Shown piece by piece: positions 1 to 61,388 of a DNA stretch of 61,388 nt. Position numbers and translations under genes: made by a program. This DNA is from Alphaproteobacteria bacterium (GTDB taxonomy: Bacteria > Pseudomonadota > Alphaproteobacteria > Rhizobiales > Beijerinckiaceae). Location of the stretch: contig VGDY01000004.1 in assembly GCA_016869555.1 (NCBI GenBank), positions 1 to 61,388 on the forward strand, read 5' to 3'. How positions within the stretch are numbered: the first letter of the stretch is position 1; each line of letters starts with the position of its first letter. The notes under the pieces are model-generated. The model searched no databases and was not told where the DNA came from. It saw nothing but the letters and a program-made list of their open reading frames with translations.

Positions 1-110
1 GAATCGCGGTCGATGTGGTATGTTCCTGCATGGCGTTGCTTCCTTTCGTGGAATCAGCACCCCGAGCCTAACGGCTCAAGGCGAGCAACGCCGCTCCTCC
101 TTTTTCAACA

Positions 111-917
111 ATGATCGGGACATCCCCCAATTTCCTCTCGGAAATCAACGCGCCGATCTATGCCTTCCCGGGCGGCAACGCCGCGATCGCCCGCGCAATG
201 GCGGCCCGGATTTCTCGCGCCGGCGAAGGGCGCATCGTCACCGGCGCCGCCGTCTATGCGATCGAGCCGGCGGAGGGCGGCTACGCCCGGGTCGGATGGT
301 TCGACGCGCTTCACCCCGGCGAGCCCCGCTGCCTCGAAGCGCGATGGGCGGTCGTCGCGGCGCCCTACTTCTTCTCGGGCCGCGTCCTGCGCGGGGTCGA
401 TCCTGCCACGACGTCCACAATGACCTCGCAGAAACAGGGCAGCTATCTCGTCGCCAATTGCTGTTTCGAGGGGCCTCCGCCGGAACTGCGGTACGACAGC
501 TGGGCGCTCGGCGCGCAGAGCTTCAGCGATGCGATCGACGCCACAGCGGCGCTGCCCGCCGCCGAGCGGCCCAAGGACCACAGCGTGCTCACCGTCTACG
601 CGCCGTTTCGTGACCCGCGCGCGGGCCGCTTGCGCCTGCTCGCGGGCGATCGCGCCGCCCTCGCCGCGCCGATCGTCGAAGAATTGCGGCGCTTTCTGCC
701 TGAGGCGTTCGGCGGCGCCCGGCTTGTCGAAGCGCGGCTGACGCGCTGGGGGCACCATCACCTTATCGCCGCGCCGGGTATCGTCGCGACGATGCGCGCC
801 TTGCCCAAGCGCTTCGGCAATGTTCTGCTCGCGCATTCGGACGGACAGGGGATGCCGGCGGTCGAGAGCGCGATCGTCGAAGCGCTGAGCGCCGTCGAGA
901 TCATCACGAAGGGCTGA
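111..917 (+). CDS. C-terminal part of an FAD-dependent amine oxidase-like oxidoreductase, probably truncated
   Basis: The 268-residue reading frame resembles the C-terminal half of flavin-dependent amine oxidases of the spermidine-dehydrogenase type. It contains a FPGGNAAIARAMA stretch like the substrate-domain motif of that family, and it ends with a region like the C-terminal FAD-contacting segment (NVLLAHSDGQGMP). The N-terminal Rossmann fold with GxGxxG is missing. The same frame upstream holds a stop at 69-71, and no Shine-Dalgarno sequence precedes the ATG at 111. It ends three bases before the convergent glmS stop. I read it as the remnant of a longer gene, cut by the window edge or by a frameshift. 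The family assignment is tentative. Confidence 0.5.
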   Translation: MIGTSPNFLSEINAPIYAFPGGNAAIARAMAARISRAGEGRIVTGAAVYAIEPAEGGYARVGWFDALHPGEPRCLEARWAVVAAPYFFSGRVLRGVDPATTSTMTSQKQGSYLVANCCFEGPPPELRYDSWALGAQSFSDAIDATAALPAAERPKDHSVLTVYAPFRDPRAGRLRLLAGDRAALAAPIVEELRRFLPEAFGGARLVEARLTRWGHHHLIAAPGIVATMRALPKRFGNVLLAHSDGQGMPAVESAIVEALSAVEIITKG

Positions 918-920
918 GCC

Positions 921-2750
921 CTACTCCACCGTCACGCTTTTTGCGAGATTGCGCGGCTGATCCACGTCTTTGCCCATGAAGGTCGCGACGTGATAGGCGA
1001 GGAGCTGCGCGGGAATGGCGTAAGCGATGACCGCGAACGGGCCCGCGACGCTCTCCGCCATTTCGATAAAGCCGGCGAGTTCCGCGGCCGCGGCGTCCCG
1101 CGCATGCGGCGATCCGATCAGGATCAAATGTCCGCCGCGCGCGGCGACTTCCTGGAGATTGGAAACGGTCTTCTCAAGACTTGCGTCCGGGGGCGCCAGC
1201 ACGATCACCGGCATGGCGTAGTCGATGAGCGCGATCGGCCCATGTTTCAATTCGCCCGCCGCATAGCCCTCCGCATGGATATAGGAAAGCTCCTTGAGCT
1301 TCAGCGCGCCTTCCAGGGCCAGAGGAAAAGCCGGGCCGCGGCCGAGATAGAGCACGCTCGACGCCCGCGCCACGTCGCGCGCCACCGGTTCAATCTGCGC
1401 CTCGCGCGCCAGCGCCTGCGCCATCTGCCCCGGCGCGGCGACGAGTTCCGCAACGAGTTCGCGTTCGCGCTCCCGGCTCAGCACGCCGCGCGCCCGGCCC
1501 AGCGCCAGCGCCAGACAGGCGAAGACCGCGAGCTGGCAGGTGAAGGCCTTGGTCGAGGCGACGCCGATCTCGGGTCCCGCCAAGGTCTGGGCGACCGTAT
1601 CGCTCTCGCGGGCGATCGTCGATGTTTCGACGTTGACGATCGAGAGAATGTGCTGGCCATGTTCGCGGGCGTAGCGCAGCGCGGCGAGCGTATCGGCGGT
1701 TTCGCCGGATTGCGAAACGAGAATGGTCAGCCCGTTCTCCGGCAGCGGCGCTTCGCGGTAACGAAATTCCGAGGCGATATCGATTTCTACCGACAGGCGG
1801 GCGAAGCGCTCCAGCCAGTAACGCGCCACCAGCCCGGCGTAATAGGCGGTGCCGCAGGCCGAAATGGTCACGCGCGACAGCGCCCGCGGATCGAATTTGA
1901 GGTCGAAGGGCAGGCGCACGACGCCCTCGGCGAGATCGAGATAATGCGCCAGCGTGCGGCCGACGACCTCCGGCTGCTCGTGGATTTCCTTGGCCATGAA
2001 ATGGCGGTAGTTGCCCTTGTCGACCACGAAGGAGCCGGCGACGAGCGGCTGGAAGCGCCGCTCGACCGGCGCGTCATGGGCGTCATGGAAGCGCACGCCT
2101 TCGCGCGTCAGCGTCACCCAATCGCCCTCGTCGAGATAGGCGATCGAGGTGGCGAATGGCGCGAGCGCGAGAGCGTCGGAGCCCAGATAGACGCCCTCGT
2201 CGCTCTTGCCGACGGCGAGCGGCGAACCGCGCCTCGCGCCGATCAGGAGATCATTCTCGCCCTCGAAAAGAAATGCGAGCGCGAAGGCGCCCTTGAGCCG
2301 TTTCAACGCCGCCGCGACGGCTTTCTCCGGCGTCGCGCCGTCGCGCATTTCGTCGGCGACGAGATGGGCGACGGCCTCGGAATCGGTTTCGGTCGAAAAG
2401 ACATGGCCTTTCGCCGTCAGTTCGGCGCGCAATTCGCGGAAATTCTCGATGATGCCGTTATGGACCACGGCGACGCGGTCGTTGGCGTGCGGGTGGGCGT
2501 TGGTCTCATTAGGCTTGCCATGCGTCGCCCAGCGCGTGTGGCCGATGCCGACGGCGCCGTAGAGCGGCGTGGAGGCGAGCTTTTCCTCGAGGTTTTTCAG
2601 CTTGCCGCTGGCGCGCAGGCGGGTCAGCCGGCCGTTCTCCAGCGTGGCGAGCCCTGCGGAATCATAGCCGCGATATTCCAGACGCTTGAGCGATTCGACG
2701 ATCTTGCCCGCGACCGGACCCGTTCCAATAATGCCTACAATGCCGCACAT
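921..2750 (-). CDS. glmS: glutamine--fructose-6-phosphate aminotransferase (isomerizing)
   Basis: Converts fructose-6-phosphate and glutamine into glucosamine-6-phosphate, the first step towards UDP-GlcNAc for peptidoglycan and LPS, in the cytoplasm. The 609-residue product has the family's usual length. The start at 2750 is chosen because the mature protein must begin with the nucleophilic Cys2 (MCGIVGIIG), and GGAGG lies just upstream; a further in-frame ATG at 2762 would bury that cysteine. The N-terminal glutaminase domain (GHTRWATHG, HPHAND, HNGIIEN) is followed by two SIS domains (SACGTAYYAG, SQSGETADT, ASTKAFT) and the C-terminal DQPRNLAKSVTVE tail. glmU lies 1.4 kb upstream on the same strand. 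Confidence 0.97.
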   Translation of the reverse strand: MCGIVGIIGTGPVAGKIVESLKRLEYRGYDSAGLATLENGRLTRLRASGKLKNLEEKLASTPLYGAVGIGHTRWATHGKPNETNAHPHANDRVAVVHNGIIENFRELRAELTAKGHVFSTETDSEAVAHLVADEMRDGATPEKAVAAALKRLKGAFALAFLFEGENDLLIGARRGSPLAVGKSDEGVYLGSDALALAPFATSIAYLDEGDWVTLTREGVRFHDAHDAPVERRFQPLVAGSFVVDKGNYRHFMAKEIHEQPEVVGRTLAHYLDLAEGVVRLPFDLKFDPRALSRVTISACGTAYYAGLVARYWLERFARLSVEIDIASEFRYREAPLPENGLTILVSQSGETADTLAALRYAREHGQHILSIVNVETSTIARESDTVAQTLAGPEIGVASTKAFTCQLAVFACLALALGRARGVLSRERERELVAELVAAPGQMAQALAREAQIEPVARDVARASSVLYLGRGPAFPLALEGALKLKELSYIHAEGYAAGELKHGPIALIDYAMPVIVLAPPDASLEKTVSNLQEVAARGGHLILIGSPHARDAAAAELAGFIEMAESVAGPFAVIAYAIPAQLLAYHVATFMGKDVDQPRNLAKSVTVE

Positions 2751-2864
2751 GACGACCTCCAAAGCGATAATAGCAGGAGCGCCGCCAAAGCGGATCGGCG
2801 CGGGAGCGAGACGGGATTCAAGGTTAAGGGCGGCTCCGGCCTGTTCGCGTCGCTGCAGACTTCA

Positions 2865-3257
2865 TTAGCGATAGGCGCGCACGTCGGTCGCCGAAAAGTC
2901 GGCGCCTTTGAAAAGCAGCGGCCAATCTAGCGTCTTGGCGAGCTCATAAGCGGCGCAATCGGCGAGATTGAGCCGCACTTTGGGATCGACGCCCTTGCCG
3001 TAGCGCGCATAGGCGGCGATCGCCGCGCGCGCCTGCGCCGCGTCGAAGGCGGCGATTTCGATCTCGAATTCCGCCATTAGCCGCCACATGAGCGCAACGC
3101 CGTCCTCGCCCAGGCGCGCACGCAAAACGCATGCGGACTCATGCACATTCACCGCAGACATCACGCCACGCCCGAGAATGACGATTGACTCGAACGCCTC
3201 CCTTTCCGGCTCGTTCAGGACTATGGCGATCAATGCCGAGCTATCGACGACGATCAT
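2865..3257 (-). CDS. vapC: VapC-type PIN-domain ribonuclease toxin
   Basis: A 130-residue PIN-domain protein, the toxin of a type II toxin-antitoxin pair. These enzymes are Mg-dependent endoribonucleases that cleave tRNA or rRNA when the antitoxin is lost. The fold signature is visible: MIVVDSSALIAIVLNEPE at the N-terminus (first catalytic Asp at residue 5), a mid-protein acidic residue, and the C-terminal NLADCAAYELA and LLFKGADF segments carrying the remaining acidic ligands. Its start overlaps the stop of the upstream antitoxin by four bases, the usual translationally coupled order. Its cellular target cannot be read from the sequence. Confidence 0.9.
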   Translation of the reverse strand: MIVVDSSALIAIVLNEPEREAFESIVILGRGVMSAVNVHESACVLRARLGEDGVALMWRLMAEFEIEIAAFDAAQARAAIAAYARYGKGVDPKVRLNLADCAAYELAKTLDWPLLFKGADFSATDVRAYR

Positions 3258-3526
3258 AGCTCGTTGATGTCGTCCATGATTTCCTGCGGAGAACGCGGAT
3301 CGAGAATCGGCAGAGCCGCGATTTCCGCGACGAGTTGGTCGATGCAGGCTTTTTTCGCAGCGATCTCGGCGTCGCTCAAAGCGCGCGCGGATCGCCGCGA
3401 CGGCGACACGCCCGCCGCGCGCGCGGACTCTTCCAGCGCCTGACGGACGGCCTCGTCGACAGAAACCCGCCGGGCCGCCGCGAGGCGCTCGGCCAGGGCC
3501 TCGGTCTCTTGGGAAAGCGCGATCAT
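3254..3526 (-). CDS. vapB: VapB-family antitoxin (Rv0623-like)
   Basis: A 90-residue protein directly upstream of the PIN-domain toxin, with the antitoxin-first, overlapping arrangement typical of VapBC. The N-terminal MIALSQETEALAERLAAA resembles the DNA-binding region of short VapB/transcription factors (Rv0623-like). The acidic, charged C-terminus (SPQEIMDDINEL) would wrap the toxin. It probably autorepresses the operon. ATG 3526 is preferred over the GTG at 3535 because the family begins with M-x-L; no strong ribosome site separates the two. Confidence 0.8.
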   Translation of the reverse strand: MIALSQETEALAERLAAARRVSVDEAVRQALEESARAAGVSPSRRSARALSDAEIAAKKACIDQLVAEIAALPILDPRSPQEIMDDINEL

Positions 3527-3610
3527 GGCGCGCACTCTAGCATAGGCGGGAAAGAAAGTCCGGCCTGCCTTGTTTTCAGCGGCTCGCCGGTTTGAAGCAG
3601 CCTGAGCCTC

Positions 3611-4102
3611 TTACTTGGTCTCCTTGCGCGGATCTTCCTTGGGATCGGCATAGGCGATGCCCCATGGCCCGGTCGCGATCAGTTCGACGATCGTTTCCTC
3701 ATCGGTTGTCCAGACAAAATGCGCATGACCGGCCGGCAAGGCGAAACTGGCGCCCGCATTCAGCACGCCGCCCTTTCGCGCATCGAATTTTTCGCCCATG
3801 CCATTCCCCAATTTCCCGGTCAGAACGGTGACGACCTCGGCAAAGGGATGCGTGTGGGACGGGATTTTATAATTCGGCGGAAATTTGAGATAGGCGATAA
3901 ACACGCCCGCCTTGCTTGGGTCGCCGACCAATAGCGCGCTCTTGGCGCCTTTCGGGAGGATTGGCTCGTCTGCCCATGGAAGCCTATCCGTCGTGAAGGT
4001 TTCCACGGCGTCTACGATCATGCGATCAATTTTTTGATCGGCTTGCGCATATCCAGAGCCTGCAACAGTGAGCAAAATCGCGGCGGCCGGCAGGATTCTC
4101 AT
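3611..4102 (-). CDS. exported cupin-domain protein
   Basis: A 163-residue protein. The start at 4102 follows an AAAGGCGAAG ribosome site and opens with a clear signal peptide (MRILPAAAILLTVAGSGYAQA). The rest is a single cupin barrel: the metal-binding motif 1 is seen in SHTHPFAEVVTVLTGKL (His-x-His and a downstream Glu) and motif 2 in LPAGHAHFVW. Substrate and metal are unknown; many such small periplasmic cupins have no assigned function. It lies between glmU and vapBC on the same strand, with no obvious functional link. Confidence 0.82.
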   Translation of the reverse strand: MRILPAAAILLTVAGSGYAQADQKIDRMIVDAVETFTTDRLPWADEPILPKGAKSALLVGDPSKAGVFIAYLKFPPNYKIPSHTHPFAEVVTVLTGKLGNGMGEKFDARKGGVLNAGASFALPAGHAHFVWTTDEETIVELIATGPWGIAYADPKEDPRKETK

Positions 4103-4199
4103 GAAGCTTCGCCTTTCATGCGATCGGGCGTCCTTTGTCAGCCTGCGCGTTCGAACCTGCAAGGCCGGGGACAGATTGGTCTCTCCTCAACCCGATCGG

Positions 4200-5561
4200 C
4201 TATTCTCCCTTCGCCTTCTTCGCCGTCTGAGTCGCGCGAAACGAGACCGCCCAGCCCGCTTTCTCCATCTGCCGGCCGCGCGCCACCGCGAGCGAATCGG
4301 GCGCGACATCCTTGGTGATGACCGAACCCGAGCCGACATAGGCGCCCTGCCCGATCGTCACCGGCGCGACAAGTGAGGAATTGGAGCCGATGAAGGCGTG
4401 GTCGCCGATCGTCGTGCGATATTTGAGAAAGCCGTCGTAATTGCAGGTGATGGTTCCGGCGCCGATATTGGCGTGTTCGCCAATGTCGGCGTCGCCGATA
4501 TAGCTCAAATGATTGACCTTGGCGTCTTGCGCGACAGTGGCGTTCTTGATCTCGACGAAATTCCCGACCTTGGCTCTTGCGGCGAGCGCCGCGCCCGGCC
4601 GCAACCGCGCGAAGGGGCCGATCGTCGCGCCCTTTCCGACGCTTGCGCCTTCAAGATGCGAGAAGGAATGGATGACGGCGCCGTCGGCGATCGTGACGCC
4701 GGGACCGATGACGACATGCGGCTCGATCGTCACGTCGCGGCCGATCAGCGTGTCGGCGCTTAGAAACACGGTTTCCGGCGCGATCATCGTCGCGCCGCCC
4801 GCCATGGCGGCGCGGCGCAGGCGCGCCTGGGCGACGGCTTCGGCCTGAGCGAGCTGGATTCGGTCGTTGACGCCGAGCACTTCCCTTTCGTCGGCGATGA
4901 CGACCTTCGCTTCGCGGCCGTCGGCGCGCGCGAGTTCGACGACGTCGGTGAGATAGAACTCGCCCTTGGCGTTTTTATTGTCGATCTTTTCGAGCAGGTG
5001 GAGCGCATGGGCGCCGTCGATCGCCATCAACCCGCCATTGCAGAGCGTGACCGCGCGTTCCTCGTCGCTCGCGTCCTTCTCCTCGCGGATTGCGACAAGG
5101 CGGCCAGACGGGTCGCGCAACAGCCGTCCGTAGCCGAAGGGGTTATAGGCTTCAAAGCCGAGAACCGCGACTTCGGCGCCCTCGGCGATGGCGGCGCGCA
5201 TTGCGCCGATCGTCGGCGCGGTCAACAGCGGCGTATCGGCGAAAAGCACGAGGAGGTCGTCGCACCCTTCTGCGATCGCGCCGCGCGCGGCAAGGACGGC
5301 ATGCGCCGTGCCGCGCCTCTCGCTCTGGACGAACATTTGCGCGTCGGGGACGCAGCGGCGCGCCTCGGCGCCGACGCGGTCACAATCGGGGCCGACGATC
5401 ACCGCGACCCGGCCGACTCCCGCCGCGACCGCGCTCGACAGCACATTGGCGAGCATGGACCGGCCGGCGACCTCATGCAGCGCCTTTGGGCGGTCGGATT
5501 TCATCCTCGTGCCTTCGCCGGCGGCGAGGACGATCGCGAGCGCGCTTCTTTTTGTCGGCAT
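4200..5561 (-). CDS. glmU: bifunctional UDP-N-acetylglucosamine pyrophosphorylase / glucosamine-1-phosphate N-acetyltransferase
   Basis: Makes UDP-GlcNAc from glucosamine-1-phosphate in two steps, acetylation then uridylylation. The 453-residue product starts at 5561 ([20 protein letters not shown]); the open frame extends 40 codons further upstream but the family N-terminus fits 5561. The uridyltransferase signature [17 protein letters not shown] is at the N-terminus, CNGG and YLTDV follow in that domain, and a left-handed beta-helix of hexapeptide repeats (residues about 255-430, for example VGNFVEIKN and [11 protein letters not shown]) forms the acetyltransferase part. It acts downstream of GlmS, encoded nearby on the same strand. 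Confidence 0.97.
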
Positions 5562-5806
5562 CGGACGCCCAGGGCTAGTCGTTGCGAAAGGAAACGGCGG
5601 AGCGGCGCCGCTTGAGCCGCGGTTCTGGCAGATTCGAGCGGCAGAGCGCAAGGCGCCGCGGCCTTCTCGCGCAGCCCCCAAAAACCGCCAAGAAAACCAT
5701 TTTGTCTCCTTAGCTTTCTTGTATAGAGGGACTGTCGCCAGCCCAGCGCCGCAAAAGGCTCAATCGCCCGTTCTGGATCGCTCGGATCGGCTTCCTTTGG
5801 TAGCTC

Positions 5807-7351
5807 ATGTTCGAACGTCGAGATGTTTTGAAAGCGGGCCTGGGCGCAATAGCGGCGGGAATCGTCCCGCCGCCGTCACGCGCGGCGGCGGCTGGCCAGA
5901 CGGCGAACCCGACGGTTCCGGAGTCGGCGCCTTTTTCGCGGGACATGGTCGTCGAGCTGGCGCGCGCGCTGGCGGCAAAGCCCTATACGCCGCCGCGGAC
6001 CGACCTGCCCGAGCCTTTCGCCAATCTCTCCTACGAACAGTTCGTCGGAATCAAGACGAAGCCGGACTCGGCGATCTGGCGCAAGGAAAACGCCGGTTTC
6101 AGCATCGAGCCGCTTCACCGCGGCCATATCTTTGCCGCCGCGGTGGACATCTACCTCGTCGAGGACGCCGCCGCCGTACGGCTGCCGTATGAAAGGCGCT
6201 GCTTCGACTATGGCGCGCTCAATGTCCCGGATGCGCTGCCCGACCTGCGATTCTCGGGTTTTCGGGTGCTTCACGCGCAGCATGGCGAGGCTGAAGCGGA
6301 ACTTGCCATATTTCAAGGGGCGAGCTTCTATCGCGCGGTCGCGCGCGGACAGAATCTCGGCGTGACGGCTCGCGGTCTGTCGATTCGGACCGCCGATCCG
6401 CGCGGCGAGGAGTTTCCCGCGTTTCGAAGCTTCTGGATCGAGAAGCCCGCCCTGGGCGACAACGCCCTCGTCATCCATGCGCTGCTCGATTCTCCGAGCG
6501 TCGCCGGCGTTTACCGCTTCACGCTGCGGCCGGGCGAAGCGACGCTCATCGACACGGAACTGACGCTTTACCCGCGAACGGGAATCGATCATTTCGGACT
6601 GGCCGGCTTTGCGGCCGCCTCGCTCTTCACGCCGCTCGACCGCGCCAGGCCCGACGACTGGCGGCCGATGGTCGCCGACATCAACGGCATTCAGATGCTC
6701 ACCGGCCAGCGCGAATGGCTTTGGCGACCGGTGTCAAACCGCGAGAATTTGCAATTCTCTTCTTTCGTCGACGGCAATCCGCAGGGCTTCGGTTCGCTGA
6801 TCCGGCAGCGCGACATCGACGACTATCAGGACGACCAGCAGCATTGGGAGCGTCGTCCGTCGCTGTGGGTCGAACCGCTCGGCGAATGGGGCGAAGGCGC
6901 CCTGCAGCTTGTCGAGATTCCTTCGGAATCTGAAATCAACGCCAATATCGTCGCCTATTGGCGGCCCAAAGCCGCGCTCGTCGCCGGCAAGGAGGCGTCC
7001 TTCGCCTATCGGCAGTTCTGGTGCTGGGAGCCGCCGGCGCGGCCGCCGCTGGCGATCGCCGCGAGCGCGCGCTCCGGCCGCGCGCCGGCGGTCAAGCTTC
7101 GCCGTTTTGTTGTCGTCTTTTCCGGCGATCTATTGGCCGACCCGCAGCGCACCGCGCAACTAAAAGCGGCGTTGACGACCTCTCCCGGATTGGCGACCAA
7201 TATTCAGACCTATTTGAATGCGTCAGCGAAGTCGTGCCGCGTCGTCTTCGATGTCGACCCCTCCGGCGCGAACTACTGCGAGCTTCGGCTCGTTCTGCAG
7301 TCGGACGAACGCCCGATCAGCGAGACCTGGCTTTACCGATGGACGTCGTGA
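5807..7351 (+). CDS. opgG: periplasmic glucan biosynthesis protein OpgG/MdoG family
   Basis: A 514-residue protein required for making osmoregulated periplasmic glucans, acting in the periplasm on the nascent beta-glucan backbone. A twin-arginine-like signal (MFERRDVLKAGLGAIAAG) starts it, as in OpgD-type members. The conserved family core is visible (YEQFVGIKTKPDSAIW, SFWIEKP, FSSFVDGNPQGFGSL, RRPSLWVEPLGEWGEG). Its end overlaps the start of opgH by 13 bases, the standard opgGH arrangement. OpgG and OpgD are hard to separate by eye; the Tat-like signal leans towards OpgD, the opgH linkage towards OpgG. Confidence 0.93.
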   Translation: MFERRDVLKAGLGAIAAGIVPPPSRAAAAGQTANPTVPESAPFSRDMVVELARALAAKPYTPPRTDLPEPFANLSYEQFVGIKTKPDSAIWRKENAGFSIEPLHRGHIFAAAVDIYLVEDAAAVRLPYERRCFDYGALNVPDALPDLRFSGFRVLHAQHGEAEAELAIFQGASFYRAVARGQNLGVTARGLSIRTADPRGEEFPAFRSFWIEKPALGDNALVIHALLDSPSVAGVYRFTLRPGEATLIDTELTLYPRTGIDHFGLAGFAAASLFTPLDRARPDDWRPMVADINGIQMLTGQREWLWRPVSNRENLQFSSFVDGNPQGFGSLIRQRDIDDYQDDQQHWERRPSLWVEPLGEWGEGALQLVEIPSESEINANIVAYWRPKAALVAGKEASFAYRQFWCWEPPARPPLAIAASARSGRAPAVKLRRFVVVFSGDLLADPQRTAQLKAALTTSPGLATNIQTYLNASAKSCRVVFDVDPSGANYCELRLVLQSDERPISETWLYRWTS

Positions 7352-9567
7352 CTTTCGCCGCCTTAGACAAACCGCCGCCGGCCATGGAACGGAGAAGCGT
7401 CGATTCCGACCCAGCCGCCGCGCCGCCGACTCCGATGGAGAGCCGGTTGTCGATGCCGGCGCAGAATATTTTCAAATTCGACGCTCGCCAGCGTCGGAAA
7501 GCCGAGGCGCCATGGCTGTGGCGTACGCCGTGGCTTGCGCGAATCGTAACCTTTGGCGGCGGTTTCGCGCTGACCGCCTATGGCGCCCATGAAATGTATA
7601 AGGTCGTCGACGTCGGCGGCGTGACGATGTTGAAGTGGGCGCTGCTGGCCTTGTTCGTGCTCAATTTTTCCTGGATCGCCCTCTCCTTTGCGAGCTGCCT
7701 CGTCGGTTTCGCCCTGCTGATGCGCCGGCGCCGGCGCCCGCCCCTGCCGTCGGCGCTTGCCGAGACCACGGCCGTGGTGATGCCGATCTACAATGAGGCG
7801 CCAAGCCGGGTCTTCGCCGCCTTGCAGACTATCTACGAAGACGTGCAGGCGACCGGCCTTGGCGCGCATTTCGATTGGTTTTTCCTGTCCGATACGACCA
7901 ATCCCGATATTTGGATCGCGGAGGAGCGCGCCTTCGTCGCGATCCGCCGGCGGCTCGGCCCGCAAGCCCGCATCTTCTATAGGCGGCGCGAAAAGAATTC
8001 GGCGCGCAAGGCCGGCAATATCGAGGATTTCGTCTCGCGTTGGGGCGGCGCCTATAAGCACATGGTCGTGCTCGACGCCGACAGCCTGATGTCCGGCCCG
8101 ACCATCGTGCAGCTCGCCGCCGCGATGGAGGCCGACCCCGACAGCGGCATCATTCAAACGCTGCCGCTGATCGTCAATCGCAACACCCTGTTCGCCAGGG
8201 TCCAACAATTCGCCGCGCGCATCTATGGTCCGGTGATCGCGGCCGGGCTGTCGGCCTGGATGGGCCGCGACGGCAATTATTGGGGCCATAACGCCATCAT
8301 CCGCACCGAAGCCTTCGCCAGGCACTGCGGCCTCCCGGACTTACGCGGCCGTCCGCCCTGGGGCGGCCACATCCTCTCTCACGACTTCGTCGAGGCGGCG
8401 CTGATCCGGCGCGCCGGCTATGCCGTCTATATGGTGCCGACGCTCGGCGGCTCATTTGAAGAAAGCCCGCCGTCGCTGATCGATCTGTCGATTCGTGACC
8501 GTCGCTGGTGTCAGGGCAATCTACAGCATGCGCGCGTCTTGTTCGGCAAAGGCTTTCATTGGGCGTCGCGACAGCATTTTCTCACCGGCATTTTCGGCTA
8601 TCTGACTTCGCCGCTGTGGCTGTTGCAGCTGCTCATCGGCATCTTGATCGTTTTCCAGGCGAGCTATTTCCGGCCGGAATATTTCACCGGCGAATTCGTG
8701 CTTTTCCCGACCTTCCCGCGGTTCGACGCCGAGCGGTCGCTCGAACTCTTCGGCCTCACCATGGGCATCCTGCTCGCGCCCAAGGCGTTGGGTCTGATCG
8801 TCGCCGTCGCCGAGCCGGAAACGCGCAAAGGCTCCGGCGGCGTGATCATGCTGCTGATCTCGACGGCTTTCGAAATCGTGCTGTCGGCTCTGCTCGCGCC
8901 GATCATGATGCTGATCCAGACCGGCCATGTGCTGCACATCGTCTTTGGGTTCGACACCGGATGGGATCCGCAGCGACGGGACGACGGCTCCGTGCCCTTT
9001 ATGGATATTGTCCGTCGGCATTTCTGGCACGTTGCGCTCGGATTTTTGAGCCTGATCGCCGGCTTCATGATTTCGCCCTCGCTCGTCGCCTGGATGTCGC
9101 CGACGATCGCCGGCCTGGTGCTCGCGATTTTCATCTCCTGGGTGACAAGTCAGCGTTGGCTCGGTTTGGTCTTTCGGCGCGCCGGCGTGCTGAACACTCC
9201 CGAAGAAACGACGACGCCGCCGATCGCCAAGCGCGGCAGGGCGCTGACCAAGACCCTCGCCCGCGGCGGCGAAGACGACGTCAACGGTCTGCTCGCGATT
9301 CACGCCGACCCGGAGTTGCGCGAACTGCATGAAGACTGGCTGCCGACTCGCCGCCCCCGGCAGCGCGGGCAGATCAGCGCCGACCGCGCTTTGGCCGAAG
9401 CGAAAATCGCCGACGCCGAGACGATCGAGGACGCGGTCAATTGGCTGAACCGCGGCGAGCGGCTGGTGGCGCTCTCCGACCGCGCGTTGATCGGCATGGT
9501 CGCGCGCCTGCCGCGCCGCGCCGAACTCGCGACCGCGGCGCAAAGAACCGCGCACGCCGCAGAGTGA
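7339..9567 (+). CDS. opgH: glucans biosynthesis glucosyltransferase MdoH/OpgH
   Basis: An inner-membrane GT2-family glucosyltransferase of 742 residues that polymerises UDP-glucose into the beta-glucan backbone and passes it to the periplasm. ATG 7339 is chosen, overlapping opgG. The order is: cytoplasmic N-terminus, two membrane helices (about residues 59-145), the glycosyltransferase domain with MPIYNE, DADSLMSG, and RDRRWCQGN as the QxxRW-like motif, then several C-terminal helices. The last 100 residues are charged and cytoplasmic. It is translationally coupled to opgG. Confidence 0.95.
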   Translation: MDVVTFAALDKPPPAMERRSVDSDPAAAPPTPMESRLSMPAQNIFKFDARQRRKAEAPWLWRTPWLARIVTFGGGFALTAYGAHEMYKVVDVGGVTMLKWALLALFVLNFSWIALSFASCLVGFALLMRRRRRPPLPSALAETTAVVMPIYNEAPSRVFAALQTIYEDVQATGLGAHFDWFFLSDTTNPDIWIAEERAFVAIRRRLGPQARIFYRRREKNSARKAGNIEDFVSRWGGAYKHMVVLDADSLMSGPTIVQLAAAMEADPDSGIIQTLPLIVNRNTLFARVQQFAARIYGPVIAAGLSAWMGRDGNYWGHNAIIRTEAFARHCGLPDLRGRPPWGGHILSHDFVEAALIRRAGYAVYMVPTLGGSFEESPPSLIDLSIRDRRWCQGNLQHARVLFGKGFHWASRQHFLTGIFGYLTSPLWLLQLLIGILIVFQASYFRPEYFTGEFVLFPTFPRFDAERSLELFGLTMGILLAPKALGLIVAVAEPETRKGSGGVIMLLISTAFEIVLSALLAPIMMLIQTGHVLHIVFGFDTGWDPQRRDDGSVPFMDIVRRHFWHVALGFLSLIAGFMISPSLVAWMSPTIAGLVLAIFISWVTSQRWLGLVFRRAGVLNTPEETTTPPIAKRGRALTKTLARGGEDDVNGLLAIHADPELRELHEDWLPTRRPRQRGQISADRALAEAKIADAETIEDAVNWLNRGERLVALSDRALIGMVARLPRRAELATAAQRTAHAAE

Positions 9568-9596
9568 ATCGCGCTCAGGATGAGGCTGGCCGACCG

Positions 9597-9941
9597 GTGA
9601 CTCGCATATACAAAATCGTCTCGCGCGCTGACTGGGACGCGGCGGAAGTTTCCGGCATATTCAACGGCGCCGCGATCGACATCGCCGACGGCTTCATTCA
9701 CTTATCAACTGCTGAGCAGGTCGAGGAAACGGCCGCGAAATATTTTGCCGGTCGAACCGATTTGCTGCTCGTCGCGGTGGACGCCGCCGCGCTCGGCGAG
9801 GCGCTCGAATGGGAAGTCTCGCGCGGCGGCGCGCTGTTCCCGCATCTTTACGCGCCGCTTCCTTTCGAGAAAATCGCGCGCGTCGATCCGCTTCATGTCG
9901 GCGCGGACGGCCGGCATGACTTTTCTAACATTCTCGAATGA
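9597..9941 (+). CDS. DUF952 family protein
   Basis: A 114-residue protein beginning at GTG 9597 ([16 protein letters not shown]), preceded by AGGATGAGG. The family signature [22 protein letters not shown] and the closing [17 protein letters not shown] match DUF952, small cytoplasmic proteins of unknown function related in fold to ADP-ribosyl-type folds. The stop overlaps the pyrD start by four bases, so the two are very probably co-transcribed; this DUF952-pyrD pairing is, from memory, common in Rhizobiales. Confidence 0.85.
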
Positions 9942-11002
9942 TCGACGCCTTCGCGATCGCGTCTCCGTTTCTGCGCCTGCTCGACGCGGAAACGGCGCAT
10001 CGCGCGACCATCGCCGCGCTGAAGACGCTGCCGCCGCGCGCGCCGCCGCCCGACGATCCGCGTCTCGCGGTTTCCGCCTTCGGTCTCGACTTTCCCAATC
10101 CGATCGGACTTGCCGCAGGATTCGACAAGAACGCGGAAGTCCCAGACGCGATGCTCGGTTTGGGGTTCGGCTTCGTCGAAGTCGGCACGCTGACGCCGCG
10201 CGCGCAACCCGGCAATCCGCGCCCGCGCGCCCTCCGTCTCGTCGAAGACCACGCCGTCATCAATCGCTACGGTTTCAACAATGACGGCCATGCGCCGGCG
10301 CTGGCGCGATTGTCGAAGCGCGCGCCGCGCGGAATCGTCGGCGTCAATATCGGCGCCAACAAGGACGCGGCGGATCGCGTCGCCGACTATGTCGCGGGCG
10401 TGAGCGCCTTGGCCGACGTCGCGAGCTATTTCACGATCAATGTGAGTTCGCCCAATACGCCAGGCCTGCGCGATTTGCAGGAGCCGGAAGCGCTCTCCGA
10501 ACTGCTCGCCCGCGCGATCGAAGCGCGCGACGCCGCGCGCATTCGGCGCCCCCTGCTGTTGAAAATCGCGCCGGACCTTACGTTGGATCAGCTCGATAGC
10601 GTGGTGCGCGTCGCACGCGAAAGGCGCATCGACGGGATGATCGTGTCGAACACGACCATCTCGCGACCCTTAACGCTGCGCTCGCCTTTGGCCAAAGAGA
10701 GCGGCGGCCTCTCCGGCGCGCCGCTGTTCGACCTTTCGACGCGCATGCTCGCGCAAGCTTTTTTGCGCGTCGACGGGCAGTTCCCATTGATCGGCGTCGG
10801 CGGCGTCGACAGCGCTGAAGCGGCGCTCGCAAAAATTGAAGCAGGCGCGACGCTGGTACAGCTTTATTCCGCGCTGGTTTACGAAGGGCCGGCGCTGGTC
10901 GCCCGCATCAAGCGCGGCTTGATCGAAACTCTCGAGCGAAACAAGGAGCCGCTGGCCGCGCGGATCGGCAAATGCGCGACGGCTTTATGTCGCTCGGCGT
11001 AA
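9938..11002 (+). CDS. pyrD: dihydroorotate dehydrogenase (quinone), class 2
   Basis: Oxidises dihydroorotate to orotate in pyrimidine synthesis, passing electrons to the quinone pool at the inner membrane. It is 354 residues long, typical for class 2. The N-terminal amphipathic helix ([15 protein letters not shown]) is followed by the FMN barrel: [39 protein letters not shown], the catalytic-serine loop [21 protein letters not shown], and the phosphate-binding [17 protein letters not shown]. It is coupled to the DUF952 gene by an ATGA overlap. Confidence 0.97.
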
Positions 11003-11103
11003 ATATCCTACGGGCATAGCCCAAAAGGGCGATTTGAGCCGCGTCTTCCATGTGACATCGCGCGGTGCTATCGAGCGCTCAATTCAACAAAAGAGGAACG
11101 ACG

Positions 11104-11649
11104 ATGACCGAGCATATCTGGCTGGCGACGGGCGAAGCGACGGTTCTGGCGGCTGACGGACAATATACCGACGCGATGCCGGAAGTCATGATCGGCAACG
11201 TCAAGGGACCGGTCGGGCACGCCTTCGCCAGCATGGCGGGTCAGGTCGCCGGCCACCCGCGCATGTTCGTCATCCGCGACCTCAATCAGCAGGTGCGCCC
11301 CGCCACGATGATGACCACCAAAATGACGGTCAAATCGGAAGACTATGTCGAGCTGCTCGGCGGGATCGTGCAGGCGGCGACCGGCGACGCCATCGTCGAC
11401 TGCGTCGCCGAGGGGATCATCCCCAAGGATCAGATCGACGAACTCTGCATGATCATCATGGTCTGGCTCGATCCGCGCTGCGCCAAGCACCAGAAGAAAC
11501 TCGACAGAAAAGACCTCTATCGCACCAATTACGAGGCGACCAAACTCGCGATCTCGCGCGCGATGAAGGGCGAGCCGACGGCCGACGAACTCATCGCCAA
11601 CCGCAAGAGCGTGCAGCATTACGCGCTTGAAGGCGTATTCGACGACTGA
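11104..11649 (+). CDS. formaldehyde-activating enzyme (Fae) family paralogue
   Basis: A 181-residue member of the Fae family; true Fae condenses formaldehyde with tetrahydromethanopterin in methylotrophs. Start ATG 11104 follows AAAAGAGG. Family hallmarks are GPVGHAFASM, VAEGIIPKDQIDEL, YEATKLAISRAMKGEP and NRKSVQH. The segment that carries the conserved catalytic histidine in true Fae (VAHIDLIIG) reads AMPEVMIG here, so that residue appears replaced by Met25, and the C-terminal third has an insertion (CAKHQKKLDRKDLYR). It is therefore more likely a Fae2/Fae3-like paralogue of unclear function than the main enzyme. Its last 31 bases overlap the convergent bufC gene. Confidence 0.85.
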   Translation: MTEHIWLATGEATVLAADGQYTDAMPEVMIGNVKGPVGHAFASMAGQVAGHPRMFVIRDLNQQVRPATMMTTKMTVKSEDYVELLGGIVQAATGDAIVDCVAEGIIPKDQIDELCMIIMVWLDPRCAKHQKKLDRKDLYRTNYEATKLAISRAMKGEPTADELIANRKSVQHYALEGVFDD

Positions 11650-12458
11650 TCTTCGCCGCCAACGCGCACGCCGATGATCATGCCGTCCTGAAACCAGCTC
11701 GACAGACATTGCGCCAACCGCTCCGGCGCAATCTCGCCCGACTGCTGGAAAGCGGTCATCTGGCAGATGTCGCCAAAGGCGTGGCCGGCGCGGGCTTCGC
11801 AAAGCGCGACATATTCGTCGGGCTCAAGCTGGCGATACGCCGATTCATGATCGACGCGCCACACGGCGACATATTCGACGCCGCCGCCCGCCGCCGGCGC
11901 ATCGATTTTCTCCGGCGGCTCCTCGCTGATCGCGGCGTCATAGGAGGCGATCGTGCCGGCGGCGAGTTCGAGCAGCGTGAGGCTCAGGTCGAAATCGAAG
12001 GCGAGCCGCGGCCAGTCATTGGGCGCGAATTCCGCCAGCGCCTGCACCGCCAAGGGCGTTTCGTCAGCGGCGTCGAAGGCGTCGACCATCGCGCGTTCGA
12101 ACAGCGCCATCGATACGGCCCGCGCATCCTCGCGCCAGGTCGGACAGTCGCGCATGAAATCCGGCAGTCCGGTCGTGAAAAAGCGCGCGTTGGGATCGCG
12201 CGACGGGCGCTGATCGATGTAATCGTCGATGAGCGCCTCAAACGCCTCGCCGCCGAGGACCGCGCGCAGCCCAGGGTGATCCTGAGACACGAAATCGGCC
12301 AGTCGCAGGCGATAGCCATTTTGATATACGCCAAGCAACGTCTCGGGAGTCGCCCCGCGCGGCGACGAGCGCAATTTTTTCAGCAGCGGCTTATCCGCCT
12401 CTGCTGAGCCCGCCAGCACGCTCTCCTGAAACAGGGACTGAAAATCGGCGAGCTTCAT
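11619..12458 (-). CDS. bufC: HvfC/BufC-family peptide-modification partner (DUF2063)
   Basis: A 279-residue protein whose N-terminal domain (MKLADFQSLFQESVLAG, LGVYQNGYRLRLADFV, DHPGLRAVLG) matches the DUF2063/HvfC-BufC family. The remaining half resembles the winged-helix-like C-terminal part of these proteins. Known members bind the precursor peptide and work with the DUF692 (MNIO) oxygenase to modify cysteines. Its start overlaps the bufB stop by four bases. Its 3' end runs 31 bases into the convergent Fae-like gene. Confidence 0.87.
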   Translation of the reverse strand: MKLADFQSLFQESVLAGSAEADKPLLKKLRSSPRGATPETLLGVYQNGYRLRLADFVSQDHPGLRAVLGGEAFEALIDDYIDQRPSRDPNARFFTTGLPDFMRDCPTWREDARAVSMALFERAMVDAFDAADETPLAVQALAEFAPNDWPRLAFDFDLSLTLLELAAGTIASYDAAISEEPPEKIDAPAAGGGVEYVAVWRVDHESAYRQLEPDEYVALCEARAGHAFGDICQMTAFQQSGEIAPERLAQCLSSWFQDGMIIGVRVGGEDQSSNTPSSA

Positions 12459-13306
12459 GCCGCGCTGCGCGCACGCTCGTTCGCGATGCGGGCGTCGATA
12501 TCGCGCATATGTTGCAGTTCGTCGAGAAGCTCCGAGAACGGCGGATAATTGTCGTCGCGCTCGATCATGGCCGAGACGTCGCCGCAGCGCCGGCGCGCAT
12601 GCTCATAGAGCGCCCAGACTTCGTCGCAGACCGGCTGGTCGTGCGTATCGACGCGATGCGTCTCATTGTCGGTATGGCCCGCCATATGGAACTGCACGAC
12701 GCGCTCTGCGGGAACGCCGTCGATGAAGGCGACCGGATCGAAGCCGTGATTGAAGCTCGAAACGAAAACATTGTTGACGTCGAGCAGCAAAAGGCAGTCA
12801 GCGCGCTCCGCCATTTCGCGAACGAATTCGTGTTCGCTCATCTCGGAGTCGACGAAGGAGACATAGGTCGACGCGTTTTCGACGACGAGCCGGCGCTTGA
12901 GGAAATCCTGCACCCGCTGGATGCGCTCGACGATATGCGCAAGCGACTCGCGCGTATAGGGAATGGGCAACAGATCATGGAGCGTGACGCCGTGAACGCC
13001 GGTCCAGGCGACGTGATCCGAAATCCAGGCCGGTTCGACCCGATCGGCGAGCGCCTTCAATTGCCGCAGATAATCGACGTTGAGCGGATCGGTCGAGGCG
13101 AGCGACATCGAGACGCCGTGCATGACGATGGGATAATCAGCCCGGATCCGATCCAGCATCGCCAGAGGCTTGCCGCCGGCGAGCATGTAATTTTCGGAGA
13201 TGATTTCGAACCAGTCGATCGGCGGGCGCGACGCCAGAATCTCGTCGTAATAGACGGGCCTCAGTCCTAAGCCGTAGCCGAGAGGCGCAGGCCTTTCCAT
13301 TGACAT
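12455..13306 (-). CDS. bufB: MNIO-family (DUF692) bufferin maturase
   Basis: A 283-residue TIM-barrel protein of the multinuclear non-haem iron oxidative enzyme family, relatives of methanobactin MbnB. The start at 13306 (MSMERPAPLG) follows GAAAGGGGGAC; the open frame could begin at 13327. Metal-ligand and core motifs are seen: GLRPVYYDEIL, FEIISENYM, MHGVSMSLAS, ISDHVAWTG, HDLLPIPYT, VVENASTYVSF, LLLDVNNVFVSSFNHG, QFHMAGHTDN, DTHDQPVCDEVWALYE and MIERDDN. Family members oxidise cysteines of a precursor peptide to thiooxazole-, oxazolone- or thioamide-type groups. It sits between the candidate precursor and bufC. Confidence 0.92.
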   Translation of the reverse strand: MSMERPAPLGYGLGLRPVYYDEILASRPPIDWFEIISENYMLAGGKPLAMLDRIRADYPIVMHGVSMSLASTDPLNVDYLRQLKALADRVEPAWISDHVAWTGVHGVTLHDLLPIPYTRESLAHIVERIQRVQDFLKRRLVVENASTYVSFVDSEMSEHEFVREMAERADCLLLLDVNNVFVSSFNHGFDPVAFIDGVPAERVVQFHMAGHTDNETHRVDTHDQPVCDEVWALYEHARRRCGDVSAMIERDDNYPPFSELLDELQHMRDIDARIANERARSAA

Positions 13307-13382
13307 GTCCCCCTTTCGCGCCGCCATCTATGCCGAAGCCGGCAACGGGGACGGCCAAACGAACCGTCCCCGCACATGACGA

Positions 13383-13616
13383 CTACTTCTTGGTGTGGCA
13401 GCGGTTCTTCATATTGCAGTGACCCTTATGATGGTGACACTGCGCCTTGTGGTGGCATTTGGCCATGCCGCGGCAGCTTGACTTGCCGCCGCAATGGGTC
13501 TTGGCGTGGGTCGCCTTGGCGCCATGCGCATGGGCGGGCGCGACTGACGCGCCGCTCAAGGCAAGGGCGACGGCGGCGGCGGCGAGCGCCGATCCTGAAA
13601 TAATATTGGGCTTCAT
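13383..13616 (-). CDS. bufA: bufferin-like His/Cys-rich precursor peptide
   Basis: A 77-residue small protein starting at ATG 13616 after the ribosome site GAGGAGAGAAAA (a second ATG at 13634 overlaps that site). A Sec-type signal peptide (MKPNIISGSALAAAAVALAL...) ends at a likely AHA-HG cleavage site. The mature part of about 47 residues has six cysteines spaced C-x5-C-x5-C-x5-C-x6-C-x5-C, about ten histidines (CHHKAQC, CHHHKGHC) and many lysines. It lies 76 bases upstream of bufB on the same strand, the usual precursor position. I infer that it is the modified, metal-binding peptide of this operon; it does not look like the classic DUF2282 bufferins. Confidence 0.82.
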   Translation of the reverse strand: MKPNIISGSALAAAAVALALSGASVAPAHAHGAKATHAKTHCGGKSSCRGMAKCHHKAQCHHHKGHCNMKNRCHTKK

Positions 13617-14035
13617 TTTTCTCTCCTCTTTCATATTCCCCTCGCGATGAAGGGAAGTCGACGCTCTCGCCGGTCGCGCGGCGTATGCCAGCTTCTACTT
13701 AGCGCGCGCGGCCGTTGTGTCGGCCTTGGCTGGCGCGGGGAAGCAGCGGCCCAACAGGATATCCGCGCTTCTTCCTGCTTCCGCGATTGCGCCCTTGCGA
13801 AACAGCGCGAACCCGGACCGCAGTCCAAGCTTGGCGATGCAGCCTATGCGTGCGACGTCGATTCCGCCAGCAGTAAATTCGACGATACGGCGCGCGCTCA
13901 CTTTATGTTTAATATATCAAATCAGTATATTAGTAGTTTATCGCGTTGCAATATCATGGTTTTGCCGCAGCTTCTTCGGAACGGTTTCTGCTTGGAGCGC
14001 TTGCGGCGGCGGCGCGTCGCTGATAGATAACGCCC

Positions 14036-14068
14036 GCGCCGGAGATCAAGCCGGCGCATTCGTTTTGG
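14036..14068 (+). terminator. intrinsic-terminator-like hairpin upstream of rpsA
   Basis: A perfect 7-bp stem, GCGCCGG at 14036-14042 and CCGGCGC at 14051-14057, with an 8-base loop, followed by ATTCGTTTTGG. No protein gene ends just before it, so it may end a small RNA or a leader transcript starting in the AT-rich patch upstream. Confidence 0.45.
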
Positions 14069-14093
14069 TTTTCGACCTCGGGCCGCGCCGGCC

Positions 14094-14113
14094 AGTTCGT
14101 TTAGCGAACTTTT
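14094..14113 (+). terminator. short hairpin with T-run in the rpsA leader
   Basis: AGTTCG at 14094-14099 pairs with CGAACT at 14105-14110, followed by TTTCG. It is the second terminator-like hairpin in the rpsA leader and lies about 105 bases before the start codon. It could be part of leader regulation; the stem is short. Confidence 0.35.
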
Positions 14114-14218
14114 CGTCCTCTCTCGCGTTTAAGCGGCGGAGGACGTCCGATCGTCGAGAGCCGACCTGCAACGCTAACCCTTCGCCGGCGCCGCCCTTTA
14201 CGGGTCTCAGGAGAACAA

Positions 14219-15964
14219 ATGTCCGTCACTACCGATCGCGCGCCCACGCGCGAAGATTTCGCCGCCCTGCTCGATGAAAGCTACGGCCAGAACGAAGCGT
14301 TCGAAGGCTCCGTCATTAAGGGGCGGGTCGTCGCCATCGAAAAGGATGTCGCCGTCATCGACATCGGCCTCAAGACCGAAGGCCGCGTCCCGATCAAGGA
14401 ATTCACCGGCTACGGGCGCGACCCCGCGCCGCAGGTCGGCGAAGAGGTCGAAGTCTATCTGGAGCGCGTCGAGAATGCGCTCGGCGAAGCCGTCATTTCG
14501 CGGGACAAGGCGCGCCGCGAAGAGAGCTGGGTGAAGCTCGAAAAGGCGTTCGAGACCAATGAAAAGGTCGACGGCGTCATCTTCAATCAGGTCAAGGGCG
14601 GGTTTACCGTCGATCTCGACGGCGCGGTGGCGTTCCTGCCGCGCTCACAAGTCGACATCCGGCCGATCCGCGACGTCGGCCCGCTGATGAACGTCCCGCA
14701 GCCGTTCCACATCCTGAAGATGGATCGCCGCCGCGGCAACATCGTCGTGTCGCGCCGCACCGTGCTCGAAGAGAGCCGCGCCGAGCAGCGCCATGAGATC
14801 GTCGCCAATCTCGAAGAGGGACAGGTGATCGACGGCGTCGTGAAGAACATCACCGACTACGGCGCCTTCGTTGATCTCGGCGGCATCGACGGCCTGCTGC
14901 ATGTCACCGACATCGCCTGGCGGCGGGTCAACCACCCGTCCGAGGTGCTGACCATCGGCCAGACCGTCAAGGTGAAGATCATCAAGATCAATCACGAGAC
15001 GCACCGCATCTCGCTCGGCATGAAGCAGCTGCTGGAAGACCCGTGGCAGGGCATCGAGGCGAAATATCCGATCGGCGCCAGATTCCATGGCCGCGTGACC
15101 AACATCACCGACTATGGCGCCTTCGTCGAACTGGAGCCCGGCATCGAGGGCCTCGTCCATGTCTCGGAAATGAGCTGGACGAAGAAGAACGTCCATCCCG
15201 GCAAGATCGTCTCGACGAGCCAGGAAGTCGACGTTCAGGTGCTCGAAGTCGATCCGGTCAAGCGCCGCATTTCGCTCGGCCTCAAGCAGTGCCTGCAGAA
15301 TCCGTGGGAGGCCTTCGCCGAGAAACATCCGGTCGGCTCAAGCGTCTCCGGCGAAGTCAAGAACAAGACCGAATTCGGCCTGTTCATCGGCCTCGACGGC
15401 GATGTGGACGGCATGGTCCATCTCTCCGACCTCGACTGGAACCGTCCGGGCGAGCAGGTGATCGAGGAATATAAGAAGGGCGACGTCATCAACGCCCAGG
15501 TTCTCGACGTCGACGTCGAGAAGGAGCGCATTTCGCTCGGCGTGAAGCAGCTCGGCAGCGATCCTTTCGCTTCCGTCGGCGGCGGCGAGGACGGCGGCGA
15601 GGTGAAGAAGGGCGCGGTCGTCACCTGCGAAGTGATCGAGGTGAAGGAGTCCGGCATCGACGTGAAGATCTCCGGCACCGATCTCTCCACTTTCATCAAG
15701 CGCAGCGAACTCGCGCGCGACCGCGCCGACCAGCGTCCCGAGCGTTTCGCCGTGGGCGAAAAGGTCGACGGCCGCGTCACGCTCTTCGACCGCAAGGCGC
15801 GCAAGGTCTCCGTCTCCATCAAGGCGCTGGAAGTCGCCGAGGAGAAGGAGGCGATCGCGCAATATGGCTCGGCCGATTCCGGCGCGTCGCTCGGCGACAT
15901 CCTCGGCGCGGCGCTGAAAGCCCGCGAAGAGACGCCAAAGAAGGGCAAGAAATCCGAGGAGTAA
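14219..15964 (+). CDS. rpsA: 30S ribosomal protein S1
   Basis: A 581-residue S1 protein, which binds mRNA on the small subunit and helps initiate translation. The start follows CAGGAGAACAA. It contains a run of S1/OB-fold repeats recognisable by the recurring pattern G-x-V-x-N-I-T-D-Y-G-A-F-V-D/E-L and RRISLG/HRISLG endings (KNITDYGAFVDLGGIDGL; TNITDYGAFVELEPGIEGL; KNKTEFGLFIGLDGDVDG), six domains in all, and ends in a lysine-rich tail. cmk, often directly upstream of rpsA, is not present here. A strong intrinsic terminator follows. Confidence 0.98.
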   Translation: MSVTTDRAPTREDFAALLDESYGQNEAFEGSVIKGRVVAIEKDVAVIDIGLKTEGRVPIKEFTGYGRDPAPQVGEEVEVYLERVENALGEAVISRDKARREESWVKLEKAFETNEKVDGVIFNQVKGGFTVDLDGAVAFLPRSQVDIRPIRDVGPLMNVPQPFHILKMDRRRGNIVVSRRTVLEESRAEQRHEIVANLEEGQVIDGVVKNITDYGAFVDLGGIDGLLHVTDIAWRRVNHPSEVLTIGQTVKVKIIKINHETHRISLGMKQLLEDPWQGIEAKYPIGARFHGRVTNITDYGAFVELEPGIEGLVHVSEMSWTKKNVHPGKIVSTSQEVDVQVLEVDPVKRRISLGLKQCLQNPWEAFAEKHPVGSSVSGEVKNKTEFGLFIGLDGDVDGMVHLSDLDWNRPGEQVIEEYKKGDVINAQVLDVDVEKERISLGVKQLGSDPFASVGGGEDGGEVKKGAVVTCEVIEVKESGIDVKISGTDLSTFIKRSELARDRADQRPERFAVGEKVDGRVTLFDRKARKVSVSIKALEVAEEKEAIAQYGSADSGASLGDILGAALKAREETPKKGKKSEE

Positions 15965-15987
15965 ATTGCCTCGGTCGCCAGATTCGA

Positions 15988-16018
15988 GCCCGCGTCGAAA
16001 GGCGCGGGCTTTTTTTTT
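15988..16018 (+). terminator. rho-independent terminator of rpsA
   Basis: The stem GCCCGCG (15988-15994) / CGCGGGC (16003-16009) with an 8-base loop is followed by nine T residues. It lies 24 bases after the rpsA stop. Confidence 0.93.
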
Positions 16019-16217
16019 GCGCGCTGGCCTTCTCCTTGGAGGGAAGGGCCGCATTGCAAGCCGATGCGGGGCGGCGTGACCGCGCGGCTTCGCGCGTCAA
16101 TCTTTCATTCACCAAAACTCAATTCATGCCGGGCCGTTAACCGCAATTTCCGAAGCGGCGACGCAAGCTCGGCGCGTGTTCCTTGCGCGGCGCTCCAGGC
16201 CGCCGGAGTCGCGTCTC

Positions 16218-17132
16218 ATGAGCGTTGCCGAATTCGACCCGAACGACAGCCCTTATACGCGCCCGCTGCGCGCGAGGCCGGCCGGCGCGCGCGCAGCGGT
16301 CGGAATGGGCGTCGGCGCGACGTTCGTACTCCTCGCCGCCCTCGTCATTATTCCCCGCGGACCGGAAACCGCCGAGCAGAGCGGCGCGGCGAAAACCGCG
16401 CCGCCCGCCGCCGTCGCGCCGACCCGCAAAATTACCGCCAAAATCTCCATCGAAGCCGTCGAGGCTTCCGCGCTGATGGCGAAGCCCTTCAGCGCATTCG
16501 ATATCGCCGCGCCCGAATTCAGCCGGGAGAAACGGACGATCGCCGCGCGCGACGGCGAGAACGGCTCTGGCCGCGTCGACACGATTTCAATAGGCCAGTT
16601 CGCGGCCGGCGCGCCGTTCATGCGCGTCGACATTCATCAGGATATCGCCGACAAGGAAAAGGCGTCCGATTTCTTTCTCGATATGACGCGACATGCCGCG
16701 CAGGCGGGACTGAATGTCGAGAAAATCGGTCAGCCGAGCGAACTCATCGCCAGATTCGGTTCGTTCGAGACGGCCGAAATACGACTGTCCCAACCTGCGT
16801 CGGAAAGCGTCGGCGCGAGCGAGCGCAATTGTCTCGCGACACGCTTCATCGATGGCGGACTTGCGCTCGAAATCGCCGGGCTCGCGTGCGGCCAGGCAGG
16901 GAAACCGATTGACCGCGTCGCGCTCGGCTGCATGCTCGACCGCATCAGTTATACCGCGAGCCCGGACCGGCCTGATCTGAATGCGTTCTTCATGCAGGCG
17001 GCGGCGACCCGCTCCGTGGGTTGCGACAATATCTCGCGCGACGACCTGACCGCGACGATTCCGACCCAAAAGAACGCCGCGCGCCGCTCGCATGCAAAGC
17101 CGACGCGTCAGCTGGCGCCGCCCGCGCGCTAG
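16218..17132 (+). CDS. hypothetical membrane-anchored protein
   Basis: A 304-residue protein I do not recognise. The start is ATG 16218 (MSVAEFDPNDSPYTRPL). A basic N-terminal segment is followed by one hydrophobic helix at about residues 29-46 (GMGVGATFVLLAALVIIP), suggesting an inner-membrane anchor with the bulk in the periplasm. The external part has an Ala/Pro-rich linker, a mixed alpha/beta body and four cysteines (ERNCLATRF, GLACGQ, LGCMLD, VGCDN) that could form disulfides. The tail is basic. It stands alone between rpsA and the next small secreted protein. Confidence 0.7.
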   Translation: MSVAEFDPNDSPYTRPLRARPAGARAAVGMGVGATFVLLAALVIIPRGPETAEQSGAAKTAPPAAVAPTRKITAKISIEAVEASALMAKPFSAFDIAAPEFSREKRTIAARDGENGSGRVDTISIGQFAAGAPFMRVDIHQDIADKEKASDFFLDMTRHAAQAGLNVEKIGQPSELIARFGSFETAEIRLSQPASESVGASERNCLATRFIDGGLALEIAGLACGQAGKPIDRVALGCMLDRISYTASPDRPDLNAFFMQAAATRSVGCDNISRDDLTATIPTQKNAARRSHAKPTRQLAPPAR

Positions 17133-17255
17133 ACGCCTCCCGCCGACGAATTCACTCTGATCGCGGATTGCCGGCTGGAAATGGCCGCGCCAGTTCGCTT
17201 TTGCGAAACGATCCGCTATTATGATCGCTGGCGTTCAGTCCAAAAGGGGATCGTG

Positions 17256-17594
17256 ATGCGCATAAATTCAGTGCTGGCGGCGGGGCTCGCGTGTCTGGTG
17301 GCGTTCGCGGCGGGCGACGCGCTCGCCAAGTCGCGCTCCCGCGTTGCCTCGGACGGCATGTATAACAGCCGGGGCCCGATCGACATTCAGCGCCGCAGTT
17401 GGCTCGACCCCGGAACGCAGGCTCCGGTCGGCAGCACCAATCGCTACATGGTCCAGCAGACCTACCTCAATCACGATCCCATCGAGCGCAACCAGCGCAG
17501 CTGGTATATGCAGGAAACGCTTCCTCAGCGACCGCCCTACAACGCCGGCATGATCGTTCCTTACGACGAGGGATTTTCGTTCCCTTGGCAGTAA
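17256..17594 (+). CDS. hypothetical secreted protein
   Basis: A 112-residue protein beginning at ATG 17256 after AAAAGGGGATCGTG. An obvious signal peptide (MRINSVLAAGLACLVAFAAG, cleavage near ALA-KS) precedes a Tyr/Gln/Arg-rich mature part of about 87 residues without cysteines (NRYMVQQTYLNHDP, RNQRSWYMQETLPQRPPYN). No family is recognised. It is probably periplasmic or outer-surface. Confidence 0.72.
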   Translation: MRINSVLAAGLACLVAFAAGDALAKSRSRVASDGMYNSRGPIDIQRRSWLDPGTQAPVGSTNRYMVQQTYLNHDPIERNQRSWYMQETLPQRPPYNAGMIVPYDEGFSFPWQ

Positions 17595-17891
17595 ATTCGG
17601 CCGGTTTGGAGGGATCGCAGACTTCAGGAGACCTTGACGCGGGGAGCGCTTTCCTTTAGCTCCCCACCAGCCTGACGCGACGCGTTCGCGCCGGGCAAGC
17701 ACCCGTGGCGTTTGAAACAAACGCCTGTCGGCCGGATCGACGGCAGAGGAGGGCGCGTTCTTCAAACCCCGGCGGCGCCGGGGCGGCGGGAGACGCGGGT
17801 CGAGACGACGCCCCAAGCGCATGGCTTCGGGCGATTTTCGTCTTGTCGCTCTCTCGCGCCAAACGCGATCGATGAGAGGACAAGAGTCAAA

Positions 17892-18509
17892 GTGACCAAA
17901 CGCGCAGAAGCCAAATACAAGCTTGATCGCCGCCTCGGCCAGAATATCTGGGGCCGGCCGAAGAGCCCGGTGAACCGCCGCGAATATGGCCCGGGACAGC
18001 ACGGCCAGCGCCGCAAGGGCAAGCTCTCCGACTACGGCACGCAGCTCAAGGCCAAGCAGAAGCTCAAGGGCTATTACGGCAATATTTCGGAAAAGCAGTT
18101 CCGCAAATATTACGCCGAAGCGATCCGCATGAAGGGCGATTCCGGCGACAATCTGATCGGCCTGTTGGAGCGGCGCCTCGACGCCGTCGTCTATCGCGCG
18201 AAATTCGTCCCGACGGTGTTCGCCGCGCGCCAATTCGTCAATCACGGGCACATTCGCGTCAACGGCAGGCGCGTCAACATTCCGTCATATCAGGTGAAGG
18301 TCGGCGACGTGATCGAGGTGAAGGAAGCCTCGAAACAGGCGGTGACCGTTCTTGAAGCGGTGCAGCTCGCCGAGCGCGACGCGCCGGAATATTACGACGT
18401 CGACCACTCCAAGATGACCGCGAAACTCATCCGTGTGCCGCATGCGACGGAAGTGCCCTATCCGGTGCAGATGGAGCCGAACCTCGTCATCGAATTCTAT
18501 TCGCGCTAA
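17892..18509 (+). CDS. rpsD: 30S ribosomal protein S4
   Basis: A 205-residue S4 protein that nucleates 30S assembly by binding 16S rRNA. It starts at GTG 17892 after GAGAGGACAAGAGTCAAA; a long upstream in-frame extension is out of line with the family. It has the N-terminal [17 protein letters not shown], the YGPGQHGQ loop, and the S4 RNA-binding domain ([42 protein letters not shown]). It stands alone, not in the alpha operon, as usual in Rhizobiales. A terminator hairpin follows. Confidence 0.98.
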
Positions 18510-18535
18510 CGTCGGCGCGCAGGGATTCAGGGAGA

Positions 18536-18561
18536 ACAGCCGCATCGCGCGGCTGTTTTTC
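18536..18561 (+). terminator. rho-independent terminator of rpsD
   Basis: A perfect 8-bp stem, ACAGCCGC (18536-18543) / GCGGCTGT (18549-18556), with a 5-base loop, is followed by TTTTCG. It lies 27 bases after the rpsD stop. Confidence 0.9.
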
Positions 18562-18600
18562 GTTCGCAATTCTTGACTGTGGAAGCGCGATCGGAAAGTC

Positions 18601-18716
18601 TAGAGCGCTTATCGATCACATGGAATCATGTGATCGATAAGGAATCGCTCAAAATCAAAATGTTGGAGCAGGTTCTTATCGAAAAAGTCTGTCAACTTTT
18701 TCGGAACCTGCTCTAA
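18601..18716. repeat. palindromic intergenic repeat element
   Basis: Two nested palindromes lie back to back: CTTATCGATCACATG (18608-18622) with its exact complement after a GAAT loop, and GAGCAGGTTC (about 18666) with GAACCTGCTC near 18704-18713. The element is bounded by TAGAGC and GCTCTAA. Elements with this plan are common between genes in Rhizobiales; only one copy is in the window. Confidence 0.8.
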
Positions 18717-18789
18717 CCGCAAACGCGCCGTCGCCGCTCGCAAACCATCAATAAAACGATCGGAACGGCAAAACGTCAGGGAGAGGCGC

Positions 18790-18993
18790 TTGTCCGGGCC
18801 ATCAAAGAAGCGGCCGCAAAAAAACGAACGCGGCCAGCGTCCGCTCTGGATCGCGATCGGCGGCCTGGCGGTCAGCGTTCTCAGCTACACGATGAAGGAT
18901 CTGCAGATCGGCGACGTCGTGTTCTGGTTCGGCGTCGTTCTCGCCTTTATCGGCGCGCTCTACTGGTTCATTCAACCCAAGCACGGATTGTAG
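18790..18993 (+). CDS. small two-helix membrane protein
   Basis: A 67-residue protein starting at TTG 18790 with a good ribosome site (GGGAGAGGCGC). A positively charged N-terminus (KKRPQKNERGQR) is followed by two hydrophobic helices (LWIAIGGLAVSVLSYTM and VVFWFGVVLAFIGALYWFI), so it is a hairpin inner-membrane protein with both ends probably cytoplasmic. Function unknown. Confidence 0.68.
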   Translation: MSGPSKKRPQKNERGQRPLWIAIGGLAVSVLSYTMKDLQIGDVVFWFGVVLAFIGALYWFIQPKHGL

Positions 18994-19084
18994 CGCCGGC
19001 TTCCGTTCCAAGTCGAAATTTGATTTGCCACATTTACCGAAGAGATTATGGTCTCTTCCGCGCCGCAACACTTATGGACCGCAC

Positions 19085-19738
19085 ATGCCCTTTGCTTATC
19101 TGCCCCGTCGTCGTTTTCTTGTCGTCGCCGCTTGCGCGGTCTTCGCCGCCGCGCCGGCTTACGCCGACAAATCGCCCTCGGGCAAGGTTTCGACCGATGA
19201 GCTGATGGCGCCGAACGCGCTCCCCGACGTTGTCGAAGGCCAGGCGAACGCGCCGGTGACCATCGTCGAATATGCGTCGATGACCTGCAGCCATTGCGCG
19301 GCGTTCCATCACGACGTGTATCCCGAGCTGAAAAAGAAATATGTTGATACGGGCAAGGTGAAATTCATCCTGCGCGAGTTCCCACTCGATCCGCTGGCGA
19401 CGGCCGCTTTCATGCTGGCGCGCGACCTCGGCGACAAGCGCAACGCGGCTGTCGATCTCCTCTTCTCGCAGCAGAAAAACTGGGCCTTTTCGGATAAGCC
19501 GCTCGACGGACTGGCGAATGTGTTGAAACAGACCGGGCTTGGCCAAGAAAAATTCGAAGCGGTGTTGAAGGATCAAACGCTTTACGAAAACGTGAACAAG
19601 GTGCGCGATCGCGCAGCCGAGAAATTCGGCGTCAATTCTACGCCGACCTTTTTCGTCAATGGCGACAAATACAGCGGCGAGATCGGCGTCGAGGACTGGG
19701 ACAAGATCATCGCTTCGAAGACGACGGCGGCGAAGTGA
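19085..19738 (+). CDS. DsbA-family thioredoxin-like disulfide oxidoreductase
   Basis: A 217-residue exported thiol-disulfide oxidoreductase. The signal PRRRFLVVAACAVFAAAPAYA is Tat-like but could use Sec. The thioredoxin core starts with VTIVEYASMTCSHCAAFH, giving a CSHC active site rather than the CPHC of E. coli DsbA. An inserted helical domain follows, then the cis-proline loop (NSTPTFFVNG). This is the alphaproteobacterial DsbA/BdbD-like group, often a monomeric oxidase of the periplasm. It stands alone between a small membrane protein and recR. Confidence 0.9.
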   Translation: MPFAYLPRRRFLVVAACAVFAAAPAYADKSPSGKVSTDELMAPNALPDVVEGQANAPVTIVEYASMTCSHCAAFHHDVYPELKKKYVDTGKVKFILREFPLDPLATAAFMLARDLGDKRNAAVDLLFSQQKNWAFSDKPLDGLANVLKQTGLGQEKFEAVLKDQTLYENVNKVRDRAAEKFGVNSTPTFFVNGDKYSGEIGVEDWDKIIASKTTAAK

Positions 19739-19748
19739 CTCGCCTCGC

Positions 19749-20354
19749 TTAAAAGGCCGTTCTGCGCTCCAGCGCCGCCGCAAGCGTGCCTTCGTCGAGA
19801 TAATCGAGTTCGCCGCCGACCGGAACGCCATGGGCGAGCCGCGTCACTTTCACCCCTGACGGCGAGAGCGCATCGGCGATGTAATGCGCGGTCGTCTGTC
19901 CATCGACCGTTGCGTTGACCGCCAGTACGACTTCGCTGGTCTCCTCTACGCGCACGCGCGCCACGAGGCTCGCGATCGCAAGATCGTCCGGCCCGACGCC
20001 GTCGAGCGGCGACAGCACCCCGCCGAGCACATGATAGCGCGCGTTGAGCAGCCCTGCCCGCTCCAGCGCCCAGAGGTCGGCGACCGTCTCGACGACAACC
20101 AGGATCGACGCGTCGCGGCGCGCGTCGCGACAGATCGTGCAGGGATCGCTGGTATCGATATTGCCGCAGATCGAGCAGACGAGGATGCGCTCCTGCGCGA
20201 CGCGCATCGCTTCGGCGAGCGGCGCCAGCAGTTCCTCGCGCTTGCGGATGAGATGAAGGACCGCGCGCCGCGCCGAGCGCGGACCTAGTCCCGGCAGCTT
20301 CGCCAGGAGCTGCACGAGCTTTTCGATTTCGGGACCGGCGACGCGTTCGGCCAT
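19749..20354 (-). CDS. recR: recombination mediator protein RecR
   Basis: A 201-residue RecR, which works with RecF and RecO to load RecA at gaps. It has the helix-hairpin-helix ([17 protein letters not shown]), the C4 zinc finger ([16 protein letters not shown]), and the Toprim domain ([37 protein letters not shown]), ending with [20 protein letters not shown]. It belongs to the classical dnaX-ybaB-recR group, all on the minus strand, although a repeat separates it from ybaB. Confidence 0.97.
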
Positions 20355-20370
20355 GGTCTCAGCGCGCGCA

Positions 20371-20510
20371 ACCCTCTCCCATAGGGAGAGGGTCGGTCCG
20401 AAGGACCGGGGTGAGGGGCATTTTTTTCCGCAGCGCTACATGCGCTTGCGTCAAGTCGGAAACCCCTCTCCCGGCTGCTTCGCAGCCACCCTCTCCCATA
20501 GGGAGAGGGT
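20371..20510. repeat. intergenic repeat with duplicated palindrome between ybaB and recR
   Basis: The 23-base palindrome ACCCTCTCCCATAGGGAGAG.. occurs twice (20371-20393 and 20488-20510), flanking two smaller hairpins (CGGTCCGAAGGACCG and GGCTGCTTCGCAGCC) and a T-run. It has the look of a mobile repetitive-extragenic-palindrome element inserted into the dnaX-ybaB-recR operon. Confidence 0.75.
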
Positions 20511-20551
20511 TACGCGCCCAGATTGAAACTCTTGCGATCACAACAGCCATC

Positions 20552-20875
20552 TCAAAACGGCAGCTTCAGCCCCGGCGGCAGCGGCAGACCGCCGGTGAGC
20601 GCCTTCATCTTCTCCGCCATCGCGTCCTCGGCCTTGCTCCGCGCCTGCATATGCGCGGTGAGGATCAGATCTTCGAGAATTTCCTTCTCGTCCGGGTTCA
20701 ACAGGCTCGGATCGATGGAGACGCTCTTCATCGAGCCCTTGGCGGTCAGCGCAATTTTCACCAACCCGCCGCCCGCCTCGCCTTCGACGACGGTCTGTTC
20801 GAGCTCCAGCTGCGCCTCGGCCATCTTGGCCTGCATCTGCTGCGCCTGTTTCATCAGGCCCATGAAATCCATCAT
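20552..20875 (-). CDS. YbaB/EbfC family nucleoid-associated protein
   Basis: A 107-residue DNA-binding protein of the YbaB/EbfC family, which forms tweezer-like dimers on DNA. It has the usual MMDFMGLMKQAQQMQAKM start and the GGGLVKIALTAKG and DPSLLNPDEKEILEDLI core. It begins within the dnaX stop (ATGA overlap), the conserved dnaX-ybaB arrangement. Confidence 0.95.
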   Translation of the reverse strand: MMDFMGLMKQAQQMQAKMAEAQLELEQTVVEGEAGGGLVKIALTAKGSMKSVSIDPSLLNPDEKEILEDLILTAHMQARSKAEDAMAEKMKALTGGLPLPPGLKLPF

Positions 20876-22710
20876 TGCGCTTCTCCGTCGTCTTCCTCGA
20901 TTGGCGACGCCTCATCATAAAGCGTTTCGGCGGACGATGCGCCTTCGTCCCTGCCCCGCACGGCGACGATCTGCGCGCCCGGAAAACGCGCGAGCACGCT
21001 CGCCACCAGCGGATCGGATTCGAGCGAGGAACGGCGCCTGCGCTCCTCCGCTTCGCACTGCTCTTTGAGAGACGGCGCGCCGCCCGCAGCGACGATCGAC
21101 ACCATCCAACGCTCGCCGGTCCACGCCTGAAGCCTCTGCATCAGAGTCGCGGCCAATTCGCGCGCGCCGCCGGGCGCGAGTTCGAATTCGATCAACCCGG
21201 CTTCAAATCGCACCAGCCGCACTTCGGATTCGAGCGCGATTTTGAGGCGCATCTCCCGCTTCTGCGCGGCAAGCGCCACGAGCGCGTCGAAGCTCTCGAT
21301 CACGGTTCGGGCGGCCGGCGCGGCGGAGGGCTGAAAAACTGCGGGACTCGACGCCGCAACCAATCGCGGGCCGCGCGCCGGCGCTGCGCCGGGCCCCGCG
21401 CTTCGCGCCGGGGGCGACTGGGATTTGGTCGCCGCCACGTCCTCGCCAGAACCCAGGCGGCGCAGCGCTTCCGCCGGGGTCGGCATGTCGGCGGCGTAAG
21501 CGAGCCGCACCAGCACCATGTCGGCGGCCGCCAGCGGTCGCTGCGCGCCGCGCAATTCCTCGACGCCCTTCATCAGTATTTGCCAGGCGCGAGTCAGCGC
21601 CGGAACGGAAAGGCGCGCGGCGGCGTCTTCGCCACGGCGTTTCTCCTCGGGCGTCAGCGCCGCCGAATGGGCCGCCTCCGGCGCAAGCTTTAGACGCGTC
21701 GCAAGATGGGTGAATTCAGCCAGTTCAAGCAGCACCTGCGCCGGATCGGCGCCGCCATTATACTGATCTTCGAGAATGTCGATCGCCGCGGCGACATCGC
21801 CCGCCATCACGCTCTCGAAAAGATCGATGACCCGCGCCTTGTCGGCGACGCCGAGCATCAGACGCAAATCCTGGGCGGCGATCGCGCCGCCCGCGTAATG
21901 CGCCGCCCCATAAGCGATCGCCTGATCGAGCAAGGACAACGCGTCGCGCGCCGAGCCTTCGGCCGCGCGGGCGATCATGGCGAGCGCTTCCGGTTCGATG
22001 GCGACTCCCTCAGCCTTGCAGACGTTCAGCAAATGCTCGGCGAGCAGGCCGGCGTCGATGCGCCGCAGATCGAAGCGCTGGCAACGCGAGCGCACCGTCA
22101 CCGGCACCTTGTCGATTTCGGTCGTCGCGAAGATGAACTTCACATGCTCCGGCGGCTCTTCAAGAGTCTTCAACAGACCGTTGAACGCGGCCTTCGAAAG
22201 CATGTGCACTTCGTCGATGATGTAAACCTTAGTGCGCGCCATCACCGGGCGATAACGGGCGTTGTCGATGATCTCGCGGATGTCGTCGATGCCCGTGTGC
22301 GACGCGGCGTCCATTTCGAGCACGTCGACATGGCGCGAATCGATGATCGCCTGACAGTGAACGCCGATCTCCTCCATATGGATCGTCGGCTGATTGATCG
22401 CCGGACGGCCGTCGCGCGCCGGCAGCTCATAGTTGAAGGCGCGCGCGAGAATGCGCGCGGTCGTCGTCTTGCCGACGCCGCGCACGCCGGTGAGCAGATA
22501 GGCCTGATGAATCCGGTTGAGATCGAAGGCGTTCTCGAGCGTGCGCACCATCGGCTCCTGACCGATGAGGTCCGCAAATGTGGTCGGCCGGTATTTGCGC
22601 GCCAGCACGCGATAGGCCGAGGGCGGCGCCTGATCGGCGCCAAAGAGCGAAGGTCCGTCGTCGGGCGCCGGCGATGGCCTCGGCGGATCGTGCTCGTGGT
22701 CCATCAGCAT
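20872..22710 (-). CDS. dnaX: DNA polymerase III subunits gamma and tau
   Basis: A 612-residue clamp-loader ATPase. Order: a short acidic N-terminal extension, AAA+ domain with Walker A (GVRGVGKTTTARI), Walker B IIDEVHML, sensor SRC (VRSRCQRFDLRR), the domain III collar, an Ala/Pro-rich linker, and a tau C-terminal domain (LQAWTGERWMVSIV). The zinc module normally present between the Walker motifs is degenerate: only one of its cysteines (GVHCQAII) remains, as I recall for other Rhizobiales. It heads the dnaX-ybaB-recR group and lies next to the SRP RNA gene. Confidence 0.97.
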   Translation of the reverse strand: MLMDHEHDPPRPSPAPDDGPSLFGADQAPPSAYRVLARKYRPTTFADLIGQEPMVRTLENAFDLNRIHQAYLLTGVRGVGKTTTARILARAFNYELPARDGRPAINQPTIHMEEIGVHCQAIIDSRHVDVLEMDAASHTGIDDIREIIDNARYRPVMARTKVYIIDEVHMLSKAAFNGLLKTLEEPPEHVKFIFATTEIDKVPVTVRSRCQRFDLRRIDAGLLAEHLLNVCKAEGVAIEPEALAMIARAAEGSARDALSLLDQAIAYGAAHYAGGAIAAQDLRLMLGVADKARVIDLFESVMAGDVAAAIDILEDQYNGGADPAQVLLELAEFTHLATRLKLAPEAAHSAALTPEEKRRGEDAAARLSVPALTRAWQILMKGVEELRGAQRPLAAADMVLVRLAYAADMPTPAEALRRLGSGEDVAATKSQSPPARSAGPGAAPARGPRLVAASSPAVFQPSAAPAARTVIESFDALVALAAQKREMRLKIALESEVRLVRFEAGLIEFELAPGGARELAATLMQRLQAWTGERWMVSIVAAGGAPSLKEQCEAEERRRRSSLESDPLVASVLARFPGAQIVAVRGRDEGASSAETLYDEASPIEEDDGEAQ

Positions 22711-22782
22711 CCATCCGGAGGCGGACGAGCGGCGAGAAGCGCAAGATTACGCCACGCCATTCGCTGCTCGCCGAAAGAGGTG

Positions 22783-22880
22783 GGAGGCTGAACGAAGACC
22801 CGCCCAAGCTCGTTAGGGCTGCTTCCTTCCGGACCTGACCCGGTTGGCGAGTGAAGCGTCCACCGCCAACCTCCCGGCCC
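22783..22880 (-). ncRNA. ffs: signal recognition particle RNA, small bacterial (4.5S) type
   Basis: On the minus strand the core CAGGTCCGGAAGGAAGCAGC, the invariant SRP RNA apical domain that binds Ffh, is seen at about 22816-22837. The 5' part (GGGCCGGGAGGTTGG, near 22880) can pair with the 3' part (CAGCCTCCCA, near 22783-22791), closing the long hairpin. About 98 nt long. Exact ends are estimated. It sits just upstream of dnaX, a frequent neighbour in alphaproteobacteria. Confidence 0.93.
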
Positions 22881-23056
22881 TTATGTGGCAGAGGCGCGCG
22901 GGGGATGCAAGGCTGGCGTTGCGCCAGACGGAGCGCCTGCGAGGCCCTGAAAAGGCCGCCGCTCCTGCTCCGCCGTTCACCCTCATCGGCGAACGGGGGT
23001 GTCGCACCTGCGGCGCGCTTGCTAAAGAGGGCGCGAATTTTTTGGAAAACGAGCGC

Positions 23057-24193
23057 GTGACCGCCGAAACCGCCCAACGTCAGGCAGCAAGCCTCGCGGC
23101 CATCCTCGCGCATTTCGCGGGGCAAGGCTTCGCGCGCTGCGAGCCGCGTCTCCTGCAGCCGGCGGGCGTCTTTCTCGACCGCTCGGGCGAGGATTTCCGC
23201 GGCCGTCTCTATCTGACGAGCGACGCCTCCGGCGCGGAATTCTGCTTGCGCCCCGAATATACGATTCCGGTTTGCCTCGATTATCTCGCCTCGGCCCAGG
23301 CTGGCAGGCCGGCGGCCTATGCCTATGGCGGCTCGATTTTCCGCGCGCCTGAGCATGGCGCGGCCGGCGACGGGGAATTTCTTCAGGCCGGCATCGAGAG
23401 CTTCGGCCGCCAGGACCGCGAAGCCGCTGACGCCGACATTCTTGTCGCCGCGCTTGAAGCCGCCGCCGCCGCAGGCGCGACAAGGCTCAATGTTCACATC
23501 GGCGACGCAGGGCTCGTCGCCGCCTTTCTCGAAAGCCTCGACATGCCGCCGATCTGGCGGCGGCGTCTCGCCGCCGGCCATGCCCGCGGCCAGAGGATCG
23601 CCGATATTTTCGCCTCGCCAAGACGCAACGGCGGGTCGGAACAGTCGGGGGTCTTGGCGGCGCTGACCAAAGTCGATCCGGCCGACGCGCGCCGTCTTGT
23701 CGAGGACTTGCTATCCATCGCCGGCATCGCCGCCGTCGGTGGGCGCAGCGCCGCTGAAATCGCCGAACGTTTTCTCGACCAGGCGACGCTCGCCGACGGC
23801 GCCGGGGTGTCGAAAGAAGCGCGCGCGCTGACCGAAGCCTTCTTCGCCATTGAAGGCGCGCCGGAGTCCGCGTCCTCGGCGATGCGGAGGCTGGCCGCCG
23901 AGGCGCGACTCGATCTTTCCATCGCGCTCGACGCGTTCGACGCCCGCGCCCGCGCCATCGCCGCGCGCGGCCTCGCCGTCGAAGACATGCGCTTCTCGGC
24001 AAGCTTTGCGCGCCATCTCGATTATTACACCGGCTTCGTCTTCGAGGCGCGCCACGGCGGCGACGGCGAAGCGGTGATCGGCGGCGGACGCTACGACCGG
24101 CTGTTCAAGACGCTTGGCGCGGCGTGTGACATACCGGCCGTCGGCGCCGCCATCTGGATCGACCGTCTTTCGCCCGGCGCGGGAGAGGCATGA
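23057..24193 (+). CDS. hisZ: ATP phosphoribosyltransferase regulatory subunit HisZ
   Basis: A 378-residue paralogue of histidyl-tRNA synthetase that activates HisG in histidine synthesis but charges no tRNA. It starts at GTG 23057 ([17 protein letters not shown]) after a GGAAAACGAGC ribosome site. HisRS-like motifs are [60 protein letters not shown] and a C-terminal [11 protein letters not shown] plus GGGRYDRL. There is no anticodon-binding domain. Its stop overlaps the hisG start, giving the standard hisZ-hisG pair; hisS, commonly next to it, is absent. Confidence 0.95.
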
Positions 24194-25164
24194 TGTCGCC
24201 CGAGCAGAAACTCATCATCGCCTCCCCCTCGAAAGGCCGGCTGCAGGAAAACGCCGCCGCCTTCTTCGCGCGCGCCGGCCTGGAGCTGACGCAGGGCCGC
24301 GGGGCGCGCGACTATCGCGGCGCCGTCGCCGGAGTCTCGGGCGCGGAAGTCGCCTATCTCTCAGCGGCCGAGATCACGCGGAGGCTCGCCTGCGGCGAAG
24401 CCCATCTTGGCGTCACCGGCGAAGATCTGGTGCGCGAAGAAATCGCCGACGCCGAGAAGACGGTGGCGCTTCTCGCGCCGCTTGGCTTTGGCGCCGCCAA
24501 TGTCATCGTCGCCGTGCCGCAGGCCTGGATCGACGTGCGCTATATGAGCGATCTCGCCGATGTCGCCGACGGATTTCGGGCGCGCCATGGCCGCGGCCTG
24601 CGCGTCGCGACGAAATATGTGAACACGACGCGGCGCTTCTTCGCCGCGCATGGCGTATCCGACTATCGCATCGTCGAGAGCTCGGGCGCGACCGAAGGCG
24701 CGCCCGCAGCCGGCTCCGCCGATCTCATCGTCGACATCACAACCACCGGCGCGACGCTGGCGGCGAACGCCCTGAAAATCGTCGAGGACGGCGTGATTTT
24801 GCGCTCGCAAGCCAATCTCGTCGCCTCGCTGACGGCGCCCTGGAGCGACACGGCGCGCGAAGCGGCGCGCATCATACTTTCGCGCATCGCCGCGGAGGAA
24901 GAAGCGCGCACGACGCGCGAGGTGCGGGCCGCCTTGCCTGATCTTGGCGAACACATCCTGCGCGCCGCTGAAACGAATTTCGGCGCCGAACTGCGCGACA
25001 AGGACTGCCGCTTCGCGAGTTTCTCCTGTCCGACGACGAAGGTCGCGGCGCTCGCCGACTGGCTGATCGCGCAAGGCGCCACAAGCGTCGCCAGCGCCGG
25101 GCTCGACTATGTCTTTCGGGCGGAGAACGCCCTGTGGCGCAAGCTCGCGGCGCGGCTGGGGTGA
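24190..25164 (+). CDS. hisG: ATP phosphoribosyltransferase catalytic subunit
   Basis: Catalyses the first step of histidine biosynthesis, joining PRPP and ATP. 324 residues. Core motifs: [66 protein letters not shown] and [15 protein letters not shown]. It starts at ATG 24190 after GGGAGAGGC, overlapping hisZ. It is longer than the usual short, HisZ-dependent HisG (about 210-230 residues), with about 100 extra C-terminal residues, yet it is paired with HisZ; similar lengths are, as I recall, known in Bradyrhizobium-like species. Confidence 0.95.
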
Positions 25165-25170
25165 GCCGAA

Positions 25171-25280
25171 TGTCATTCCCGACGCGCGCAACGCGCGCGA
25201 TCGGGAATCCAGAGTCACAACATGAGTCGTTGAATTGGCTCTGGATTCCCGGTCAGGCCTTCGGCCTGCCGGGAATGACA
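25171..25280. repeat. dispersed palindromic repeat, copy 1
   Basis: Begins TGTCATTCCCGACGCGCG and ends CGGCCTGCCGGGAATGACA, its inverted complement, with inner halves GATCGGGAATCCAGAG and CTCTGGATTCCCGGTC. The same sequence, with small differences, occurs at 35864-35967 and 59596-59703. It lies 7 bases after the hisG stop. Confidence 0.9.
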
Positions 25281-25294
25281 AGCCGCGGAGTAAC

Positions 25295-26314
25295 TCACGC
25301 TTCCATCAATGCGCCGACATGCGCCGCGACGCTGCGCGCAAGAGCTTCGGGGCGATAGCCGCCTTCGAGCAGCGAGACGACGTGGCCCTTGCAGCGGCGC
25401 GCCGCGATCTCCATCACGCGCAGCGTGACGTCCCTGAAATCCTCTGCGACGAGCCGCAAGCCGCCAAGCGGATCGTGCAGATGAGCGTCGAAGCCGGCGC
25501 ACAGAATGATAATCTCCGGCGAGAAGGCGTCGAGGCGCGGCAGAATGCGCGACGCGAGCGCCTCGCGAAATTGCGCGCCGCCGTCGCCCTTAACGAGCGG
25601 CGCGTTGACGATATTGTTGTGTTCGCCCGTCTCGCCGACCGCGCCCGTGCCGGGATAGAGCGGCATCTGATGCGTCGATGCGTAAAGCGCGTTTCGATCG
25701 CTCCAGAAAATTTCCTGCACGCCATTGCCGTGATGCACGTCGAAATCGACGATGGCGAGGCGCGAGGCGCCATGCGCCACGCGCGCATGCAGCGCCGCCA
25801 CGGCGGCGTTGTTGAAGAAGCAAAAACCCATCGGCGTCTCGCGCGTCGCATGATGGCCCGGCGGCCGCATGGCGACGAAGGCGTTCTTGGCGTCGCCGCG
25901 CATGACCGCGTCGATCGCCGCGATCGCGCCGCCCGCCGCGCGCAACGCGGCCTCCTGCGTGGCGCCGTTCATGACGACGTCGGGGCCGATGGGCGCATAG
26001 CCATCGGAAGGCGCGGATTTGGCAAGCCGCGAAAGGTGCTCCGAACGATGCGCGCGGAGCAGCGCCTCCTGCGGCGCCAAGGGCGCTTCGGCGCGCATGA
26101 GGCCGACATAGCGCGCATCGTCCAGCGCATGCAGAACGGCGCGCAGACGCTCCGGCCCTTCGACATGGGCCGGGCCCATGTCATGCGCCAGGGCGGCCGG
26201 GTGGGTGACAAGCAGCGTCGACGCCGCAGCGGCGCGCGCGCCGATGCAGGCAAGGCTTGCGCCCGCGCCGACGATCGCCGCTCGGCGCGTGAAGGCGGTG
26301 TCGCGTTCCGGCAT
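25295..26314 (-). CDS. histone-deacetylase-family hydrolase with export signal
   Basis: A 339-residue protein of the HDAC/acetylpolyamine amidohydrolase superfamily, zinc enzymes that remove acetyl groups from amines. Active-site motifs are complete: AMRPPGHHATRE (His pair), FNNAAVAAL, IVDFDVHHGNG (zinc Asp and His), STHQMPLYPGTGAVGE and CAGFDAHLHDPLGG (second zinc Asp). The start at 26314 opens with an Arg-Arg-containing hydrophobic signal (TRRAAIVGAGASLACIGARA), so export, possibly by Tat, is likely; most bacterial HDAC-like enzymes are cytoplasmic. The substrate is unknown. It is transcribed away from ada. Confidence 0.88.
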   Translation of the reverse strand: MPERDTAFTRRAAIVGAGASLACIGARAAAASTLLVTHPAALAHDMGPAHVEGPERLRAVLHALDDARYVGLMRAEAPLAPQEALLRAHRSEHLSRLAKSAPSDGYAPIGPDVVMNGATQEAALRAAGGAIAAIDAVMRGDAKNAFVAMRPPGHHATRETPMGFCFFNNAAVAALHARVAHGASRLAIVDFDVHHGNGVQEIFWSDRNALYASTHQMPLYPGTGAVGETGEHNNIVNAPLVKGDGGAQFREALASRILPRLDAFSPEIIILCAGFDAHLHDPLGGLRLVAEDFRDVTLRVMEIAARRCKGHVVSLLEGGYRPEALARSVAAHVGALMEA

Positions 26315-26451
26315 GTCAGATCCAATCTTCGGGTTCAGAGGCGCAGCATAGGATCGCCTGAGGCGCCTGTCAGCCGTTCGGAGATTGGACAGCAAGAAAC
26401 GCATTGCGGCGATCGTCAATAAAGGGATGATGCGCGAAAAGGGCCAGACAC

Positions 26452-27513
26452 ATGACTGAGGCGCATTCGCTCGATCTTGACGAGACGCGCTGGGCGGCGG
26501 TGGTCGCGCGCGATGCGCGCCATGACGGCGCGTTCTTCTATTGCGTCGAAACGACCGGCGTTTATTGCCGCCCGTCCTGCCCGTCCCGGCCGGCGAAGCG
26601 GGCCAATGTGCGCTATTGCGCGACGGTCGAAGAAGCCGAGGCTCAGGGCTTTCGCCCCTGCCGCCGCTGCCGGCCCGATGCGCCGTCGCAGCAGGAGCGG
26701 GACGCAGAGAAAATCGCCGGCGCCTGCCGAATGATCGAGGCGGCGGAAGCGCCGCCGACGCTGGCGCGGCTTTCGCGCGCCGCAGGGCTCAGCCCGTTTC
26801 ACTTCCACCGGCTGTTTAAGCGCATCGCCGGCGTCACGCCCAAGGCCTATGCGCAGGCGCATCGGCGCGCGCGCCTCTGCGGCAAGCTCAGGGAAGTTCA
26901 GACAGTGACCGAGGCGATCTATGATTCCGGCTATCATTCAAGTGCGCGCTTCTATGCGACGGCGAAGGAGACATTGGGCATGACGCCGACCGCCTATCGC
27001 GCCGGGGCGCCCAGCGAAACGATCCGCTTCGCCATCGGCCAATCGTCGCTTGGCGCAGTGCTCGTCGCCACGAGCGCAAAAGGCGTCTGCGCCATTTCGC
27101 TCGGCGACGACCCCGAAGAACTGCTGCGCGATCTGCAGGATCGGTTTCCGAAGGCGACGCTGGTCGGCGGCGATGAGTCGTTCGAACGCTACGTCGCCGC
27201 GGCGGTGGGGATGGTCGAACTGCCGCAAACGCGGTTCGATCTGCCGCTCGACATGCGCGGCACCGCCTTTCAGCAGCGGGTCTGGGCTGCGCTGCGGGAC
27301 ATTCCGGCGGGAGAGACGGCAAGCTACGCCGAGATCGCGAAACGCATCGGCGCACCGAAGGCGACGCGCGCGGTCGCGGGCGCCTGCGCCGCCAATCCGG
27401 TTTCGCTCGCGGTTCCCTGCCATCGCGTCGTGCGCAGCGACGGCGCGCTGTCCGGCTATTACTGGGGCGTCGCGCGCAAGCGCGCATTGCTGGAGCGCGA
27501 GCGCAAGTCGTGA
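26452..27513 (+). CDS. ada: bifunctional DNA-repair methyltransferase and transcriptional regulator Ada
   Basis: A 353-residue Ada protein that repairs O6-methylguanine and methylphosphotriesters and, once methylated, activates the adaptive response. The N-terminal zinc domain has the four cysteines (GVYCRPSCPSRP, RPCRRCRPD). An AraC-type HTH follows (LARLSRAAGLSPFHFHRLF and YHSSARFYATAKETLGMTP), then the methyltransferase domain with the PCHRVV active site. It stands alone here; no alkB is beside it. Confidence 0.95.
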   Translation: MTEAHSLDLDETRWAAVVARDARHDGAFFYCVETTGVYCRPSCPSRPAKRANVRYCATVEEAEAQGFRPCRRCRPDAPSQQERDAEKIAGACRMIEAAEAPPTLARLSRAAGLSPFHFHRLFKRIAGVTPKAYAQAHRRARLCGKLREVQTVTEAIYDSGYHSSARFYATAKETLGMTPTAYRAGAPSETIRFAIGQSSLGAVLVATSAKGVCAISLGDDPEELLRDLQDRFPKATLVGGDESFERYVAAAVGMVELPQTRFDLPLDMRGTAFQQRVWAALRDIPAGETASYAEIAKRIGAPKATRAVAGACAANPVSLAVPCHRVVRSDGALSGYYWGVARKRALLERERKS

Positions 27514-27525
27514 ACGAACGGCGCA

Positions 27526-28221
27526 CTATCTTCGAAGCGCCGCATATTCTTCATTGATCGCGTCATGCAGCTCTCTCCATAAAGGATTGATGCGCACGTC
27601 CGGCCCCCAATTGTAGAGCGCCTTGGCGACCTCCGCGATCGTCTCATTGATCGGTTCGCTGTCCCCTTCCTCCAGTTCCAAGAAGAACAGCTTCGGCGGC
27701 GCATCGCTTTTCCAGGCGTCCCAATGTTCGTTCGAATAGTTGGAGACGCCGCGCTGCGCCGCGAGAGCTTCCGGCGCATATTTGGCGAAGCGGCGATGCA
27801 GGGGGCCGTCCGCCTCCTCCGCCCGATAAGCATCGCGCACCGCGAAATAGCGCACATGCTGCAATTCATGCGCGAGGCAGCAGCCGAGCCGCGCGTCGCT
27901 CATGTTCGGGTCGTAGTAGATTTCAATGCGGCCGTCTGGGAGCGACTGTCCCTCGGAGGTAAAACATTGGCCGAGAAAGTCGAAGGTCTTTGTCCGCGGG
28001 CTGAGCGTCACTTTCGCGGCGTCAAAGCCGAACTCCCGGCAGAGCGCCGCGAGCGTTTGCTGCTTCTTCAAAAATTCCGCAAAGGTCTCAACATCGCCAG
28101 CCGCCGCCTTTGGCGGATGGGCGCCTTGCTGCGCGCGCCGAGAGAAACCGAGCCAGCGGCGCAGAACAGACAGCGCGCCAATTGTCGGCGGCTCATCTCG
28201 CGCTGTTGAACGGCTCTTCAT
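27526..28221 (-). CDS. hypothetical protein with an HELQH metal-binding motif
   Basis: A 231-residue protein I cannot assign to a named family. Its centre holds LAHELQHVRYFAVRDAY, an HExxH motif as in zinc metallopeptidases, preceded by a beta-rich segment (RIEIYYDPNM). An acidic region follows (LELEEGDSEPINETIAE). The start at 28221 has no clear ribosome site but overlaps the upstream gene by 29 bases, suggesting translational coupling. No signal peptide. A peptidase role is inferred only from the motif. Confidence 0.65.
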   Translation of the reverse strand: MKSRSTARDEPPTIGALSVLRRWLGFSRRAQQGAHPPKAAAGDVETFAEFLKKQQTLAALCREFGFDAAKVTLSPRTKTFDFLGQCFTSEGQSLPDGRIEIYYDPNMSDARLGCCLAHELQHVRYFAVRDAYRAEEADGPLHRRFAKYAPEALAAQRGVSNYSNEHWDAWKSDAPPKLFFLELEEGDSEPINETIAEVAKALYNWGPDVRINPLWRELHDAINEEYAALRR

Positions 28222-28669
28222 GCGTAATGACCCAATCGAATTCCGGATGCGCCGCGGCGACATGCTCCCACCATCGCCGCCCGTCCGGCAAGCGCGGCGA
28301 AAGGTCATTGACCCTGAGCCGGCGGAAAACATCCGGCCGCGCCTTCGCCCCCGTGATGACCGCCTCGACCATGGCGCGCCCGAGGCCGCGCCGCAGAGAA
28401 TTGATCTGTTCGAAAACGAGCGACGGCGGCTCATAGGCGCCGGCGAGCAGGAGCGCGATTCCGGACGCCTCGGTTCCGTCGGGCGTCGTAATGAGTTTTG
28501 GCGAGGTCGACGCTTTGATTTCAACAAAGCTGCGCCCGTATGGTCGCGAATCGACGAACAGGCCGAGCGCCGCAAGATTATCCGAGATGGCCTCGGCGAT
28601 CGCCCGCATCGCGGGATCGATGGGTTGAGCCGTCCCTCTCGAGAACCGCCAAGCTTTCCAAAACGCCAT
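28193..28669 (-). CDS. hypothetical protein, co-transcribed with the HELQH protein
   Basis: A 158-residue protein beginning at ATG 28669 (MAFWKAWRFSRG), preceded by the strong ribosome site GGGAGGACGT. Visible segments such as ISDNLAALGLFVDSRPYGRSFVEI and LPDGRRWWEHVAAAHPEFDW give no family I recognise; it has no signal peptide or membrane helix. Its stop lies inside the start of the downstream metallopeptidase-like gene, so the pair is probably one functional unit. Confidence 0.68.
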   Translation of the reverse strand: MAFWKAWRFSRGTAQPIDPAMRAIAEAISDNLAALGLFVDSRPYGRSFVEIKASTSPKLITTPDGTEASGIALLLAGAYEPPSLVFEQINSLRRGLGRAMVEAVITGAKARPDVFRRLRVNDLSPRLPDGRRWWEHVAAAHPEFDWVITHEEPFNSAR

Positions 28670-28743
28670 ACGTCCTCCCAAAGGAGCGGTGGAAGCGGGG
28701 CGGCCTGCCGTGCCCTTCCCGCCGTTCCGTGCGATAAAGGGCC

Positions 28744-29913
28744 ATGGCGACACCGATTCGCAACGCTTTCGACCCGGGCTTCGGCGTCTATGTCCACTGG
28801 CCGTTCTGCCTGTCGAAATGCCCCTATTGCGATTTCAACAGCCACGTCCGGCGCGGCGACGTCGACGAGGACCGCTTCGTCGAGGCCTTCAGCGCGGAGC
28901 TTGCGCATCGCGCCGCGCTGACGCCCGGGCGCGAGGTCCGCTCGATTTTCCTTGGCGGCGGCACGCCTTCGCTGATGTCGCCGTCGACGGTCGAAGCGAT
29001 TCTATCCCAGATTTCGAGCCATTGGAGTCTCGCCAAGGACTGCGAGATCACGCTCGAAGCCAATCCGACCAGCGTCGAGGCCTCGCGCTTCAAGGGCTTC
29101 AAGGCGGCGGGCGTCAACCGCGTCTCGCTCGGCGTGCAGGCCCTGAACGACATCGATCTTCGCGCACTCGGGCGACAGCATTCGGTCGCGGAAGCCCTTA
29201 TGGCGCATGACGTCGCCAATTCGGTCTTCGCGCGCACCTCCTTCGATCTGATCTACGGCCGTTCCGGCCAGACCCCCGCCGCCTGGCGCAAGGAGCTGGA
29301 GCTGGCGCTCGCCCGCGCGCCGGAACATGTCTCGCTCTATCAGTTGACCATCGAGCCCGATACGATGTTCGAGCGGATGGTCAATACGGGCAAGATGGCG
29401 TTGCCGGCCGCCGACGTTCAGCGCGCGCTCTGGGACGTAACGCAGGAGGTCACCGCCCTCGCCGGCCTGCCCGGTTACGAAGTCTCCAACCATGCGCGGC
29501 CCGGCGCCGAATGCCGGCACAATCTGGTCTATTGGCGCTATGGCGAATATGTCGGGGTCGGTCCCGGCGCGCATGGGCGAGTGGTCACGCCGCGCGGACG
29601 GCGGGCGCAGGCCGCCGAGCGGCATCCGGAAATGTGGCTCACCTGCGTCGAGACCGAAGGCCACGGCCTCATCGATGATGAATTGCTCTCGTCCGAGCAG
29701 GAAGGCGATGAATTCCTGCTGATGGGGCTGCGGCTGCGCGAGGGCGTCGATCCGCAGCGCTATTTCCTGCTGACCGGCAAACGCCTGTCGCAATCGCGGA
29801 TCAGCGAACTGATCGGCGACGGGCTAGTCGAATTCACCCGCGAGAACAGGCTGCGCGTCAGCTCCGAAGGCTTCCCGGTGCTCGACGCGGTGGTCGCCGA
29901 CCTCGCGGCGTAG
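28744..29913 (+). CDS. hemW: radical SAM haem chaperone HemW
   Basis: A 389-residue protein formerly called a coproporphyrinogen oxidase-like enzyme. HemW binds haem and hands it to respiratory enzymes. The radical-SAM cluster motif is CLSKCPYC (Cys22, Cys26, Cys29), followed by the GGGTPSLM and ITLEANPTSVEASRFKGF segments and the HemW-typical HNLVYWRYGEYVGVGPGAH. It lacks the extra cysteine of HemN (CxxxCxxCxC), which favours HemW. It is transcribed towards the orphan pmoC. Confidence 0.95.
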   Translation: MATPIRNAFDPGFGVYVHWPFCLSKCPYCDFNSHVRRGDVDEDRFVEAFSAELAHRAALTPGREVRSIFLGGGTPSLMSPSTVEAILSQISSHWSLAKDCEITLEANPTSVEASRFKGFKAAGVNRVSLGVQALNDIDLRALGRQHSVAEALMAHDVANSVFARTSFDLIYGRSGQTPAAWRKELELALARAPEHVSLYQLTIEPDTMFERMVNTGKMALPAADVQRALWDVTQEVTALAGLPGYEVSNHARPGAECRHNLVYWRYGEYVGVGPGAHGRVVTPRGRRAQAAERHPEMWLTCVETEGHGLIDDELLSSEQEGDEFLLMGLRLREGVDPQRYFLLTGKRLSQSRISELIGDGLVEFTRENRLRVSSEGFPVLDAVVADLAA

Positions 29914-29937
29914 CGGATTCCCTTAAAGAAGGCGCGA

Positions 29938-29966
29938 CCGGCGCCGCTGCGAATAGACGGCGCCGG
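29938..29966. terminator. GC-rich hairpin between convergent hemW and pmoC
   Basis: A perfect 9-bp inverted repeat, CCGGCGCCG (29938-29946) and CGGCGCCGG (29958-29966), with an 11-base loop, sits in the 72-base gap between the two convergent stop codons. There is no T-run on either side, so it is a weaker candidate for a bidirectional terminator. Confidence 0.5.
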
Positions 29967-29985
29967 CCGAGCATTCAGGGCGAAC

Positions 29986-30759
29986 TTAGCGCTTGTACAA
30001 TTTCCCCAGCGCATCCGCGCCGAGCAGTTCGCTCATCCGCCCCAGGATCAGCAGCACGACGCCGAATGTCGCAAGCGACATCCAGCCGAAAAAGACGAAG
30101 CCCCAATGCAGCGGACCGGCAAAGCCTTCGTCCATCGACCAGAATGTATGGCCCCATTCATTGAATCCCACATTCGGGATGGTCATGAAGACGCCGACGA
30201 CGAGCACCACGAAGGCGAGAGAATAGCCCCTCGCGAAAGTGGGCAGGCGCGTCCTTGCGTAGAAGAACGCGCCTAGCCCGATGATCGCGAAAAGCGGATA
30301 TGAAATATAAAAGGTGATGATATTACTTGGGGTGAAATCCGTGTCGCGCACGGCGGTCATGTGCCAGACGGCCGTCTGCTCCGAAAAAAAGCTTAAGCCC
30401 CAATAGAGGGCGAGCGCGAAAACCAGCAGCCACTGAACCAGATAAATGAGCCGGCGCATTTCAGTCGGGGCGGCGAGATTCGCCAGATCGCGGTCGCGCG
30501 TGCGCCACATGTAGCCGACGACGCCGACCGCGCCCAGGCACGACGCCAGAATCGCAAATTGCAACAGGCTCATCCAATAGAGCTGATACTCCGGCGCGAA
30601 GGAATCGAGGCCGTCGCTCCAGGCGAAAATCTGTTCGTAAAGGCGCAGGAACGCCACGAAGGCTAACAGCGCGCCAACGCCGATAAGAAGCGGCTTCGTA
30701 TCCAGGATTCGTTCGGCGCCCGCCGCGGCGGAACTGACTTCAACTTTGGTCGTGCTCAT
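29986..30759 (-). CDS. pmoC: orphan particulate methane monooxygenase subunit C (PmoC) homologue
   Basis: A 257-residue membrane protein matching PmoC in length and sequence (YEQIFAWSDGLDSFAPEYQLYWMS, split here as YEQIFAWSDG and LDSFAPEYQ; FNEWGHTFW; HWGFVFFGWM). The start at 30759 follows TTTGGAGACACTC. Of the two conserved metal sites, the one made of Asn, His and His is intact (N200, H204, H218). The other, normally Asp-His-His in EQDGTWH and TPSHI, reads EQTAVWH and TPSNI: Thr129 and Asn146 replace Asp and His, leaving only His133. No pmoA or pmoB is nearby. It may be a regulatory or stress variant rather than a working subunit; that is inference. Confidence 0.92.
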   Translation of the reverse strand: MSTTKVEVSSAAAGAERILDTKPLLIGVGALLAFVAFLRLYEQIFAWSDGLDSFAPEYQLYWMSLLQFAILASCLGAVGVVGYMWRTRDRDLANLAAPTEMRRLIYLVQWLLVFALALYWGLSFFSEQTAVWHMTAVRDTDFTPSNIITFYISYPLFAIIGLGAFFYARTRLPTFARGYSLAFVVLVVGVFMTIPNVGFNEWGHTFWSMDEGFAGPLHWGFVFFGWMSLATFGVVLLILGRMSELLGADALGKLYKR

Positions 30760-30949
30760 GAGTGTCTCCAAATGTCCGGGCTGTTCGGTGGCGTCTGACG
30801 CCCCCTCAACGGCTTGATGCGCGCATATCGGCAGCCGCATTGATGAAAGCGGCCGACTCGGCGGAAGAGCCTGAATGCTTCTCGCGCGCAGCTTTCGTCC
30901 GCGCCGCCTTCGAAAGGGCAAGGACGGATTGTCGTCCGCTGGAAAAGCT

Positions 30950-31336
30950 TCAGCCTTGCTGAGGAGGAGCCCGCGGCGATTGGGGCGCGCCTTTCGGCTC
31001 AATGCGCGGCGCAACGCCGGACGTCGCCGGCGGAAGCGAAATCGCTTGCGTTGAAAAAATCAGCGCGATCGAAGCGACCGGCTTTACAGGCGGCGCAGCC
31101 AACGCCCCGTCATGCAGGATGCAGCAAAACCCCTGGCAATGACGATTAGGAGGAACGAGCGGCGCCTCGACGTCTTTCGTTCCGTCTTGCGGCGCGCAGA
31201 CTGCGCCGAAGCTGACGCCTTGTCCAAACACGGCAAGATGTGTGGCCGCGATCGTCGTCTGCGCGAGGAACAGACAGGCGACCAGCGCCGCAAACATGCG
31301 CGCGCGCAAACGCATCCGCTGAAAGATTGGAGCCAC
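30950..31336 (-). CDS. small secreted His/Cys-motif protein, DUF2946-like
   Basis: A 128-residue protein upstream of pmoC on the same strand, 190 bases away. It starts at GTG 31336 with a GAGAGGCGG ribosome site. A signal-like helix (MFAALVACLFLAQTTIAATH) is followed by a short exported domain with HCQGFCCILHDGAL, the kind of Cys-rich motif seen in DUF2946 proteins, which are often near copper genes. The tail is Pro-rich. The family match is by pattern only. Confidence 0.6.
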   Translation of the reverse strand: MAPIFQRMRLRARMFAALVACLFLAQTTIAATHLAVFGQGVSFGAVCAPQDGTKDVEAPLVPPNRHCQGFCCILHDGALAAPPVKPVASIALIFSTQAISLPPATSGVAPRIEPKGAPQSPRAPPQQG

Positions 31337-31637
31337 CGCCGCCTCTCGGTTCCAAAGTCGACGTTATGTTTCGATCGCTTGCGCGGTCAAGCAGGCTGCG
31401 AGGGGCCGCCATGCGGCGAAACGACGCTTCGAAAATTGACGCGCGACAATTGCGAAAGCGATGCCCCTGTTTTCGCCTTCGATTAGGGTCTCCGCTCTCG
31501 GTCTTCTCTCGATTCGGAAGCAGCAAACTCTTCTTAATCGATGCGCAAGCATGACAAGCGCGAGCCGTGGGCGTTGCTTTGGGGCTCACCATATCAGCCA
31601 GACGACCAGGAAAGCTTCCCGACCGCGCTGCTTGGCC
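31337..31637. other. intergenic region between the DUF2946-like gene and aroC
   Basis: About 300 bases of lower GC than the surroundings. It should hold the promoter of the DUF2946-like gene (minus strand). A plus-strand frame from 31541 (70 codons) runs into the 3' end of aroC and has no ribosome site; I do not call it. No repeat or RNA gene is recognised. Confidence 0.4.
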
Positions 31638-32720
31638 TCACCCAACCTGCCCGCGATGGCGCAGAAAATGATCGGCGAGCACGCAGGCCATCATCGCTTC
31701 GCCCACAGGAACCGCGCGAATGCCGACGCAAGGGTCGTGACGGCCCTTGGTGACAATCTCCGTTTCATTGCCGAAGCGATCGATGGTGCGGCGGGGCGTG
31801 AGAATTGAAGATGTCGGTTTCACCGCGAAGCGCACGACCACCGGCTGGCCGGTCGAAATGCCGCCGAGCACGCCGCCGGCGTTGTTCGACAAGAACGTCG
31901 GACGATCCTTTCCGGCGCGCATCTCATCGGCGTTTTCTTCGCCGGTGAGCGCGGCGGCGGCGAAGCCCGCGCCGATCTCGACGCCCTTCACGGCGTTGAT
32001 CGACATCATCGCCGCGGCGAGGTCGGCGTCGAGCTTGCCATAGACCGGCGCGCCCCAGCCGGCCGGAACGCCTTCCGCGACGATTTCGATCACCGCGCCG
32101 ACGGACGATCCGTCCTTGCGCACGTCGTCGAGATAATCGGCCCATATTTCCGCCGTGCGCGCGTCGGGGCAAAACAGCGGATTGCGATCTATCTCAGCCC
32201 AGTCGAAATGCGCGCGGTCGATTTTATGCGGACCGATCTGCACCAGCGCGCCGCGAATCGTCACGCCGGCGATCACCTTGCGCGCAACGGCGCCGGCGGC
32301 GACCCGCGCCGCGGTTTCGCGCGCCGAGGAACGCCCGCCGCCGCGATGGTCGCGCACGCCATATTTCGCGTCATAGACATAATCGGCGTGGCCAGGCCGA
32401 TATTTGTCGGCGATCTCGCCATAATCCTTGGAGCGCTGGTCGGTGTTCTCGATCATCAGCGCGATCGGGGTTCCGGTCGTGACCTGCCGGCCGTCGCCGC
32501 CAGTAAAAACGCCAGAGAGGATTTTCACCTCATCCGCTTCCCGTCGCTGCGTGGTGAAACGCGACTGTCCCGGCTTGCGCTTGTCGAGAAAGACCTGGAT
32601 GTCCTCCGCTTCGAGCGGAATATTCGGCGGACAGCCGTCGACGATCGCGCCGAGCGCCGGCCCGTGGCTCTCGCCGAAGGTCGTGACGCGGAAAAGATGG
32701 CCGAAGCTGTTGTGGGACAT
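31638..32720 (-). CDS. aroC: chorismate synthase
   Basis: Converts 5-enolpyruvylshikimate-3-phosphate to chorismate, the last common step of aromatic synthesis, using reduced FMN. It is 360 residues, the usual length. Signatures: [19 protein letters not shown], the [14 protein letters not shown] and [20 protein letters not shown] motifs, [17 protein letters not shown], and [17 protein letters not shown]. It is transcribed away from polA, with 94 bases between the starts. Confidence 0.98.
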
Positions 32721-32814
32721 GGCCGTCTTCTAGGCCCCGCGCCCGAGCCGGTCAAACCGCTGATTCAGCGCGCGCGCGTCATGACGCGGCGCGCGCGCGC
32801 CGTTAAGATGGGGC

Positions 32815-35800
32815 ATGACCCTCGCCCATAAGCCCGTCGGCCCCGGCAGCCACGTCTTCCTCGTCGACGGCTCCTCCTTCGTCTTTCGCGCCTATTTCCA
32901 GTCGATTCGGCAGGATGCGAAATATAATTATCGCTCCGACCGGCTGCCGACCGGCGCCGTGCGGCTGTTCTGCACGAAACTCCTGCAGTTCGTGCGCGAA
33001 GGCGCCGCCGACAGGAAGCCGACGCATCTCGCCATCATCTTCGACAAGAGCGAGCATTCGTTCCGCAAGGAGATTTATCCCGACTACAAGGCGCATCGCG
33101 CCGAGCCGCCGGAAGACCTCGTTCCGCAATTCCCGCTGATGCGCGCGGCCGTGCGGGCCTTCGGCCTCACGCCGATCGAACAGGACGTCTACGAGGCCGA
33201 CGATCTCATCGCGACATACGCCATGCAGGCGCGCGCCAAGGGCGCGGATGTGCTGATCGTTTCGGCCGACAAGGATCTGATGCAACTCGTCGGTCCCGGC
33301 GTGACGATGTACGATCCCGCCTCCGGAACGGCCGGCGCGAAAGGCGCGCGCGAGGAACGTCTGATCAGCGAAGCCGAGGTCGTCGACTATTTCGGCGTCA
33401 CTCCGGACAAGGTGGTCGACGTGCAGGCGCTCGCCGGCGATTCGACCGACAATGTGCCGGGCGCGAAAGGCATCGGCGTCAAGACCGCCGCGCAGCTCAT
33501 CAACGAATATGGCGATCTCGACACGCTGCTCGCCAGGGCGCCGGAGATCAAGCAGCCGAAGCGCCGCGAGGCCTTGACCGAGCCGGACGCGGTCGCGCGC
33601 ATCCTCCTCTCCAAGAAGCTCGTGACGCTGGTGTGCGACGCGCCTGTCGTGACGCCCCTCGAAGATTTGGGCCTGCACGATCCGGACGCGAAGACGCTCG
33701 TCGCCTTTCTGCAGGCGATGGAATTCACCACGATCACAAGGCGAGTCGCCGAGCTTTACGGCGTCGACATTCATGAGATCTTGCCTGATCCGAATTTCGT
33801 CGGCGCCGCCGGCTGGCGCGCGCGCGACGGCGAGGTGCGGGAAGACGCGCCTGTTCCGCCGAAAGCCGCCGAACCGGCGGAGTCCACTTCGAAGCCCGGC
33901 GGCGCGAGCATGAAGGAAGGCTTCACGCCCGCAAGCCTCGTCGCTGCGCGCCGCGCCGAGGCGCAGGCGACGAAGATCGACCGCTCCGCTTACGAATGCA
34001 TGACCTCGCTCGAACGCCTCGATCAATGGATCGCCGATGCGACGGAAGCCGGCATCGTCGCGCTCGACACGGAAACGACCTCGCTCGATCCGATGAGCTG
34101 CGAACTCGTCGGGGTCTCGCTTGCCGTCACGCCGGGGCGCGCCTGCTACATTCCGCTCGGGCATCGCGAACACGGCTCGGGCGATCTCTTTGGCGGCGCC
34201 GAGCTCCTGCCCGGCCAGATAGCGCTCACTGACGCGATCGCGAAGCTGAAGCCCCTGTTCGAAGATCCGTCGATCCTCAAGATCGCGCATAATATGAAAT
34301 ATGATCTGCTCGTTCTCGCGCGTTACGGAATCGACGTGGCGCCGATCGAAGATACGATGCTGATCTCCTATGCGCTCGACTCGGGACTGAATAATCACGG
34401 CCTCGACGAATTGGCGCTCAAGCATCTTCAACATCAAAACATCAAATTCGCCGAGGTCGCTGGCTCGGGACGCAATTTCATCGGCTTCGCCCGCGTCGCG
34501 CTCGACAGAGCGACGGAATATGCCGCCGAGGACGCCGACGTGTCGCTGCGGCTGTGGCGCGCGCTGAAGCCGCGACTTTCCGCCGAGCATATGACCAATG
34601 TCTATGAGACATTGGAGCGGCCGATGGTGGCGACGCTCGCCCGCATGGAGCGACGCGGCGTCAGCGTCGACCGCGCCATTCTCTCGCGCCTCTCCGGCGA
34701 ATTCGCGCAGGACATGGCGCGGCTGGAGGCCGAAATCTTCGAACTTGCCGGCGAGAGCTTCAACCTCGGCTCGCCCAAGCAACTGGGCGACATTTTATTC
34801 GGCAAAATGGGATTGCCGGGCGCGAAAAAAACCGCGACCGGCGCCTGGTCGACGTCCGCGAGCGTGCTCGAAGACCTCGCCAGCGAAGGCAGTGATTTCG
34901 CACGCCGCATTCTCGACTGGCGCCAAGTCTCCAAACTCAGGAGCACTTACGCCGACGCCCTGCCCGGCTATATCAATCCGGAGACCGGCCGCGTGCACAC
35001 GAGCTATGCGCTCGCCGCGACGACCACGGCGCGGCTCTCTTCGTCCGAGCCGAACCTGCAGAACATTCCCGTGCGCAACGAGGCGGGGCGCAAGATTCGA
35101 AAGGCCTTCGTCTCGCCGCCCGGCCGTGTGCTGATTTCGGCGGATTATTCGCAGATCGAATTGCGGCTGCTCGCCCATATCGCCGACATTCCGCAATTGA
35201 AGAAAGCCTTCGCCGAAGACCTCGACATTCACGCGATGACGGCGAGCGAAATGTTCAATGTGCCGATCAAAGACATGCCACCCGAAACGCGCCGACGCGC
35301 CAAGGCGATCAACTTCGGCATCATCTATGGCATTTCCGCCTTCGGACTCGCCAATCAGCTCGGCATTCCGCGCGAAGAGGCCGGCGCCTATATCAAGCGC
35401 TATTTCGAGCGCTTTCCCGGCATTCGCGATTATATGGATTCGACGCGCAAGACCGTGCGCGAGAAGAGCGAAGTCTCGACCATCTTCGGCCGAGTCTATC
35501 ACTTCCCCGCCATGGCCTCGGCCAACGCCTCTGACCGCGCCTTTTATGAGCGCGCCGCGATCAATGCGCCGATCCAGGGCGCCGCCGCCGACATCATCCG
35601 GCGCGCGATGGTCCGCATGGATAGCGCGCTTGCGAACGCCAGGCTTTCGGCGCAGATGCTCCTGCAGGTGCATGACGAGCTTGTCTTTGAAGCGCCGGCA
35701 GATGAAGCCGAGGCGACGATCGACTTGGCGCGCCGCGTGATGGAACAGGCGCCGGCGCCGGCCGTCCATCTTTCCGTGCCGCTGAAAGTCGACGCCCGCG

Positions 35801-35829
35801 CCGCCGCCAATTGGGACGAAGCGCATTGA
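32815..35829 (+). CDS. polA: DNA polymerase I
   Basis: A 1004-residue polymerase I for Okazaki-fragment processing and repair. Order: 5'-3' exonuclease (residues about 12-300; FLVDGSSFVFRAYF, EADDLIATYA, DSTDNVPGAKGIGVKTA), a linker, a 3'-5' proofreading domain that looks intact (LDTETTSLDP, HNMKYD, YAAEDADVSL), and the polymerase domain (ADYSQIELRLLAHI, RRRAKAINFGIIYG, LLQVHDELVFEAP). A copy of the dispersed repeat follows 34 bases after the stop. Confidence 0.98.
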   Translation: MTLAHKPVGPGSHVFLVDGSSFVFRAYFQSIRQDAKYNYRSDRLPTGAVRLFCTKLLQFVREGAADRKPTHLAIIFDKSEHSFRKEIYPDYKAHRAEPPEDLVPQFPLMRAAVRAFGLTPIEQDVYEADDLIATYAMQARAKGADVLIVSADKDLMQLVGPGVTMYDPASGTAGAKGAREERLISEAEVVDYFGVTPDKVVDVQALAGDSTDNVPGAKGIGVKTAAQLINEYGDLDTLLARAPEIKQPKRREALTEPDAVARILLSKKLVTLVCDAPVVTPLEDLGLHDPDAKTLVAFLQAMEFTTITRRVAELYGVDIHEILPDPNFVGAAGWRARDGEVREDAPVPPKAAEPAESTSKPGGASMKEGFTPASLVAARRAEAQATKIDRSAYECMTSLERLDQWIADATEAGIVALDTETTSLDPMSCELVGVSLAVTPGRACYIPLGHREHGSGDLFGGAELLPGQIALTDAIAKLKPLFEDPSILKIAHNMKYDLLVLARYGIDVAPIEDTMLISYALDSGLNNHGLDELALKHLQHQNIKFAEVAGSGRNFIGFARVALDRATEYAAEDADVSLRLWRALKPRLSAEHMTNVYETLERPMVATLARMERRGVSVDRAILSRLSGEFAQDMARLEAEIFELAGESFNLGSPKQLGDILFGKMGLPGAKKTATGAWSTSASVLEDLASEGSDFARRILDWRQVSKLRSTYADALPGYINPETGRVHTSYALAATTTARLSSSEPNLQNIPVRNEAGRKIRKAFVSPPGRVLISADYSQIELRLLAHIADIPQLKKAFAEDLDIHAMTASEMFNVPIKDMPPETRRRAKAINFGIIYGISAFGLANQLGIPREEAGAYIKRYFERFPGIRDYMDSTRKTVREKSEVSTIFGRVYHFPAMASANASDRAFYERAAINAPIQGAAADIIRRAMVRMDSALANARLSAQMLLQVHDELVFEAPADEAEATIDLARRVMEQAPAPAVHLSVPLKVDARAAANWDEAH

Positions 35830-35863
35830 AGGCGCATGTCGTCGTCTTCTGATGTGGTTGGAG

Positions 35864-35967
35864 GTCATTCCCGACGCGCGAAGCGCGATCGGGAATCCAG
35901 AGCAAAGCGAGCGCTCTTGGATCGGCCCTGGATTCTCGGTCAGGCCTACGGCCTGCCGGGAATGACA
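35864..35967. repeat. dispersed palindromic repeat, copy 2
   Basis: Second copy of the element at 25171-25280: GTCATTCCCGACGCGCGAAG, GATCGGGAATCCAGAG, GGCCCTGGATTCTCGGTCAG and TGCCGGGAATGACA. It sits between the convergent polA and cysN genes, leaving almost no other DNA there. Confidence 0.9.
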
Positions 35968-35998
35968 TTCCCGGCAAGCACATCAATCCCAGTTCCTA

Positions 35999-37627
35999 TC
36001 ACAGGCCCGGATCGTCCCCGCTCTGCGACTCTTCCGCGGCAAGTCCGAAGTTCAATCGCGACCAGAGCCGCTCGTGCAGATAATAGAGCGCGAAGATCGC
36101 GATCATCTCGACGCCAGTAATTTCGGCGGCGAGTTCTATGCTTTGGATGAAGCCGTAAACGATCAGGAAGGTTGAAACGCTCGCCGGAACAAGCCAGGAA
36201 AGCGCTTTCACCAGACTGCGCGTCGGCGTCGGCTTGAACGACTCCCGCGCCGGCGGCAGGCCTTCCATCGAAGCGTAGCTGAGTTCGGTCAGCGGCGGCG
36301 CCGCGCGGCCGTTCGACGCGGCGACTGCTTTGACCATGCCGACCCCGACCGTTTCATTGGTGACGCGGTCGATGAGAATGAATCCGCCGGTTTCGCGATT
36401 TTCGACATAAGGGTCGCAGGCGATCACGGTTTCAAGCGACAGGCGCGCGTCGCCGATTTCGTTGAAAGCGAGCGTCGCGCCCCCTAGCAGCGGTTGCGAC
36501 TGACCGGTTTCGATATCGATGCGCGTGTCGACGACGGTCACGGCGGCGGGCGCGGTTTTCGTCCCGATCTTCAACAGATAGCTCTTGCCGGCGACAAGCG
36601 GCTCGCGCACCAGCCATAGGAGCTTCGCGTCGAGACGATCGCCGATTTTCGCGGGCGAGACCGGCGAACACAAAAGATCGCCGCGCGAAACGTCGATCTC
36701 TTCAGCGAGCGTGAGCGTCGCCGACTGACCCGAGACAGCGCTGTCGAGATCGCCGTCGAAGGTGACGATCCTGGCGACGCGCGTATCGCGGCCTGACGGC
36801 AGAATGCGCACGATATCGCCGGGCCGGATGTTGCCGCCGCTGATGAAGCCGGAGAATCCGCGGAAGTCGAGATTGGGTCGATTGACCCATTGCACCGGCA
36901 TGCGGAAGGGCGCGATCCGCGTCGTGTCTTCCACCGCGACGCCTTCGAGATAGGACAGAAGCGGCGGCCCGCCGTGCCAGGGCATGTTTGCGCTGGCGTG
37001 GACAAGATTGTCGCCGTCCTTGGCGACAAGCGGCGCGACATAGATCGACGCAAAGTGAAGTGCGTCGGCGAAGGCGTGAAAATCCGCCTCGATCTTGCGA
37101 AACACCTCCTCGCTGTAGCCGACAAGGTCCATCTTGTTGACCGCGACCACGACATGGCGCACGCCGAACATCGAGGTGATGACGCTGTGCCGGCGGGTTT
37201 GCGGCAGAATGCCCTTGCGCGCGTCGACAAGCAGAATGGCGAGATCGGCGGTCGAAGCGCCGACCGCCATGTTGCGGGTATATTGCTCATGGCCCGGCGT
37301 GTCGGCGACGATGAATTTGCGCCGGTCGGTCGCGAAATAGCGATAGGCGACGTCGATGGTGATGCCCTGTTCGCGCTCGGCCGCGAGACCGTCGACGAGC
37401 AGCGCGAAATCCAGCGCCTCGCCCTGGGTGCCGTGCTTCTTTGAGTCGCTTTCCAGCGCCGCGATAATGTCGTCAGGCGCAAGATCGGCGTCATAAAGCA
37501 GGCGCCCGATCAGAGTCGATTTGCCGTCGTCGACCGAGCCGCAGGTGATGAACCGCAACAGCGGCTTTTCGCCGAGCTGTCGCGCCGGCGCGCGCGACGG
37601 CGAAGCGGTGGCGACGGCGCCGTGCAT
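35999..37627 (-). CDS. cysN: sulfate adenylyltransferase subunit 1 (CysN) with C-terminal DUF2061-like membrane domain
   Basis: The GTPase subunit of ATP sulfurylase, which drives formation of adenosine-5'-phosphosulfate by CysD. P-loop GSVDDGKSTLIGRLLYDA, DTPGHEQYTRNM and NKMDLVGYS are clear, followed by EF-Tu-like beta domains. Where many CysN proteins end or carry APS kinase, this one (542 residues) has a linker and then, from residue 470, a hydrophobic domain (RSLVKALSWLVPASVSTFLI, GVEMIAIFALYYLHERLWSR) resembling DUF2061. No APS-kinase domain is present. Last gene of the sulfate operon, one base after cysD. Confidence 0.95.
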   Translation of the reverse strand: MHGAVATASPSRAPARQLGEKPLLRFITCGSVDDGKSTLIGRLLYDADLAPDDIIAALESDSKKHGTQGEALDFALLVDGLAAEREQGITIDVAYRYFATDRRKFIVADTPGHEQYTRNMAVGASTADLAILLVDARKGILPQTRRHSVITSMFGVRHVVVAVNKMDLVGYSEEVFRKIEADFHAFADALHFASIYVAPLVAKDGDNLVHASANMPWHGGPPLLSYLEGVAVEDTTRIAPFRMPVQWVNRPNLDFRGFSGFISGGNIRPGDIVRILPSGRDTRVARIVTFDGDLDSAVSGQSATLTLAEEIDVSRGDLLCSPVSPAKIGDRLDAKLLWLVREPLVAGKSYLLKIGTKTAPAAVTVVDTRIDIETGQSQPLLGGATLAFNEIGDARLSLETVIACDPYVENRETGGFILIDRVTNETVGVGMVKAVAASNGRAAPPLTELSYASMEGLPPARESFKPTPTRSLVKALSWLVPASVSTFLIVYGFIQSIELAAEITGVEMIAIFALYYLHERLWSRLNFGLAAEESQSGDDPGL

Positions 37628-37628
37628 C

Positions 37629-38546
37629 TTAGAAATACCCTTCCTGCTTCTTTTGCTCCATCGAGCTGGAGCCGTCGTGGTCGATGAGCCGCCCCTGGCG
37701 CTCCGAAGAGCGGCTCTCGCGCATTTCCGTAATGATCTCGTCGAGACCAGCGGCGTTGCTTTCTATGGCGCCGGTCAGCGGATAGCAGCCGAGCGTGCGA
37801 AATCGCACCATCTTATGTTCGATCGTTTCGCCGGGCGCGAGTTCCATGCGATTGTCGTCGACCATGATGAGCGTGCCGCCGCGGCGCACGACCGGCCGCT
37901 CCTTGGCGAAATAGAGCGGAACGACCGGAATGTTCTCGCGCGCGATATAGTCCCAGATATCCGCCTCGGTCCAATTGGACATGGGAAACACGCGCAGGCT
38001 TTCGCCTGGCGCTTTACGCGTGTTGTAGAGACGCCAGAATTCCGGCCGCTGATTTTTCGGGTCCCAGCGGTGCTGCGCGGTGCGAAACGACAGCACGCGC
38101 TCCTTGGCGCGCGACTTCTCTTCGTCGCGGCGCGCGCCGCCGAAGGCGGCGTCGAACCCGTATTTATCCAGCGCCTGCTTCAGCGCCTCGGTCTTCATGA
38201 TCTCGGTGTGAAGCTTCGAGCCATGGACGAAAGGGCTGATGTTCATCTCAATCCCTTTGGGATTGATATATTCGATCAGCTCGACGCCAAGCTCCTTCAC
38301 CCGACGGTCGCGAAAGTCGATCATCTCGCGAAATTTCCATGTCGTATTGACATGGAGCAGCGGAAACGGCGGCTTGGACGGATAAAAGGCCTTCATGGCG
38401 ACGTGCAGCATCGCCGCCGAATCCTTGCCGATCGAATAGAGCATCACCGGCCGTTCGCATTCGGCGACGGTCTCGCGCATGATATGGATGCTCTCGGCCT
38501 CGAGGCGATCGAGATAGCCGAGCGGACGCACGGCGAGCGCGGTCAT
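37629..38546 (-). CDS. cysD: sulfate adenylyltransferase subunit 2
   Basis: The catalytic subunit of ATP sulfurylase, 305 residues, of the PP-loop ATP pyrophosphatase fold ([19 protein letters not shown]). Other signatures: [62 protein letters not shown], and the C-terminal QKKQEGYF. The start at 38546 overlaps the cysH stop by four bases; the 46 extra in-frame codons upstream lie inside cysH. It pairs with CysN. Confidence 0.97.
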
Positions 38547-39292
38547 TGGTTCGCCTCCTGCGGGGCCCCGCGGCGCAACACCCCGTCTTCGCCGATATGA
38601 AGGCCGCATTCCTTCTTGCCGTCGTCTTCCCACCACCAGCGGCCGGCGCGCTCGCTCTCGCCCGGCAGCACGGCGCGCGTGCATGGCGCGCAGCCGATCG
38701 ACAGAAAGCCCCTGGCATGGAGATCGTTGATCGGCACTGAAAACTCCTCGACCGCCGCGACGACCGCGTCACGCGTATAGTCTGCGAGCGGATTGAGCTT
38801 GAGCAGCCTGTGCGTTTCGTCAAAGGCGATGACCGGCGCGTCGGCGCGCGCCATCGACTGATCGGCGCGCAGTCCCGTCACCCAGACCGAAACGCCGGCA
38901 AGCAGCCGCGACAGCGGCTCCACCTTGCGCACATGGCAGCAGGCCTTGCGCGCTTCGACGGAAGCGTAGAAGCCGTTGATCCCCTGCTCTTCGATCAGCG
39001 CTTCAAGCGGCGCGGCTTGCGGATAGACCGCGCGAATGCGCCGCGCATAGCGCGCTTCGGTGCGCTCCCACAGCTCATAGGTTTCTGGAAACAGCCGGCC
39101 CGTATCGATCGTCGCGACGTCGATGTCTAAACCCTGTGTGAAGATCGAATGCGCGACGAGCTGATCCTCTATCCCGAAACTCGTGGTGAAAACGATCCGG
39201 CCGGGAATGAATTCGCGCAGCAGCAGCAAACGATGGTCGACATCGAGCGGCGCTAACCGCGGCCCCAGCGTTTCAGCGATCGAAGCCTTCAT
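38543..39292 (-). CDS. cysH: assimilatory adenylyl-sulfate (APS) reductase
   Basis: A 249-residue thiol-dependent reductase making sulfite. PP-loop-like [13 protein letters not shown], then the paired cysteines KACCHVRK (Cys118, Cys119) and GCAPC (Cys201, Cys204) that bind a [4Fe-4S] cluster, and the catalytic ECGLH near the C-terminus (Cys229). The four-cysteine signature marks the APS-reducing type, consistent with the missing APS kinase in this operon. The start at 39292 overlaps the DUF934 gene by four bases. Confidence 0.95.
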
Positions 39293-39795
39293 GGTCGCGC
39301 CGCCCTCCGCCGCGCCTCGAGAATTGAGCCGCGCCCCGGATAGCCGCGCTGATAGCTCATCGCATAGGCGTTGAGCGCGGCGCGCCACTGTTCTTCACCC
39401 TGGCGCTCGGCAAGGTCGTCCGGAATTTCGATCGTGTCGAAGCCGCAGCCGACCGCGTGGGAATATTGATCGGCGACGAGTCGCCCGCTGGCGCGAAGCT
39501 CGCCCTTAAATCCCGCGCGCCGCAGCAGGCCCGCCAAAGAGAAGCCGCGGCCGTCGGAAAAGGCGGGGAAGGAGATTGAGACGAGTTGCAGTCGCGGCGC
39601 CGACTCGACGAGGGCCAAAACTTCGGTCGTGTTGGGAACGATGACGCCAAGCGCCGACTCCGGCCCAAGGACCTCCAGCGCGTGCGGAAGCCGCGCCAGC
39701 GACACGATGACCTTTCCAGCTTTCGGCAGCGCTTCTTCTTCCGCGAGGCGGCGCCAGTCGTCCTCGATGAAGCGGCCGTCAGATATCAGCGCCAT
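39289..39795 (-). CDS. DUF934 family protein of the sulfate operon
   Basis: A 168-residue protein, always seen next to sulfite-reductase genes. It starts at 39795 (MALISDGRFIEDDWRRLAEE), inside the end of cysI. Core motifs: GVIVPNTTEVLALVE, ISFPAFSDGRGFSLAGLLR, GRLVADQYSHAVGCGFDTIE and AMSYQRGYPGRGSI. The biochemical role is unknown; it is believed to assist sulfite reduction. Confidence 0.92.
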   Translation of the reverse strand: MALISDGRFIEDDWRRLAEEEALPKAGKVIVSLARLPHALEVLGPESALGVIVPNTTEVLALVESAPRLQLVSISFPAFSDGRGFSLAGLLRRAGFKGELRASGRLVADQYSHAVGCGFDTIEIPDDLAERQGEEQWRAALNAYAMSYQRGYPGRGSILEARRRAARP

Positions 39796-41503
39796 CTTCG
39801 CCCTCCCGACGCAAGGCGTCTTTGAAGCGCGCATGACCGATGCGCCGCCAGGTGTCGATGAAGGCTTCGCCCTCCTCGCGCTCCGCGAGGTAGAAATCGA
39901 CGAGATGTTCGATCACGTCGGGCGCCTGCTCGGCGGTGACCCCAGGTCCCAGAATTTCGCCGATCGACGCCGAAAAGGTCGGATCGCCGCCGAGGGTGAT
40001 CTGATAGGATTCCTGGCCCTTTTTTTCGAGGCCGAGAATGCCGATCGCGCCGACATGATGATGGCCGCAGGCGTTGATGCAGCCGGAGATTTTGATGCCG
40101 AGCTTGCCGATGCGCCGCTGCCGAGACATGTCCGCGAAACGTTTCGAGATCGCCTGCGCGATCGGAATCGAGCGCGCGGTGGCGAGCGAGCAGTAATCCA
40201 TGCCCGGGCATGCGATGATGTCGGAGACGAGCCCGGCGTTCGCCGTCGCCAATCCAGCGGCGTCGAGCATCCGCCACAGCGCAAAGAGATCGTCCTGCTT
40301 CACATGCGGCAGGATGATGTTCTGCTCATGGCTGACCCGCAGTTCGCCGAAGCCGAAGCGCTCGCTGGCGTCGGCCAGCACGCGCATCTGGTCGGAGGTG
40401 GCGTCGCCGGGGACGCCGCCGATCGGCTTCAAAGAAACGGTGACGATGGCGTAACCGGGGATTTTGTGCGCGCTGACGTTGACGTCGGCGAAATTGGCGA
40501 ACGCCGGCGTCTCCAGTTTCGCGGCGTGCAGAATTTGAGAGTCGCGCGCCAGCGACTCATAAGGCGGCGGCGCGAAGAAACCGGCGATGCGCTCGAATTC
40601 TTCCGGATCATGGACGAAAACCGAGCGGTCCATCGCGGCGAATTCGGCTTCGACCTCTGCGCGGATGTCGTCGATGCCCTTCTCATGGACGAGAATTTTG
40701 ATGCGCGCCTTATATTTGTTGTCGCGCCGGCCGAAGCGGTTGTAGACGCGCATGATCGCTTCGAGAAAGGCGAGCAGATCATGCCGCGGCACGAAGTCGC
40801 CGACGACCTTGCCGACGAAGGGCGAACGGCCGAGACCGCCGCCGGCGACGACCTGATAGCCGATCTCGCCCTTATCGTTTCTGACGATGCGCAGGCCGAT
40901 GTCATGCACCATGATCGCGGCGCGATCGTGCTCGGCGCCCGTCACCGCGATCTTGAATTTGCGCGGCAGAAACGAAAACTCAGGATGCAGGCTCGACCAT
41001 TGGCGAAGAAACTCCGCCGTCGGGCGCGGATCTTCGATTTCATCCGGCGCGACGCCGGCGAAATGATCCGCCGTGACATTGCGGATGCAATTGCCGGAGG
41101 TCTGGATGGCGTGCATCTCGACGTCGGCGAGCGCTTCGAGAATGTCCGGCGTATCGACGAGTTTGGGCCAATTATACTGCAGGTTCTGGCGCGTCGTGAA
41201 ATGGCCGTAGCCCTTGTCCCATCTGTCGGCGATGTCGGCGAGCCGGCGCATCTGGCGGGCGGTCAGCGTGCCATAGGGAATGGCGACGCGCAGCATATAG
41301 GCGTGAAGCTGGAGATAGAGTCCGTTCATCAGGCGGAACGGGCGGAACTCCTCTTCGGTCAGCGCGCCGGAAAGCCGGCGGCGCACCTGTTCGCGAAACT
41401 CGGCGACGCGTTCGCGCACGAAAGCGGCGTCATAGTCATCGTAGCGATAGGTGGTCGTCGGCGCATTGGGTCGGCGCAACGCCTCGGGATCGTGAGCGGT
41501 CAC
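39779..41503 (-). CDS. cysI: sulfite reductase (ferredoxin-type, siroheme/4Fe-4S)
   Basis: A 574-residue nitrite/sulfite reductase family protein reducing sulfite to sulfide with six electrons. Two pseudo-symmetric halves are visible, with GHFTTRQNLQYNWPKL and TSGNCIRNVT in the first, and the siroheme-Fe4S4 cysteines ACPGMDYCSLA and SGCINACGHHHVG in the second. In this operon context sulfite is the likely substrate. No flavoprotein CysJ is present; the ferredoxin encoded upstream is a plausible electron donor. Overlaps the DUF934 gene by 17 bases. Confidence 0.95.
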   Translation of the reverse strand: MTAHDPEALRRPNAPTTTYRYDDYDAAFVRERVAEFREQVRRRLSGALTEEEFRPFRLMNGLYLQLHAYMLRVAIPYGTLTARQMRRLADIADRWDKGYGHFTTRQNLQYNWPKLVDTPDILEALADVEMHAIQTSGNCIRNVTADHFAGVAPDEIEDPRPTAEFLRQWSSLHPEFSFLPRKFKIAVTGAEHDRAAIMVHDIGLRIVRNDKGEIGYQVVAGGGLGRSPFVGKVVGDFVPRHDLLAFLEAIMRVYNRFGRRDNKYKARIKILVHEKGIDDIRAEVEAEFAAMDRSVFVHDPEEFERIAGFFAPPPYESLARDSQILHAAKLETPAFANFADVNVSAHKIPGYAIVTVSLKPIGGVPGDATSDQMRVLADASERFGFGELRVSHEQNIILPHVKQDDLFALWRMLDAAGLATANAGLVSDIIACPGMDYCSLATARSIPIAQAISKRFADMSRQRRIGKLGIKISGCINACGHHHVGAIGILGLEKKGQESYQITLGGDPTFSASIGEILGPGVTAEQAPDVIEHLVDFYLAEREEGEAFIDTWRRIGHARFKDALRREGEDGADI

Positions 41504-41817
41504 GGCGCTCCTCCCGCCGCTTGCTTGCCGAGATCGAGTCGCACGCTCGGTCCCTTCACGCGCATTCTCTCGCGATAATGCATAGGCGTGGGCGCGCCAT
41601 CCCCGCCGATCTCGACGTCGGCGAGATAAACGTCGACCACGCGATTGGCCGAAATGTCGCGCTTGCCCGAAGCTTCGAGCGCCGCAGCCTCTTCGGCGTT
41701 CAGCGCGACTCGGGCGCGGCGATGGTCGCGCTCCCAGCCTGACGCGCCGAGAAACACCACTTCGCCGTCGGTCAGATTCGAGGCGATGAGGATTTGCGGA
41801 TGCTTGAAGCTGGCCAT
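41500..41817 (-). CDS. DUF2849 family protein of the sulfate operon
   Basis: A 105-residue protein that regularly precedes cysI in Rhizobiales. It has QILIASNLTDGEVVFLG and DISANRVVDVYLADVEI. The start at 41817 overlaps the ferredoxin stop, and its stop overlaps the cysI start. Function unknown. Confidence 0.9.
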   Translation of the reverse strand: MASFKHPQILIASNLTDGEVVFLGASGWERDHRRARVALNAEEAAALEASGKRDISANRVVDVYLADVEIGGDGAPTPMHYRERMRVKGPSVRLDLGKQAAGGAP

Positions 41818-42188
41818 CACGTTTCCTGCGCCAGCTTCAGTCGAAGCCCGCTCATATCGTCCGACCAGATGATCTGGCAGGACAGGCGCGAATGTTCGTA
41901 AAGCATCGGCAATTCATCGAGCTTTTCGATTTCCTCTTCGTTCGGCGGCGGCACGCGCCGCGCCCATTCCGCATCGAGGATGACATGGCATTCCGCGCAT
42001 GCGAGCGCGCCGCCGCACGTATTGTCCATGCCGACGCCATGGTCGCGCAAAATCTCCATCAGCCGCCAGCCCTCGACCGCCTCCAGTTCATGAACCGCGC
42101 CGTGACGGTCCTCCACATGAAGGGTCGGGAGAGTTTGCTTCGGCGACTGGGCGGGTCGTTGCGCCACCATGTTCTCGATGCTGCTCAT
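41817..42188 (-). CDS. [2Fe-2S] ferredoxin of adrenodoxin/Isc type
   Basis: A 123-residue ferredoxin with the cluster motif CGGALACAEC (C-x5-C-x2-C) and a fourth cysteine in SRLSCQI. An N-terminal extension of about 20 residues precedes the fold (TLHVEDRHGAVHELEAVEGW). It is the first gene of the sulfate operon, so a role as electron carrier to sulfite or APS reductase is likely, though Isc-type ferredoxins usually serve Fe-S assembly. 272 bases separate it from the divergent ParA-like gene. Confidence 0.92.
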   Translation of the reverse strand: MSSIENMVAQRPAQSPKQTLPTLHVEDRHGAVHELEAVEGWRLMEILRDHGVGMDNTCGGALACAECHVILDAEWARRVPPPNEEEIEKLDELPMLYEHSRLSCQIIWSDDMSGLRLKLAQET

Positions 42189-42460
42189 CTAGTTGACGCG
42201 TCGACTGGTCCGCTCGGGGGCGCCGCCGCGGACGTTCGGTATTTCGAACGCATAAAGCTCTAAACCGCTCGAATGTCAATTCACGATCTAATTGTGGAGC
42301 TTCATCGAATATAACATATTTCTGCTGTTGTTATGGCCTGTCACAATATGGAGCGCCATAGGCGGTTAGCTGAATCAGGGCTGACACTTGGAAACCATGT
42401 TTGCTAAGCTCTTGTCCCTCATGAACAGCGGCGCCAGCGCGAGATCCGATAGGAGCACTC

Positions 42461-43294
42461 ATGGCCAAGAAGCCGGTCAAGATCACCAGGACGACGCCGG
42501 CCAAGCGAGGGCCAAGTCAGGCTCGCACGGCCGAGTCTCCGGTCTCCGCCCCGAACGTCGCGGTTCGTCCGGCGGTCATTCTCGTCGGCGCGGACAAGGG
42601 CGGCGTCGGCAAGACGACCATCGCCAGAGCGATCCTCGATTTTCTTTCGCTCAACAATATTCATGCGCGCGCCTTCGATACCGAGACGCCGCGCGGAACG
42701 CTTCATCGCTTCCACCCCGACGAGACGATGATCGTCGATCTGACCGAACCCGCCGATCAGATGAAAATCATCGATACGCTGAACACGTCGCGGGCCAAAG
42801 TCAGCGTCATCGACGTGCGCGCCGGCGGCCTGAGTCCCGCGCTTCTGGCGCTCGACGAGATCGGCTTCTTCGATGCGGTGAAGAGCGGCGAATTCCGCTT
42901 CGTCCTGCTGCATGTGATCGGTCCCTCCATCTCGTCGCTGGAGGAGATCGCCCAGATTGCGCCCTATGTCGCGGACGCCAATTATTTCATGGTCAAGAAT
43001 CACGTCAACGACACGACTTTTTTCGAGTGGGATCCGCAGACCCATGCGAAATATTTTGAGGATGTCGTCACCTCGGGCGAGATCGCCATCCCCAAGCTCA
43101 GCGAACTCGCCTATGAGCAGGTCGAGCTGTCCGGCGCGCCATTCTCGACATTCATCGCCAATCAGGATGCGCAGGGCCAGCCGGCCGAACATTCCTTTGT
43201 GTTGCGCGGTTACGTCCGGACCTGGCTGGCGCGCGTCGCCGACGAGTTGGAAAGAGTCGGCCTTCTCGAACTCGTCAGCGAAAAGAAACGATAG
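42461..43294 (+). CDS. ParA/MinD-like P-loop ATPase
   Basis: A 277-residue SIMIBI-class ATPase with a deviant Walker A, KGGVGKTT (residues 46-53), after a 35-residue basic, Ala/Thr-rich leader. DTETPRGTLHRFHP and VSVIDVRAGGLSP fit the switch regions. It lacks a partner ParB and has no signal. Members of this group serve plasmid-like partition or regulate cellulose or flagellar systems; which one applies here is unknown. Stands alone, divergent from the sulfate operon. Confidence 0.8.
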   Translation: MAKKPVKITRTTPAKRGPSQARTAESPVSAPNVAVRPAVILVGADKGGVGKTTIARAILDFLSLNNIHARAFDTETPRGTLHRFHPDETMIVDLTEPADQMKIIDTLNTSRAKVSVIDVRAGGLSPALLALDEIGFFDAVKSGEFRFVLLHVIGPSISSLEEIAQIAPYVADANYFMVKNHVNDTTFFEWDPQTHAKYFEDVVTSGEIAIPKLSELAYEQVELSGAPFSTFIANQDAQGQPAEHSFVLRGYVRTWLARVADELERVGLLELVSEKKR

Positions 43295-43394
43295 GGATCG
43301 CGGGCGCGCATCATTCGCCGTGAAGGCGGAATTTCGTCGACGTCCGGCGTCGCTTCGATGAGCCCCTGGTCGCGGCCTCGTTAGGGATCGCTTC

Positions 43395-44444
43395 ATGGAA
43401 TACCGGAAACTCGGACATAGCGACCTCTCGGTTTCCGCGATCTGTCTCGGCTCAATGATGTGGGGAGAGCAGAACAGCGAGGCGGAAGGCCATGCCCAAT
43501 TGGACTATGCGTTCGACTGCGGCGTCAATTTCATCGATACGGCGGAAATTTATTCGATTCCGCCGCGGCGAGAGACGCAAGGGTCGACCGAACGCATCAT
43601 CGGAAGCTGGCTCGCCGCGCGCAAGAACCGCAATAAGGCGATCATCGCCACCAAGGTCGCAGGTCGCGGAGACGCCGATTGGCTGCGCCCCGCGCGCGCC
43701 GGAACCGTTCTCGACGCCAAGAATATCGATCATGCGATCGAGGGCTCGCTCAAGCGGCTGCAGACCGACTACATCGACCTTTACCAATTGCATTGGCCGG
43801 ATCGCTCCTTGCCGCTTTGGGGCGCTGGCGGCACGACCTATCGGCGGCCGACTAAGCGGGATGAAATTCCGATCGAAGAGACGCTCGACGCGCTGAGCCG
43901 TCTCGTCAAGTCCGGCAAGGTCCGTCACATCGGCCTCTCTAATGAAACGCCCTGGGGCGTGGCGCGTTTCCTGCGCGCCGCCGAACTCGGCCATGGCCCG
44001 CGCGTCGTTTCGATTCAAAACGCCTATAATCTTATCAATCGCACCTTCGAGATCGGCCTTGCCGAATTCGCCGAGCGCGAACGCGTCGGACTGCTCGCCT
44101 ATTCGCCGCTCGCGCAAGGCTATCTTACCGGCAAATATCAGGGCGGCGCGCGGCCGTCCGGCGCGCGCACCACGCTGTTCGGGCGCGCGCAGCGCTATGA
44201 GAAGCCGGAAGTCGAACAAGCGATCGCCGCCTATCTGGCGCTGGCGCATGATATCGGCGCCGATCCGGCGCAACTTGCGATCGCTTTCGTCACGTCGCGG
44301 CCCTTCGTCACGTCGAATATCATCGGCGCGACGACGATGGCGCAGCTCAAGACAGACCTCGCGTCGATCGACTTCACGATCACGCCGGACATCGAGCGGC
44401 GCATCGACGCCATTCACCATCTCTACAGCAACCCTGCGCCATGA
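43395..44444 (+). CDS. aldo/keto reductase, Tas/YghZ-like
   Basis: A 349-residue NADPH-dependent oxidoreductase on a TIM barrel. Signatures: MEYRKLGHSDLSVSAICLGSM (split here as MEYRKLGHSDL), NFIDTAEIYS with the catalytic Asp and Tyr, ATKVAG with the Lys, YQLHWPD with the His, and the cofactor-binding AYSPLAQGYLTGKY and FVTSNIIGATTMAQLK. The NTR1-like long loop and total length match Tas. The carbonyl substrate is unknown. Overlaps the acetyltransferase gene by four bases. Confidence 0.93.
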   Translation: MEYRKLGHSDLSVSAICLGSMMWGEQNSEAEGHAQLDYAFDCGVNFIDTAEIYSIPPRRETQGSTERIIGSWLAARKNRNKAIIATKVAGRGDADWLRPARAGTVLDAKNIDHAIEGSLKRLQTDYIDLYQLHWPDRSLPLWGAGGTTYRRPTKRDEIPIEETLDALSRLVKSGKVRHIGLSNETPWGVARFLRAAELGHGPRVVSIQNAYNLINRTFEIGLAEFAERERVGLLAYSPLAQGYLTGKYQGGARPSGARTTLFGRAQRYEKPEVEQAIAAYLALAHDIGADPAQLAIAFVTSRPFVTSNIIGATTMAQLKTDLASIDFTITPDIERRIDAIHHLYSNPAP

Positions 44445-44944
44445 GCGGCGTCGTGGTTCTGCGCGAGGAAACGCCCGAAGATCATCCCGCCATACGCGAA
44501 CTGCTCGCATCGGCGTTCAAGCGGTCGGACGAGTCCGAACTTGTCGATGCGCTGCGCAAGGACGGCGACTTGGTCCTTGGCTGCGTCGCCGCCATCGATG
44601 AACGCGTCGTCGGCCACGCCGCCCTCTCCAGGATGAGGGCTCCCTTTCCGGCGCTGGGGCTCGGTCCCGTCGCCGTCGCCGCGGCGTATCGCAGCAAGGG
44701 CGTCGCCAGCGCTCTGTTGCGCTGGAGCCTGGCGCGTGCGCGGGACGACCAGTGGCGCGCGATCTTTGTATTGGGCGACGGCGTCTTTTATGGACGTTTC
44801 GGATTTCGACCTGAGCTTGCGGCCGGTTTTGGTTCGCCCTACGCGGGACCGCATTTCATGGCGCTGGCGCTCAATGGCGCGCTTCCGGCCGCGGAAGGAA
44901 CTGTCGACTATGGGCCAAGCTTCGGCCGGCTCAAAAGCGCCTAA
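44441..44944 (+). CDS. GNAT-family N-acetyltransferase (YhbS-like)
   Basis: A 167-residue acetyltransferase. The acetyl-CoA site is LGPVAVAAAYRSKGVASALLRWSL (Q/RxxG/A pattern in the YRSKGVA part), and the C-terminal IFVLGDGVFYGRFGFRPE is typical of the YhbS group. Substrate unknown. Coupled to the upstream aldo/keto reductase. Confidence 0.9.
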   Translation: MSGVVVLREETPEDHPAIRELLASAFKRSDESELVDALRKDGDLVLGCVAAIDERVVGHAALSRMRAPFPALGLGPVAVAAAYRSKGVASALLRWSLARARDDQWRAIFVLGDGVFYGRFGFRPELAAGFGSPYAGPHFMALALNGALPAAEGTVDYGPSFGRLKSA

Positions 44945-44947
44945 CGC

Positions 44948-45598
44948 TCAGGCGTGTCCCGCGTTCGACGAGAGCCGTTGGGGATCGACGCCGATCGAGC
45001 GCAAGGCGCGCGCATATTTCGTCTCAAGATCGCGATCGAACAGCAAAGCGGGATCGGAGGGGCAATTCAGCCAGCCGTTGCGCTGAATCTCTTCTTCGAG
45101 CTGACCCGCGTCCCAGCCCGCATAGCCGAGCGCGAGCAGCGCCCGGTCCGGTCCGTGTCCCGCCGCGATGGCGCGCAAAATGTCGATCGTCGCGGTCAGC
45201 GACACGCCGTCGTCGATCGGCAACGTCGAATTGTCCAAGAAGAAGTCCGGCGTGTGGAGCACGAACCCGCGGTCGGTCTGCACCGGTCCGCCGGAGAGCA
45301 CCTGGATGTCTTCGGCGCGGCTCGGCAGGCTGATGCGCTCCTGGGGCGCGATCACCTGAAGCTGCACCAGAAGATCGGGGAAATTGCGCACGCGGGCCGG
45401 TTGGTTGACCACAATGCCCATCGCGCCGTCCTCGGAATGGGCGCAAAGATAAATTACCGACCGCGCGAAACGCTGATCCAGCATGCTCGGCATCGCGATC
45501 AGCAATTGGCCGTCAAGGAAGCGGCGCTCGGCGGGACGACCGCTGCGGCGTTCGCTATCTCGCGCTTCGAAATCTTGCTTCTTGCCTGCTGGCCTCAT
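44948..45598 (-). CDS. YqgE/AlgH family protein
   Basis: A 216-residue protein of the YqgE/AlgH family ([81 protein letters not shown]). Function is unsettled; it has been linked to regulation and redox in other species. A 30-residue charged N-terminal extension may be overcalled. Confidence 0.93.
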
Positions 45599-45712
45599 AG
45601 GGTCATGCTACGCTCGCCGCGTCTCAAGAACAAGCGGCGCAGCCGACGTAACCGACTGCCTTGACTGGACGTAACTGACTGCCTTGACTGAAAGACGGGC
45701 CGCCGCAATCCC

Positions 45713-46522
45713 ATGACGCGCTCCAAATTTATGTTACTCGCGCCACTCGCCGCGCTGCTCGCCCAGGGCGTGTTTACGGAGTCGCTCGCCAAGAACGCGA
45801 GTTTCGCTTCCGCGGCCGTCAAGAGCGCGGCGTCCAGCGCCCGGCTGCTATCGGCCGGCCCGCCAGAGGGCGGCGCTTATCGCGCCGCCGTCGAGATCGC
45901 GCTCGATCCCGCGACGATCACCTATTGGCGTCAACCGGGCGAGGCCGGCTCGGCGCCGGCGTTCGACTTTTCGAAGTCCGTCAATGTCGCCGGGGTCGAA
46001 CCGTCATTTCCGGCGCCCAAACACATCGACGAGGCGGGGACCATCGTCGCCGGCTATGATTCGCGCGTCGTCCTGCCATTGAAGGTGACGCCGCGCGATC
46101 AGAATGCGCCAGTGACGCTCAATCTCGTGCTGGATTACGCGTCCTGCGGCAAAATCTGCCTGCCGGCGCGCGCCGATTTGTCTCTGGAGTTGCCGCGCGA
46201 GGGCGCCTCGCCGCATGCGGCGGCGATCGCTGACGCGGAACGGCTGGTGCCGAAAAAGCTCACCGCGGACGAAGCGAAAAAGCGCTTTGCGCTCTCGCGC
46301 AACGCCGCCGATGGATCGTGGCGGCTTCGCTATCTTGGACCCGGCAAGGCGAAGGACGTCTTCGCGGAAGCGAAGGAGCCGTTCTTCATTGAAAGCAGCC
46401 ACGCCGGAGAGGATTTCGAGCTTAAGCTCTTTTCGGGAGCCGCTCCGGCCAAGGCCGCCGACGCGACGCTGACGATCGTCACCGACAACGGCGCCTTCGA
46501 GGCTCCGGCGCGACTTGAGTGA
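45713..46522 (+). CDS. DsbD alpha-domain-like exported protein
   Basis: A 269-residue protein with a signal peptide (MLLAPLAALLAQGVFTESLA) and a domain like the periplasmic N-terminal part of DsbD/ScsB (DPATITYWRQPGEAGSAPAF, SRVVLPLKVTPRD, LDYASCGKICLPARADL). The CGKIC pair is the likely redox-active site. The membrane and thioredoxin domains of full-length DsbD are absent, so this is a stand-alone alpha domain. Some relatives protect against copper-induced disulfide damage; whether that holds here is unknown. Confidence 0.85.
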   Translation: MTRSKFMLLAPLAALLAQGVFTESLAKNASFASAAVKSAASSARLLSAGPPEGGAYRAAVEIALDPATITYWRQPGEAGSAPAFDFSKSVNVAGVEPSFPAPKHIDEAGTIVAGYDSRVVLPLKVTPRDQNAPVTLNLVLDYASCGKICLPARADLSLELPREGASPHAAAIADAERLVPKKLTADEAKKRFALSRNAADGSWRLRYLGPGKAKDVFAEAKEPFFIESSHAGEDFELKLFSGAAPAKAADATLTIVTDNGAFEAPARLE

Positions 46523-46543
46523 ACGCGCGCCGCGCGCCTCGCC

Positions 46544-47842
46544 CTACTCCACTTTCGCGTCGATCGGCGCTGCAGGCTCGTGATCGAGCTTCGGCGTGCG
46601 CTTGAACGTCGATTTGCGTCCACGCAAGGTCTGCAGGATTTTCGCGCCATTGGCGAAAGCGAGATAGATCATCAGCGGCGGAATCGACGCGACCGTCTTC
46701 AGATAATCGACGATGGTCCCGCGTCTAAGCGCGAGATAGGGTGGCAGCGTGATGCCAAGCGCCACCAGCGCCGTCATGATTCCGATGATCTCCAACACGT
46801 CTGCATAGGGCGCGAGAGAGCCATGCAAAAGCCCGCCAATGACAAAGGCGATGAATCCGATGGCGGCCGTGGGAAAGAAAATCTGATGGGCGATCAGCGA
46901 GATCGCCATCACGCGGCGCGTCAGGCTCCAAGGCGAACGCCAGATCGGCAGAACGGTTTTCTGCGCAACCTGCACGAAGCCGTTCGACCAACGCCTTTGC
47001 TGACGGCGGAAGTCGCGGATTCCTTCCGGCACCTGGCCGGGAATTGGCGGCTCGGACACAAACAGCCCATGCCATCCATTGAGCGCCGCGCGCACCGTGA
47101 GATCGAGGTCCTCGCACAGCGAATAGTCCGACCAGCCGCCGGCGTCGTCGATCGTTGCGCGCCGCCATATGCCGCCGGTGCCATTAAACTGGAAGAGCCA
47201 GCCGGCATGCGCGCGCGAGCGTTGCTCGACGAGATAATGTCCGTCCTGCACGAGACCCTGCGCGCGCGTCAGCCAGTTCTTTTCGAAATTCTGGAACTCG
47301 CAGCGCGACTGTACGAAGCCGACGCGATCGTCGGTCAGGAACAGCGGCACCGTTCGCCTGAGCCAATTGGGCGGCGGGCGGAAGTCGGCGTCGAGCATCG
47401 CCACGAAAGGTTCGTCGGTTATCGTGAGGCCGTGCGCGCAGGCGCCGGCCTTGAATCCCGAGCGGTCGGCGCGCCGCACATGGTCGATCACGGCGCCGCC
47501 GGCGCGAAGCTCCGCCGCCACCGCATCGGCGCGCGCGCTCGTCTCGTCGGTAGAATCATCAAGAAGCTGAATGCGCAGCTTTTCCTTGGGCCAGTCCAGA
47601 AGCGCGACGCAGCGCAACGATTGCTCGGTGACGAGCGGCTCGTTGAATACGGGGATTTGCAGCAACACCCTCGGCAAATCGCTGTCAGGCGTCGCGGGCG
47701 CTTCCGAATCGCGCACGCGCCGCAACTGGTCGTAAAGGAAGCGGCCGATAACGATGAGATAGCCGATCCCGATCGCCGCCAATATCGAAGCGCAGACAAT
47801 CACGACCGCGTCGACAAGGAATTGAAAAAGCCCCAGCACCAA
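46544..47842 (-). CDS. membrane glycosyltransferase family 2, cellulose-synthase-like
   Basis: A 432-residue processive-type glycosyltransferase. N-terminal helix, GT2 domain with QIPVFNEPLVTEQ, LLDDSTDET, MLDADFRPPP (DxD), FNGTGGIWRR, SLCEDLDLTVRA (ED) and RRQQRRWSNGF (QxxRW), then at least three C-terminal helices. Similar proteins make glucan or glycolipid heads. It is the last gene of the seven-gene lipid-like operon, five bases after the previous glycosyltransferase. Confidence 0.92.
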   Translation of the reverse strand: MVLGLFQFLVDAVVIVCASILAAIGIGYLIVIGRFLYDQLRRVRDSEAPATPDSDLPRVLLQIPVFNEPLVTEQSLRCVALLDWPKEKLRIQLLDDSTDETSARADAVAAELRAGGAVIDHVRRADRSGFKAGACAHGLTITDEPFVAMLDADFRPPPNWLRRTVPLFLTDDRVGFVQSRCEFQNFEKNWLTRAQGLVQDGHYLVEQRSRAHAGWLFQFNGTGGIWRRATIDDAGGWSDYSLCEDLDLTVRAALNGWHGLFVSEPPIPGQVPEGIRDFRRQQRRWSNGFVQVAQKTVLPIWRSPWSLTRRVMAISLIAHQIFFPTAAIGFIAFVIGGLLHGSLAPYADVLEIIGIMTALVALGITLPPYLALRRGTIVDYLKTVASIPPLMIYLAFANGAKILQTLRGRKSTFKRTPKLDHEPAAPIDAKVE

Positions 47843-47847
47843 ACGGC

Positions 47848-49008
47848 CTATCCTTCTTCATGCGGAACCGGCGCAGGCCTCGCCCCCGCGCGCGCGTTCA
47901 CGCTGTTCGTCGCCCAGACCACGCGGTCGGTGAGCCAGGCGTTCAACCAGACCGCCAGCATTGTCGCCTCGCGAACCACGAACACCGCCGGGGCGACCCA
48001 GGATAACTGCCATCCTTTTGCCATATAAAGCAATGTCTCGACCACAAACCACAGGAAAAGCGTCGCGAACGCCGCAACGGCGGGGTCGAAGCCGACGAGC
48101 GGCGCCGCCAGCGCCGAAGCGATAACCGCTGGAAGCGCTTGGCATATTGGCTCGGCCAAGAAGGAAATGATTTCGTCGTTGCGGCGAATGACCATCCAAC
48201 GCAATTGCCGGTGATAGACGTCCGCAAATTTGCGAGCGCCAAGCTCCTGCCGGACGGGTCTATGGGAGAAAACCGGCCGCTTGCCGATCCGTCGCATCGC
48301 CTTGGCCAAGGCGTTGTCTTCGCCGACCGTGTGCGAGATCGCGTCGAAGCCCCCCGCGCGCATAAAGTCGGAGCGCCTGAACAGCATGATTTTTCCGACG
48401 CCATGTCCCTGGCCCAACGCCGAGGCGAGAAACAATATGCGGGCATGCGGTCCGTTGATGATCGCGGCTTCGACATGGGCGGCGAAATTTTCGAGCCGCG
48501 CGCAATAGGGAATGGCGCAGACCAGCCCGACGTCAGCCGTCAGATGCCGGATATGCTGCGCCAGCGCATCCGGCTCGAGCAGCACATTCGCGTCCTTCAT
48601 AAAAATGACGTCATGCGTCGCCTGCATGAAAGGCGCGTAAAGATTATCCACCTTGGGACTTACGGCGAATTTCGCCGTCGAAAGAAGAACGCGCGAAGGA
48701 ACGTTTGGATGACGCGCGAGAATGTCGCGCATGCGCCGGACCGCAGGCGCATCGAGATCGGTCGCCGACACCGTCACATCGAAGTCGCGATAGCGCTGCG
48801 TCAGCGCGGACTCCTGCGTGCGGTCGAACGTCTCTTCGAGCAATTTTACCGGAAGAACCACTGAGACCGGCGGCTGGTCTTGCCGGGTCGCGCGGCGGGC
48901 GACGATCCAGGGTTGGACGAGCGTCCCTGCCACGGAGACGAAAAGCAGTCCTACCGCGATGATCCAGTAGACGCCCGCGACCCAGGAGAGAAGAGTCAGG
49001 AGCGTCAC
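47848..49008 (-). CDS. GT21-like (ceramide glucosyltransferase-type) glycosyltransferase
   Basis: A 386-residue membrane glycosyltransferase. An N-terminal helix precedes the catalytic domain (PPVSVVLPVKLLEE, FMKDANVLLEPDALAQH, GHGVGKIMLFRRSDFMRAGG, VGEDNALAKAMRRIGK and HRQLRWMVIRR), the last resembling the QxxRW of GT21 enzymes that glucosylate ceramide or similar lipids. Two to three C-terminal helices follow. This supports a lipid acceptor for the operon product. Its start overlaps the SDR stop by four bases. Confidence 0.88.
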   Translation of the reverse strand: MTLLTLLSWVAGVYWIIAVGLLFVSVAGTLVQPWIVARRATRQDQPPVSVVLPVKLLEETFDRTQESALTQRYRDFDVTVSATDLDAPAVRRMRDILARHPNVPSRVLLSTAKFAVSPKVDNLYAPFMQATHDVIFMKDANVLLEPDALAQHIRHLTADVGLVCAIPYCARLENFAAHVEAAIINGPHARILFLASALGQGHGVGKIMLFRRSDFMRAGGFDAISHTVGEDNALAKAMRRIGKRPVFSHRPVRQELGARKFADVYHRQLRWMVIRRNDEIISFLAEPICQALPAVIASALAAPLVGFDPAVAAFATLFLWFVVETLLYMAKGWQLSWVAPAVFVVREATMLAVWLNAWLTDRVVWATNSVNARAGARPAPVPHEEG

Positions 49009-49862
49009 GAAAGCTCTCGTTCCGGCGTTTCCGGCACGTCCACATGGAAACGCCGCATGACTCCGTCGACGACAGCAGGCGGCAACAGCGCGAAGAACCG
49101 CATCGCCGCATAGATGAACAGCGGAAAGGCGATCACGGGCCGGCGTCGCTCCAGCCCGCGCTTGATTATCAGGGCGGCGCGCTGGTCAGATACGGCGCCG
49201 GGCTGCCACGCCTTAAGCGCTGCAGTCATTGGAGTCTTGACGAAGCCCGGCACGATCAGACTCACGGAAACGCCGTGCGGCGCCAGCGCCCCGCGCAGCG
49301 AATCCGCCCACATATGCGTAGCGGCCTTCGCGGCGCAATATGCCGGCGAATAGGGAAGGCTGCGCACCCCGGCCATCGAGCCGACGATGGCGATCCTGCC
49401 GCTCTTGCGCGCGCACATCGGCGCGATGGCGGGCTCGACGGTGTTGAAGACCCCGGCGACATTGATCGCGAACATGGCGCGCACCGCTTCGGGCGTTTCG
49501 ACAATCTGGCCGGGCGACAACCCGGTCGAAACGCCGGCGTTGGCGACGAGAATGTCGAGGGGGCGTTTCTCCTGCGCGGCTTCAATGATGCGCGCCATCG
49601 CTTCGCGATCCCGCACGTCCGCGACGTAAGTCTCTGCCTCTTCCGCCCCGGCCGCGAGACAAGCGTTTGCAGCCGCTCCAAGCCGCTCCGCGTCACGCCC
49701 GAGCAAGACAAGGCTCGCGCCTTCGCGCGCATAAGCGAGCGCCAAGGCGCGCCCGATGCCGCTCGACGCCCCCGTGATGAGGACGCGCGCGGTATTTCCG
49801 CCTTGTGGGGCGAGGTCGGCCGTTGAAGGCGACCCCGCGGGCATGTCGTCCTTGATACCCAT
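49005..49862 (-). CDS. short-chain dehydrogenase/reductase
   Basis: A 285-residue classical SDR with the cofactor motif TGASSGIGRALA, NAG in LVANAGVSTG, and the catalytic Ser-Tyr-Lys (GSMAGVRSLPYSPAYCAAK). The C-terminal extension has a hydrophobic stretch (FPLFIYAAMRFFALLPPAVV), so it may sit on the membrane. In this operon it is the likely beta-ketoacyl reductase. Confidence 0.92.
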   Translation of the reverse strand: MGIKDDMPAGSPSTADLAPQGGNTARVLITGASSGIGRALALAYAREGASLVLLGRDAERLGAAANACLAAGAEEAETYVADVRDREAMARIIEAAQEKRPLDILVANAGVSTGLSPGQIVETPEAVRAMFAINVAGVFNTVEPAIAPMCARKSGRIAIVGSMAGVRSLPYSPAYCAAKAATHMWADSLRGALAPHGVSVSLIVPGFVKTPMTAALKAWQPGAVSDQRAALIIKRGLERRRPVIAFPLFIYAAMRFFALLPPAVVDGVMRRFHVDVPETPERELS

Positions 49863-49865
49863 GCT

Positions 49866-50309
49866 TTACCTCGCCTCGGACGGCTTCGCCGACCGACCCT
49901 CTCCCTCTACGAGAGGACGAAAACGCAGAGTCGCCTCGCCGATTATGCCGGGCGCCCGCGCCGCGCCATAGGCGATGAGGCGGACGAAAATCTCATTCTC
50001 GGTCGCGCGCAACACGCGTCCCGACAGCTTGACGGTCTCCCCGCGCAGGATCGGTTGCACGAATTTTCCGGCAAGCGAAGAAATGACGAGGTCGCCGCGC
50101 CATGCTCTCAGCATCGGCTCGAAAGCGGCGAGGAGCTTCATGCCATGCACCGGCGGCGCGGCGAGTCCGATCGCCGCCGCCACCGCATCGTCGAGATGCA
50201 AAGGATTGGCGTCGCCCGAAACCTCGGCGTAGCGCGCCAGCGACGGCGCGTCGAAGGGACCGATGATCCTTTCGGGCAGCGTGTCGCCGACCTTGATGTC
50301 GCCGCTCAT
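49866..50309 (-). CDS. MaoC-like hot-dog dehydratase
   Basis: A 147-residue protein with the MaoC/R-hydratase pattern: ARYAEVSGDANPLHLDD carries the Asp/His catalytic pair, followed by APPVHGMKLLAAF. The likely reaction is hydration or dehydration of a beta-hydroxyacyl thioester. It overlaps the other hot-dog gene by four bases; the two may form a heterodimer. Confidence 0.9.
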   Translation of the reverse strand: MSGDIKVGDTLPERIIGPFDAPSLARYAEVSGDANPLHLDDAVAAAIGLAAPPVHGMKLLAAFEPMLRAWRGDLVISSLAGKFVQPILRGETVKLSGRVLRATENEIFVRLIAYGAARAPGIIGEATLRFRPLVEGEGRSAKPSEAR

Positions 50310-50701
50310 GACGCGCTCCCGAATCCGGCGCGCGGCGCCAGCCGCAGCAGCGTTTCGATTCGCGCGCAGCTTTCGCCGCCGGGCGTCGCGACGGTCGCCG
50401 CCATGAGCAGTCGCGGCGGGGTTTCCTCGCGGCTCATGGTGACGCGCAAATCATAGCTCTCTCCGGCGACGAGCGGCAGGTCATAGGAGAAGCTCTGCGA
50501 CTCATGCACGGGCACGACGTCGAGTTCGGCGCAAAGGTCGCGCACCACTGAAAAAAGCGAGGGCTCGGCAAGCCAGACGGCGGGATAGGCGAGCGGCACG
50601 CTCGCCTCGTCGCCGCCCGTTTCCCGCGCATAGGCCGCGACGCGCGCAGGATCGACGCGCAGGCGGAAAGGCCCGAGGGCGAGCGGCGGCTCAAGGAGCA
50701 T
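50306..50701 (-). CDS. FAS1-like/MaoC N-terminal hot-dog dehydratase subunit
   Basis: A 131-residue protein of the hot-dog fold, resembling the substrate-binding half of two-subunit dehydratases (DPARVAAYARETGGDE, PLAYPAVWLAEP, HESQSFSYDLPLVAGE). It lacks the Asp/His catalytic pair, which the downstream MaoC-like protein has. Its start lies 11 bases inside the ketosynthase gene. Confidence 0.82.
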   Translation of the reverse strand: MLLEPPLALGPFRLRVDPARVAAYARETGGDEASVPLAYPAVWLAEPSLFSVVRDLCAELDVVPVHESQSFSYDLPLVAGESYDLRVTMSREETPPRLLMAATVATPGGESCARIETLLRLAPRAGFGSAS

Positions 50702-51926
50702 GACGAACGATCAGCACGGCGTTGATCCCTCCAAAAGCGAAAGAGTTCGACATTGCCGCATCGATTTTGTGCTGGCGCGCGGCGTTGGGAACAACGTCGA
50801 GCGGGCATTTGGGATCGCGTTCCAGGAAGTTGATCGTCGGCGGCGCGATTTGTTCGCGAAGCGCCTTAATGGTGATGACGAGTTCCAGGCCGCCGCTCGC
50901 ACCGAGCGCGTGACCGTGAATCGGCTTCGTCGACGACACCGGAACCGCGCGCCCATAGTCGCCAAAGACGCGCAAAATCGCCTCGGCTTCGGTGATGTCA
51001 TTGGCGTGCGTCGCGGTGCCATGCGCGTTCACATAGTGAATCTGCTGCGGCTCCATTTCCGCATCTTCAAGCGCCAGAGCGATCGAACTCGACGCGCCTT
51101 GGAGATCGGGACGGACCGGGTCCTTGGCGTCGCTCGTGGTGCCGTAGCCGGCGAGTTCGCACAAGGGTTCGTGCCCCCGCGCCCGCGCCGATTCCGCCGT
51201 TTCGAGGATAAAGACCGCCGCGCCCTCGCCAAGCGACATGCCGTTGCGGCCCTTCGAGAAAGGACGACATAGATTCGGCGACAAGACGCGAAGGCCCTCC
51301 CACGCCCGGATCGTTGCATTGATGACGCAGGCTTCAGCGCCGCCGACGATCGCCTTGTCGACGAGGCCTTGTCGGATCATCTGCATGCCGAGACCGATCG
51401 ACTGCGTCGCCGACGAGCAGGCGCTGCCGATCGCAAACGTCGGGCCGAGGCAGGAATAGCGCATGCCGATCGTCGCGGGCGCGGCGCTCGGGATGAGCTT
51501 CGGGACGCTCAACATCTCGGGCCTCGTCCCCTCGACATAATAGCGGTAGATGCCGTCTTCGATCGTCGTCATTCCGCCGATGCCTGACCCGATAATGACG
51601 GCCGTTCGGGGCCCGGCAATGTCTTTCCGCTTGAACCCCGCCTGCGCCATCGCTTCGTCGGCGGCGACGATGCAAAACTGCGTGAAGGGATCACAGAAGG
51701 GGAGCACATTGGCTTCGATGTGTTCGGCCGGATCGAAGCCGGGCACCTGCGCCGCGATCTTGATGCGGCCGTCGTAGGGGCGTTCGGTTTTGAGCGGCCG
51801 AATCTGGCCGACGCCGTCGCGCGCCGCTTCCCAGAGCTTTTGCGCGCCGACGCCCGAGGCGCAGACCGCGCCCATGCCGGAAATGACGACGCGTCGCCCC
51901 TGGGGGCGCGCCGGCGAGAACGCCAT
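50691..51926 (-). CDS. beta-ketoacyl-ACP synthase II family protein
   Basis: A 411-residue condensing enzyme of the FabF/type II PKS ketosynthase family. The active site triad is Cys170 (GSACSSATQ), His302 (NAHGTATHAND) and His339 (KPIHGHALGASG). It starts at 51926, directly after the ACP stop. It is not next to fabD/fabG/acpP housekeeping genes, so a role in a special acyl chain is likely. No chain-length-factor partner is visible. Confidence 0.93.
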   Translation of the reverse strand: MAFSPARPQGRRVVISGMGAVCASGVGAQKLWEAARDGVGQIRPLKTERPYDGRIKIAAQVPGFDPAEHIEANVLPFCDPFTQFCIVAADEAMAQAGFKRKDIAGPRTAVIIGSGIGGMTTIEDGIYRYYVEGTRPEMLSVPKLIPSAAPATIGMRYSCLGPTFAIGSACSSATQSIGLGMQMIRQGLVDKAIVGGAEACVINATIRAWEGLRVLSPNLCRPFSKGRNGMSLGEGAAVFILETAESARARGHEPLCELAGYGTTSDAKDPVRPDLQGASSSIALALEDAEMEPQQIHYVNAHGTATHANDITEAEAILRVFGDYGRAVPVSSTKPIHGHALGASGGLELVITIKALREQIAPPTINFLERDPKCPLDVVPNAARQHKIDAAMSNSFAFGGINAVLIVRHAP

Positions 51927-52202
51927 TTACTGCTTCTCGCGCTCTTTCTGAATATGGTCCGCGATCGCTTCGATCAAACTCTTCACGTCCTTGGCTTCCT
52001 GCAGCGATCCGTCCATCGGGATGTAGACGTTGAACTTCTCTTCGAGCGCCGTGAGAATCATGACGATGTCCACGGATTTGAGGTCGAGACTCTCGATCGA
52101 CGTGTCGGGAGTGATCTTGCTTCGGTCGACCATGCCTTCCGACGCGATCACCTCTACGATCTCGTCGACGAGCTGGCTCTTATCCTGCGCATTGTCTGTC
52201 AC
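51927..52202 (-). CDS. acyl carrier protein
   Basis: A 91-residue ACP starting at GTG 52202 after GGAGGGGACTC; the open frame goes on upstream but not usefully. The phosphopantetheine serine is Ser43 in SLDLKSVDIVMIL. It is the first gene of the operon and the carrier on which the following ketosynthase, reductase and dehydratases would act. Differs from housekeeping AcpP (DSLD motif is LDLKS here). Confidence 0.9.
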   Translation of the reverse strand: MTDNAQDKSQLVDEIVEVIASEGMVDRSKITPDTSIESLDLKSVDIVMILTALEEKFNVYIPMDGSLQEAKDVKSLIEAIADHIQKEREKQ

Positions 52203-52497
52203 GAGTCCCCTCCGTTTCACGGTTTTGCGCCACCACGCGACAGCGCACGCGGCGCTCTGTCGCGGCGACGCCGATCCGACGCCTCTCATCGGGCCGCACG
52301 GCCGGACCGCCCGCCTAGACTCCCGGCTCTTCCGCCCCGCCCTCCCGCGCCGCTCGCCCGCCCGAAGCGCGATCGGCACTGGTTAAGGCGTTTGGCCCGG
52401 AAAATAAAGCCCGCTCCGCAACCAGCGGATTTGCAGTGGCCCGGCGGACGGGTTCATGCGAAAAGGCCGCGCGAAACAATGGAGGGCGACAGCGAAC

Positions 52498-54363
52498 ATG
52501 ACGGGACAGGAGACGGCGCTGGCGGGTGCTTTTCCACAGGCTACGGAAGCCCAATGGCGCATTCTCGTCGATCGCGCGCTCAAAGGCGCGTCCTTCGAAA
52601 CGCTCGTCTCCAAGACCTATGACGGTCTTTCCGTCGCGCCGCTCTATGCCCACGCCGCAGCTTCGCCCGTCCCGGCCCTGCGCAAGAACCCCGGCCGCTG
52701 GGCCATTCTCGCGCGCGTCGACGCGGCTGACGCCGACGCCGCCAACCGCCTCGCGTTGCAGGACCTCGATGGCGGCGCCGACGGGCTGCACCTTGTCTTC
52801 GCCGGTTCGATCGGCGCCTATGGCGGGGGTCTGGTCGGCGACGACGCTGACACGATCGCCCATCTGCTCGCCAATATTCGCCTCGACTACGGCATTCCGG
52901 TCACGCTCGACTATTCGCCGCGCGCGCCAGGGGCCGCCGAGGCGCTCATGCGGTTCATCGACCGCCAGCATATCGAACCCTCGATCACCCGGGTGTCGAT
53001 GGGTTTCGATCCGCTCGGGGCGCAGGCGCGGCACGGATTCGCCGCGCAGCCCTGGCCGCAGGCCGCCAAAAGCTTTGCGCGAGACGTGAAGGCCGCCGCC
53101 GATGCGGGCTTCATCTACGCCACGGCGGTCGCCGACGCGCGGGTCGTGCATGCGGCCGGGGGGACCGAGTCGCAGGAGCTTGCCTTCGCGCTTGCCTCGG
53201 CGCTCGCCTATCTACGGGCGCTGGCGGAGTCCGGCGTCGACCTCGACGCCGCGCGCGGCCTGATCGCCTTCCGTTTCAGCGCCGACGCCGACGAATTGCT
53301 TGGCGTCGCCAAGTTTCGGGCGGCCCGGCGCCTCTGGGCGCGGGTCGAAGAGGCCTGCGGCCTCTCTCCGAAGCCGGCGCTGGTTTTTGCCGAGACGGCC
53401 TGGCGGATGATGTCGCGTCGCGACCCTTGGAACAATATTCTGCGCGGGACGCTCGCCGCCTTCTCGGCGGCGGTCGGCGGCGCCGACGCCGTCTCCGTGC
53501 TGCCCTTCACGCAGGCGTTGGGCGCTCCCGACGAATTCGCCCGACGGCTGGCCCGCGACACTCAGCTTGTTTTACAGGACGAGGCCCATATCGACGCTGT
53601 CGACGATCCGACCAATGGCGCCGGCGGCTTCGAGGCGCTGACCGACGCGCTGTGCCAGCGGGCGTGGACGCTGTTTCAAGAGATCGAAGCCGAAGGCGGG
53701 CTCCCCCGGTCGCTGGAGACGGGAGCCTTCCAGGCGCGCGTCGCCGAGGCCGCGAAACTGCGGGCGAAGAATATGGCCCGCGCCAAGGACAAGCTGATCG
53801 GCGCGAACCAATTCCCCGACATTCACGAAGGCGCGCTTGAGGTTCTCGCGCCCTATGACGCCTCGTCCGAGAGCGTCGAGCCGCCGGCGCGCGCGCTAAA
53901 GAGCCCTGCGCTCGCGCCGCATCGGCTCGCCGAACCGTTTGAGCGGCTGCGCGAGGAGTCAGACGCCCATCTGGCGGCGTCGGGCCATCGACCCAAGGTT
54001 TTCCTGGCGAATCTCGGCTCGGTCTCCGCCTTCACGGCGCGGGCGAATTTCGCCAAGAATTTTTTCGAGGCCGGCGGCGTCGAGGCCGTTTTTGGCCCGG
54101 AAACCGAATCGACGACTGAAATCGTCGACGCTTACCGGGAGTCTGGCGCCAAACTCGCTTGCATCTGCTCATCCGACAGGGTCTATGGAGACGCCGCGGA
54201 GACGGCGGCGCTGGCGCTCAGGAGCGCGGGCGCAGGGCTTTACCTCGCCGGCCGGCCGGGGGAACTTGAGGAACGTCTGCGCCATGCCGGCGTGACGGCG
54301 TTCATCTATGCAGGCTGCGACATGTATGGCGCGCTGCGAGGCGCGCTTTCGGAGGCCAAATGA
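52498..54363 (+). CDS. mutA: methylmalonyl-CoA mutase small (beta) subunit
   Basis: A 621-residue non-catalytic subunit of adenosylcobalamin-dependent methylmalonyl-CoA mutase, which in serine-cycle methylotrophs links the ethylmalonyl-CoA pathway to succinyl-CoA. Start 52498 (MTGQETALAGAFPQAT) follows GGAGGG; 52456 is another possibility. The TIM-barrel part is visible (DGGADGLHLVFAGSIGAYG, ITRVSMGFDPLGA, FVETAWRMM-like FAETAWRMMSRRDPWNN). The C-terminal cobalamin-fold part lacks the DxHxxG motif, as expected for the beta subunit. mutB is not adjacent, as in Methylobacterium. Overlaps the next gene by four bases. Confidence 0.93.
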   Translation: MTGQETALAGAFPQATEAQWRILVDRALKGASFETLVSKTYDGLSVAPLYAHAAASPVPALRKNPGRWAILARVDAADADAANRLALQDLDGGADGLHLVFAGSIGAYGGGLVGDDADTIAHLLANIRLDYGIPVTLDYSPRAPGAAEALMRFIDRQHIEPSITRVSMGFDPLGAQARHGFAAQPWPQAAKSFARDVKAAADAGFIYATAVADARVVHAAGGTESQELAFALASALAYLRALAESGVDLDAARGLIAFRFSADADELLGVAKFRAARRLWARVEEACGLSPKPALVFAETAWRMMSRRDPWNNILRGTLAAFSAAVGGADAVSVLPFTQALGAPDEFARRLARDTQLVLQDEAHIDAVDDPTNGAGGFEALTDALCQRAWTLFQEIEAEGGLPRSLETGAFQARVAEAAKLRAKNMARAKDKLIGANQFPDIHEGALEVLAPYDASSESVEPPARALKSPALAPHRLAEPFERLREESDAHLAASGHRPKVFLANLGSVSAFTARANFAKNFFEAGGVEAVFGPETESTTEIVDAYRESGAKLACICSSDRVYGDAAETAALALRSAGAGLYLAGRPGELEERLRHAGVTAFIYAGCDMYGALRGALSEAK

Positions 54364-54773
54364 GGATTCTAACGTTGGCGCTTGCCGCCTGCGTCGCGGC
54401 TGGGGGGGCTTACGCCAAACAACCGCACGGCCAAAAGGCCAAGCCGGAGAACGAACAGACGCTGTCGGGCCCGGTCAGCGATACGAACGGCCGATGGAGC
54501 ATCGAAGCCGCGACGACGGTCGGCGAGTGTCAGCTCCTCATCCCGCCGTCCGTCGACATCATCGACAATAAGATCGCCGCGCCGTCCGGCGCCGCTTGGG
54601 GTTATGTCGACGAAGGAGGGACGATCGTCGCGAGATTCACCGGCCAGGGCGAGCGCGTCGCGCGTTTTCATGGAACGCTGCGCAATGGCAAGGGCGCCGG
54701 CGCATGGTCGTCGTCGACCGACCTATGCGGCGGCACCTGGCGCGCAACGCGTAGCGCCGCCGCAGGGCAATAG
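54360..54773 (+). CDS. hypothetical secreted protein coupled to mutA
   Basis: A 137-residue protein starting inside the mutA stop (ATGA). A signal peptide (MRILTLALAACVAAGGAYA) leads a mature part of about 118 residues with two cysteines (VGECQLLIP, TDLCGGTW) that could be disulfide-linked. No family recognised. Export makes a direct role in the mutase unlikely. Confidence 0.7.
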   Translation: MRILTLALAACVAAGGAYAKQPHGQKAKPENEQTLSGPVSDTNGRWSIEAATTVGECQLLIPPSVDIIDNKIAAPSGAAWGYVDEGGTIVARFTGQGERVARFHGTLRNGKGAGAWSSSTDLCGGTWRATRSAAAGQ

Positions 54774-54782
54774 GCGCCGCCG

Positions 54783-56135
54783 CTACCGCCGCGGGCGCTC
54801 CTCGAAATAGCTGTCGTCGTCGCCCGGAAACGCGCCGTCGGCTGGCATCGGCCGCGCCGCCTGCACGACCGTCGGCGCGGCCGTATCGGCGCCTGCGGCG
54901 CGCAGACCGAGCCCGTCGCGCTGATAAATGTCGTCGCGGAACTGGGTGACCCCGTCCGGCGTCGCCCAGGCCGTGACATAGACCCAATAGACCGGCACGG
55001 CCGGCGTGATCTTCACGTCGATGCGCTCGCCCGAGGCGATGACCTGGTCGATATGGTCGCGGTCCCAGCCCGGCGTCTCCTTCAACAGCCAGGCGACATA
55101 GTCCCGCACGTTTTGAAGCCGGATGCAGCCCGACGAGACGAAGCGGAAATCGTCTCCGAACACGCCCTTGGCGGGCGTGTCGTGCATATAGACCCCATAG
55201 GGGTTGGCGATGTCGATGCGCACCACGCCGAGCGAGTTGAAGTCGCCGCCGATGTCCTGACGGAAGCGGAAATTCATCGCGTCGAGCGAGCGCCAGTTGA
55301 TCTGCTCGGGCTGCAGCTCCTGATTGTCCTTGTTATAGACGCGGATGTGATTGGCGTTGAGGTAGTTAGGGTCGGCCTGCATCTTGGGGATGAGATCCTT
55401 GCGGATCACCGAGGCCGGCACCGTCCAGAACGGATTGAAATTGACCTGGATGGCCTTGGTCTGCATCACCGGCGACTGGCGGTCGATCTTGCCGACGCCC
55501 GCGACATGGTGGGTGACGACCTCGCCGTTCTCCACGGTCTCCACCGTGGCGGCGGGAATATTGGCGGTGACGTAGCGGGCGCCAAGGTCGCGGGAGAAGC
55601 TGCGCAGTCGCACAAGATTGGTCTCGAGCTGCTGCAGCCGGGTCTCGGCCGGCACATTCATCGCTTGAATCGTCTGCTGATTGACGATTCCGGTGGCGGT
55701 GATGCCGTGACGGGCCTGAAAGCGGCGCACCGCCGCCTCGACATAGGAATCGAACACCGGGCTCGCGCCCGTTTCGGGCCCGATGTCGCCGGAGGCGATC
55801 AGCCGACGCCGCAACGCCGAAACGGCCGGTCCGTTCGAGCCGAGGCGCAATTGCTGGCCCGACGGCACCGGGGGCCAGCCGCCGTTGGCGATGATTTCGC
55901 GAAAGCGCTCGATCGCGGCTTCGGTGGCGGCGACCGTCTGCGTCGAAAGTATCGGGGTCGTCGAGCGGGACACCGTGAGCCGGGCGTCGGCGTCATAACG
56001 CTGCGCCCATTCGGCCTGTCCGTCCTGTTCCAGGGCGGCGCAGGCCGGCGCAAGCGCCGCTGCGCCGACGACAAGCGCGGCGCCGCGGACAAACTGCAAA
56101 AATGCGGATTCTCGCACAGATCGCTCCAATCGCAT
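54783..56135 (-). CDS. L,D-transpeptidase (YcbB-like) with peptidoglycan-binding domain
   Basis: A 450-residue periplasmic enzyme that crosslinks peptidoglycan through L,D bonds. N-terminal signal region (LVVGAAALAPACA), then a peptidoglycan-binding domain (LRLGSNGPAVSALRRRL, YVEAAVRRFQARHGI), then the YkuD-type catalytic domain with MHDTPAKGVFG and the active cysteine motif SSGCIRLQN. The Pro/Ala-rich tail ends in acidic DDDSYFEE. Convergent with the mutA transcript. Confidence 0.94.
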   Translation of the reverse strand: MRLERSVRESAFLQFVRGAALVVGAAALAPACAALEQDGQAEWAQRYDADARLTVSRSTTPILSTQTVAATEAAIERFREIIANGGWPPVPSGQQLRLGSNGPAVSALRRRLIASGDIGPETGASPVFDSYVEAAVRRFQARHGITATGIVNQQTIQAMNVPAETRLQQLETNLVRLRSFSRDLGARYVTANIPAATVETVENGEVVTHHVAGVGKIDRQSPVMQTKAIQVNFNPFWTVPASVIRKDLIPKMQADPNYLNANHIRVYNKDNQELQPEQINWRSLDAMNFRFRQDIGGDFNSLGVVRIDIANPYGVYMHDTPAKGVFGDDFRFVSSGCIRLQNVRDYVAWLLKETPGWDRDHIDQVIASGERIDVKITPAVPVYWVYVTAWATPDGVTQFRDDIYQRDGLGLRAAGADTAAPTVVQAARPMPADGAFPGDDDSYFEERPRR

Positions 56136-56284
56136 CGCCGGGAAGCCCCAGCGGTCAAGCCGAAAGACGGCGCGTCTAAAGAACCGCGCCGACCGTTTTG
56201 ATCGAGTTGTGCATCTTCGGCCTTAACAAGGACCGAATAGTCCGGCGATTTTGTGGCCTGCGCGGCGCGGACAGGGCGTCGGGC

Positions 56285-57016
56285 TCAGCCCACCCGGACC
56301 CATCCGCTCATGCCCAGGCGCTCCTGGGGCAGGAAGCGGGACTTATACTCCATCTTGCGCGAACCTTCGACCCAATAGCCAAGATAGACATGCGGCAGGC
56401 CGAAGCCGCGACCGCGCTCGGCATGATCGAGAATCATGAACGCGCCCAGCGAGCGATGCTCCAGTTCAGGCTCGTAGAAGGAATAGACCATCGACAGCCC
56501 ATCCGAGAGCCGGTCGGTCAGGCAGCAGGCGACGAGCGGGCCAATCTCGCCATTCGCGCGCGCGAGGCGATATTCGATGAGCCTGGTGTCGACATGGCTG
56601 TCTTCGATCATCATCTGATAATCGACCATGCTCATGTCGGCCATGCCCCCGTCGGAATGGCGCGCGCCGACATAGCGTCGAAACAGAGCGTATTGCTCCT
56701 GCGTCGCGCGCGCCGGACGGGTTTCGGCGACAAGATCGGCGTTCCGCCTGCGGATGCGCCGCATACCGCGGGAGGGCGTGAACTCTTCGAGCTTCACTCG
56801 CACCGAAACGCAGGCTCGGCACTGCTCGCATGCCGGGCGATAGGCGATGGTCTGCGAGCGGCGAAAGCCGGATTGGGTGAGCGTGTCATTGAGCGCCGGC
56901 GCCCGAAGGCCGATCAGATGCGTGAAGACCTTCCGCTCCTCGCGGCCCGGCAAATAGGGGCACGGCGCAGGAGAGGTCAGGTAGAATTGTGGCGCGTCGC
57001 GCGGCTCTTTCGTCAC
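56285..57016 (-). CDS. bpt: aspartate/glutamate leucyltransferase
   Basis: A 243-residue N-end rule enzyme that adds Leu from Leu-tRNA to proteins with N-terminal Asp or Glu, marking them for ClpS/ClpAP. Motifs: [78 protein letters not shown]. Typical length for alphaproteobacteria. Stands alone. Confidence 0.95.
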
Positions 57017-57102
57017 GCTCTGTGATCCCGGATACGAAATTAATCTAGAGCGCCCGAGCGGCGCACGCCAAGATCAGATTTGCAGAGACAAAATTGCAGA
57101 TT

Positions 57103-57585
57103 TTAAGACGAGCGCCGCAAAACGATCACATCGGCGAGAATGTCGTGCAGGCAGCGCTTGTCGCTCGTAAACAGCGACACGAGCAGCAGCGGCGGGAACA
57201 GCCAGGTGACGTAAAATAGCACAGCGTGAACGGCTGCCTGCAGAAACGGCGCCGGATTTCCCTCCATGGTCCACATCTCCAGGTCCATGAACGCCATTCC
57301 GGGCGTCGCCATTCTCGGACCTGAGACCGTCAGGCCATTGTAAAAAAAGGCGACGATCGGAAATAGCGGCGGCAGGATGAAGGCCGACAGTCCGGCGCTC
57401 AGTATAAGGAGCGCGACGAACAGCGCCGCCGAAATGCCGGAAACGAGGATCAAGTCCAGCATGACCGCCATGATGCGGCGGCTGCGCACGCCTTCGAGCG
57501 CCTGCGGCGGAATATAGGGCGCGGCGCGCGCGCCGGACCGGTTCATCGGCGGCTCGCTGCTGGAAAAAGGTTCGCGCTCGGTCAT
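57103..57585 (-). CDS. RDD family membrane protein
   Basis: A 160-residue inner-membrane protein with the RDD signature: SRRIMAVMLDLILVSGI (first Arg and Asp), PGMAFMDLEMW, and a closing KRCLHDILADVIVLRR. Three membrane helices are visible. The start at 57585 follows AAAGGCCGC. Function is unknown; RDD proteins are proposed transporters or antiporters. Confidence 0.92.
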   Translation of the reverse strand: MTEREPFSSSEPPMNRSGARAAPYIPPQALEGVRSRRIMAVMLDLILVSGISAALFVALLILSAGLSAFILPPLFPIVAFFYNGLTVSGPRMATPGMAFMDLEMWTMEGNPAPFLQAAVHAVLFYVTWLFPPLLLVSLFTSDKRCLHDILADVIVLRRSS

Positions 57586-57769
57586 CGACTTGCGGCCTTT
57601 CAGTTGTCCCGCCAAAGATCGGCGGTCGGGAAAGCGGTTTCAAGTGCGCCGCGCAGGTTGCGGAATTCGGGGATTAGTCTCTGCTGCGCCTTGACGAGCG
57701 CGTCCGGTTTGTCGCAAGGCTCCGGCCAGCCGGCGCGCATCCTCGCCCGTCCGGAAGCAGCCTCGGGAC

Positions 57770-58018
57770 ATGCACATGGTCAGCAACGCCGTCGACGGCG
57801 GACATTTGCGCGCCTTTATCGAGCGAGTCGAGAAGCTCGAAGAGGAGAAGCGCGCCATCGCCGACGACATCAAGGACGTCTACGCGGAAGCGAAGGGAAC
57901 GGGCTTCGACCCCAAGGTGATGCGCAAGATCGTGTCGCTGCGCCGACAAGATAAGCACAAGCGCCAAGAGGAGGAGGAAATCCTCGACCTTTATCTTTCC
58001 GCGCTGGGCATGGAATAA
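57770..58018 (+). CDS. gapR: GapR-like (DUF2312) nucleoid-associated protein
   Basis: An 82-residue helical protein of the DUF2312/GapR family, which binds overtwisted, AT-rich DNA and supports topoisomerases in alphaproteobacteria. The core is [36 protein letters not shown] and [20 protein letters not shown] 57770 is used, though ATG 57776 is an equal option. Confidence 0.92.
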
Positions 58019-58089
58019 GCCTGATCCGGACGCCGGAAGGTTCGGACGTTGGGCGGCGGACCTTCGGCGGGGCGAAGTCGAGGCGCAAA

Positions 58090-59616
58090 ATGGATTTTGG
58101 CGCCCAGGATGACATCGTGCGCTTTCTCGCCTCGCTGGACGGCGGCGCGGAACGGATCGCCACGACTCACATTTCCATCGTCGCTCTGTGCCGGACGCGC
58201 GCCTATAAGCTGAAAAAGGCGGTGCGCTTTTCCTATCTCGATTTCTCGACGCCGGGCCGCCGATTGGAAATGTGCGAACGCGAGGCGGCGCTCAACATGC
58301 GCTTCGCGCCCGAACTTTATCTCGGCGCGCATCGCGTGACCCGCGAGGCGGACGGCTCGATGGCGCTCGATGGCGCAGGCGAGATGATCGACGCGGTGGT
58401 CGTCATGCGGCGCTTCGCCGACGCCGATCTCCTGGAGCAAATCGCAAAGGACGGCCGACTGACGCACGACATGGTGGAGTCGCTCGCGCGTCGCGTCGCC
58501 AAGACTCATGACGAGGCGGCTCCGGACTATGAGAGGGGCGGCGCGGCGGCGATGCGCCGAGTTCTGGACGACACGGCCCTGAGCCTGCGCCATGCGGCGG
58601 CCGCAAGCGCGAAAGAGATCGACGCGTTCGTCGCGCGGCTCGGCGATGCGCTCGATGCGCAAGCCCCGCTTCTCGACAGGCGCAAGGCGCAGGGCAAGGT
58701 GCGCCGCTGCCACGGCGATCTGACGCTGCGCAACATCTGTCTGTTCGACGGCGCGCCGACGCTCTTCGACTGTCTCGAGTTCGACGATGAGATGGCGACC
58801 ATCGACGTGCTCTACGACCTCGGCTTCCTGCTGATGGATTTTTGGCGGGCGGGCTGGCCGGCCTTCGCAAACCTCGCCTTCAACCGCTATCTCGATGCGT
58901 GCGACGAGGCCGACGGCCTGCCGCTGCTGCCCTTTTTCATGTCGCTGCGCGCCGCCATACGCGCCCATGTCGAAGCCTCGCAGGGAAACGGCGAACGCGC
59001 GCGCCTCTATTTCGGTCTCGCGATGACGCTGCTCGCTCCGGCCAAAGGCGCCGTTATCGCGATCGGCGGCCTCAGCGGGTCGGGCAAGTCGAGCGTCGCC
59101 GCAGCGCTCGCGCCATCGGTCGGATGTCCGCCCGGCGCGCGCGTCGTTAACAGCGATCGCATCCGCAAGCGGCTGTTCGGCGTCGCACCGACCGCGCGTC
59201 TGCCGCAGGAAGCCTATGCGAGCGAAGTGTCGGCGAAAGTCTATGGCGAAATGTTCAATGAGGCGGCGAGAACGGCCGCGCGCGGCTGGCCGGTCATCGT
59301 CGACGCCGTCTTCGATCGTCCCGAAGACCGCGAGACGATCAGAACCGTGGCCGAGCGTGCGGGCGCGCCGTTCCTTGGCGTCTGGCTCGATCTCGATCTG
59401 GCGCGGCGCGCAGCGCGCGTCGACGCGCGGATCGATGACGTGTCCGACGCCACCCACGACGTGCTTGAGGCGCAAATGCAGAAAGCCACCGGCGCGATCG
59501 AATGGATCAAGCTCGACGCCTCGAAAGACAGGGAAACCATCGTCGCCGAGATCAAGACAGCGTTTGATTTGGCGTTCCTAGCCCCAGTTCCAGATGTCTT
59601 TCCCGACGCGCGCTAA
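58090..59616 (+). CDS. aminoglycoside-phosphotransferase-like/P-loop kinase fusion protein
   Basis: A 508-residue fusion. Residues about 1-310 have an aminoglycoside-phosphotransferase-like fold with the catalytic HGDLTLRNIC and FDCLEFDD. Residues about 325-500 form a P-loop kinase with GLSGSGKSSVAAAL, similar to gluconate/chloramphenicol kinases. The product and substrate are unknown. The last residues and the stop (VFPDAR) fall inside the dispersed repeat at 59596-59703, so the native C-terminus may have been changed. Confidence 0.9.
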   Translation: MDFGAQDDIVRFLASLDGGAERIATTHISIVALCRTRAYKLKKAVRFSYLDFSTPGRRLEMCEREAALNMRFAPELYLGAHRVTREADGSMALDGAGEMIDAVVVMRRFADADLLEQIAKDGRLTHDMVESLARRVAKTHDEAAPDYERGGAAAMRRVLDDTALSLRHAAAASAKEIDAFVARLGDALDAQAPLLDRRKAQGKVRRCHGDLTLRNICLFDGAPTLFDCLEFDDEMATIDVLYDLGFLLMDFWRAGWPAFANLAFNRYLDACDEADGLPLLPFFMSLRAAIRAHVEASQGNGERARLYFGLAMTLLAPAKGAVIAIGGLSGSGKSSVAAALAPSVGCPPGARVVNSDRIRKRLFGVAPTARLPQEAYASEVSAKVYGEMFNEAARTAARGWPVIVDAVFDRPEDRETIRTVAERAGAPFLGVWLDLDLARRAARVDARIDDVSDATHDVLEAQMQKATGAIEWIKLDASKDRETIVAEIKTAFDLAFLAPVPDVFPDAR

Positions 59617-59703
59617 GCGCGCGATCGGGAAACCAGTGCAAAACCAGCATTCTTGGATCGGCTCTGGATTCCCGCTCAGGCCTTCGGCCTGTCGGGAATG
59701 ACA
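59596..59703. repeat. dispersed palindromic repeat, copy 3
   Basis: Third copy of the element at 25171 and 35864: GTCTTTCCCGACGCGCG, GATCGGGAAACCAG, GGCTCTGGATTCCCGCTCAG, GGCCTGTCGGGAATGACA. It covers the final codons of the upstream kinase gene. Confidence 0.88.
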
Positions 59704-59705
59704 AC

Positions 59706-59792
59706 CGCCGTCTTGCGAGCCGACGGCGAAGCAATCCAGAATCGCGCAACAGCATGGATTGCTTCGGCGCTTATGCGCCTCGCAATGACGGC
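59706..59792. repeat. second palindromic repeat carrying GAAGCAATCCA
   Basis: GAAGCAATCCA near 59729 is matched by TGGATTGCTTC near 59754, and GCCGTCTTGCGAG by CTCGCAATGACGGC at the ends. This type of element is widespread in proteobacterial intergenic DNA. It abuts the copy-3 repeat. Confidence 0.82.
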
Positions 59793-59803
59793 CATACGTC
59801 GAG

Positions 59804-60799
59804 CTATGGAATAAGCACCGCCGCGCCTTGCAGCCGGCCCTCGCGCAGATCGGCGAGGGCCGCATTGGCCTGCGCCAGAGGATAGCGCGTCACATGCACC
59901 TTGAGCGGCAGCGTCGGCGCCAGCGCGAGGAATTCCCGCGCATCGTCGCGCGTGAGATTGGCGACCGAAAGCAGCCGCCGTTCCTCCCAGAGCAGCGCAT
60001 AGGGAAAGGCCGGAATGTCGCTCATATGAATGCCGCCGCAGACGACGGCGCCGCCCTTCTTCGTGGCGGCGAGCGCGCGCGGAATGAGCGCCCCGACCGG
60101 CGCGAAGATCAGCGCGGCGTCGAGCGGCTCCGGCGCGCGCGCGTCCGAATCCTGCGCCGACGCCGCGCCGAGCCACAGCGCGAAATCGGCCGCCGCCCGA
60201 TCGCCCGGCCGAACGAATGCATGCACGCGCCTGCCCTGCGCGATCGCGATCTGGGCGATGATATGGGCGGCGGCGCCGAAGCCATAGATGCCGATCGCTT
60301 CCGCTGGCCCCGCCATCTTGAGCGTGCGCCAGCCGATCAGGCCGGCGCAGAGCAGCGGCGCGAGCGTCGCCGGATCGCCGCTCTCTGGCAGCGGAAAACA
60401 ATAGGACGCGTCGGCGACGACGTGGGTCGCATAGCCGCCGTCGCGTGTATAGCCGGTGAAGAGCGGATCGTCGCACAGGTTTTCGCGCGCGCTCATGCAG
60501 TAGGGACAATGGCCGCAGGTATGGCCGAGCCAGGGAACGCCGACCCGCTGTCCAAGCGGCGCGCCGGTCACGCCGGCGCCGATCGCATCGACGCGCCCGA
60601 CGATTTCATGGCCCGGAACGAGGGGCAGCTTCGGCTGCGTCAGTTCGCCGTCGACGACATGGAGATCGGTGCGGCAAACGCCGCAAGCTTCGACCTTGAT
60701 CCGCAATTCGCCGGCTCCCGGCGAGGGCGCGGGCCGATCCTGGAGGACAAGCGGCGCATGAGGCGCCGGCAGAACCATCGCCGACATCATCCCCGTCAT
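59804..60799 (-). CDS. zinc-dependent alcohol dehydrogenase, AdhP/AdhA-like
   Basis: A 331-residue medium-chain dehydrogenase. Catalytic zinc ligands lie in GVCRTDLHVVDGEL and GHEIVGRVDAIG; structural zinc cysteines in CGHCPYCMSARENLC. The cofactor fold shows GIYGFGAAAHIIAQIA, a GxGxxA-type motif. It probably oxidises an alcohol or reduces an aldehyde with NAD(P). ATGA overlap with the preceding acetyltransferase gene. Confidence 0.93.
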   Translation of the reverse strand: MTGMMSAMVLPAPHAPLVLQDRPAPSPGAGELRIKVEACGVCRTDLHVVDGELTQPKLPLVPGHEIVGRVDAIGAGVTGAPLGQRVGVPWLGHTCGHCPYCMSARENLCDDPLFTGYTRDGGYATHVVADASYCFPLPESGDPATLAPLLCAGLIGWRTLKMAGPAEAIGIYGFGAAAHIIAQIAIAQGRRVHAFVRPGDRAAADFALWLGAASAQDSDARAPEPLDAALIFAPVGALIPRALAATKKGGAVVCGGIHMSDIPAFPYALLWEERRLLSVANLTRDDAREFLALAPTLPLKVHVTRYPLAQANAALADLREGRLQGAAVLIP

Positions 60800-61230
60800 T
60801 GCAGCGGCTTTCTGAAGAAAAGCCGCGCATGTCCGGGTGGAAAATCCGCGATCTCGCCAGCGCGGGTAAAACCGAGAGCTTCGTAAAAGGCGGCCGCCTG
60901 CGGATCGAATGTGTCAACATAGAGCCCGACGCAGAAGCGCTGCCTGGCGATCCGCTCGGCTTCCGCCATCAGCCGGCGTCCCAGGCCACGCCCGCGCTGA
61001 GATTGCTCGACCCACAGATGGCGAATATAGAACCAGCGCCAGTGCGAAACGCCGTTCAGGCCGGCGACCAGAGTCCCCTGCGCATCATGCGCGGCAATCG
61101 AAACGGGGGTTTCATCGCGCGGCCCGAACCGGACCGCAATATCTTCGCCGAGCCTCGCCGCAAGCTCGGCCGACTCCAGCGGTTCGAGCGTAAGGACGAT
61201 CTTCTCAATCTCTTCGTTTTTGATCATCAT
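60796..61230 (-). CDS. GNAT-family N-acetyltransferase
   Basis: A 144-residue acetyltransferase with the acetyl-CoA loop VEQSQRGRGLGRRLMAEAE (Q/RxxGxG/A) and the C-terminal AAAFYEALGFTRAGEI. Substrate unknown. First gene of a two-gene unit with the alcohol dehydrogenase. Confidence 0.9.
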   Translation of the reverse strand: MMIKNEEIEKIVLTLEPLESAELAARLGEDIAVRFGPRDETPVSIAAHDAQGTLVAGLNGVSHWRWFYIRHLWVEQSQRGRGLGRRLMAEAERIARQRFCVGLYVDTFDPQAAAFYEALGFTRAGEIADFPPGHARLFFRKPLQ

Positions 61231-61388
61231 CGCGTCGTGAGACCCGTCCTCGTCCTGCTAGCCCGTCTTATTCACCGAGGGCCTGATTTTGGGCTGGCGA
61301 GTGTGGTGTAAGATACTGATTTAGTGTATGGATTGGTTGCTGACGCCGATCCGTTCACGCCATCGCATCGAAGCCACACCCGCCATGC

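Follow-up and report, generated by a model that had tools for sequence, protein, structure and literature searches.

Which precursors an MNIO enzyme and its DUF2063 partner will tolerate is an open question, and the locus described here bears on it: a peptide rich in cysteine and histidine is encoded directly before the genes of such a pair. Is this peptide a new class of precursor or a remodelled member of a known one, and what would it do in a methanotroph?

A candidate His-rich precursor in a bufferin-type operon

The locus is a three-gene operon on the minus strand (13616–11619) of the window, the whole 61,388-nucleotide stretch of DNA that was analysed, and encodes a precursor peptide, an MNIO enzyme and a DUF2063 protein. 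An earlier note on this DNA had described an exported, His-rich peptide of 77 residues with six Cys at a spacing of 5-5-5-6-5, and our analysis agrees: the bufA-like precursor gene (13383..13616) encodes 77 residues of what we call the short His-rich type. The longest frame begins at 13634 and gives 83 residues, 11 of them His; the 77-residue start was chosen because the conserved part opens at an MKP, MKT or MKS start. Directly 3′ of it, in the gene order of BufA2 systems, follow bufB (12455..13306, minus strand; start MSMERP, alternative start 13327), encoding the MNIO enzyme (PF05114), and bufC (11619..12458, minus strand), encoding the DUF2063 partner (PF09836). The four-base overlap reported earlier is also there, as ATGA shared by the bufC start and the bufB stop (12455–12458).

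A sigma-70-like promoter candidate, by consensus match only, lies about 310 bases 5′ of the precursor start (13924..13951, minus strand), with three promoter-like sites of this consensus found in the stretch against 0.7 expected; rpsA starts at 14219 and diverges from the operon. At the place of the candidate, 16 of 17 genomes that have only the short precursor carry a TTGC-N3-GCAA inverted repeat, the window being the exception, with one half-site altered. No known RNA was found 5′ of the operon: in the whole window only the SRP RNA, at another place, reached the Rfam gathering score.

Residues 1–30 of the precursor (MKPNIISGSALAAAAVALALSGASVAPAHA; 13527..13616, minus strand) are a Sec-type leader that resembles those of BufA2 and is the probable recognition element. 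Judged by eye, it closes with an AxA motif and would be cleaved between APAHA and HGAK, leaving a predicted mature core of residues 31–77 with all six Cys (13386..13526, minus strand) that on its own has no NCBIfam match. The pattern [STCGPQL]G-x2-[LIVATF]A-x-[ATV][AVM] near the N-terminus is found in 22/22 short precursors, 8/8 of a long His-rich type, 9/9 from a second genus (g176), 10/10 canonical BufA2 precursors and 10/12 two-Cys precursors (a count that omits G399, G402 and G403), figures that are partly circular in that the pattern was derived from the same sequences and the open reading frame filter supplying most of them already required a similar motif. It occurs in one of 429 open reading frames of the window, necessarily the precursor gene. 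The filter did not pick up the G425 and G426 precursors or the two-Cys peptides of G399, G402 and G403, which were added separately.

All 22 short precursors, each from a different genome, have the same six Cys at the same spacing, and the precursor is under purifying selection, with pN/pS of 0.13 over the first 31 codons and 0.19 over the 36-codon core (21 distinct coding sequences). The surroundings of the Cys differ from those of canonical BufA2: His follows Cys at 71 of 132 positions and Lys at none, whereas Lys follows at 34 of 60 positions in ten canonical precursors. The residues after the six Cys of the short form are G, R/H, H, H, N and H, and His also stands directly after the putative APAHA cleavage site in 22/22; beyond residue 30 the short form averages ten His, canonical BufA2 one. 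This richness exceeds chance at thresholds that were set after the peptide was seen, since 5 of 60,195 stretches of 47 residues (window, six frames) hold at least six Cys and at least eight His, the first and last listed being consecutive positions of the precursor gene, and none of 1,573,608 does in 30 first-order Markov resamplings.

Relation to described precursor families

Searched with HMMs for DUF2282 and the HvfA and BufA classes, the peptide passes none. Its sole NCBIfam match, to BufA2 (NF050166), reaches 23.2 bits against a cut-off of 60; within the whole genome this match has E 0.010, still below the cut-off, and matches of the same sub-cut-off kind (E ≤ 1) turned up in 3 of 14 control genomes. 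The enzyme passes the BufB model (NF050167, 377.1 bits, cut-off 310; PF05114, 368.3 bits; frame from 13327), bearing out the earlier assignment of the operon to the bufferin type.

Three families were rejected as the home of the peptide. Buf1 (DUF2282, PF10048) shares with it export, Cys and the MNIO and DUF2063 partners, but the peptide has no PF10048 match, whereas a control precursor on contig C8 of the same genome, accompanied by MNIO, DUF2063 and DoxX genes, does (87.1 bits, cut-off 22.4). The oxazolins (HvfA, fontiphorin; ‘Lys-Cys’ captophorins) have repeated Cys, mostly five residues apart, and the same partners; the window peptide, however, lacks their EGKCG repeat, and its enzyme falls below the HvfB cut-off (275.9 bits of 360) while exceeding that for BufB. 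Methanobactin is likewise an MNIO-modified copper peptide of methanotrophs, but the peptide has no match to it, the window enzyme scores 79.3 of 325 for MbnB, and the genome holds a separate mbnA/B/C cluster on contig C117 that passes TIGR04071, TIGR04159 and TIGR04160.

The earlier note set the precursor against DUF2282, but the proper yardstick is Buf2/BufA2 (NF050166; ‘Cys-Lys’ captophorins), the six-Cys bufferins. With these the operon shares a BufA2-like Sec leader, six Cys, the order A-B-C and the same BufB lineage. It differs in Cys spacing (5-5-6-5-13 in BufA2, with 12 in g4), in lacking the C-terminal loop that bears the sixth Cys of BufA2 and in having none of its multiple Cys-Lys motifs. 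Profile comparison with hhalign gives a probability of 98.6% between the short cores and those of the long and g176 types, but 8.6% between canonical and long/g176 cores and 5.3% between canonical and short cores. That the core derives from BufA2 is likely, though not proven.

The suggestion that the precursor class is undescribed holds in so far as the peptide passes no described model and is absent from the family libraries and main texts searched. In the parts of PMC13097082 consulted, the precursor groups named are DUF2282, Lys-Cys and Cys-Lys, Cys-His being in none, and its main text does not contain ‘histidine’; that of PMC12452194 contains none of ‘His’, ‘histidine’, ‘Methylocystis’ or ‘Methylosinus’, although this paper does report, in its Table S2, hundreds of small precursors with 1–18 Cys. 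No paper about a His-rich bufferin came up by title or beginning of abstract in literature searches, and the main text of a copper transcriptome of Methylosinus trichosporium OB3b, as far as consulted, mentions none of MNIO, DUF692, DUF2063 or DUF2282 (PMC12811070). The class is nevertheless best read as a remodelled Buf2, not as an unrelated one, because its leader is BufA2-like and a canonical BufA2 precursor holds the same place 5′ of the orthologous bufB in four congeners.

Precursor types change before a conserved enzyme

Of 39 genomes in the genus, 32 have an orthologous bufB (74–100% identity), and a candidate precursor lies directly 5′ of every one of these genes: canonical BufA2 at 4 loci, a long-type His-rich form at 6 and the short form at 22, where in 17 cases it is the sole candidate found by the filters. 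Two records add no genome to these counts (L006 is apparently the same record as G413:C103, with the same peptides, and the L005 peptide is that of G427). Two of the canonical congeners (G400, G410) have the locus beside rpsA, as the window does, so that the precursor type changes before a conserved enzyme at one chromosomal place. A third His-rich form occupies 9 of 10 loci examined in g176, and canonical BufA2 is found at 18/18 loci examined from six other genera and at 7/7 paralogous bufB copies examined, out of a larger number. Plasmid relatives of BufB (344 records) are all below 60% identity. A His-rich profile (A1) that includes the leader matched, in a class draw, the window's own genome only, so this survey says little on genera outside the draw.

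The bufB tree places the nine g176 rows in a clade of their own (99/94) and the 28 His-rich Methylocystis rows (genus name inferred) in another (100/99), while the four canonical Methylocystis rows group with the latter (93/81, branch drawn open). This grouping speaks against a single His-rich origin on the enzyme tree: the type must have been gained twice, or gained once and then lost or replaced. The long-type cores, however, are 53–67% identical to a g176 core, and a core common to both favours one core origin.

The modifying enzymes

Across 47 BufB rows, 23 H/D/E/N positions are invariant, among them H63, D97, H98, E143, N144, D176, H207, D220, H222 and E249; we take these residues to be iron ligands. 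The invariant motifs align with those of 3bww, whose chain A is the nearest in the PDB (1.9e-47). By the criterion used, no residue in these rows is common to the His-rich lineages as against the canonical ones. BufC passes PF09836 (56.3 bits, cut-off 27.2) and falls below the NCBIfam HvfC cut-off (13.9 bits of 142). Neither a profile of 16 sequences nor a single-sequence search found BufC relatives among PDB sequences (best E 0.084 in the latter, an esterase), and an AlphaFold model from three sequences (pLDDT 41.7) was too poor for a fold search. The C-terminal RRE (winged-helix) domain of type 1 PME partners was not confirmed in BufC, which counts against the reading favoured below.

Proposed function and alternatives

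We consider it probable, with some reserve, that the operon is of the bufferin (captophorin) kind, with a His-rich BufA2 derivative as its precursor, and that the product buffers periplasmic copper through thiooxazole and imidazole groups. BufB would take four electrons from each Cys that it modifies, whether all six or fewer, and so form 5-thiooxazoles; the modified peptide would be exported and then lose its leader; and the mature 47-residue peptide may bind periplasmic copper through thiooxazole donors and the His next to Cys that replace Lys, buffering the metal in a methanotroph whose particulate methane monooxygenase demands a large copper import. Modification, its chemistry, copper as the metal and the buffering role are what we infer here. 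In favour are the BufB match, with its invariant residues and motifs aligned to 3bww; the precursor before bufB at 32/32 loci, with its BufA2-type leader, purifying selection and invariant Cys; and the canonical BufA2 in four congeners and at 18/18 loci of other genera, together with pmoA-family and mbnA/B/C genes in the same genome, the former in keeping with the methanotroph setting proposed earlier. According to the parts of PMC13097082 consulted, 5-thiooxazole is what every characterized MNIO-PME1 case installs, and as a rule the products bind Cu. Against it stand the core homology to BufA2, not demonstrable by hhalign and weak and sub-threshold by HMM, the loss of Cys-Lys pairs from the core, and a BufB without a residue marking the His-rich lineages. 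Canonical BufA2 genes on C8 and C99 could encode the true substrates, and no copper-responsive element was identified for the operon. As far as the sources consulted go, substrates in which Cys is followed by a charged residue were left unprocessed by the related FonBC complex (PMC13097082), and a related cluster of Microbulbifer (mmr) went undetected in proteomes, whether or not copper was added (PMC12538549); both count against.

A more specific proposal, which we hold tentatively and at somewhat under even chances, is a fourth, ‘Cys-His’ bufferin group in pMMO methanotrophs, in which thiooxazoles alternating with imidazoles would form the copper ligand set. Remodelling would have touched the precursor of a single locus and left its modifying enzymes as they were, and the product would act between methanobactin import and methane monooxygenase. 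If cleavage follows APAHA, a free N-terminal His could be a further ligand. Such a set is absent from the bufferins described in the literature consulted.

The peptide might instead serve copper supply and not defence, as a periplasmic store or carrier from which pMMO and other cuproenzymes draw. The only two genera found to have His-rich forms both carry pmoA-family genes, and among 34 hand-picked genomes PF02461 (the pmoA family) occurs in 18/19 with a His-rich form against 1/10 (fragments) from other genera, and MbnB in 12/19 against 0/10. Phylogeny alone would yield this pattern, however, and the four canonical congeners have the pmoA family (4/4) and, in one, MbnB. Copper excess is the condition in which described bufferins act, according to the parts of PMC12452194 consulted, and the operon has no transporter or chaperone gene; we regard a supply role as unlikely.

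The absence of Cys-Lys from the short precursors, set beside its frequency in canonical ones, would also suit an unmodified, metallothionein- or Hpn-like peptide binding Zn, Ni or Cu, with BufBC serving canonical BufA2 encoded elsewhere. The genome does have such genes (C8:6334-6567 and C99:13872-14099), neither adjoined by a bufB of its own type. The retained BufA2-like leader, the position directly before bufB in 22 loci, the 17 of these in which the filters found no second operon precursor and the Cys spacing invariant in 22/22 make this quite improbable. That the Cys-His sites are modified differently or in part (another MNIO product, or some Cys only), giving a new ligand type, would fit the control of FonBC turnover by Cys neighbours and the absence of Cys-His from the three named groups (both from the parts of PMC13097082 consulted), but is very unlikely given that BufB passes the ordinary bufferin model with no lineage-specific residues by the test used and that the operon has no tailoring gene.

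Implications

On the reading that we favour, a copper-buffering peptide family has a His-rich offshoot, seen to date in two related genera. Within one genus the locus runs from canonical through long to short His-rich precursors, with two or three in tandem at some loci, and this natural series before closely related enzymes makes leader recognition and core tolerance comparable side by side. For bacteria with copper-dependent methane oxidation, the locus suggests a copper-buffering arm beside methanobactin.

An ordinary enzyme with an unusual precursor

The operon lies on the minus strand and begins with a gene for an exported 77-residue peptide (13616–13383), followed by genes for an MNIO enzyme (bufB; 13306 or 13327–12455) and a DUF2063 protein (bufC; 12458–11619), the last two overlapping by four bases. 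This three-gene arrangement, and the 5-5-5-6-5 Cys spacing in the predicted precursor core, HGAKATHAKTHCGGKSSCRGMAKCHHKAQCHHHKGHCNMKNRCHTKK, had been described in the earlier note and were confirmed. The surroundings are those of a housekeeping chromosome, with genes for MdoG, dihydroorotate dehydrogenase, Fae, an S1-domain protein, DnaX and DNA polymerase I. Elsewhere in the window (35999–37627), a protein joins an EF-Tu-type GTP-binding domain to a C-terminal DUF2061 membrane domain.

The MNIO enzyme passes the NCBIfam BufB model with 377.1 bits (cut-off 310), and a 47-row BufB alignment has 23 invariant H/D/E/N positions. The DUF2063 protein is over the Pfam cut-off and below that of the NCBIfam HvfC model; an RRE domain was looked for in it and could not be shown. 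The precursor reaches a sub-threshold 23.2 bits against the BufA2 model (cut-off 60), a match that is lost once the leader is removed and that has an E value of 0.010 in the whole-genome search, where sub-cut-off matches (E ≤ 1) also occur in 3 of 14 control genomes. By these models the enzyme is ordinary, whereas the precursor is not. The earlier interpretation is supported in part. The BufB score upholds a bufferin-type operon. By model score, Cys spacing and the Cys–Lys rule, the peptide is not a BufA2 member; the most fitting label for it is a His-rich BufA2 variant, and the operon appears to be set up for bufferin-like function.

The peptide's composition is beyond chance expectation. It is kept by selection, judging from the 36-codon core, whose six Cys and six His are all invariant in 22 genomes, and from pN/pS values of 0.13 in the leader and 0.19 in the core (21 distinct coding sequences).

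Precursor types beside bufB

Orthologous bufB is found in 32 of 39 Methylocystis genomes (74–100% identity). Upstream of it, the window's short His-rich type stands alone in 17 of the 32 and is accompanied in five, by a long His-rich precursor and a two-Cys peptide (G404, G411) or by a two-Cys peptide (G399, G413, G414). A nine-Cys long type (6-5-6-10-3-5-6-5) with a two-Cys peptide occupies four loci, an eight-Cys relative with a two-Cys peptide that of G238, and a five-Cys relative with a three-Cys peptide that of G430, bringing His-rich precursors to 28 of 32; G397, G400, G410 and G412 have canonical BufA2 (5-5-6-5-13), accompanied by a small peptide poor in Cys. The gene rpsA adjoins the operon in 12 of 13 larger Methylocystis stretches, the canonical G400 and G410 among them, as well as in the window and in retrieved locus L005; none was seen within the 15 kb examined around the G397 operon. 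Downstream, fae is present in G397, G400, G238, G401, L005 and the window, and in G412 judged by reading frame, and was not found in the remaining nine of the 13 stretches. With different precursor types before orthologous bufB and these shared neighbours, the comparison indicates that the precursor is what has changed, at a fixed place next to a conserved enzyme.

Some 400–740 bases upstream of bufB, loci L058–L070 and L110–L113 encode a companion peptide with two or three Cys, a BufA2-like leader, a K-C-x4/5-C motif and mostly an Ala/Pro/Lys-rich tail. In Methylocystis it precedes the precursors at canonical and long-type loci and at some of the short-type ones; no copy was found in the window's clade. 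It may be a second MNIO substrate.

Genus g176, with the pmoA family in all nine genomes tested, has a six-Cys His-rich form (6-5-6-6/9/10-5) at 9 of 10 orthologous loci examined; at that of G522 no precursor of His-rich form was recognised. Canonical BufA2 accompanies bufB at 18 of 18 loci examined in six other genera of the family, and at 7 of 7 paralogous copies examined in Methylocystis and g176. A His-rich profile, which included the leader, matches 43 of 397 family genomes at 1e-6, outside those two genera only in g148, g157 and g174, where the loci examined are canonical. In a draw from the class it matches none of the 384 other genomes, and in one of 388 genomes from the phylum it matches only the window's own genome, G238 and, weakly, G025, whose peptide (L013) is canonical by Cys spacing. 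The peptide alone, against 397 genomes drawn from the order, matches 31 at E ≤ 0.01, none more strongly than 1e-5 apart from its own genome and G238.

Origin of the His-rich core

The residue after Cys is Lys at 34 of 60 positions in ten canonical precursors; in 22 short precursors (n = 132) it is His (71), Gly (22), Asn (22) or Arg (17), and never Lys. Profile comparison clearly relates the short cores to the long ones (98.6% probability). A C-M-T-x-K-x2-C stretch persists in the long and g176 cores and is also present, as CMTPKN[SA]C, in the BufA2 of the four canonical Methylocystis; profile comparison aligns these stretches of His-rich and canonical cores, at a probability of 8.6%. Because the stretch is common to both and short and long cores are related, yet that probability is low, the His-rich core is likely, but not proven, to descend from BufA2. 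The bufB tree calls for two gains, or for a single gain that was later lost or replaced.

By the criterion applied, His-rich and canonical lineages are not told apart by any BufB residue, as would suit an enzyme that recognises the leader and tolerates a varied core. The leader pattern is common to all precursor types, although its count across precursors is partly circular, the ORF filter having already required a similar motif; in the window it occurs in 1 of 429 ORFs, necessarily the precursor gene.

Upstream region

No copper-responsive site was found. At a position resembling a promoter, a TTGC-N3-GCAA repeat is present in all but one of the 17 short-only genomes (16 of 17); the exception is the window. 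The repeat may belong to the divergent rpsA instead of the operon. Between operon and rpsA (13900–13960), the window has an AT-rich element in which a near-palindrome (TTTGATATATTAAA) occurs together with an imperfect copy of the TTGC-N3-GCAA repeat. The element is present in the short-only clade and was not found at the equivalent place in other loci.

Genomic context and function

The window corresponds to contig C4 in a genome of 3.95 Mb (295 contigs; completeness 99.99, contamination 8.61) with two pmoA-family genes. A MAG named as Methylocystis carries the operon with 96% identity in the peptide and 97% in BufB, on which grounds the genus is taken to be Methylocystis. Contig C117 bears a methanobactin cluster (mbnA, mbnB, mbnC). 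There, a single reading frame (L004:2342-3178) encodes an ECF-type sigma factor (Sigma70_r2, Sigma70_r4_2) ending in a methanobactin precursor (residues 249–275; 51.8 bits for Pfam Methanobactin). Fusions of this kind have an NCBIfam model, and a start further inside the frame yields mbnA alone. The fourth MNIO, on contig C9 (L003:905-3214), adjoins a TIGR04222 protein, a membrane protein with C-terminal Cys; a further neighbour has a sub-threshold NHLP-type (Os17) match.

On contig C8, MNIO (371.9 bits against the BufB model), DUF2063 and DoxX genes accompany a DUF2282 (Buf1) precursor, and a canonical BufA2 lies at some distance. Another canonical BufA2 (G000:C99:13872-14099; 90 bits) lies close to the end of contig C99, which holds none of the genome's four MNIO hits. 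These canonical BufA2 peptides may be the real substrates, which counts against a bufferin-like function of the window's peptide, as does its loss of Cys–Lys pairs. The related complex FonBC refuses charged residues after Cys (PMC13097082), and a related Microbulbifer cluster was not detected in proteomes even with added copper (PMC12538549), two further points against it.

The MNIO–PME1 cases characterised so far all install 5-thiooxazole, with 4 H lost at each site in FonA, and their products generally bind copper, according to PMC13097082; bufferins are tied to copper excess in PMC12452194. By analogy, we infer that the window's peptide would likewise carry 5-thiooxazole, bind copper and serve under copper excess, with His as extra ligands.
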